A stretch of 35,067 bases of DNA from Caldifarciminota bacterium (GTDB taxonomy: Bacteria; Hydrothermota; 32-111). The notes beneath the pieces were generated by a model. That model was not told the origin of the DNA, did no database searches, and saw nothing but the letters and a program-made list of their open reading frames with translations. Where the stretch lies: contig JAUVJU010000007.1 of NCBI GenBank assembly GCA_030592285.1, positions 1 through 35,067 on the forward strand, written 5' to 3'. The position numbers were made by a program, and so were the translations under genes. How positions within the stretch are numbered: the first letter of the stretch is position 1; the number at the start of each line of letters is the position of its first letter. Positions 1 through 35,067 of this stretch are shown here, one piece after another.

Positions 1-259
<259 letters not shown>

Positions 260-308
260 TAAAGGAATCAAAAAGTGAAGTGGTAGTGCATTTTTTTTAT
301 TTATAGGC

Positions 309-385
<77 letters not shown>

Positions 386-412
386 TAATTATAATGATGC
401 AGGGAGATTATT

Positions 413-1582
413 ATGAATTACAAAAAAATATTTTTCATTTTATTTTTATTATCATTATATTTATTTATAGTAGGTTCCGGAACATACTGGAATACATTAA
501 ACCAAAATCCATTTTCAATATATGACATCTCTTCAATTACAGTTTATCCTACAGTTATGCTTGATGATGTTGGATTAAAACAGGAAATAGTTTTTGATTA
601 TTCATCAGATTATGTAAATTTTATTGGATCCATACAGGGAGAATACGGAAGAATAGGACTATTTATCTATAAGAGCGAAGATAATTATTTGCAGTCATAT
701 TTGCAGCAATTCACAAATAGAATAATTGATCCAATAATAATAGGTACATTTGCAGGTAAAAAAATTGGAAAGGTAAATATTGCAATTGGAGCAAAGGGCT
801 TTATGGTTAAGGATTATACTGTTGATGATCTTTCGGTATATGATAATATTAATGCTGATTTTTCACAAATACAATTAAATCCTTCATTTTCTGTTCAATT
901 GCCTGGAAATATAATTGCTGAAATAAGTCCGGAAATTATTTTAAGATCAGGAAATTACGAGGATTATATTAAAACAGTAGAATCAGAAAACAATATTGGC
1001 TATTCAGTGAATGGTAGAGTGATTCAAAATATAAGTGGAAATAATATTCAGGTTTTTGCACATTACTCATCACAGCCATGTTCTTATATATTGACTGAAA
1101 ATGATCAGACAGATAATTATTTTAGTAAAAAAGATTCTTTAGAAATTGGATTATTATTATGTCTGGAAACTTTTAATTATATTAATTCCTATGTAGGAAT
1201 TAATTATGTTAATACAGTTCTTTTTGATAGTTTGAGATACTATAATGGATCTGATTCAAAAAATAGACAAACAGTTACTATTTTTCCTGAAACAAATTTT
1301 GGATTTGATGTATTCATTAATAGACATATTAGTCTTCAATTTGGAGTAAAAGGACAATGGATAAATTCAATAGAAGAATTATCTCCTAGTCTTAATCCTC
1401 AAAAAAATGAAACATCTTTTTCATGGGATTATTTATTAGGAACAAGATTAAAATATAATAATTTTATAATTGATTTTGGTTTTGGAAAAAACATTTTATC
1501 TATTCCATTTATTTTGTCAGGCAATACACTTGCTGATTCAGAAATCAGATTTGGTGTTTCCTATAATGGTTTTGAATATTAA
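413..1582 (+). CDS. Predicted outer-membrane beta-barrel protein encoded inside the rRNA operon
   Basis: The gene encodes 389 residues. ATG 413 is preceded by AGGGAG at 401-406 with 6 bases between, a good ribosome site. The N-terminus is Lys-rich then hydrophobic (about residues 4-21), a likely Sec signal. The rest has alternating polar/hydrophobic segments rich in Tyr, Asn, Ile and Gly, with antiparallel barrel-like strands, and ends in aromatic Tyr as outer-membrane barrels often do. I recognise no named family, so function is unknown; a small porin-like or surface protein is an inference. The gene fills the spacer between tRNA-Ile and tRNA-Ala. It has no obvious promoter of its own, so it is probably transcribed from the rRNA promoter. 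Its TAA stop (1580-1582) is immediately followed by tRNA-Ala. Base composition and codon use look like neighbouring genes, so it does not appear to be a recent phage or intron-type insertion. Confidence 0.85.
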   Translation: MNYKKIFFILFLLSLYLFIVGSGTYWNTLNQNPFSIYDISSITVYPTVMLDDVGLKQEIVFDYSSDYVNFIGSIQGEYGRIGLFIYKSEDNYLQSYLQQFTNRIIDPIIIGTFAGKKIGKVNIAIGAKGFMVKDYTVDDLSVYDNINADFSQIQLNPSFSVQLPGNIIAEISPEIILRSGNYEDYIKTVESENNIGYSVNGRVIQNISGNNIQVFAHYSSQPCSYILTENDQTDNYFSKKDSLEIGLLLCLETFNYINSYVGINYVNTVLFDSLRYYNGSDSKNRQTVTIFPETNFGFDVFINRHISLQFGVKGQWINSIEELSPSLNPQKNETSFSWDYLLGTRLKYNNFIIDFGFGKNILSIPFILSGNTLADSEIRFGVSYNGFEY

Positions 1583-1655
1583 GGGGGTATAGCTCAGCTG
1601 GGAGAGCACCTGCTTTGCAAGCAGGGGGTCAGCGGTTCAAGTCCGCTTACCTCCA
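1583..1655 (+). tRNA. tRNA-Ala (TGC anticodon), CCA not encoded
   Basis: The cloverleaf has acceptor GGGGGTA pairing with TACCTCC. This includes the G3-U70 wobble that identifies tRNA-Ala. The D stem is GCTC/GAGC, the anticodon stem CCTGC/GCAGG holds loop TTTGCAA, and the T stem is GCGGT-type with loop TTCAAGT. After discriminator A1655 the sequence is CTTTTTTT rather than CCA, so CCA must be added enzymatically, unlike the tRNA-Ile of the same operon. The first base directly follows the stop codon of the preceding protein gene. Confidence 0.97.
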
Positions 1656-1684
1656 CTTTTTTTAAGAAAAAAGCAAACTTGGTC

Positions 1685-1713
1685 TTGACAGAATTAGAAA
1701 AGTTTGCTATATT
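1685..1713 (+). promoter_or_regulatory. Predicted sigma-70-type promoter for 23S-5S rRNA
   Basis: A perfect -35 TTGACA (1685-1690) and a -10 TATATT (1708-1713) are separated by 17 bases. A start near 1720 is expected. The following ATCCTCT/AGAGGAT at 1718-1737 forms a 7-bp hairpin at the 5' end of the predicted transcript. The promoter lies between tRNA-Ala and 23S rRNA, so it could supply 23S and 5S independently of the upstream 16S promoter. Confidence 0.6.
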
Positions 1714-1746
1714 ATCTATCCTCTTTAATTAGAGGATCTTTTGAAA

Positions 1747-1760
1747 TGATCTTTGACATT
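1747..1760 (+). promoter_or_regulatory. boxA-like rRNA leader sequence
   Basis: TGATCTTTGACATT resembles the boxA antitermination element (TGCTCTTTAACA type) found upstream of 16S and 23S rRNA genes. It lies about 30 bases before mature 23S and after the predicted internal promoter, where an rRNA antitermination signal is expected. Identification is by similarity only. Confidence 0.4.
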
Positions 1761-1772
1761 AATAATTTGCGA
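1761..1772 (+). other. 23S processing stem, 5' arm
   Basis: AATAATTTGCGA here is a perfect 12-base complement of TCGCAAATTATT at 4807-4818, just beyond the 23S 3' end. Together they close the long helix that brackets precursor 23S rRNA and is normally cut by RNase III. Confidence 0.8.
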
Positions 1773-1785
1773 GAAGGCATCTTTT

Positions 1786-4799
<3,014 letters not shown>

Positions 4800-4806
4800 T
4801 ATCTTT

Positions 4807-4818
4807 TCGCAAATTATT
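4807..4818 (+). other. 23S processing stem, 3' arm
   Basis: TCGCAAATTATT is the perfect complement of 1761-1772 and completes the precursor helix around 23S rRNA. Confidence 0.8.
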
Positions 4819-4840
4819 ATGTCTTTAATATTTATATTAT

Positions 4841-4949
<109 letters not shown>

Positions 4950-4958
<9 letters not shown>

Positions 4959-4970
4959 TTTTTTTATTTT
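4950..4970 (+). terminator. Probable rRNA operon terminator
   Basis: The GC-rich 3' strand of the 5S terminal helix (GCCGGC) is followed directly by a run of eight T residues (4958-4965) and more T-rich sequence. The 5S helix itself probably serves as the terminator stem; I see no separate hairpin further downstream. Confidence 0.45.
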
Positions 4971-5023
4971 AGGGACGCTTGTTGATTTTGTTGATTTCTT
5001 TATTTAAATAATTGGAGGTTTTG

Positions 5024-5290
5024 ATGAATTTTGTATTTGATCCTATTAATGTTGTTAACATTATTTTATGTATTGTTATTACTGTTCTTGGTTTTATTGG
5101 AAGGAATAAGATGGAAAGTTCTATTCCACTTTTTATTGCTATTGCATTTGGATTGTTTGGAATTTCACATATTGTAACTCTTTTTGGATTGCATGAATCA
5201 TGGAGAGTTATTCTTATTGTAATTAGAACTATTGCATATCTTACTGTTGTCTGGGCAGTATATTCATCTGCTTTTCAAAAAAAAGTGTAA
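5024..5290 (+). CDS. Small integral membrane protein
   Basis: The gene encodes 88 residues. ATG 5024 is chosen because GGAGG at 5014-5018 sits 5 bases upstream; an in-frame TTG at 5012 would place the ribosome site inside the coding region. The protein is almost all membrane: hydrophobic stretches about 9-26, 35-55 and 60-80 suggest three helices, with a short basic C-terminus (QKKV). I do not recognise a family. It sits between the rRNA operon and an HD-GYP signalling gene in the same direction. The next gene appears to have its own promoter, so co-function with it is only a possibility. Confidence 0.75.
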   Translation: MNFVFDPINVVNIILCIVITVLGFIGRNKMESSIPLFIAIAFGLFGISHIVTLFGLHESWRVILIVIRTIAYLTVVWAVYSSAFQKKV

Positions 5291-5376
5291 ATGCAAATAG
5301 AACTAAAGAAAGTTTAAATATACTTATCAAAAAAATAATTTTTATTTTTGTCAAATGTTTGGAGAAGAAAAGTATC

Positions 5377-5404
5377 TTGACAATACTCATTATATAATTA
5401 CAAT
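5377..5404 (+). promoter_or_regulatory. Promoter giving a leaderless transcript for the HD-GYP gene
   Basis: TTGACA (5377-5382), a 16-base spacer and TACAAT (5399-5404) form a good promoter. Only 6 bases separate the -10 from ATG 5411, so transcription should start at or next to the A of the start codon. No Shine-Dalgarno is present. Confidence 0.55.
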
Positions 5405-5410
5405 AGATAT

Positions 5411-7312
5411 ATGAAAAGTATACAAAGATTAGTAAGTTCATTTGAAAATGAAGAACTATTTCTTAACACAATAAAATATTTATCAGATGTAATTGATTCA
5501 AGGGATGCATATACTCTTGGTCATTCAGAAAGGGTTAGAAGATATTCAATGCGTATAGGGAAGATGCTTGAACTGAGCAATGTCAAAATGGATACACTTT
5601 ATCTTGCATCCATTCTGCATGATATAGGAAAAGTGAAGGTTCCAATAAATATTCTTAAAAGCGGTAAAAAATTAAATAGATATGAATTTGCAGAAATGAA
5701 GAGACATTCGGTTTATGGTGCCTATCTTTTGGGTTCATTTAAATATGTTAAGGGAATCCAGGAAACAATTAGGCATCATCATGAAAGATTTGATGGCAAG
5801 GGATATCCTGATGGATTAAGGAAAAAGAAGATTCCTTTGTTTTCAAGGATTATTGCTGTATGTGATGCTTTTGATGCAATGACATCAGACAGGAATTATA
5901 TAAAGGAAATGAGAAGTGAGGCATATGCAATAAAAGAATTAAAAAAACATAGTGGTACACAGTTTGATCCAGAGATTGTGGATGTTTTTCTAAAATTATA
6001 TAAAAGCGGTTATGTTCATCTTGAAAAGGGATTACATTTTGTTGAACAGAGAGAATATGTTTCTATTGAATTAGCAGAATTTTTACTAAAAAAAGCTGCT
6101 TCAAAATTGAAAAATAAGCAGGATAAAGCAATTGCTAGATATAATTGCGGGAAGATCTATTTAAGAAATAATCAATATAAAAAAGCATTAAAGATATTTA
6201 AGAAATTTTTACAGTATTCAGATAATGATGATACTAAGGCAGAAGTACTCAATTATATTGCATCTGCATCGTATCATATGGGAGATCCTAATAATACACT
6301 CAAGTATACTGATAAAGTAATTAATATGAAAAATGTATATCTTGAAAAAGCAAGAACATATAGATATATTTCAAAAGTACTATTTGACAGAGGGGCATCT
6401 CCTGATAAAATTGTTAATAAACTAAATAAATCAAGGCAAATGCATGATATTCTTGAAAAGCGTATAGAGAAGCAGAAAAATGCAATTATAAGTAAACAAT
6501 TTTCAGTAACAAAATATAATCGCCTTATAAATCTATCCAAAAGAATTCAGGTGGATAATGCAAAACATTTTGATGTTATTGCATTTGTTATGTACAATCT
6601 TGCAAATTTTGACGAGGCAAATTATTTTTATTCAAAATCAATAAATCTAAAACATTTTAATGCTGATATTTATGGTTCAGTAAGAAGCCAATCAGGCATT
6701 GCTTTATTGTATATGGATATGAATAGATTTAAGGATGCTGAATTTAATTTATTAGAAGCAACCAATCTTGCTCTTAGAATTAATGATAGAGTTGGATTAA
6801 GAATGGTATATAATAATTTGGGACGGCTTTACTCATATTGGAAAAAGGAAGAAAAGTCCATATACTATTACAAAAAGGCATTTAAAATGGCTGTAGAATT
6901 TAATAAGCAATCATTTGCCTCTGAATCATGTACCTATCTTATTGAAAAATCAAAATCAAAGAAAACAAAAGAGTATTATAGAAAGAAATATATGAATTTG
7001 TATTCAAGCAATCATAATAGAACAATAAATAATTATATTATAATGAATTGTGGAAATATAGAATATGAAACAATGAAGCAATTATACTTATCAAATATAG
7101 AAATGCTTAATAAAAACTATAGAATTCTTCATTATGCAAAATTATATTATAAATTTATAGGATTTCTTAAATCATATAAGGATAATGATCTTAATAAATA
7201 TATTGAGAAAATTCCGTCTATTGTTTCTCAATTATCAAACTCAGTTATTAAAAAGAGGTTGGTGAAAATTTATGATATCAATACAAAAATCAGCCGCAGT
7301 AATAGGACTTGA
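5411..7312 (+). CDS. HD-GYP domain protein with C-terminal TPR repeats
   Basis: The gene encodes 633 residues. The N-terminal 200 residues are a full HD-GYP domain, a family that hydrolyses cyclic di-GMP or acts as its sensor. The metal-site motifs are present: H38, HDIGK (70-74), H99, HHHERFDGKGYPDG (122-135) and CDAFDAMTSDR (151-161). From about residue 210 to the end the protein is helical with TPR-like repeats (for example NQYKKALKIFKKFL and NNLGRLYSYWKKEEKSI), probably for protein contacts. There is no signal peptide, membrane segment or receiver domain, so it is likely cytosolic. An in-frame stop at 5378-5380 limits upstream extension, and ATG 5411 lacks a ribosome site, fitting the leaderless start. 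It overlaps the next gene by 41 bases. Confidence 0.9.
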   Translation: MKSIQRLVSSFENEELFLNTIKYLSDVIDSRDAYTLGHSERVRRYSMRIGKMLELSNVKMDTLYLASILHDIGKVKVPINILKSGKKLNRYEFAEMKRHSVYGAYLLGSFKYVKGIQETIRHHHERFDGKGYPDGLRKKKIPLFSRIIAVCDAFDAMTSDRNYIKEMRSEAYAIKELKKHSGTQFDPEIVDVFLKLYKSGYVHLEKGLHFVEQREYVSIELAEFLLKKAASKLKNKQDKAIARYNCGKIYLRNNQYKKALKIFKKFLQYSDNDDTKAEVLNYIASASYHMGDPNNTLKYTDKVINMKNVYLEKARTYRYISKVLFDRGASPDKIVNKLNKSRQMHDILEKRIEKQKNAIISKQFSVTKYNRLINLSKRIQVDNAKHFDVIAFVMYNLANFDEANYFYSKSINLKHFNADIYGSVRSQSGIALLYMDMNRFKDAEFNLLEATNLALRINDRVGLRMVYNNLGRLYSYWKKEEKSIYYYKKAFKMAVEFNKQSFASESCTYLIEKSKSKKTKEYYRKKYMNLYSSNHNRTINNYIIMNCGNIEYETMKQLYLSNIEMLNKNYRILHYAKLYYKFIGFLKSYKDNDLNKYIEKIPSIVSQLSNSVIKKRLVKIYDINTKISRSNRT

Positions 7313-8798
7313 GGGATACAATATTGATGTTGAAGTTGATATTCAGAATGGCATGCCATCATTTAGTATTGTTGGTCTTCCTGAACGATCAGTAAAAGAA
7401 TCAAAGGATAGAATAAGGTCAGCAATAAAGAATATTGGTCTTCCTTTTCCTTCTGAACGCATTACAGTAAATCTTGCTCCTGCAGATATGAAAAAGGAGG
7501 GTTCCTTTTTTGATCTTCCAATTGCAATAGGCATTATAGCAGCATCGGGATTCTTAACAATAAATCTAAAAAATACAATAATTTTGGGAGAACTTGCACT
7601 TAATGGTGAAATTAGATCCGTTAAGGGTGTGCTGCCATTAATTGCAGGAATCAGAAAAAAGGGATTAATAGCTATTGTTCCACAGGAAAATAGTAATGAA
7701 GCATCGGTTATTAGTGAGATGAATATTATTCCCGTTAAAAATCTTCAGGAGGTTTTGGAAATTCTCAGTGGAGAAATTGAACCAAATTTTCATCAATATG
7801 AACAGGAAGATGATGACTATGAATATGATTGTGATTTTAGTGATGTAAGGGGACTTGAACTTGCAAAAAGAGCAATGGAAATTGCTGCTTGTGGTGGACA
7901 TAATATTTTAATGATCGGATCTCCTGGAACAGGAAAGACCATGCTGGCAAAACGATTTATGACCATTTTACCAATGTTATCAGAGGAAGAGGCAATTGAA
8001 ACAACAATGATCCATAGTATAAGGGGACTTATAAAAAGTAATGAAGGACTTTTGAGAAGACGAACTTTTCGTTCTCCGCATCATACAATTTCAGATGCTG
8101 CTTTAATAGGAGGAGGAAAGGATGCTCATCCAGGAGAAGTATCTTTGGCACATAATGGAGTTTTATTTTTAGATGAGTTTCCTGAATTTTCAAGGAATAT
8201 TATTGAATCATTAAGACAACCGCTTGAAGATGGATTTGTCACTGTTGCAAGAGCTCAAAATACTTTTACATATCCGTCCAGATTTCATCTGATTGCTGCA
8301 ATGAATCCCTGCAGATGCGGTTATTATTCTGATCCAAAACATAATTGTACATGCAGTGCATATGATATTCAAAGATATGTATCCCGTATATCGGGACCAA
8401 TACTGGATAGAATTGATATTCATATTGAAGTGCCAAGAATTGATTATACAAAAATGCAAACCGATACTGCCGCAGAAAATTCAACTTTAATCAGAGATAG
8501 AGTAAATACAGTGATTGGTGTCCAGAATGAAAGATATAAAAGATTTAAATTAATTAGAAGAAACAGTCATTTAAGCACAAAATATATTCGGAAATATTGT
8601 GAATTAGACAATAATTCAAATCAATTATTGAAAAATGCAGTGGATCATTATGGGTTTTCTCCACGGTCAATAAATAAGGTTATAAAGATTGCAAGAACTA
8701 TTTCAGATATGGAAAGGGAGAATAATATCAGAGAAGAGCATTTAGCAGAGGCAATACAATTTCGTATTCTTGACAGTAAGTTTTTTTATAATTTTTAA
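7272..8798 (+). CDS. comM: ComM/YifB-type magnesium chelatase-like AAA+ ATPase
   Basis: The gene encodes 508 residues, the usual family length. The N-terminal ChlI-like domain (about 1-165) starts with the typical block AAVIGLEGYNIDVEVDI. The AAA+ core has Walker A GSPGTGKT (216-223), the SPHHTIS motif, and Walker B LFLDEFPEF (298-306). A Cys cluster CRC...CTC at 347-361, typical of the family, may bind zinc. In proteobacteria ComM is a branch-migration helicase promoting recombination of incoming DNA during natural transformation; that role here is an extrapolation. ATG 7272 follows GAGGTTGGTG. The 41-base overlap with the HD-GYP gene implies co-transcription and possible translational coupling. 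Confidence 0.93.
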   Translation: MISIQKSAAVIGLEGYNIDVEVDIQNGMPSFSIVGLPERSVKESKDRIRSAIKNIGLPFPSERITVNLAPADMKKEGSFFDLPIAIGIIAASGFLTINLKNTIILGELALNGEIRSVKGVLPLIAGIRKKGLIAIVPQENSNEASVISEMNIIPVKNLQEVLEILSGEIEPNFHQYEQEDDDYEYDCDFSDVRGLELAKRAMEIAACGGHNILMIGSPGTGKTMLAKRFMTILPMLSEEEAIETTMIHSIRGLIKSNEGLLRRRTFRSPHHTISDAALIGGGKDAHPGEVSLAHNGVLFLDEFPEFSRNIIESLRQPLEDGFVTVARAQNTFTYPSRFHLIAAMNPCRCGYYSDPKHNCTCSAYDIQRYVSRISGPILDRIDIHIEVPRIDYTKMQTDTAAENSTLIRDRVNTVIGVQNERYKRFKLIRRNSHLSTKYIRKYCELDNNSNQLLKNAVDHYGFSPRSINKVIKIARTISDMERENNIREEHLAEAIQFRILDSKFFYNF

Positions 8799-8809
8799 AA
8801 CATTTAATA

Positions 8810-9658
8810 TTAAAAATCGGGGAATATTTTGCGGAGTTTTTGTTTTTCTTTAAATTTTAGATGAGGGGTTTTGCTTTTTTGCGGGAATTTTCCCTGTTGA
8901 ACATCTAATGAATATTTATTTACTGCCTTTTTGATTTTTTCACCAATATGGTCATAGATCTTTATAAATCTTGGTTTGAAATCCTCAAATAAATCCAGAA
9001 TATCGTGATATACAATAATCTGTCCATCACAATTAATTCCTGATCCAATTGTGTATACAGGGATTTTAAGTATTTTTGTAATGTAAGAACTAATCTCATC
9101 AGGAATATTTTCAATAATAAGCATTACTATTCCTGCATTCTCAAGAGCAATAGCACTTTCAATAATATTTTTTGCTTCCTTTGCTGTTTTGCCTTTGATT
9201 GGGTATCCATTATACAATTTGAATTTCTGGGGAGTCATACCAATATGTCCACACACAGGAATTCCAACATTGATTACTGATTTTATGATATCAATAAAAT
9301 CAAGATCACCTTCCATTTTAACACAATCACATTTTGTTTCTTTCAGAACTTTCCCACAATTCTTAATTGCTTCTTCTTCTGATGGCTGGTATGAAAGAAA
9401 AGGCATATCTACAATGAAATATGGATTTGTTAATCCACGCCTTACTGCCTTTGATAACATAATTATTTCACTTAATGATATTTCAATTGTTGACTCATAC
9501 CCAAGCATTACCATTGCAGAACTATCCCCCATAAGTACAATATCAACATTACATTTATCTAGGATTTTAGCAGTTGAGTAATCATAGGCAGTTATTAAAA
9601 CTGCCTTTTCATTATTTTTCTTCTTTCGTTTAAGGTCTTTAAGACGGATCTTTGTCAT
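8810..9658 (-). CDS. panB: 3-methyl-2-oxobutanoate hydroxymethyltransferase
   Basis: PanB transfers a hydroxymethyl group from 5,10-methylenetetrahydrofolate to 2-oxoisovalerate to make ketopantoate, the first committed step of pantothenate/coenzyme A synthesis. It has 282 residues, near the usual 260-280. Metal and catalytic positions align well with E. coli numbering: MGDSSAMV (D45), VDMPF (D84), KMEG (114-117), HIGMTPQ (138-144), E183 in IENIP and GSGINCDGQ (205-213). The start codon overlaps the stop of the LysM gene by one base (TAATG), so it is translationally coupled as the last gene of the operon. No panC or panD lies nearby. Confidence 0.95.
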   Translation of the reverse strand: MTKIRLKDLKRKKKNNEKAVLITAYDYSTAKILDKCNVDIVLMGDSSAMVMLGYESTIEISLSEIIMLSKAVRRGLTNPYFIVDMPFLSYQPSEEEAIKNCGKVLKETKCDCVKMEGDLDFIDIIKSVINVGIPVCGHIGMTPQKFKLYNGYPIKGKTAKEAKNIIESAIALENAGIVMLIIENIPDEISSYITKILKIPVYTIGSGINCDGQIIVYHDILDLFEDFKPRFIKIYDHIGEKIKKAVNKYSLDVQQGKFPQKSKTPHLKFKEKQKLRKIFPDF

Positions 9659-11292
9659 TATTCAATAATAATTATTTCGTCTTCATCTTCAACAATAATT
9701 ATTTCATCTTCGTCTTCAACAATAATTGAATCCGTAAGAATGCTATCAGATGGCTGTTCTTCAATAATGAATCCCTCATCTGTTTCCGATATTACTTCTT
9801 CTTCAACAACAAAATCCTCTTCATCTTCTTCAAGTATAATTTCTTCACTTTCTTCATAAATAATAATTTCATCTTCTTCATAAATAATAATCTCATCTTC
9901 TTCAACAATGTCTTCTTCAATTATTGTTTCCGTTTCTTCTGTAAAGACCTCTGGTTCATAGGTATCTTCTTCAATAATAATTTCTTCTTCAGTTTCTTCA
10001 ATGAAAACGGGGATATCCTCTTCAATTATTATTTCTTCCTCAATAATGATTTCTTCTTCAACAATAATTTCTTCAATTATTGGTTCTTCAACTATTTCTT
10101 CTATAATAATTTCTTCTTCTGTTTCTGTTACAGTAACATCACTTGTAATATCAGAAATTTTCTTATATTGATTTATCAAATATGCACTTTTATTTCTATA
10201 TGATAATCTGATCTCTTCCATTGGACTAAGATCGGTATTTCCTTTTATAGTAAGTATTGCTGCAGTAGAATAATTATCATAAGGAACAAGAACCTGCAAT
10301 GCTCCTGCTGCAAAGTAATTACCTGTTTCATTTTTTCTGATAATAGTGAAAACATCACCATGATTTACCATCTTTTCCTTTCCAATATCAATGAAGACAA
10401 TGCTAAAATCATTTGTAGTTGTTTTCTTATCTGCTTTACCAACAAAGTATGCCCTAATATCATGTGTTTCCCTAAGATAGGAATTATTGATTGGTATCAT
10501 GGGTACATTGTAAAAAGCAACCTTATCATTTTTTCTAATAAAACCATAAGTTGCTTTAATTGTTCCATAAGCAATATTATCCTCAAAGCCATCAATCTCA
10601 ATAATTCCGAGAATATTAACATGTTTTCCAAGATTATCACCATCTTCTGTTCTTACGGAATTATTCCATTTATAAATAATCAGCTTTTTTCCAATAATAT
10701 TTCCATAATTATCATTATTTAATCTAATATATGCCTTTTCATTATTTGAGTAAATCATGCTGCCTTTATATAATTTATCTAAGTGTCCTATTGCAGGATC
10801 ATCAGGGGTTATATAGCCCGCTCTAAAAGCAAATTTTTTGGCAACAGCATATTCAATAGCATTACTAATCCTTAAACTCTTGGATTCCTCAATTTTCTTG
10901 ATATCCTCTCTAATTTTCTTGATCTCTGAGACCTCTTCATCTTCAAACATTTTTTTATAGGTGAATTCCTTTTCATCATCCTCTTTTTCAACAATTAATT
11001 CAGCAGGAGTTCTTTCCGTATCATAATCAACTGGTTTTTCTTCAGGAACATATTCTGCCATATCATCGGGTACATCAGGAATAATAAATTCCTGTCCGGG
11101 ATAAATCCAATGTGGATCATCTATCTTATCAAGATTAGCATTATAGATATTTCTCCAAATAAAGGGATTATCATAATAGTATCCTGCAAGATCCCATAAA
11201 GTGTCTCCCTTTTTAACAACATGTATTTTCTGTGCAATAAGCATAGAGCATATTAAGAGCAGAATTATCAAAAAGATATATTTCTTATTCAC
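9658..11292 (-). CDS. LysM-domain secreted protein with long acidic Glu/Ile C-terminal tail
   Basis: The gene encodes 544 residues. A signal peptide (about 1-20, ending SMLIAQ) is followed by a LysM peptidoglycan-binding domain at about 22-73, with the hallmark VKKGDTLWDLA and a closing YPGQEFIIP. Residues 75-385 are mixed and include a coiled-coil-like acidic stretch near 110-140. The last about 158 residues (387-544) are a low-complexity tail of repeated EEIIIEE and EDEDEIIIV units with almost no basic residues. LysM suggests anchoring to peptidoglycan; the tail is not a domain I know. A ribosome site GGGAGG precedes ATG 11292. Both ends overlap neighbours by 1-4 bases, so it is part of a tight operon with cell-wall and cofactor genes. 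Confidence 0.88.
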   Translation of the reverse strand: MNKKYIFLIILLLICSMLIAQKIHVVKKGDTLWDLAGYYYDNPFIWRNIYNANLDKIDDPHWIYPGQEFIIPDVPDDMAEYVPEEKPVDYDTERTPAELIVEKEDDEKEFTYKKMFEDEEVSEIKKIREDIKKIEESKSLRISNAIEYAVAKKFAFRAGYITPDDPAIGHLDKLYKGSMIYSNNEKAYIRLNNDNYGNIIGKKLIIYKWNNSVRTEDGDNLGKHVNILGIIEIDGFEDNIAYGTIKATYGFIRKNDKVAFYNVPMIPINNSYLRETHDIRAYFVGKADKKTTTNDFSIVFIDIGKEKMVNHGDVFTIIRKNETGNYFAAGALQVLVPYDNYSTAAILTIKGNTDLSPMEEIRLSYRNKSAYLINQYKKISDITSDVTVTETEEEIIIEEIVEEPIIEEIIVEEEIIIEEEIIIEEDIPVFIEETEEEIIIEEDTYEPEVFTEETETIIEEDIVEEDEIIIYEEDEIIIYEESEEIILEEDEEDFVVEEEVISETDEGFIIEEQPSDSILTDSIIVEDEDEIIIVEDEDEIIIIE

Positions 11293-11585
11293 TTTTCCTC
11301 CCTTTCACTGGATTTCTTATTTATTTCCTTTTCTTTCTTTTCGGTTTCTACAAAAAGAACTTGAGCATTAGTTAATATATCCTGTATTGTTTTACTTTCC
11401 TGTTCTGTAAGGTTATTTTTTGTTTTTGTTTCAATAAAACGAATTAGGTCAATGGATTGTTTTGCCAAATTCAAATCCGTTTTAATGTCCATATCGGGTA
11501 ACTTCATTACCCCAAGATGCATTAATGCCTGAGTGTAAAATGGGCTAACAACATCCATTATTGTTAATGTGTTTTTATTGTCCAT
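11289..11585 (-). CDS. DUF1844 family protein
   Basis: The gene encodes 98 residues and matches the DUF1844 pattern: a small helical protein with FYTQALMHLGVMKLPD (about 16-31), then LAKQSIDLIRFIETKTKNNL (about 40-59) and LTEQESKTIQDIL. The C-terminus is highly charged (Lys/Glu). Function of the family is unknown. Its stop overlaps the LysM start (ATGA type) and its start lies within the alr 3' end, so it is translated as part of the operon. Confidence 0.85.
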   Translation of the reverse strand: MDNKNTLTIMDVVSPFYTQALMHLGVMKLPDMDIKTDLNLAKQSIDLIRFIETKTKNNLTEQESKTIQDILTNAQVLFVETEKKEKEINKKSSEREEK

Positions 11586-12738
11586 TTGTCCCCCTGTTTG
11601 CGTTAAACATAATATTTTTTTTCATATAAGGTTTTTTATTCTTAACAAATATTCTAGGTACTCTTGGTCCAATCCCTGTAAGAAGTTCATAATTTATCAT
11701 TCCTGAAATTTCAGAAAGTTCACTAATATTAATATGATCACCAAAAATCTCAATTTCATCATTAACTTGTATTTCGTTTTCATTAAATTCGGATATATCA
11801 ATAACCGAAAGATCCATGCAGATATTCCCAATAACAGGTACTTCTCTATTTTTAATATACATTTTTACTTTATTAGATAAAAGACGCGGATAGCCATCTC
11901 CATAGCCAATAAGTACTGTGGCAACACGCATTCTTTTAGGAGCCGTAAAGGATCTTGTATAACTGACAGTATCTCCTTTGTCAATGACTCTAATTTGACA
12001 TATTCTGGACTTCATACTCATTACCGGTCTTAATTCAATTTTATCTTTCAAATCATCTGATGTATGAATTCCATAAAGCATAATTCCTGGTCTTACAAAA
12101 TCGTAGTTTGTATTCTCATGGTTGACAATCGCTGCTGAATTTGCAAAATGTGCATACTTATAAGAAACTTTATCTTCTTTTAACCTATTTATAATTATAT
12201 CAAATCTTTGCTTTTGTTCAATAGTAAATCCATCAATTTTTTCTGCCTCAGCAAAATGAGAAAAAAGCCCTTCAATTTTAATATTATCCAAAAGGGCTAT
12301 TTTCTTAATCTCATTAACAGCAATTTTATAGTCAATTCCCGTTCTGTTCATACCTGTATCAATTTCAATATGAACAGGAGCAATAATATTTTTGTGCTTA
12401 CACTTATTATTTAAAGCTAAAGCATAATCATAAGAATTTATATTTGGTATTAAATTATAATCAATAACCTTATCAATATCAGAAAATATTGTTGGTGATA
12501 AAATTAGAATAGGAATATTAATTGCATGTGATCTTAGTTCAATTGCTTCATCCACAGAGGCAACGCCAAACATTGAAATATATTTTTCAAGAACTTTTGA
12601 GATCTCAATACTGTCATGCCCATATGCATTTGCCTTAACTGCAGCAATTATTTGTGTATTATTAGGAATTTTTTTCTTAATATTCTCCAAATTAAACAAT
12701 AAATTATCAATATTGATCTCAACCCATGTTCTATTCAT
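11575..12738 (-). CDS. alr: Alanine racemase
   Basis: This PLP enzyme interconverts L- and D-alanine, supplying D-Ala for peptidoglycan. It has 387 residues, in the normal 360-390 range. The PLP lysine is K35 in AVKANAYGHD. The second catalytic residue is Y260 in VSYTRSF. R132 (GMNRTG) and Y222 of RPGIMLYG (216-223) are active-site residues, and the family block GNICMDLSVIDI (304-315) is present. The start overlaps the preceding gene by 8 bases and the end overlaps the DUF1844 gene by 11. Neighbouring LysM and envelope genes agree with a cell-wall role. Confidence 0.97.
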   Translation of the reverse strand: MNRTWVEINIDNLLFNLENIKKKIPNNTQIIAAVKANAYGHDSIEISKVLEKYISMFGVASVDEAIELRSHAINIPILILSPTIFSDIDKVIDYNLIPNINSYDYALALNNKCKHKNIIAPVHIEIDTGMNRTGIDYKIAVNEIKKIALLDNIKIEGLFSHFAEAEKIDGFTIEQKQRFDIIINRLKEDKVSYKYAHFANSAAIVNHENTNYDFVRPGIMLYGIHTSDDLKDKIELRPVMSMKSRICQIRVIDKGDTVSYTRSFTAPKRMRVATVLIGYGDGYPRLLSNKVKMYIKNREVPVIGNICMDLSVIDISEFNENEIQVNDEIEIFGDHINISELSEISGMINYELLTGIGPRVPRIFVKNKKPYMKKNIMFNANRGTNGQ

Positions 12739-13087
12739 TAAATAATTTTTTCCTTAAAGTATCTTTTGAAATGAGCAATACTGAATCATTTATTGGAATT
12801 AATGTTGTTAATAAATAATCATTGCCAAAATTCCTGTAATTAAATATTTTTTCAAGCGAATCGGATTTTAAATGCATTATTGCATTAAGTGAAATGGGAA
12901 AAGAACCGTGTTGATCCTTATAATTATTGATTTTCTTATTGGTCTCCATTGTTAATGATACATATTTTGCATTGGAAGAAAATTGCTTTTTTGAAAAATA
13001 GGTTAATGGTTTTACAATCCAGAGTAGAATAATTATTATCAGAAGTAAAAGAAAAATACAAAAATAAAAATTCTTTTTTGCTTTCAT
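12731..13087 (-). CDS. Membrane-anchored pseudopilin-like small protein
   Basis: The gene encodes 118 residues. One strongly hydrophobic helix at about 8-28 is followed by an extracytoplasmic domain. The segment METNKKINNYKDQHGSFPISL (about 47-67) resembles the region after the N-terminal helix of type II secretion pseudopilins, where a helix leads into a D/HxGxxP element. However, the prepilin peptidase site (G followed by F and E5) is missing, so this is at best a pilin-like fold. No other secretion genes are nearby. It lies 3 bases after the DUF59 gene and overlaps alr by 8 bases. Function unknown. Confidence 0.75.
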   Translation of the reverse strand: MKAKKNFYFCIFLLLLIIIILLWIVKPLTYFSKKQFSSNAKYVSLTMETNKKINNYKDQHGSFPISLNAIMHLKSDSLEKIFNYRNFGNDYLLTTLIPINDSVLLISKDTLRKKLFNE

Positions 13088-13090
13088 ATA

Positions 13091-13390
13091 TTACTGCTCA
13101 AGCAACTTTTTATAATTATCCTCAGATATCATTGTTTGATTCCATTTTGGTTCAAATACAAGATTTATTTTTACACTCTTAACCCCTTCAATTGATTCTA
13201 CTCCTTCCTTTGCCATATTTTGCATCATATCTGCCAGTGGACATCCGGAAAAAGTTAAGGTCATATCAATATTAACCTCATTCTTATCATTACATTCCAC
13301 CTTATATATTAATCCAAGGGTGAGAATATCCATTCCTATCTCAGGATCAATAACTCTTGCTAATGCATCAATAATGTCTTTTCTTTCCAT
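13091..13390 (-). CDS. DUF59/MIP18-type metal-sulfur cluster assembly factor
   Basis: The gene encodes 99 residues, the usual size for stand-alone DUF59 (SufT/PaaD-like) proteins that help mature Fe-S proteins. Diagnostic motifs are VIDPEIGMDILTLGLIY (about 13-29), the conserved Cys in MTLTFSGCPLADMM (about 44-57), and EPKWNQTMISED near the C-terminus, where family members carry a W-P/ISE-type motif. It is the promoter-proximal gene of the minus-strand operon, with GTGAGG before ATG 13390. An Fe-S assembly role fits the Fe-S enzymes encoded at 14186-18301, but that link is an inference. Confidence 0.88.
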   Translation of the reverse strand: MERKDIIDALARVIDPEIGMDILTLGLIYKVECNDKNEVNIDMTLTFSGCPLADMMQNMAKEGVESIEGVKSVKINLVFEPKWNQTMISEDNYKKLLEQ

Positions 13391-13460
13391 TATACCTCAC
13401 TTATTATTTAATTATTAATTAAAGCATAAAAATTTATACTTATCAAGTAAAATCTTAAAT

Positions 13461-13490
13461 ATGTGTTGTTACCAATAAATAAATGTCCTT
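13461..13490 (+). repeat. Left terminal inverted repeat
   Basis: Starts ATGTGTTGTTACCA and continues through an A/T-rich stretch to ATGTCC. Its outer 14 bases are the exact reverse complement of the right end at 14102-14115. Confidence 0.7.
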
Positions 13491-13502
13491 TTTTTATAGG
13501 GG

Positions 13503-13529
13503 CATATTCTGAATAATTTGAAGAATATG
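13503..13529 (+). repeat. GARTAATYYGA hairpin, copy 1
   Basis: CATATTCT and AGAATATG form 8 bp around loop GAATAATTTGA. It is followed by TTGAGCAGG and a partial second copy (13538-13560) without a left arm. Confidence 0.7.
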
Positions 13530-13652
13530 TTGAGCAGGTCAATCTGAGGAATATATTACGAAAAACTTTTATTTCTTATCTTTTTTCCTTTTTTCCTTTT
13601 TTTCTTTTTATCTTTAATCTTTATCTTTTCTACTCTGTCACACAAGTAAAGG

Positions 13653-13679
13653 TACATTCCGAATAATCTGAGGAATGTA
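13653..13679 (+). repeat. GARTAATYYGA hairpin, copy 2
   Basis: TACATTCC and GGAATGTA form 8 bp around loop GAATAATCTGA. TTGAGCAGG and a left-arm-less copy with loop GAGTAATTCGA follow. Confidence 0.7.
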
Positions 13680-13775
13680 TTGAGCAGGAGTAATTCGAGG
13701 AATATATTACGAAAAGCTTTTATTTCTTATCTTTTTCTTTTTCCCACTCCGTCACACAACCAAATAAATGAGCTG

Positions 13776-13808
13776 CTGTGAGTATAGTAAGTACCAATTG
13801 TATCACAG
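13776..13808 (+). repeat. CTGYGA stem, copy 1
   Basis: CTGTGA (13776-13781) pairs with TCACAG (13803-13808). Copies at 32366-32398 and 32714-32748 have CTGCGA/TCGCAG, a compensatory change. Confidence 0.55.
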
Positions 13809-13811
13809 ATG

Positions 13812-13838
13812 TACATTCTGAGTAATTCGAAGAATGTA
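13812..13838 (+). repeat. GARTAATYYGA hairpin, copy 3
   Basis: TACATTCT and AGAATGTA form 8 bp around loop GAGTAATTCGA. Compared with copy 2, the loop-closing C-G pair is changed to T-A on both arms. Confidence 0.7.
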
Positions 13839-13882
13839 TTGATTATATTGGTTGTCTTTCTCTGTAGAAAAAAGATGTATTG

Positions 13883-13903
13883 ATTCCGAGTAATTCGAGG
13901 AAT
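13883..13903 (+). repeat. GARTAATYYGA hairpin, copy 4 (short)
   Basis: ATTCC and GGAAT form 5 bp around loop GAGTAATTCGA, then ATATTACGAAAA follows as after copy 2. Confidence 0.6.
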
Positions 13904-14085
13904 ATATTACGAAAAACCTTTATTTCTTTCCTTTCTTCTGTTTATCTTTTCTACTCCGTTACACAAGTAAACTACACATTGTATGTAGCAAACAGGGCGA
14001 ATGTGCAGATGCTCATCCTCTTTCTTGTTTGTCATGAGCTTGTCGAATGGTCCTCCTCCGCTATTTGTATTCTTATGTGTATTAG

Positions 14086-14115
14086 AAGGGACATTTTTTT
14101 ATGGTAACAACACAT
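14086..14115 (+). repeat. Right terminal inverted repeat
   Basis: Reads AAGGGACAT, a T run, then ATGGTAACAACACAT. The last 14 bases are exactly complementary to the left end, and the inner part matches with a one-base shift. Confidence 0.7.
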
Positions 14116-14130
14116 TAATTATTTAACTAC

Positions 14131-14158
14131 TTGACATTAAATTTTAAAATACTATTAT
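14131..14158 (+). promoter_or_regulatory. Promoter of the ferredoxin-fumarase-kor operon
   Basis: TTGACA (14131-14136) and TATTAT (14153-14158) are separated by 16 bases; a TATATT at 14156-14161 would give 19. It lies just outside the inverted-repeat element and about 28 bases before the ferredoxin ATG. Confidence 0.5.
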
Positions 14159-14185
14159 ATTCAAATAATTGTAATTGGAGAAATT

Positions 14186-14428
14186 ATGACAAAAAAAGGG
14201 TTTGTACACAAGATTCACAAAAATCTATGTAAGGGTTGTGGGATCTGTGTTCATTATTGTCCGAAAAATGTTCTTGAAATGAATCATGATAATAAAGTAG
14301 TGGCAAAAAGACCGGCTGATTGTATTGGCTGTCATTTATGTGAATTAAGGTGTCCAGATTTTGCAATACAGGTTGAAGCATGTGATTTTCCTGATGCAAA
14401 TAATAAAAAAGTTACAAAAAAAGGGTAA
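14186..14428 (+). CDS. korD: 2x[4Fe-4S] ferredoxin, KorD-like
   Basis: The gene encodes 80 residues with two complete CxxCxxCxxxC motifs, C15-C18-C21-C25P and C46-C49-C52-C56P, typical of an 8Fe ferredoxin or delta subunit of a 2-oxoacid:ferredoxin oxidoreductase. GGAG lies 7-10 bases before ATG 14186. It is the first gene of an operon with fumarase and korABC, so it most likely shuttles electrons to or from the KorABC enzyme as its delta subunit. The Lys-rich C-terminus is non-conserved. Confidence 0.9.
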   Translation: MTKKGFVHKIHKNLCKGCGICVHYCPKNVLEMNHDNKVVAKRPADCIGCHLCELRCPDFAIQVEACDFPDANNKKVTKKG

Positions 14429-14442
14429 AAAGAAAAAATAAA

Positions 14443-15273
14443 GTGAAAACAATTGACTCGGAATATATATCCGAGATAATTGCACAAAACTATTCTCATA
14501 TAAACATTTACCAAAACAAGGATATTATTAGATATTTTGAGAAGATTAAGGTATCAGATCCCCAAAAACAAATAATATTAAAAAACATAAAAGATAATGC
14601 AGAGATTGCTGCAAAGAGAAAAACACCATTATGTCAGGATACAGGCATACCGGTAGTTTTTATTGAATTACCTGAGAATACCTGTATAAAAGGTAATTTA
14701 GAAAAAGCGGCTATTAAGGCAATGAAAAAAATATCAATTGAAAGTGGAATGAGATTTTCAATTGTAAAAAATCCGTTTTCAGAAAAAAGGCAGATCCTTC
14801 CAAATAATCCTGTTATTCATATAATAAATTCAAAAAGAAAAAAGGTACGAATCACAATTATGGCAAAGGGCGGCGGATCTGAGAATGTATCTTCATTAAG
14901 AATGATGAATCCTTCATCAACACCTATTCAGATTGCAGATGAAATTATTAATGCAATTGAGAATGCATCATCAAAAGCATGTCCGCCATATATTATTGGA
15001 GCTGGTATTGGCAGTTCAATTGAGAATGCAGCTCTATACTCCAAAATGGCATTATCAGGGAAATTTAATCATAATAGGATAAAAGAAGAAAAATTGATTA
15101 GCAATACTGTAATGAAAAAATCAAAAAAATTGAAAATAGGTATTCAGGGTTTTAATTTTGGTGATACCATTATTGATTGCAGAGTAAAGATCCTTCCTTC
15201 ACATATTGCATGTTTACCTCTCTCTATTGCGTTTAATTGTTTTCAGGAAAGAGTAAGAAGTGTAGTATTATGA
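14443..15273 (+). CDS. Class I fumarate hydratase, alpha subunit
   Basis: The gene encodes 276 residues, the usual size for the N-terminal (TtdA/FumA-alpha) half of the oxygen-sensitive [4Fe-4S] fumarase/L-tartrate dehydratase family. It interconverts fumarate and malate. The cluster cysteines are C64 (PLCQDTG), C180 (ACPPY) and C266 (FNCFQERVR). The family block YIIGAGIGSSIENAALYSK (183-201) and the AKGGGSEN motif are intact. The start is GTG 14443, 14 bases after the ferredoxin stop, with only a weak ribosome site. ATGA overlap with the beta-subunit gene supports a two-subunit enzyme. Tartrate dehydratase is the alternative, but the setting favours fumarase. Confidence 0.92.
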   Translation: MKTIDSEYISEIIAQNYSHINIYQNKDIIRYFEKIKVSDPQKQIILKNIKDNAEIAAKRKTPLCQDTGIPVVFIELPENTCIKGNLEKAAIKAMKKISIESGMRFSIVKNPFSEKRQILPNNPVIHIINSKRKKVRITIMAKGGGSENVSSLRMMNPSSTPIQIADEIINAIENASSKACPPYIIGAGIGSSIENAALYSKMALSGKFNHNRIKEEKLISNTVMKKSKKLKIGIQGFNFGDTIIDCRVKILPSHIACLPLSIAFNCFQERVRSVVL

Positions 15274-15770
15274 AACAAATAAGCATTGAAACCAATACTG
15301 ATGAATTAATGGATGTAAGAGCAGGAGATACAATTTTACTTTCAGGGACTATTTATACTGCAAGAGATAGGGCATTAACTCGTATTATAAAGGAAAAAAG
15401 ATTCCCAAAATTTCTTAAAGGAAAAGTGATTTACCATGCAGGACCATCTCTATCCAATGAAAAGGGATATTTTTCATGTGGTCCAACAACATCAAAAAGA
15501 ATGGAAGTGTTTCTTGATAAACTTTTTAGTAATGGAGTTATTGCAACAATTGGAAAAGGCGAAAGAGAAATAGTGCAGCATAAGAGATTCAAAGCAATAT
15601 ATCTTTTAGCAACAGGGGGCTGTGGAGCATTGTATGGCAGTCATATAAAAAAAATGGAATCAGTTTTATATAATGAATTAGGCACTGAAGCAGTTTATAG
15701 AACAGAGATCTCAAAATTTCCACTAATAGTGGGAATTGATATAAATGGAAAATCAATATTTAATACTTAG
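15270..15770 (+). CDS. Class I fumarate hydratase, beta subunit
   Basis: The gene encodes 166 residues from ATG 15270, whose first bases overlap the alpha stop (ATGA); an upstream in-frame TTG would add 11 unlikely residues. Motifs of the C-terminal half of class I fumarases are present: LLSGTIYTARDRA near the start, then CGPTTSKRME, ATIGKG, ATGGCGALYGSHI and PLIVGIDINGKSIF at the end. With the alpha subunit it forms the hydratase. Splitting into two genes is normal in many anaerobes. Confidence 0.92.
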   Translation: MKQISIETNTDELMDVRAGDTILLSGTIYTARDRALTRIIKEKRFPKFLKGKVIYHAGPSLSNEKGYFSCGPTTSKRMEVFLDKLFSNGVIATIGKGEREIVQHKRFKAIYLLATGGCGALYGSHIKKMESVLYNELGTEAVYRTEISKFPLIVGIDINGKSIFNT

Positions 15771-15778
15771 GAGAAGAA

Positions 15779-16918
15779 ATGAGCAAATTGGAACTTTTAA
15801 GTGGTAATGAAGCAATAGCAAAAGGTGCAATTGTTGCTGGCTGTAATTTCTATAGTGGTTATCCAATAACCCCTTCATCTGAAATTGCTGAGGAAATGGC
15901 TAGATTATTGCCAATGAATGGAGGAAAATTCATTCAAATGGAAGATGAGATTGCCGGAATGGGTGCTGCAATAGGTGCATCTTTAACAGGAGCAAAGGCA
16001 TTGACTGCAACAAGCGGTCCTGGTTTTTCATTAAAACAGGAACATATTGGATTTGCCATTATGACAGAAATACCTGTTGTAATAATAAATGTTATGAGAG
16101 GGGGACCATCTACAGGTATGCCTACCTATCCAGCCCAATCCGATGTAATGCAGGCAAAATGGGGTACGCACGGAGATCATTCAATTATTGTTCTTTGTCC
16201 AAGTTCTGTTGTAGAATCATTTGAATATACAATAAAAGCATTCAATCTTGCCGAGCAGTATAGAACCCCTGTTATAGTTCTCATAGATGAGGTTATTGCA
16301 CATATGAGTGAAAAGGTAGAGATATTTAGCAATTCTCATTATAGAATAAAAAACCGCATTAAACCATCCGTTAGACCGGAGAAATATAATCCCTACAATG
16401 TAGCCTTTGGATCAGTTCCGCCGCTTGCTCCATATGGAGAGGGTTATAGATTCCACATTACAGGGCTTACCCATGATGAAACGGGTTTTCCATCAATGAA
16501 AGCAAGAATAGTGCAGGATCTTCAGGAAAGATTGATTGAAAAAATTGAATCAAAACTTAAATATTTTAGTTTTTATGAAAAATATATGACAGATGATGCA
16601 GAAATAATTATTATTGCCTATGGTTCTGTTGCAAGAAGTGCAATGAAGGCAGTCAAGGATGCAAGAAAAGTGGGCATTAAGGCAGGACTGTATAATCCAA
16701 TAACGCTATGGCCCTTTAATAATAAACGAATGAGAAGATTTGCAAAGAAATGTAAACATTTTCTTGTTCCTGAAATGAACATGGGGCAGATGTGTCATGA
16801 AGTGAGGTCTTCTTTATATGGAAAAAATGTTAATGTGTATCATTTAAACAAAGCAAATGGAGAACTGATTTCCCCATCAGAAATTCTTACAAAATTAAAG
16901 GGGGTTATGCATGTATAA
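15779..16918 (+). CDS. korA: 2-oxoglutarate (2-oxoacid):ferredoxin oxidoreductase, alpha subunit
   Basis: The gene encodes 379 residues. The N-terminal pyrimidine-binding domain carries GYPITPSSEIAEEM (27-40), the signature of the KorA type, followed by MEDEIAGMGAAIGASLTGAKALTATSG-type sequence covering the TPP interface. The C-terminal part has the transketolase-C-like segment IIIAYGSVARSA. It couples CoA-dependent oxidation of 2-oxoglutarate, or its reductive reverse, to ferredoxin. Substrate is inferred from family; 2-oxoisovalerate-type paralogues are close. AGGAGAAG precedes ATG 15779. Confidence 0.92.
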   Translation: MSKLELLSGNEAIAKGAIVAGCNFYSGYPITPSSEIAEEMARLLPMNGGKFIQMEDEIAGMGAAIGASLTGAKALTATSGPGFSLKQEHIGFAIMTEIPVVIINVMRGGPSTGMPTYPAQSDVMQAKWGTHGDHSIIVLCPSSVVESFEYTIKAFNLAEQYRTPVIVLIDEVIAHMSEKVEIFSNSHYRIKNRIKPSVRPEKYNPYNVAFGSVPPLAPYGEGYRFHITGLTHDETGFPSMKARIVQDLQERLIEKIESKLKYFSFYEKYMTDDAEIIIIAYGSVARSAMKAVKDARKVGIKAGLYNPITLWPFNNKRMRRFAKKCKHFLVPEMNMGQMCHEVRSSLYGKNVNVYHLNKANGELISPSEILTKLKGVMHV

Positions 16919-17735
16919 TGAAAATATATTTGATTATATGAGAACAGAGAAATTGCCGCATATCTGGTGTCCTGGTTGCGGGCATGGAATTATAACGGCA
17001 TCCATTGTAAGAGCAATTAGTAATTTAAAACTTGATAAAAACAATATTGCTTTTGTATCAGGTATTGGTTGTTCTGGAAGAACTCCTGGATATCTTGATT
17101 TTAATACTCTTCATACCACTCATGGAAGATCTTTAACCTTTTCTACAGGTATTAAAATGGCAAAACCAAAACTTAAAGTAATAAATGTACTGGGAGATGG
17201 AGATGCCTTAGCAATAGGAGGGAATCACTTCATTCATGCATGCAGAAGGAATATTGATATAACTGCAATTATTTATAACAATTCAATCTATGGAATGACA
17301 GGTGGACAATTTTCACCAACTACACCTGATGGATTTATTGCAAGTACAACACCCTATGGAAACTGTGATCCTTCCTTTGATGTTGTTAAATTAGCATCTG
17401 CTGCAGGGGCTTCCTTTGTTGCAAGAGGCGATGCATTCCATGTGCTACAGTTGGACAAAATTCTTCAAAAAGCAATAGATCACAAGGGCTTTTCTGTTGT
17501 TGATGTTTTAACAACCTGTCCTACACAACTGGGAAGAAGAAATAAAATGAAAAAGCCATGGGAAAATTTAGATTATATTGCAAATCAAACGGTCTCAATA
17601 AAAAAGTATGAAACAATGTCTGAAAATGAAAAGCAAGGGAAATTCCCTATTGGCATATTTATTGAAGAAAAAAGGGATGAATATGTTGAAACATACACCA
17701 AAAGAGTGATTAATAAAGCAAAAGGGAGGAAATAA
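16911..17735 (+). CDS. korB: 2-oxoglutarate (2-oxoacid):ferredoxin oxidoreductase, beta subunit
   Basis: The gene encodes 274 residues. It has HIWCPGCGHGII (17-28), which binds the cofactor region, and the thiamine-diphosphate motif GDGDALAIGGN (96-106) followed by the NNSIYGMTGGQ block (123-133). These are diagnostic for KorB-type subunits, which lack a fused ferredoxin domain. GGGGG at 16900-16904 lies 6 bases before ATG 16911, inside the korA 3' end. The genes overlap by 8 bases, so subunit synthesis is coupled. Confidence 0.93.
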   Translation: MYNENIFDYMRTEKLPHIWCPGCGHGIITASIVRAISNLKLDKNNIAFVSGIGCSGRTPGYLDFNTLHTTHGRSLTFSTGIKMAKPKLKVINVLGDGDALAIGGNHFIHACRRNIDITAIIYNNSIYGMTGGQFSPTTPDGFIASTTPYGNCDPSFDVVKLASAAGASFVARGDAFHVLQLDKILQKAIDHKGFSVVDVLTTCPTQLGRRNKMKKPWENLDYIANQTVSIKKYETMSENEKQGKFPIGIFIEEKRDEYVETYTKRVINKAKGRK

Positions 17736-18301
17736 TGCTAAGAGTAGAAATAAGATTTGCCGGCTCTGGTGGACAGGGAATAATGCTTGCATCTAAAATT
17801 GTAGCAGAGGCAGCAGGAATATATAAGGGATATAATATTGTTCAGACACAAATTTATGGTGCAGCAGCAAGGGGTGAATTGTCAAAATCAGATGTTATTA
17901 TTGATGATGGGAATATATATACAGTAGAGATCGGTTCGGCAGATATACTTTTATGTCTTTCACAAGAGGCATATAAAGTTTATCATAGAGCATTAAAAGA
18001 AAAAGGTATAATCATACTTGATGAGTATCATGTTAAAGAATACGATAAATTAAAATCAAGATATTTACCTTTTCCCATAACAAGAACTGCTTTAAATAAA
18101 TTCAAAACTGGCTTAGTTGCAAACATTATTGGAGTAGGGCTTATAACAACTTTGGGTGGATTCTTTTCAGAGGACTGTGCAAGAAAAGCGGTTAAAAAAA
18201 GGGTTCCCAAGGATTTTTTAAACATGAATTTAGATGCATTGGAAGCTGGTTTTGAACTTGGGAAGAAAAAGAATATTAATTTGTGTCAGCAGGAATTTTA
18301 A
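17735..18301 (+). CDS. korC: 2-oxoglutarate (2-oxoacid):ferredoxin oxidoreductase, gamma subunit
   Basis: The gene encodes 188 residues. It starts with the family motif RFAGSGGQGIMLASKIVAEA (7-26) and continues with QTQIYGAAARGELSKSDVII, hallmarks of the gamma domain that shapes the CoA site and the dimer. Length is normal. The ATG overlaps the korB stop by one base (TAATG). It is the last gene of the operon and converges on the lipoprotein gene at 18313 with 11 bases between. I see no clear terminator hairpin. Confidence 0.93.
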   Translation: MLRVEIRFAGSGGQGIMLASKIVAEAAGIYKGYNIVQTQIYGAAARGELSKSDVIIDDGNIYTVEIGSADILLCLSQEAYKVYHRALKEKGIIILDEYHVKEYDKLKSRYLPFPITRTALNKFKTGLVANIIGVGLITTLGGFFSEDCARKAVKKRVPKDFLNMNLDALEAGFELGKKKNINLCQQEF

Positions 18302-18312
18302 TCTAAACCCAT

Positions 18313-20556
18313 TTAATACTGGATTTTAGAATAAGTTTCTTCTTTTTTAATATTCTCAATTGTTATATAATTGATAATTAGATTATTGATATTGCCTTGT
18401 AAATGGAGTTTTGCTTTAACAAAATGATTGTTTTTGAAGCATGGAAGATGGGAAATTGATGTAATAAGAGTTTTTGATGTTTTTTGATTGTTGTAATTAA
18501 TATCCAAATGATTATTCTTTATTAATTGTGGGTAAAGTATATTGATCTGGAAATTATCATAATAACTATAATCAAAATATGAATAATTATCATTAAAATC
18601 CGCAGGAATGAACATTATGATTCTAATATCATAAGGATGAAACAGTATATTGAAAGGTGAGGAATTTAGAACTTCTGTTACATTCTCTTTTGAAACATAA
18701 TTATATTCTGAAAAAAAAGAAAAACCATTTTTTGGGAAAGATTTATTTTCTGAATAAGGAGAAATATCTATTATAAAATATTCTTTATCCCCAAGAATCC
18801 TTTTAATCTCACTGATTTCAATATTATCATTTTCAAATGCTAATATCATTTCCTTTGTTGAACAGGGATTATAGTAATTTTCATGTCCCCTAATATTTGT
18901 ATATAAAAAACATACTCTGCCAAGAGAATCGTTCATTATAAGAGAACCAATATTTAATTCATTATTGATAAATGATCTATGATAATGAAGATACATATCA
19001 TTAAGACCATATTTATAGAAAAATTCAGATAATTGACCAACATTTTGTTTGTTTGCATCACTTTCAAATTCCTCATGATTGCCTGTAACAGGACTACTAT
19101 ATGAATAGAAAAGCATTCCATTTGCTCCAAATATTAATGATGAGAAGAACTTAAATTTAGTTAAGTAAAATGAAAGTGCTTTTCGGTTTTTATTTGAATA
19201 TGCATCATTGACGATTATAAGTCCCGATCCAAGATTAACAGCTCTTTTTTTGGATTCAATTAAAGCATTTATATAATCATCCTTATAAGAATATGTATCA
19301 AAGAAATAAATGGGTTTTCGCAGTTCATCATAATCATTTTCATTCATAAAAAACTTATCATTCTGTGAGTATCCTGCAGTAGATAGATTGAATGGAGTAA
19401 AGCCATATTGTTTGATTATTTCATTTTCTTTAATTATTAAATCTAGAATTTTTCCATTCTTTAAACCTGAATCTCTCTTTCCATTAATGAAATATGCCCA
19501 TTTTTCTGAATTTAGTATTTCCTTATATTCCAATTCATCCACAGTATAAAAACCAAGAATATTATTATAATCCTTTAATTCGCTAACAATATAATCAATA
19601 ATTTTTATACTTTTTTCACTATCCATAAGAAAAGATATTGGTCCTAATAAAATATTCTTTCCAATAATTGTTAAGCCCGTAATGATCATATCAGGTTCCT
19701 TATTAATGATTTTAGAAATATCAATTGAAAAGGCATTCCATTTATTAATATCTGCTTCAATTATAATAACACTATCCGGATTGCCTAATACATTATTAAC
19801 ATTACTGTTTACTGAAAATGTGTTTGAAGAGCAAATCCATAGTGCCTTTTTAGAATGATCATTTTCAAGTAAAATTTTAATCAGTACATCTGAAGAATAT
19901 GAAAGTGTTTTTAGGGAGAAATTTAAGATATCAGCATTTCTGTAAATTGAAGCATTATATTTATATGTAAAGAAATACTTTTCTACATTGAGAATACAGA
20001 AATAATCATCAAATTCACTAAAATCATAAATATATGAAACAGGTTCTTTTTCATTTTTATACAAATAGAGTTTTTCTGTACTATTAATTTTATTCAGAAA
20101 ATTGTCAGCAATATAATAGTTAGCATATTCATTTACCAATTCCTTTTTTTCTTTTGAGGTAGTTAAAAAAAGTGTTCTATACAATGTTGAGTATCTGGGA
20201 AGAGATACTATGAAAAATTTATTTCCCACAGCATTATTAAGATATGAATGAATTTTTTTAATATCCAGATCAAGATGTGAATTTTCTTTATTATAATGAT
20301 TTCCCGAATAAATCAGAAAAGTATTATAATAATCCAAAAATGGATCAGTAAAACCAGAATATGATTTATTCTCAATAATTGTATTTATAATATTTTTTTT
20401 ATTTGTAAGATACCAGCCAATAGGAAAAAAGTGTTTATTATCATTAATAAATATATCTTTTTTACCATCAAATGATAAGGAGTAGCTATTTGAAAAACAA
20501 GAATTAAATAAAACTATTAAGAAAAGCAAAATTATATTTAAAGTATTTCTATTCAT
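18313..20556 (-). CDS. Large lipoprotein with glycoside-hydrolase-like (TIM-barrel) features
   Basis: The gene encodes 747 residues from ATG 20556. An upstream in-frame start would put about 39 residues before an evident signal peptide. The signal (about 1-19) ends in LFNSC, a near-lipobox. KHFFPIGWYL (41-50) is like the opening strand of many glycosidases (F-P-x-G-W/Y). GFYTVDELEY (335-344) resembles an acid/base or nucleophile strand with D/E. Between them (about 170-310) is a beta-rich insert ending WNAFSIDISKII...GPISFL, reminiscent of carbohydrate-binding jelly rolls. Family and substrate are not identified, and catalysis is unproven. A promoter places transcription start almost at the ATG, and no Shine-Dalgarno is seen. 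Confidence 0.75.
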   Translation of the reverse strand: MNRNTLNIILLFLIVLFNSCFSNSYSLSFDGKKDIFINDNKHFFPIGWYLTNKKNIINTIIENKSYSGFTDPFLDYYNTFLIYSGNHYNKENSHLDLDIKKIHSYLNNAVGNKFFIVSLPRYSTLYRTLFLTTSKEKKELVNEYANYYIADNFLNKINSTEKLYLYKNEKEPVSYIYDFSEFDDYFCILNVEKYFFTYKYNASIYRNADILNFSLKTLSYSSDVLIKILLENDHSKKALWICSSNTFSVNSNVNNVLGNPDSVIIIEADINKWNAFSIDISKIINKEPDMIITGLTIIGKNILLGPISFLMDSEKSIKIIDYIVSELKDYNNILGFYTVDELEYKEILNSEKWAYFINGKRDSGLKNGKILDLIIKENEIIKQYGFTPFNLSTAGYSQNDKFFMNENDYDELRKPIYFFDTYSYKDDYINALIESKKRAVNLGSGLIIVNDAYSNKNRKALSFYLTKFKFFSSLIFGANGMLFYSYSSPVTGNHEEFESDANKQNVGQLSEFFYKYGLNDMYLHYHRSFINNELNIGSLIMNDSLGRVCFLYTNIRGHENYYNPCSTKEMILAFENDNIEISEIKRILGDKEYFIIDISPYSENKSFPKNGFSFFSEYNYVSKENVTEVLNSSPFNILFHPYDIRIIMFIPADFNDNYSYFDYSYYDNFQINILYPQLIKNNHLDINYNNQKTSKTLITSISHLPCFKNNHFVKAKLHLQGNINNLIINYITIENIKKEETYSKIQY

Positions 20557-20564
20557 ATAATGAT

Positions 20565-20592
20565 AGTATATATATTTAACTTTATAAATCAA
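20565..20592 (-). promoter_or_regulatory. Promoter giving a nearly leaderless transcript for the 747-residue lipoprotein
   Basis: On the minus strand TTGATT (20592-20587), a 16-base spacer and TATACT (20570-20565) precede ATG 20556 by 8 bases. The expected leader is 0-2 bases. Confidence 0.45.
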
Positions 20593-20607
20593 TATTAATA
20601 ATAATGC

Positions 20608-20637
20608 TTGACAATATATATACTTATCATATATAAT
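20608..20637 (+). promoter_or_regulatory. Promoter of the outer-membrane protein/Ig-like lipoprotein operon
   Basis: TTGACA (20608-20613) and TATAAT (20632-20637) are separated by 18 bases, both at full consensus. The leader of about 78 bases contains a first AAAGGAGGT at about 20650-20658 and a second AAAGGAGG at 20710-20717 directly before ATG 20722. Confidence 0.65.
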
Positions 20638-20721
20638 TAATAAAATTAAAAAAGGAGGTACTTGAAAACACAATTGTATTTAATGATGAAGAAAACAAAT
20701 TTCAAATTTAAAGGAGGAGTT

Positions 20722-22347
20722 ATGAATTTGAAAAAAACATTAATAATGCTAACAGTGATTGTATTCTCTGTAAGTATGTTTGCACACTTTGAATCTTTCA
20801 GGTTTGTCTCAACAGCCGGTATCCTCAATGGTGACATTGAGTATATTTTGATACCAGGTGAAATGGTAACCGTTGAAGGATTTAATATTTACACAAACCT
20901 TTCTAACTTTGATGGTGCGCAGGAATTTTTGCTTGACCCTGCCGCTTCAGATGATTATCTTATTGGAACGAAATTCAATTATAATGAAATTCATTTTGCT
21001 GTACTTCATGCATCAAGAAATGAAATGGATCATTGGAAAGGAACATATGTTGAAAATTATTATGAAGACATTATTGGAAATACAGAATATGATTTTCACT
21101 ATTTAGACAGCATTTATGATGATGATTTGGGTGTAATTTCTTTTGAAGAAACATATGCAGGCATTGCTTATGGCAGCAAAGAAACAATGCGTGTAGGTTT
21201 TTCATATTTTAGAAATTCAACCAAACTTGAATTTGATTGGAATACAACAGAGCAGTATAATGAGTATAATGTAGAAACAGGTGAAGAACTTCTTGATTAT
21301 TATGAAAGTGATAATTTGATATGGGATAATAATGATATTTATCAAACATTCTTACTTTCATTTTATCAACCTGTAAGTGATATGCTCATGGGATTCAATC
21401 TTTACTATGCACCTTCAGTTGATCATGAGCAATGGCTTGGAGTAGATACGATTAATGAGGATTTTGCTCCAGGTGCAACTACAACATCTTATATTAATAC
21501 TATTGACCAATGGCAAGAGGAATTTATTGCAAATACAAATGTAATTGGCGGTGATTTAGTGGTGAAGCAGGATAAGGAAGAGTATTGCGGTATATTTAAT
21601 GTAAATTATTCCTATGCAATGGGACCAAGAACAGAAAGATATTATGAAGATGGTATTTCCTATTTATTTGAGACAGGACCAACAGCAATAGATAACTGGA
21701 CATATCAGGAAGATGAACACATCTCAACACATGATACACTTGGAACATATATGGAAACAGGAATGCATAGAACGAGTATTGGCGTTAAGTATATTAAGAA
21801 AACTGAAAAAGTATGGTTTGGCGGTGCCGCACGATTCTCAATGAGTGCAGGCGATACATTGCTTATGCTTAACTATGAAACAACATATACGCAAACATAC
21901 GATGATGGTAATGGTATTGCTGATGCCGGTGATTATACTTCTGTTGAAACAGGTTCATATGCAGTAGAAGAAATTGACAATGTTGTAACACATAGCATTA
22001 GTCTACCTGTTGGTGTTGAGTTTTTTGCAAATAATGCACTTTGTTTCAGATTGGGAGCCAATACATCATTAACATGGAATAATTCATTCCATAGTGAGAA
22101 GTTTTCTGCTTATGCACCAGAAGAAGGAATAATCACATTTGGTGATGGTACTTTTGCAGAATATATTATTGAGGATCCATCATGGAGAGATGATTATGAA
22201 GAAACATATCATGGCTTTACAAAGAGAACAAATTATTACTATGGACTGGGATGGACAATTAGTGAAAATTTCTGGGTTGATATAATGGCATTTTCTGATC
22301 TGACTGATTTGTCCGGCTGGGAAATATCCGCAAATGCAAAATTCTAA
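20722..22347 (+). CDS. Outer-membrane beta-barrel protein
   Basis: The gene encodes 541 residues. ATG 20722 is preferred: it has AAAGGAGG 4 bases upstream and begins a textbook signal peptide (NLKKT, hydrophobic core, FA cleavage at about 21). An in-frame TTG at 20662 with its own strong ribosome site would add 20 residues before the signal. The mature protein is rich in Tyr, Asp, Glu, Trp and Thr, has alternating strand patterns, and ends ISANAKF. The terminal Phe is the classic barrel-insertion signal. No named family is recognised; it could be a porin, transporter or surface protein. It is followed after 10 bases by an Ig-like lipoprotein, so the two probably work together at the outer membrane. 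Confidence 0.82.
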   Translation: MNLKKTLIMLTVIVFSVSMFAHFESFRFVSTAGILNGDIEYILIPGEMVTVEGFNIYTNLSNFDGAQEFLLDPAASDDYLIGTKFNYNEIHFAVLHASRNEMDHWKGTYVENYYEDIIGNTEYDFHYLDSIYDDDLGVISFEETYAGIAYGSKETMRVGFSYFRNSTKLEFDWNTTEQYNEYNVETGEELLDYYESDNLIWDNNDIYQTFLLSFYQPVSDMLMGFNLYYAPSVDHEQWLGVDTINEDFAPGATTTSYINTIDQWQEEFIANTNVIGGDLVVKQDKEEYCGIFNVNYSYAMGPRTERYYEDGISYLFETGPTAIDNWTYQEDEHISTHDTLGTYMETGMHRTSIGVKYIKKTEKVWFGGAARFSMSAGDTLLMLNYETTYTQTYDDGNGIADAGDYTSVETGSYAVEEIDNVVTHSISLPVGVEFFANNALCFRLGANTSLTWNNSFHSEKFSAYAPEEGIITFGDGTFAEYIIEDPSWRDDYEETYHGFTKRTNYYYGLGWTISENFWVDIMAFSDLTDLSGWEISANAKF

Positions 22348-22357
22348 GGAGATAATT

Positions 22358-23602
22358 ATGAAGAAATTATTTTTAATAATTCCAATTATTCTATTGTTTT
22401 TTGCAGGATGCACATTTACTCCTGCTGAGACAATTCCAATTATAAATGATCTTGAGGCAAATACAACAGCTTTAAATGTAATGCATATGACAGATGTTGA
22501 TCCTAATGATGGAACAAACCTATGGGATCAGGATGCTGATGAAAGTGGCATACAGCATACAATTTATATTACATTTGATAAATATTTTGCATCAGGTGTT
22601 GTATCATTTACAAATTTTGAACTCACAGAAGAGAACAATGCAGCAGGCATTGAGGATGAAACAATAGAATATCAGAAAGAGTTTAACAGAGTAAAAATAT
22701 TTGCTACATTTGATGATGATGGTGCATATATGATAAGAATTATGGCAGATAATGTTGTTGGTGAAAATGGTGATTTTCTTGATGGAAATGGCAATGGCAT
22801 TGAAGATGGCTCACCATTTGATGATATTCTTATTGAATATACAACAGGCATTGGTGTAACAGACAATGATTATGAACATCCAAAGCTTTGGATGTTTGGT
22901 CCTATATGGCAGGAACCGACAACATCGGATTTCAGGCTTTTTTTTGATAAAACAATGGATTCCGCAAGTGTAGTTAATCATGTAAATTTATATAATGAAG
23001 ATGGATCGAGCGTCCCAAATGACACATTAATATCCATAGACGCTAGTCATTCAACATATATCTTCTTGATAGATGATGTTGATGATTTATCCATGTTTTA
23101 TGTAGAGATTGAATGTGAAAATATTGTAGATTCATTTGGTAATGTTATGGTTCCTTATAATGAGGAATACACAACAGATGAGCCAGAGAATTTTGTATTC
23201 TGGTTTATGACAGAAGACAATGATCCTGCAGAAGATGATACTCCATTACATGTTAATAATGTAATAGTTAATCCTGATTATGTTGAAATATTCTTTGATG
23301 ATACACTGGATATTACAACAATGACAAATAGTAATATCTTTGTATATTATATGTCAGGCGGCGAAGCATATTATATTCCAGGAGATATTATATTATCAGA
23401 TGATACAGAAGGATGTCTCTATTCACTTGTCAACTATGATAAGGTAAGCAGAGAATTGATGATAATTGTTAAAAAGGAAACAAAAGATGATGCAGGCTGG
23501 ATGCTTGATAATAATGGAAATGATATTGGCGGAGAAGAGTATGATCCTAATAAATGGATGTTTACAGATTCTGATGATTATATAGAATATCAGTGGTATT
23601 AA
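22358..23602 (+). CDS. Lipoprotein with SbsA-like Ig domains
   Basis: The gene encodes 414 residues from ATG 22358, with AAGGAG about 7 bases upstream. The signal ends in a lipobox FAGC (about 14-17). The mature part is very acidic. Several segments follow the bacterial Ig-like (SbsA/Big_5) pattern of a TFD or FFD start, a loop and an xNVxxY/F finish: TIYITFDKYFASG..., DFRLFFDKTMDSASV..., and YVEIFFDDTLDITTM.... DGNGNGIEDGSPFDD near 148-162 looks like a calcium-binding loop. It probably is a surface-exposed or periplasmic partner of the barrel encoded just upstream. A terminator follows. Confidence 0.82.
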   Translation: MKKLFLIIPIILLFFAGCTFTPAETIPIINDLEANTTALNVMHMTDVDPNDGTNLWDQDADESGIQHTIYITFDKYFASGVVSFTNFELTEENNAAGIEDETIEYQKEFNRVKIFATFDDDGAYMIRIMADNVVGENGDFLDGNGNGIEDGSPFDDILIEYTTGIGVTDNDYEHPKLWMFGPIWQEPTTSDFRLFFDKTMDSASVVNHVNLYNEDGSSVPNDTLISIDASHSTYIFLIDDVDDLSMFYVEIECENIVDSFGNVMVPYNEEYTTDEPENFVFWFMTEDNDPAEDDTPLHVNNVIVNPDYVEIFFDDTLDITTMTNSNIFVYYMSGGEAYYIPGDIILSDDTEGCLYSLVNYDKVSRELMIIVKKETKDDAGWMLDNNGNDIGGEEYDPNKWMFTDSDDYIEYQWY

Positions 23603-23616
23603 ACCAATATAAAAAA

Positions 23617-23632
23617 GGGGCTTTTAAGCCCC
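23617..23632. terminator. Bidirectional rho-independent terminator
   Basis: GGGGCT, loop TTTA and AGCCCC form a 6-bp GC-rich stem, extended by A/T pairs, with A run before and T run after. It ends the plus-strand lipoprotein transcript and, read in reverse, the minus-strand transcript ending at 23638. Confidence 0.85.
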
Positions 23633-23637
23633 TTTTT

Positions 23638-23799
23638 TTATTTCATTATTATTAATTTCCCTGTTTCATTAAATACATCATAATGATAAAGATTCAAATT
23701 TTCATAATCTATTTCTGTATTCCTGGCAATTATTAGATATTCTGCTGAAACAATAAAAGATAGTATTATAAAGACAATCACAAAAATGAGTTTTCTCAT
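23638..23799 (-). CDS. Short secreted peptide, possibly a gene remnant
   Basis: A 53-codon reading frame runs from ATG 23799 to TAA 23638. It encodes a basic N-terminus (MRKL), a 14-residue hydrophobic core and FIVSAE, a clear signal peptide. About 33 residues follow (YLIIARNTEIDYENLNLYHY and onward). It lies 18 bases after the lipoprotein stop on the same strand and ends 5 bases before a terminator, so it is probably transcribed. The ribosome site is weak. The mature part looks like the start of a larger secreted protein, so it may be a truncated remnant rather than a true small gene. Confidence 0.5.
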   Translation of the reverse strand: MRKLIFVIVFIILSFIVSAEYLIIARNTEIDYENLNLYHYDVFNETGKLIIMK

Positions 23800-23817
23800 T
23801 TTTAACTTTTTTGTTAA

Positions 23818-24270
23818 TTAGAATGTAGAATCAGAGGTAAATTCGTAAAATATCCGAATTTCTGTATTATAATAATTTTGACCATCTATAATGGATACAA
23901 TTTTAAATTTAACAAAGCCATCTAAACATCTAACAATATAAAGATGCTCACATTCAACAGATGGAGGTATTGTATCCCATGGAAAATTTGCAGTAATTCT
24001 GTCAATATAATTAAATGTCTCAAAACCAAGATCTTTTATATTGGCGTTTTGAGGATCACTTTTTACCAAAAAGTAATAGCATGAATCGCTTATATTTCCT
24101 GTTAAGGGATAATAATTAACAAGAGAGATATCAATTTTATTGTTATAAGACATTGTTGAAAAATCAATTCCATTATGATCAATAAATGAATATGAGGCAG
24201 GGCTTGACAAAAAACATCCTGAAACTATAAATATAGATATTAAGATGAGTAATAATAATTTAGTTTTCAT
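23818..24270 (-). CDS. Small lipoprotein
   Basis: The gene encodes 150 residues. The signal peptide ends in the lipobox IVSGC (about 15-19). The mature domain is rich in Tyr, Ser, Asn and Ile with likely beta strands and two further cysteines (CYYF, CEHLY) plus VRCLDG. No family is recognised. ATG 24270 has no Shine-Dalgarno; a promoter ends 7 bases upstream, so the message may be leaderless. It is divergent from mfd, whose ATG is 36 bases away. Confidence 0.72.
   Translation of the reverse strand: MKTKLLLLILISIFIVSGCFLSSPASYSFIDHNGIDFSTMSYNNKIDISLVNYYPLTGNISDSCYYFLVKSDPQNANIKDLGFETFNYIDRITANFPWDTIPPSVECEHLYIVRCLDGFVKFKIVSIIDGQNYYNTEIRIFYEFTSDSTF
24204..24231 (+). promoter_or_regulatory. Possible mfd promoter
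   Basis: TTGACA (24204-24209) and TATAAA (24226-24231) are separated by 16 bases, giving a leader of about 69 bases to mfd ATG 24307. It lies inside the divergent lipoprotein's signal-peptide codons, so the two promoters overlap. Confidence 0.4.
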
Positions 24271-24277
24271 ATTTAGT

Positions 24278-24305
24278 ACTGTAATTTAAAACAGAGAAAA
24301 GTCAA
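24278..24305 (-). promoter_or_regulatory. Promoter giving a leaderless transcript for the small lipoprotein
   Basis: On the minus strand TTGACT (24305-24300), a 16-base spacer and TACAGT (24283-24278) lie 7 bases before ATG 24270. Transcription would start at or next to the start codon. Confidence 0.4.
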
Positions 24306-24306
24306 G

Positions 24307-27270
24307 ATGAAAAAACCAAATGAATTAAAAAAAAATCTTATTAAGCAAATTCCTTTGGAAAATGCTCCTATTGGAATGCTGCCTTTTTTATGTATTTCCA
24401 AAAGAAAGAAAGATAAAAGACAGGTAATTATTTTAAATGATATTAATGAATTATATGCATTTTATACATCAATTAGTATGTTTGATAATGAATATATAAT
24501 GTTTGATCCAGATGATGATATAAAGAGGAATGATATATTGAAATTATTGGTTGATAGTAAAAAATCACTTATTACAACTGAAGATATTACAAAAATAAAA
24601 TTCCCCATTTTTAACAGCATGAAAAAAACAGGATTAATATTAGAAAGGGATCTGGAAATAGATATAAAAATGCTCATTGACCTACTTGATAATAAAGGTT
24701 TTATAAGAAATGAAAATGTTTATGAAAGAGGGGAATATGCAATAAGGGGTTTTATCATAGACATATATGGTTTTCTTGGAGAACCGGTAAGGATTGAGTT
24801 AATGGGAGATAATATTGAGAGTATCAGAATATTTAATATTGAAAATCAAACATCAATTACTGAAATAAAAAAATATATTATTGCAATGCCTTGTACAAAT
24901 GAAAAAGAATCATTTGAAGCATTCTTTAAGGATTTTACTATATATAATATTAATGATATATTATTGAAAAGTAATATTAATAATAGAAAATACGAAAACC
25001 TTGTATTTCCTAGTAATGTTCTTAATGAATTCCGTAATCTTTTAAATAAATATTTGGATTATAAAATCAATGTTTTTTCAACAAATGAATATGAAGCACA
25101 GAGAATAAAAATACTATTTCAAGATAAGGTTGAATTGTATCATGGACTGCTTTATGCCAATTTTATTGACAAAGATAATAGATCAATATATTTAAATGAT
25201 TATGATATTTTTGGAAAAGAAAGGATTATCATTAATAATGATTATGATGAACTTCCTATTACTGCACTTGATGATATTGAAGAACTTGAACCAGGAGATC
25301 TTGTTGTTCATCAGGAATATGGAATAGGCAGGTTTGCCGGAATTGAGAGAATTAATCTTGGAAATAGATATACAGATTGTCTTAAAATATTTTATCACAA
25401 TAATGATAAATTATTTGTACCAATTGAAAGCATGCATTTAGTTGATAAATATTATGCTGTAAAGACAAGCAATGTAAAATTATCACCTTTATCAAAAGAG
25501 GTTTTTAAAAAGAGAAAAGAGGGTATAAAAATATCTCTTAAAGAAATCGCAGGGGAGTTGATTAGAATATATGCTGAAAGACAAATGATTAAGGGCTATT
25601 CTTTTCCTGATGATAATAAAATGCAGATAGAAATGGAAGAAAAATTCCATTATCAGGAAACTATTGGTCAAATTTCTGCAATAGAAGATGTGAAAAAAGA
25701 TATGATGAATAATCATGCAATGGAGAGACTTGTATGCGGTGAGGTTGGATATGGAAAAACAGAGGTTGCTGCAAGGGCAATATTCAAGGCAGCAAATGAT
25801 TTAAAACAATCGGTCTTCATAGTTCCAACAACAATTTTAGCAGAACAGCATTACAGAACTTTGAAAGAAAGATTTAAGGAATATAGTATATCTGTTGAAA
25901 TGCTTTCAAGGTTTAGAACTACAAAGGAAAGAAAAGGAATTATTGAAAAACTCAAAAATGGTGATATTGATGTTATTATTGGAACACATACCTTATTATC
26001 TGAAAAGATGGAATACAATGATTTGGGATTAGTGATAATAGATGAGGAACATAGATTTGGTGTTAGACAAAAAGATAAATTTAAGGAAATAAAGAGAAAT
26101 ATTGATATACTGTATATGTCAGCAACACCAATACCAAGAACTCTGGAAATGGTGTTTTCCGGTATAAAGGATATTTCAAATATCAATACTCCCCCTATAG
26201 GTAGAAAACCGGTAAAAACAGATATTATTAACTGGGATGATAATATAATTAGAAATGCAATAATTAATGAAATAAATAGAGGTGGGCAAATATATTTTGT
26301 ACATAATCGGATTGATTCCCTAAAAGATATTGAAGAAAAATTAAAAAAAAATGTTCCTGAGATGAAAATAGTTACTGTTCATGCAAAATTACCTTCATCG
26401 CATCTTGAAAAAACAATGATTGATTTTTGGGAAAACAAATTTGATCTATTGCTTTCAACTGCAATTATTGAATCAGGGATAGATAATCCAAATACAAACA
26501 CAATGTTTATAAATCAGGGAGACAGATTCGGAATTGCCCAGCTTCACCAATTAAGGGGAAGGATTGGCCGTTCTCATAATGATGCGTTTTGTTATGTAAT
26601 AATACCCAAAAATAATATTCTTACAAAAAATGCCCGATTAAGATTATCTGCATTCAAATCATTTCCTTCACTTGGAGCAGGTATGAAATTGGCATTAAAG
26701 GACTTGGAAATAAGAGGAGCAGGCAATTTGCTTGGAATAAATCAGCATGGGAATATTGGAATTGTTGGATTTACAATGTATTATAAAATGCTTAGAACAG
26801 CCATTGATGAATTGAAGGGAATTAGAAAACCATATATTATTGAACCAACAATAAACATAGATTTAAAAACATATATACCAAATGATTTTCCATTAACAGT
26901 AAGAGGAAAAACAAAACTTTATAGGGAAATAACAAAAATAACAAAATTATCACAATTTTCTAAAGAGAAATTGAAATTCAGAGATAGATATGGAAAAATA
27001 CCAGAAGAAATAAATAATATCTTTTTGCTTCAGAAAATTAAGATTATGTGTAAAAAAGCAAAAATATCTAAAATTTCCATTGTTAATAATAATTTAAAAA
27101 TAGAGTTTTTTGCTAATTATACGCCATCAAAAGCAGTTATAAATCAACTATTAATGAAGATAGAAGGCTCTTTTAAGATAAAATATGAAAATCCATTTGG
27201 AATAATATTAAAAACTAGTAACCAAAATAATAGCAAATTTATAACAAAACTCTTGAAATCTATTATATAA
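24307..27270 (+). CDS. mfd: Transcription-repair coupling factor
   Basis: Mfd removes stalled RNA polymerase from DNA lesions and recruits UvrA. The 987-residue protein is somewhat shorter than the usual about 1100-1150, mostly through a reduced UvrB-like N-terminal half. The RNA-polymerase-interacting domain begins LEPGDLVVHQEYGIGRF (about 327-343). The translocase has Walker A GEVGYGKT (478-485), DEEHRFGV at 579-586 (family DEEQ/DEEH box) and SATPIPRTLEM (about 605-615). The LRGRIGRS motif VI and a C-terminal TRCF domain (about 865-960) follow. ATG 24307 lacks a clear ribosome site. It is followed 39 bases later by foldase genes with their own GGAGG. Confidence 0.94.
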   Translation: MKKPNELKKNLIKQIPLENAPIGMLPFLCISKRKKDKRQVIILNDINELYAFYTSISMFDNEYIMFDPDDDIKRNDILKLLVDSKKSLITTEDITKIKFPIFNSMKKTGLILERDLEIDIKMLIDLLDNKGFIRNENVYERGEYAIRGFIIDIYGFLGEPVRIELMGDNIESIRIFNIENQTSITEIKKYIIAMPCTNEKESFEAFFKDFTIYNINDILLKSNINNRKYENLVFPSNVLNEFRNLLNKYLDYKINVFSTNEYEAQRIKILFQDKVELYHGLLYANFIDKDNRSIYLNDYDIFGKERIIINNDYDELPITALDDIEELEPGDLVVHQEYGIGRFAGIERINLGNRYTDCLKIFYHNNDKLFVPIESMHLVDKYYAVKTSNVKLSPLSKEVFKKRKEGIKISLKEIAGELIRIYAERQMIKGYSFPDDNKMQIEMEEKFHYQETIGQISAIEDVKKDMMNNHAMERLVCGEVGYGKTEVAARAIFKAANDLKQSVFIVPTTILAEQHYRTLKERFKEYSISVEMLSRFRTTKERKGIIEKLKNGDIDVIIGTHTLLSEKMEYNDLGLVIIDEEHRFGVRQKDKFKEIKRNIDILYMSATPIPRTLEMVFSGIKDISNINTPPIGRKPVKTDIINWDDNIIRNAIINEINRGGQIYFVHNRIDSLKDIEEKLKKNVPEMKIVTVHAKLPSSHLEKTMIDFWENKFDLLLSTAIIESGIDNPNTNTMFINQGDRFGIAQLHQLRGRIGRSHNDAFCYVIIPKNNILTKNARLRLSAFKSFPSLGAGMKLALKDLEIRGAGNLLGINQHGNIGIVGFTMYYKMLRTAIDELKGIRKPYIIEPTINIDLKTYIPNDFPLTVRGKTKLYREITKITKLSQFSKEKLKFRDRYGKIPEEINNIFLLQKIKIMCKKAKISKISIVNNNLKIEFFANYTPSKAVINQLLMKIEGSFKIKYENPFGIILKTSNQNNSKFITKLLKSII

Positions 27271-27309
27271 TTTGATAATATAACATTCTTAAATAAAACA
27301 GGAGGTTTA

Positions 27310-28968
27310 ATGAAATACAGTAAAGTGCTGTTTCTAATATTAATTTTTTTAATGATCATGGGTTGTTCCAATATGGATGATTATCCTATTGCAAAAGTGG
27401 GGAATAGGTATTTTTATAAAAGCCAGTTTCAAAGAATTTTCACTGGAGTAAAAGCAACTGATGATATTACCATATGGAAAGAAAAAGCTGATGTTATTTT
27501 AGAAAACACTATGAAACAAATGGCAATTCTTGAAATGGGTTTATTAGATGATGATTTAAGAAAAGTGATTGAGAAATCCTATGATAAATCAATAAATGCA
27601 TCATTAGTTCAAGTGGTTTATAAAGACCTTGTAACAAAAAATGAAAATGTTCCTGAAAAAGAGGTTCTTGAAAAATACAAAAGATTAAATACTACATTTG
27701 GGACGCAACATATTCTTGTTGATAATAAGAAACTTGCCGATAGTATTTATAAAGTATTGAAAAAAGAACCATATAAATTTGGATTATTAGCAAAAAAACA
27801 TTCAACGGATACCAATACAAAAGATAATGAAGGAAAAATGAAACCTTTTCCAGGTAGTACATTTATAATTGAATTTGAAAATGCCTGTTTAAATCAAAAG
27901 CCAGGCATAATCGGAAAACCAGTTAAAAGCACATTCGGGTATCATATTATCATTGTTAATAAAAGAGAATTCAAAACACTTGAAAATTATGATAAAGATA
28001 AGGAAGATCTGAAACAGAAAATGATTGGAGAGAAAAGAAAGAAACTTGAACAGGAATCAATGAAGTATCTTGAAAAACTTATTCATTGGAAACCATATAC
28101 AGAAAACATTAAAATATTTCTTGCAAACACAGATGATAAAATTCTGTATATAGATCCGGACTCACTTGAATGGGCAATCAGAAATTTACCACTTGTTCAT
28201 TCAGCAATGGGTACATGGACATATGATGATTTGTATAAATGTAATAAGGAGTATGAATTCGGACCTATTCCAAATACAACAGAAGAGGCATTTAATAATT
28301 ATATGGATAGAACAATGTTTTTCCTATCTCTCTATAACAGAGGAAAGAGAATGGGAGGGCATCTGAATAATGAAACTAAAAAGGAAATTTTCCTTAAACT
28401 TGCAATAATAAGTGAACAGGAATTTGCAAAGAGTATTAGAAAAGAAACCAATCCCAGCGATAGTGTTCTCAATGTTTTTTATACAGATTTTTCAGAGAAG
28501 TTTATGGAAAAAGGCAAAGTAGGGATTTTTATTATCTCTAATCCTGACAGTAATGTAATAAAGATTATTGATGACTCTTTGAAAACAAGTAATAAACCAT
28601 TTAAAGAATTTTCAAGAATTTATTCAACATTGAAACCAAAAGAATTTTCTAAACCAGCATATTATAGAAAAACTGAAGATGATACACTAGGTTACTATGA
28701 GCAAGGTATGATGCTTGGAGAAGCAGGGATGGTTTCAGAAATCTTTAAAAATAGTTATGGTTATAATATTATTAAAGTTATGGAGATACGAAAACCCCAA
28801 ATGAAGAACTTTGACAGAATTAAAAATCAAATTAAAAATGAATATATAAGACATATTATTACATTAAAAGTTAATGAAGAATTTGAAAAGACAAAAGAAC
28901 TTCTGGGAGTAGAAGTATATGAAAAGAATTTTGATAAAATGATTAAAGAAATGTTTAATAACAAATAA
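27310..28968 (+). CDS. Lipoprotein peptidyl-prolyl isomerase with two parvulin-like domains
   Basis: The gene encodes 552 residues, with AGGAGGT before ATG 27310. The signal ends in the lipobox MIMGC (about 15-19). A SurA/PrsA-type helical N-domain (about 25-125) leads to a parvulin domain (about 130-215) with FGTQHILVD, then DNEGKMKPFPGSTFIIEFENA and TFGYHIIIVNKRE. A second, divergent parvulin-like domain lies at about 390-500, with SYGYNIIKVMEIRKP. It is likely a periplasmic foldase or holdase for outer-membrane proteins, anchored by lipid. It is the first of three such genes in a row. Confidence 0.88.
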   Translation: MKYSKVLFLILIFLMIMGCSNMDDYPIAKVGNRYFYKSQFQRIFTGVKATDDITIWKEKADVILENTMKQMAILEMGLLDDDLRKVIEKSYDKSINASLVQVVYKDLVTKNENVPEKEVLEKYKRLNTTFGTQHILVDNKKLADSIYKVLKKEPYKFGLLAKKHSTDTNTKDNEGKMKPFPGSTFIIEFENACLNQKPGIIGKPVKSTFGYHIIIVNKREFKTLENYDKDKEDLKQKMIGEKRKKLEQESMKYLEKLIHWKPYTENIKIFLANTDDKILYIDPDSLEWAIRNLPLVHSAMGTWTYDDLYKCNKEYEFGPIPNTTEEAFNNYMDRTMFFLSLYNRGKRMGGHLNNETKKEIFLKLAIISEQEFAKSIRKETNPSDSVLNVFYTDFSEKFMEKGKVGIFIISNPDSNVIKIIDDSLKTSNKPFKEFSRIYSTLKPKEFSKPAYYRKTEDDTLGYYEQGMMLGEAGMVSEIFKNSYGYNIIKVMEIRKPQMKNFDRIKNQIKNEYIRHIITLKVNEEFEKTKELLGVEVYEKNFDKMIKEMFNNK

Positions 28969-28977
28969 GGAGCTTAA

Positions 28978-29832
28978 ATGAATACCAAGTTTAGAATTTT
29001 AATTGTATCATTATTAGCAATTATTTTAACCCTATCATCCTGTACAGAGAAAAAAAGCAAATTTACACAATCAGGCAAAAAGATCATAAAAGTCAACAAT
29101 GAATACATTACAGATGATCTAATTGGCTTGTTTGGTGACATCAATATGATTGATGAGCAACAGAAACAAATCCTATTAGATGAATTGATAAACAATTTCC
29201 TTATATATAATGAGGCACTTGAATCAGATGTAATGAATGATACAATATTTGTTAATCAACTTGAATTACAAAAGCGACTTGCTATTGCTAACAAATTTTT
29301 GGAAAAAAAATTGCAGGAAATGGTTCCAACCCCTGCTGAAAATGAATTACAGGGATACTATCAGTTAAATAAAAAGAAATTTGATGAGAGTAGAAAATTT
29401 GCTGTAATCTTTATTCATCCACAATTTGGAAAATCATTTGCTGATTCTCTTCATGATTTAATAAAAAGAGGAAGAAAATCATTTAGAAACACTGCAAAGG
29501 AGTTTTCAATAGATACTATTACAGGAAAAAATGGCGGTGTTATTGAAAAATATTTTTCCTTTAAAGATTGGACAATGATGGGATATCCTGTTCTTGATTC
29601 AATTGGTTTTAATTTGAAAAAGAAGGGTGAATTTTCTGAACCAATACAAACAATGCAGGGTGCATATGCTATTATAAAAATTATGGATGTTATTCCTTCA
29701 AATAGTAGCTACACTCAATTAAGACAATTAATATTAAGTGTTGTTTATCAGCAGAAAAGAAATATAAAATTTCAGGAATATATTGATAAATTAAGACAAG
29801 AGGCTAACATTGAATACTTTGATCAAAATTAA
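28978..29832 (+). CDS. Lipoprotein with a parvulin-like domain
   Basis: The gene encodes 284 residues. AAGGAG sits 6 bases before ATG 28978. The signal ends in the lipobox LSSC (about 20-23). A short SurA-N-like helical region (about 40-120) precedes a degenerate parvulin domain (about 130-250) with KFAVIFIHPQF, KNGGVIEKYFSF and GAYAIIKIMD, matching parvulin strand positions. The HxxL/catalytic HIS-type residues are not well conserved, so it may be a chaperone rather than an isomerase. It sits 9 bases after the previous foldase and overlaps the next by 23 bases. Confidence 0.82.
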   Translation: MNTKFRILIVSLLAIILTLSSCTEKKSKFTQSGKKIIKVNNEYITDDLIGLFGDINMIDEQQKQILLDELINNFLIYNEALESDVMNDTIFVNQLELQKRLAIANKFLEKKLQEMVPTPAENELQGYYQLNKKKFDESRKFAVIFIHPQFGKSFADSLHDLIKRGRKSFRNTAKEFSIDTITGKNGGVIEKYFSFKDWTMMGYPVLDSIGFNLKKKGEFSEPIQTMQGAYAIIKIMDVIPSNSSYTQLRQLILSVVYQQKRNIKFQEYIDKLRQEANIEYFDQN

Positions 29833-31096
29833 TTTAGTATTTCTTATTGTATTTATCTTTATTGGTTTGTATGCAGAGGATATACTGCTAGAGAGGATTG
29901 CTGTTGTAATAAATGAAACTCCAATACTTCAAAGTGAGATTAATAAGGGGATTGATATTATTGAATCATCCCCTTTTTACTCTGACCATATTAAGGATTC
30001 ATTGAAGAATCACTTTATTGAATCATTAATAGATGAAAAGATATTGTACCAAATTTCACGGGAAGAAAGCATAAAGATTGACTCTTCATCAATATATATG
30101 AATGTAAAAAAGTATATTAATGAAACATTAAAATCAAGTTTTCCAGATGCAAATGCATATGAGGAGTTTTTAAAAGCAAATAATGTAAATGAGAAAGAGT
30201 TAGAATATTTCTACTTTAAACAGAGAGAATTGTCTTTTATTAAACAGCAGGTTCTTTATAAAAAAATGATAACTCTAAAAATAAATAATAGTGAAATTGA
30301 CGATTATTATGAAGAAAACAGGGACTCTTTCTATATTCCAATAACACTGGATCTCTATCACATTGCTTTTGTTATTCAGCCGGATTCAATGAATCTTATG
30401 TCGGTAATGCAGAAAGTAGATGCACTTGTTAGATCATTAAAAAGCGGCTCTCCTTTTTCAGAAGTAGCAAAACAATACTCTGATGATGAATCTTCTAAAT
30501 ACAGTGGTGGTCTTATAAAATATATAAGATATGGAGATATAAGCCATGAAATGGTAACATTTCTTTACACATTTAAAGAATCAGACACACTAATTTACAC
30601 CCAATCCAGAGAGGGCTTTCATATTATTAAAATTGAGAATGCAGATAATGAAGGGATAGAATATAGACAGATTGTTGTTAAATTCAATATTGATAGAGAT
30701 GACTCAATAAGAATAAAAAGTAAAACAAAAGAAGTGAAGAATTTAATTGAGAATGGAAATTTAAGTTTTGAGGAGGCAGCTCAGAAGTATTCTGATGATT
30801 ATGCAACTGGGATAAAGGGTGGATTTGTAGGACGAATTCCAATTACATCAATAGAGGGTGAAATAAAGAAAATGCTTGAAAATCTTGAAAATGATAAGGT
30901 CTCATCAATAATGAATAGCGATTTTGGATATGAATTATTTATGGTAAGAAATAAAGAGGGTGGGTATGAGAGTTCCTTTGAAGACGTAAAACCATTTATA
31001 AGAAGTATTCTTGAAGGGAAGCAAATTGAAAAGAAAATAAAAGAAATTATTAAGAATGAACGGGCAAATATGTATATAAAGAGAATGGATGGATAA
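29810..31096 (+). CDS. surA: SurA-type periplasmic chaperone/peptidyl-prolyl isomerase
   Basis: The gene encodes 428 residues, the size of E. coli SurA. A TTG start at 29810 is chosen: GAGG lies 6 bases upstream and it gives a full signal peptide (about 1-22, ending GLYA). Residues 25-170 are the SurA_N domain (AVVINETPILQSEINKGI). The first parvulin domain covers about 177-280 (LYHIAFV, EVAKQYSDDESSKYSGG, GFHIIKIEN). The second covers about 283-390 (YRQIVVKF, EEAAQKYSDDYATGIKGG, FGYELFMVRNK). SurA escorts outer-membrane barrels such as those encoded in this window. It overlaps pdxA by 8 bases, the surA-pdxA order known from proteobacteria. Confidence 0.9.
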   Translation: MNTLIKINLVFLIVFIFIGLYAEDILLERIAVVINETPILQSEINKGIDIIESSPFYSDHIKDSLKNHFIESLIDEKILYQISREESIKIDSSSIYMNVKKYINETLKSSFPDANAYEEFLKANNVNEKELEYFYFKQRELSFIKQQVLYKKMITLKINNSEIDDYYEENRDSFYIPITLDLYHIAFVIQPDSMNLMSVMQKVDALVRSLKSGSPFSEVAKQYSDDESSKYSGGLIKYIRYGDISHEMVTFLYTFKESDTLIYTQSREGFHIIKIENADNEGIEYRQIVVKFNIDRDDSIRIKSKTKEVKNLIENGNLSFEEAAQKYSDDYATGIKGGFVGRIPITSIEGEIKKMLENLENDKVSSIMNSDFGYELFMVRNKEGGYESSFEDVKPFIRSILEGKQIEKKIKEIIKNERANMYIKRMDG

Positions 31097-32000
31097 CCCG
31101 GTATTAATTACTGCCGGCGATTTTGCCGGTATTAATCCCTATATTCTATTAGAATCAGTAAAACAATTTCCGGAAATAGAGTTTCATTTATGCTTTAATA
31201 ATGAAACATTGGAGATATACTCTGATTTACTGAACATTGAGATCCCTAATAATTTAAAATGTCTTAAATCAAAAGCAATTATCAGTAATCCTGAAAAGGA
31301 TGATACCTCTCTTGCAGCTGCAATTTCTTTGCAGGAAGCAGTGAGATTGTTAAAGAAAAAACCATCTCTATATAAAAAACTTATAACGCTGCCTGTTAAT
31401 AAGAATTATATTAATAAGCACATAGATGGATTTTCCGGACATACAGAATATTTAGGAAAAGAATTTAATTCTAATATTGCAATGATCCTTTACTCAAGCA
31501 TTATTTCTGTTTGTCCGTTAACCACTCATATTCCCATTGATAAAGTTATTGCTAATATAAATGAGGATTTGATTAAAGGGATATTAAAAAAAGTGAATGA
31601 TTTTTATTTAGAATTTCTTAGTAAAAAGCCAAGAATCACTTTTGTATGTATTAATCCACATTGTTCAGACGGAGATTTATTAAGCAATAGTGATAATATA
31701 TTTAAAAATACCATAGAGAAATTAAGGAACGATTTTCTCATAAATGGCCCAATTTCATCTGACACTGCTTTTTTGCCTGAGTATAGAAATAAAACAGATA
31801 TCTACCTTTGTCCTTCTCATGATCAAGCATTGATTCCATTTAAAATGTTAGCATTCAATACGGGGATTAATATAACAGCGGGCTTACCCTTTTTAAGGGT
31901 TTCTCCTGGTCATGGACCTGCATATAATATGGTTTCCAAAACCGACTTAATATCAATTGGTTCGCTTGTTAAGTGTATTGAGTTTATAAAGAGAATTTAG
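31089..32000 (+). CDS. pdxA: 4-hydroxythreonine-4-phosphate dehydrogenase family protein
   Basis: PdxA oxidises 4-phosphohydroxy-threonine in pyridoxal-phosphate synthesis. The 303-residue protein is a little short (usual about 325-335). Conserved elements include LPVNKNYI, the histidine in FSGHTEYLG (about 118-126), PLTTHIPI, CINPHCSDGD, GPISSDTAF, CPSHDQALIPFK and TAGLPFLRVSPGHGPA, so metal-binding histidines are kept. The first block TAGDFAGINPYI differs from the usual TxGDPAGIGPE, so substrate range could differ. It is co-translated with surA through an 8-base overlap and is the last gene before a repeat-filled intergenic stretch. Confidence 0.88.
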   Translation: MDNPVLITAGDFAGINPYILLESVKQFPEIEFHLCFNNETLEIYSDLLNIEIPNNLKCLKSKAIISNPEKDDTSLAAAISLQEAVRLLKKKPSLYKKLITLPVNKNYINKHIDGFSGHTEYLGKEFNSNIAMILYSSIISVCPLTTHIPIDKVIANINEDLIKGILKKVNDFYLEFLSKKPRITFVCINPHCSDGDLLSNSDNIFKNTIEKLRNDFLINGPISSDTAFLPEYRNKTDIYLCPSHDQALIPFKMLAFNTGINITAGLPFLRVSPGHGPAYNMVSKTDLISIGSLVKCIEFIKRI

Positions 32001-32063
32001 GGACGGTTGTCCATTTTGTCCATTTTCTTATATGTTGGAAAGGTAAAGACAATTGCTCTGTTG

Positions 32064-32090
32064 CATATTCTGAGTAATTTGAAGATATAT
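32064..32090 (+). repeat. GARTAATYYGA hairpin, damaged copy
   Basis: Left arm CATATTCT and loop GAGTAATTTGA are intact, but the right arm AGATATAT has lost a base and runs into the next copy. Confidence 0.5.
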
Positions 32091-32111
32091 TCCGAATAAT
32101 TTGAGGAATAT
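32087..32111 (+). repeat. GARTAATYYGA hairpin, copy 6
   Basis: ATATTCC and GGAATAT form 7 bp around loop GAATAATTTGA. Confidence 0.65.
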
Positions 32112-32221
32112 GTTAAGCAAAATAATTTCTTATGGAACCCCAAGAGTAATTGTGTGAGCCTTTTCATCATGATTAATTAACTTTTCTTTTCCACTCCGTC
32201 ACACAAGTAAACGGATTGATA

Positions 32222-32240
32222 GGTGGGTTTTGAACCCACC
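32222..32240 (+). repeat. Perfect GC-rich hairpin
   Basis: GGTGGGTT, loop TTG and AACCCACC form an 8-bp perfect stem. No T run follows, so it does not look like an intrinsic terminator. Confidence 0.5.
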
Positions 32241-32284
32241 ACTACAAACATAATGAATTTACAAATAATCAAAAATCGCAGTTG

Positions 32285-32311
32285 CATATTCCGAATAATC
32301 TGAGGAATATG
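32285..32311 (+). repeat. GARTAATYYGA hairpin, copy 7
   Basis: CATATTCC and GGAATATG form 8 bp around loop GAATAATCTGA. TTACGAAGAACTTTTATTTC follows, as after copies in the 13.5-14 kb element. Confidence 0.7.
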
Positions 32312-32365
32312 TTACGAAGAACTTTTATTTCTTCAGCTACCTCACACAACCAAATAAATGAGCTG

Positions 32366-32398
32366 CTGCGAGTATAATAAATACCAACTGTATCGCAG
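32366..32398 (+). repeat. CTGYGA stem, copy 2
   Basis: CTGCGA pairs with TCGCAG. The preceding CACACAACCAAATAAATGAG is identical to that before copy 1. Confidence 0.55.
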
Positions 32399-32490
32399 AT
32401 GCTCATTATATTGATTGTCCTTGTCCGCTTCTGTTAAGAGTAATCCAATGAATATGCTCATCCTCTTTCTTGTCCTTCTCCGCAGAAAAG

Positions 32491-32519
32491 ATATATTCTG
32501 AGTAATTTGAAGAATATAT
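32491..32519 (+). repeat. GARTAATYYGA hairpin, copy 8
   Basis: ATATATTCT and AGAATATAT form 9 bp around loop GAGTAATTTGA. Confidence 0.7.
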
Positions 32520-32713
32520 TTGACTTATTGATTGTCTTTGTCCGTTTCTGTTCTTAATATTTATCTTTAAAAAAGGTAAAGACAATTGCTCTGATGAGCA
32601 TAGAAACAACCCGATTTTCTCTCAGAGTTCATCAGAGTAATTGTGTGAGCCTTTTCATCATGATTAATTAACTTTTTTTTTCTACTCCGTCACACAAGTA
32701 AATGGATGAACTA

Positions 32714-32748
32714 CTGCGAGTAGTAAGCATACAAAGCGGTTATCGCAG
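32714..32748 (+). repeat. CTGYGA stem, copy 3
   Basis: CTGCGA (32714-32719) pairs with TCGCAG (32743-32748) around a diverged interior. A GARTAATYYGA hairpin follows after 3 bases, as it does after copy 1. Confidence 0.5.
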
Positions 32749-32751
32749 ATG

Positions 32752-32778
32752 TACATTCTGAATAATTTGAAGAATGTA
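32752..32778 (+). repeat. GARTAATYYGA hairpin, copy 9
   Basis: TACATTCT and AGAATGTA form 8 bp around loop GAATAATTTGA. Confidence 0.7.
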
Positions 32779-32781
32779 TTG

Positions 32782-32802
32782 ATTCCAAATAATTTGAAGA
32801 AT
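32782..32802 (+). repeat. GARTAATYYGA hairpin, degraded short copy
   Basis: ATTCC and AGAAT flank AAATAATTTGA; one C-A mismatch and a changed first loop base. Confidence 0.45.
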
Positions 32803-32833
32803 ATATTGCTTTTCTTGCTTGTCTTCGTTTCTT

Positions 32834-34708
32834 TTATTCACCAAGTATCAAGAATTCAATTCTTCTATTTCTTGCCCTTCCATCTCTTGAAGTATTAGGT
32901 GCGATTGGCATGATTTCTCCATAGCCCTTAGCAACAATTCTCCATGCTTCAATACCATGAGCAACAAGATAATTCCTTACTGCTTCTGCTCTTGCTTGTG
33001 AAAGCAATTGATTGGAAGAAACATTTCCAACGGAATCAGTATGTCCCTGAATTTCAATCTTTACATTAGGATTCTGAATCAGCATTTGTACTGCCTGATC
33101 AAGTGCATAGTATGAAGAAGGTTTTATGGATGCTTTTCCACTATCAAAATAAATTCCAACAAGATTTATAGTTCCACCCTTTTTAAGCATTTCAATATTT
33201 TGAACCAATGTTTTATCTTGTTCAATAACAACGGGTTGACTCCATGCTACAAAACCATCTGAAGATGCTGCCATTGAGTAGGTACCTGGAGTCAGGTCAA
33301 TTCTGTAAATACCTGTACCTGCATCAACAGTAAATGCAGGAATTTCTGTACCTGGGAATGATATTCTTGCAATAACAATTTCCTGATTGGATTTATTGAC
33401 AACCTTTCCTGTAATAGTACCAATTGCCTTCTTTTTAGGATTCAATACAAAATCAACAATCTTGGTCTGTCCCTTTTCCAGTATAATGCCCTTTTCAACC
33501 CATTTATATCCTTCTCTTGTTACTTTTATACGAATTGTTCCTGGTCTGACCTCAATACAATATGTACCAGTTGAATCAGTAACAATGGAAACATCTTCAC
33601 TATATCCAGGTAAGGTTAATTGTGCACTTAATGGCTTACCGCTTAATGCATCAACAATTTTACCAGTTATCATTGTCTTCTTAGTTTCCTTAATAATTTC
33701 ATATTTAAGATCTTTAATAAAATCATAATAATATGATAAACCCAAATGAATTCGCCACTCAGGTATTGCACCATAGCCAAGAGTTATATAGTATGGATCT
33801 GTAAACATTGTGTCTGGAAGGGTGTTTGCAAGGTGGGTGACTCTAAAATCAGAACCAATGTCAATAACAAGTCCGGCAGGAGTATCAAATCTAACACCGC
33901 CGGCAGCAAAAAGAATATATTTATTTTCAAAATAATTGGTGTTTTTAAATTTATTTCCATAAACTTCAATAAAGGGAACAAATGTTCCAAACTCAACAGA
34001 AAATGATGCATTGTAAACATAATAATTAGCAACAGATATCTTTGTATTAAACATTCTTTTAACATATCCGCCATTTAGATTAATCATCATAGGAACTTGC
34101 GTTTTTGTTTTTATGGAAAGAAGTCCTATTACTCCAAAATCCCTGCTATTACTTGTAAAGAAACGAAATATTCCACCTGATTTTTTATTGTAAGTAATTG
34201 TATTAAATGAAGCAGAAGCATAGCCAGGAAGTGGAATTTTGCCTGTATTTATTGAATAGAAACCATAAGCCCCAATATCTGCAGCATCTGTAGAACCAAA
34301 AAGTCCATTTGATGTTAGTTTCACTCCTATATATGTATCTCCCAGTCCATAACTAGCATAATTTCCTTTTATTCTTTCGCTTGCGTCGGGATCCAATTTT
34401 ATTGCATCAATTAATGCTTTCCCAGAAACAGATAATTCTAACCATTTAGTAAAGGTATAAGCAATACCAAAATTTACATCTCCCATTGCATAAGTATCCC
34501 ATGCCATTGTAGTATCTCCGCTTGCAAGAACATATGGAGAAGAGAAATCACGGGAAGTAGCAAATGAATGAAGTGACAAAGTTAATCTTGATGCTTTGTC
34601 AATTGCAGTAATAGCGTGTAATGCTCCGCTTGTTGTGTATATTGATGGTGCGGCGAATACTGATATTGTAAAAGCAAGTAAAATGGTAATAAAAAGAATC
34701 TTTTTCAT
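32834..34708 (-). CDS. OmpA-family outer-membrane protein with two carboxypeptidase-regulatory-like domains
   Basis: The gene encodes 624 residues. TGGAGG lies before ATG 34708. The signal peptide is KKILFITILLAFTISVFA. Residues about 25-340 look like a membrane barrel or beta-rich region (GLGDTYIGVKL, repeated aromatic-alternating strands). Two CarboxypepD_reg-like domains follow at about 345-430 (TGKIVDALSGKPLSAQLTL) and 430-505 (TGKVVNKSNQEIVIARISF). The C-terminus (about 510-624) is an OmpA peptidoglycan-binding domain with IYFDSGKASIKP, IEIQGHTDSVG, LSQARAEAVRNYL and GRARNRRIEF. It likely tethers the outer membrane to peptidoglycan. It stands alone between two repeat regions and has its own promoter. 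Confidence 0.93.
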   Translation of the reverse strand: MKKILFITILLAFTISVFAAPSIYTTSGALHAITAIDKASRLTLSLHSFATSRDFSSPYVLASGDTTMAWDTYAMGDVNFGIAYTFTKWLELSVSGKALIDAIKLDPDASERIKGNYASYGLGDTYIGVKLTSNGLFGSTDAADIGAYGFYSINTGKIPLPGYASASFNTITYNKKSGGIFRFFTSNSRDFGVIGLLSIKTKTQVPMMINLNGGYVKRMFNTKISVANYYVYNASFSVEFGTFVPFIEVYGNKFKNTNYFENKYILFAAGGVRFDTPAGLVIDIGSDFRVTHLANTLPDTMFTDPYYITLGYGAIPEWRIHLGLSYYYDFIKDLKYEIIKETKKTMITGKIVDALSGKPLSAQLTLPGYSEDVSIVTDSTGTYCIEVRPGTIRIKVTREGYKWVEKGIILEKGQTKIVDFVLNPKKKAIGTITGKVVNKSNQEIVIARISFPGTEIPAFTVDAGTGIYRIDLTPGTYSMAASSDGFVAWSQPVVIEQDKTLVQNIEMLKKGGTINLVGIYFDSGKASIKPSSYYALDQAVQMLIQNPNVKIEIQGHTDSVGNVSSNQLLSQARAEAVRNYLVAHGIEAWRIVAKGYGEIMPIAPNTSRDGRARNRRIEFLILGE

Positions 34709-34747
34709 GAGTCCTCCAAAGTGGTTTATTTTAATTTATTTTCCTTT

Positions 34748-34775
34748 ATCATAATATTTATTGTGTCTTTGTCAA
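34748..34775 (-). promoter_or_regulatory. Promoter of the OmpA-family gene
   Basis: On the minus strand TTGACA (34775-34770) and TATGAT (34753-34748) are separated by 16 bases. The leader to ATG 34708 is about 33 bases and contains GGAGG. Confidence 0.6.
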
Positions 34776-34895
34776 GTCTTGATTTGTTATTGTGTTGTTA
34801 CCAATAAAAAATGTCCCCTTAAATTACTATAAATATATGTCCTCTTTTTATGATATATAGTAATGCCTACCCTTGCTCCGTCACACAAGTAAAGG

Positions 34896-34922
34896 TACAT
34901 TCCGAATAATCTAAGGAATGTA
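34896..34922 (+). repeat. GARTAATYYGA hairpin, copy 11
   Basis: TACATTCC and GGAATGTA form 8 bp around loop GAATAATCTAA, one base off the loop consensus. TTGAGCAGG follows. Confidence 0.65.
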
Positions 34923-34946
34923 TTGAGCAGGAATAATTTGAGGATT

Positions 34947-34975
34947 ACATATTTTGAGTAATTCAAAAAATATGT
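34947..34975 (+). repeat. GARTAATYYGA hairpin, copy 12
   Basis: ACATATTTT and AAAATATGT form 9 bp around loop GAGTAATTCAA. Both loop-proximal C-G pairs of other copies are T-A here, on both arms. Confidence 0.65.
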
Positions 34976-35067
34976 TAAACGCAAATCAATCTTGATATTT
35001 TTTTATTTCTTATTTTTCTTTTCTTTTCCTTTTATCCTAATCTTTTCTACTCCGTCACACAAGTAAA

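Follow-up and report, generated by a model that had tools for sequence, protein, structure and literature searches.

Does a protein-coding gene that is wedged between two tRNA genes of an rRNA operon, with its stop codon directly against the second tRNA, give rise to a tRNA-punctuated mRNA, that is, a message whose ends are made by tRNA processing? The question is raised by the first 5 kb of the window (the whole 35,067-nt stretch of DNA analysed), which comes from a genome of WOR-3, a phylum now called Caldifarciminota at NCBI. The canonical order 16S, tRNA-Ile, tRNA-Ala, 23S, 5S is present on one strand, but, unlike in a canonical bacterial rRNA operon, the 16S–23S spacer contains a protein gene (413–1582), here called omp. 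As the 16S ends at 259 and is followed by the 23S at 1787–4794 and the 5S at 4842–4958, the omp ORF lies inside the rRNA operon.

Layout of the rRNA operon and its spacer

1–259, + strand: 3′ end of the 16S rRNA, truncated at the contig boundary (Rfam RF00177)
280–290, + strand: probable 3′ arm of the 16S processing stem, GTGGTAGTGCA; the 5′ arm would fall off the contig (in loci L008 and L011, this arm finds its 5′ partner in front of the 16S)
309–385, + strand: tRNA-Ile(GAT), CCA encoded (ARAGORN and Rfam; single pattern match in the window's genome)
386–412, + strand: 27-nt leader with AGGGAG at 401–406 (sequence; promoter scan)
413–1582, + strand: omp gene, 389 aa, predicted outer-membrane beta-barrel with a signal-peptide-like start (by eye) and C-terminal GFEY
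1580–1582, + strand: TAA stop codon, directly abutting tRNA-Ala (sequence and ARAGORN)
1583–1656, + strand: tRNA-Ala(TGC) (ARAGORN and Rfam; single TGC pattern match found in the window's genome)
1657–1663, + strand: T-run right behind tRNA-Ala, which may act as a weak terminator
1685–1713, + strand: promoter-like site TTGACA-17-TATATT, 11/12, before the 23S (consensus scan; recurs in relatives)
1760–1794, + strand: 23S processing stem, 5′ arm (83% complementarity with 4785–4819)
1787–4794, + strand: 23S rRNA (Rfam RF02541)
4785–4819, + strand: 23S processing stem, 3′ arm
4842–4958, + strand: 5S rRNA (Rfam RF00001)

A sequence-only reading of this locus had placed the TAA at 1580–1582 against a tRNA-Ala beginning at 1583, and the end of tRNA-Ile 27 bases before the ATG, and these positions proved exact: Rfam and ARAGORN agree on the 5′ ends of both tRNAs, and the ORF runs from ATG to TAA with exactly 27 bases between the tRNA-Ile CCA and the start codon. 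AGGGAG in the leader is a plausible ribosome-binding site. The leader could fold at 386–420 into a hairpin of 10 bp in which the start codon region is paired. Both tRNAs are probably essential, since tRNA-Ala(TGC) and tRNA-Ile(GAT) each have a single match in the window's genome. Elsewhere in the window, three adjacent ORFs (27310–31096) resemble SurA/PpiD-type outer-membrane chaperones by eye.

The omp gene and its predicted product

The omp gene is single-copy in the window's own genome. Pairwise dN/dS values between congeneric or confamilial homologues were 0.20 (G004/G002), 0.16 (the pair from family f2), and 0.33 (the pair from family f15), with synonymous sites near saturation in these comparisons and fully saturated in the G003/G001 pair. 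These substitution ratios indicate that omp is under purifying selection, and the ORF is considered real because of these values (approximately 0.16–0.33) and because homologues occur in all four other genomes of the window's family. Codon usage, considered as a sign of high omp expression, was rejected as such: omp ranks 25th of 49 genes, relative to a small reference of two ORFs (rpsG and fusA, named by eye), and thus shows no high-expression signature.

No named family in Pfam, PHROGs, or NCBIfam matched the window protein above cut-off. In Pfam, DUF5442 was the sole match (18.2 bits, under the cut-off of 27), and the cut-off of PF13505 (OMP_b-brl), which the window protein fails, is passed by the homologue from family f11 (36.1 vs. 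28.7 bits). An AlphaFold2 model built from five sequences (mean pLDDT 73.4, pTM 0.69) is a barrel made up mostly of beta strands, and its best matches among solved structures are two entries of PopA, 9gf0 (E 2e-6) and 9ga1 (Z 21.3, 293 aligned residues, rmsd 3.7, 11% identity), the next protein being CymA (Z 17.5). The omp product is thus predicted to form a beta-barrel of PopA-like fold in the outer membrane. PopA is described as the major outer-membrane protein of Bdellovibrio bacteriovorus, forming a radial pentamer (PMC12228718). By analogy, the omp protein may resemble it in abundance or oligomeric state.

Conservation within the family and across the phylum

Homologues of omp occupy the same site between the same tRNAs in 4/4 other genomes of the window's family (f1), with 27–31% identity to the window protein, so that the tRNA-Ile/omp/tRNA-Ala layout is present in all five f1 genomes. 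ARAGORN called both tRNAs in G002 and G003. A run of N interrupts tRNA-Ala in G001, and the G004 contig begins inside tRNA-Ile, though Rfam still assigns that tRNA a score. In G003, an ORF with inverted ends that looks by eye like a transposase of the REP-associated type is found between tRNA-Ala and the 23S (L002:2815-3594), and a similar one follows the run of N in G001. In a single-sequence search with the window protein, the remaining 55 of the 60 relatives yielded no homologue at E ≤ 0.001.

To look beyond this family, 16S 3′ flanks were read. A 16S match was found in 88 of the 146 genomes of the phylum, and the flanks read were those retrieved as loci plus 40 further places rather than every match; in most of these, no 23S follows the 16S inside the available stretch. 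A barrel-like ORF follows 16S and tRNA-Ile in f2 (two genomes), f11, f14, and f15 (two genomes), and a shorter ORF of 296 aa does so in f19 (two genomes). Three genomes (G067, G077, and G146) have normal spacers without an ORF. A fourth ORF-free spacer (G007:C155) was excluded and read as foreign, given the strong divergence of its 16S tail from the tail on the genome's other 16S contig.

Profile comparison linked the f1 proteins to those of f8, f11, f14, and f15 (354 columns, probability 96.7, E 3.7e-10), and the joint 11-row profile has matches in 48 of 147 genomes. The f2 spacer protein had no clear homology by sequence and, with a weak match to the wider profile (E 0.0012, probability 19), was rejected as a demonstrated omp homologue; the f19 spacer proteins are absent from the joint-profile matches and are barrel-like by position and by eye alone. 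In f2, a lipoprotein-like gene lies directly after tRNA-Ala (L065:3737-4573 and L064:1669-2496).

Among the 39 matches at E ≤ 1e-10, 11 are the profile rows themselves and 28 are independent. Thirteen of these 28 (f3, n = 3; f8, n = 2; f12, n = 2; f17, n = 4; f23 and f26, one each) are flanked on their own strand by a tRNA-Ile up to 100 nt upstream or a tRNA-Ala up to 120 nt downstream. For a random gene, we estimate the chance of such neighbours at about 1/1000, assuming that each of the two tRNAs is present once in a genome of some two thousand genes. The other 15 matches (the f11 second copy, an N-terminal piece in f12, f19, n = 4, f27, n = 6, f29, f33, and a cut f3 piece) lack an adjacent tRNA-Ile or tRNA-Ala and are counted against the explanation preferred below; two of them are full or partial genes cut by the contig end soon 3′ of the match, and a third nearly so. 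No 16S end was seen upstream in the available stretch in f17, f23, f26, f21, f3, and f12, and the gene therefore appears to be tied to the tRNAs rather than to the 16S as such. Stand-alone cassettes in f26 and f21, likewise with no upstream 16S end seen, consist of a promoter-like site 40–42 nt upstream of tRNA-Ile, 17 nt containing GGAGG, omp, and tRNA-Ala. In f17, an ORF upstream of tRNA-Ile also ends on that tRNA's first base (L150:16-1404 and L152:176-1396).

Junction distances

The distance from the stop codon to tRNA-Ala G1 ranged from −10 to +267 over 20 junctions, of which 8 fall in −10 to +3. ARAGORN positions were corrected by one base by eye in G144, G059, G018, G021, and G003, and the G001 gap was read by eye. 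Distances per family are as follows:

Stop codon to tRNA-Ala: f1 0, 0, 3, about 20, 24; f2 −10, −10; f26 −1; f11 1; f21 1; f3 10, 34, 75; f8 10, 63, 64; f12 41, 118; f15 102; f14 267
tRNA-Ile to start codon: f1 13–27 nt; f2 19; f19 11–17; f21 and f26 17; f17 20–69; f23 24; f11 48; f14 and f15 about 100 or more

The exact zero gap is thus shared by only 2/5 f1 members, and the zero-base junction is not conserved in relatives. The sequence-only reading had counted variable long spacers in relatives as evidence against a punctuated mRNA, and, given the range within f1, such variability is indeed partly found. On sequence comparison, then, it is the tRNA-framed outer-membrane gene that is conserved and not the exact zero gap, and the suggested tRNA-punctuated layout is well supported: tRNA-Ile followed after 11–69 nt by omp, omp followed by tRNA-Ala, or both, recur in many WOR-3 families, including two rRNA-free cassettes.

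In the sister family f2, the TAG stop codon coincides with bases U8-A9-G10 of tRNA-Ala, so that RNase P cleavage would strip the stop from the mRNA. The earlier idea that translation and tRNA maturation could compete at this junction gains support from this overlap.

Transcription units and the preferred explanation

The promoter scan returned 12 sites vs. 9.7 expected from shuffles, and therefore only the score (11/12) and the recurrence of the site at 1685–1713 count. This is the best + strand promoter-like site in 240–1800, and similar tandem sites precede the 23S in G001, G002, and G003 and the 16S in L008 and L011. A 35-nt stem (83% complementary) encloses the 23S alone in the window, and a stem of 19–21 nt encloses the 16S in L008 and L011. 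With separate stems for the two rRNAs and promoter-like sites before the 23S, the operon falls into two apparent units, 16S-tRNA-Ile-omp-tRNA-Ala and 23S-5S. The scan found no terminator-like site after the window's tRNA-Ala.

We consider it fairly probable that the locus represents a conserved mixed stable-RNA/mRNA unit, in which 16S, tRNA-Ile, omp, and tRNA-Ala would form one transcript cut at the tRNAs, followed by 23S-5S with its own promoter. The rrn promoter would drive the first unit, and the omp message, having no promoter of its own, would be produced along with 16S rRNA. Processing of the tRNA-Ile 3′ end would release a short omp leader with its ribosome-binding site, and an RNase P cut at tRNA-Ala G1 would fix the mRNA 3′ end at or beside the stop codon, so that synthesis of the outer-membrane barrel would be tied to rRNA transcription. 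The enzymology of RNase P and of tRNA 3′-end processing is known, and it is from this together with the layout that we infer co-transcription and cutting at the tRNAs, and with them a coupling to growth. Against this reading weigh the varying stop-to-tRNA gap, the lack of a high-expression signature in omp codon usage, the f2 and f19 spacer proteins with no clear sequence homology, and the mean pLDDT of 73 of a model built from five sequences. In such a layout, ribosome production would be hard-wired to the synthesis of an outer-membrane protein, which may be the main one, through a very simple arrangement that lends itself to testing.

Tight packing of tRNAs and protein genes

The junction may also be read as passive compaction, in which the lineage packs tRNAs tightly into protein operons and the abutting stop is just a short gap with no role in mRNA-end formation or regulation. 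We regard this as quite possible, at a little short of even weight, and it fits the genome-wide pattern. We counted tRNA/CDS gaps using ORFs of at least 100 aa, without gene calling, in three genomes, all within the phylum. In the window's genome (G000), a same-strand ORF stop lies within −10 to +10 of 9/40 tRNAs (opposite strand, 1/40), an ATG ORF start lies at most 30 nt downstream of 13/40 (opposite strand, 0), and 4 tRNAs have both. The corresponding counts are 7/40, 12/40, and 2 in G004 (opposite-strand controls, 4 and 0 for stops and starts), and 0/47 stops and 10/47 starts in G022 of family f13 (controls, 3 and 0). The spacer junction is one case of a wider habit in the window's family, and because 9/40 tRNAs in G000 have tight stops, the zero gap taken alone is one instance of that habit. 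The differing gap sizes between close relatives also agree with compaction. However, packing alone does not predict that the same gene stays beside the same two tRNAs despite the loss of 16S linkage in several families, and a stop codon at tRNA bases 8–10 forces a conflict whatever its origin.

This overlap extends beyond the rRNA operon. In G000, a 197-aa ORF, rdgB-like by eye, has its stop at U8-A9-G10 of tRNA-Pro(TGG) (L204, G000:C26:11863), and in another genus the tRNA that opens the corresponding cluster (G004:C1:61056-61131) shows the −10 gap as well. Where the tRNA supplies the stop codon, as in f2 and the rdgB-like case, cleavage must leave a stop-less message, and such cases offer a direct test of whether translation and RNase P compete. 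A broader proposal is that tRNAs serve throughout the phylum as processing marks in protein operons, with stops at the tRNA border or at U8-A9-G10, so that each transcript would end up as a translated mRNA or as a mature tRNA but not as both, and the output of the major outer-membrane protein, tRNA-Ala, and 16S would be coupled in one processing decision; this we hold to be rather unlikely.

Genes downstream of tight loci in G000 (e.g. L210, L208, L222, and L258) are by eye tyrS-, prs-, tig-, pfkA-, and thrS-like. On G000:C88 (L199, L200, L205, and L260), a Thr-Tyr-Gly-Thr tRNA cluster precedes a piece of an EF-Tu-family gene, as at E. coli tufB.

An independent promoter or an assembly artefact

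A separate omp promoter hidden in the 16S, tRNA-Ile, or the leader would make omp independent of rRNA transcription, which we judge improbable: the consensus scan found no + strand promoter-like site in 240–413, so that tRNA-Ile and the coding sequence lie on the same strand with none between them, as in a tufB-type operon, and the leader is just 11–27 nt in f1, f2, f19, f21, and f26. Consensus scans do miss non-sigma-70 promoters, and in f3 and f12 the homologue must have its own promoter, since it has no tRNA-Ile upstream there. That an unrelated gene was joined into the spacer by misassembly has a negligible probability and is refuted in the main. All genomes are drafts (the titled ones MAGs) and the G001 region has runs of N, but separate assemblies of five genomes agree, L008 is free of N from the 16S through tRNA-Ala into the 23S, and other families likewise show homologues attached to these tRNAs.

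Comparison with known systems

At the level of search results, we found no report of an rRNA operon whose tRNA-Ile and tRNA-Ala enclose a protein gene, of unlinked rRNA genes in WOR-3, or of bacterial tRNA punctuation. E. coli is known to make transcripts that combine tRNAs with mRNA; there, thrU-tyrU-glyT-thrT-tufB is co-transcribed. The window shares with this operon the succession of tRNAs and a protein gene on one strand, which would tie the protein to stable-RNA promoters. In E. coli, 114 nt separate thrT from tufB, and the annotation of the stretch read shows no tRNA beyond tufB, whereas the window gene sits in an rRNA spacer, between two tRNAs at distances of 27 and 0 nt, and has a predicted outer-membrane product. 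The reverse arrangement is that of E. coli secG-leuU, in which a single transcript carries a protein gene and then a tRNA and RNase P plays a part, going by the title of a reference in PMC3985628. As far as that title indicates, the protein gene and tRNA-Ala of the window, with their proposed joint transcript, resemble it. To our knowledge, secG-leuU has neither an upstream tRNA nor rRNA, and its stop codon does not touch or enter the tRNA.

Buchnera has 16S units with ORFs and no 23S, the 16S and 23S being transcribed apart, according to PMC7761764. On that description, the likeness is a protein gene in a 16S unit and separate transcription of 16S and 23S; the difference is that Buchnera is a symbiont with unlinked genes, whereas WOR-3 keeps one gene between tRNA-Ile and tRNA-Ala even where 16S and 23S are linked. 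For PopA, the main text does not contain the terms rRNA or tRNA (PMC12228718). PopA is the top structural match of the modelled window protein (Z 21.3 over 293 residues), but with 11% identity over the match the likeness is one of predicted monomer fold, whereas the PopA superfamily comprises radial oligomeric outer-membrane proteins (pentamers, tetramers, or hexamers) that enclose a lipid chamber.

The nearest parallel in layout is mitochondrial tRNA punctuation, in which tRNAs frame the coding sequence, their excision makes the mRNA ends, and stop codons lie at the tRNA border. The likeness suggested by the sequence-only reading holds in part: tRNAs frame omp and its stop codon lies at the tRNA border, with a 3′ gap of 0 but a 5′ gap of 27 in the window, and 8 of the 20 omp/tRNA-Ala junctions fall in −10 to +3. 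Unlike in mitochondria, there is a 27-base leader with a plausible ribosome-binding site, the stop codon is complete, and not every gene is framed. If the preferred explanation holds, tRNA punctuation, best known from mitochondria, would extend to a bacterial phylum, in its rRNA operon and across the genome.
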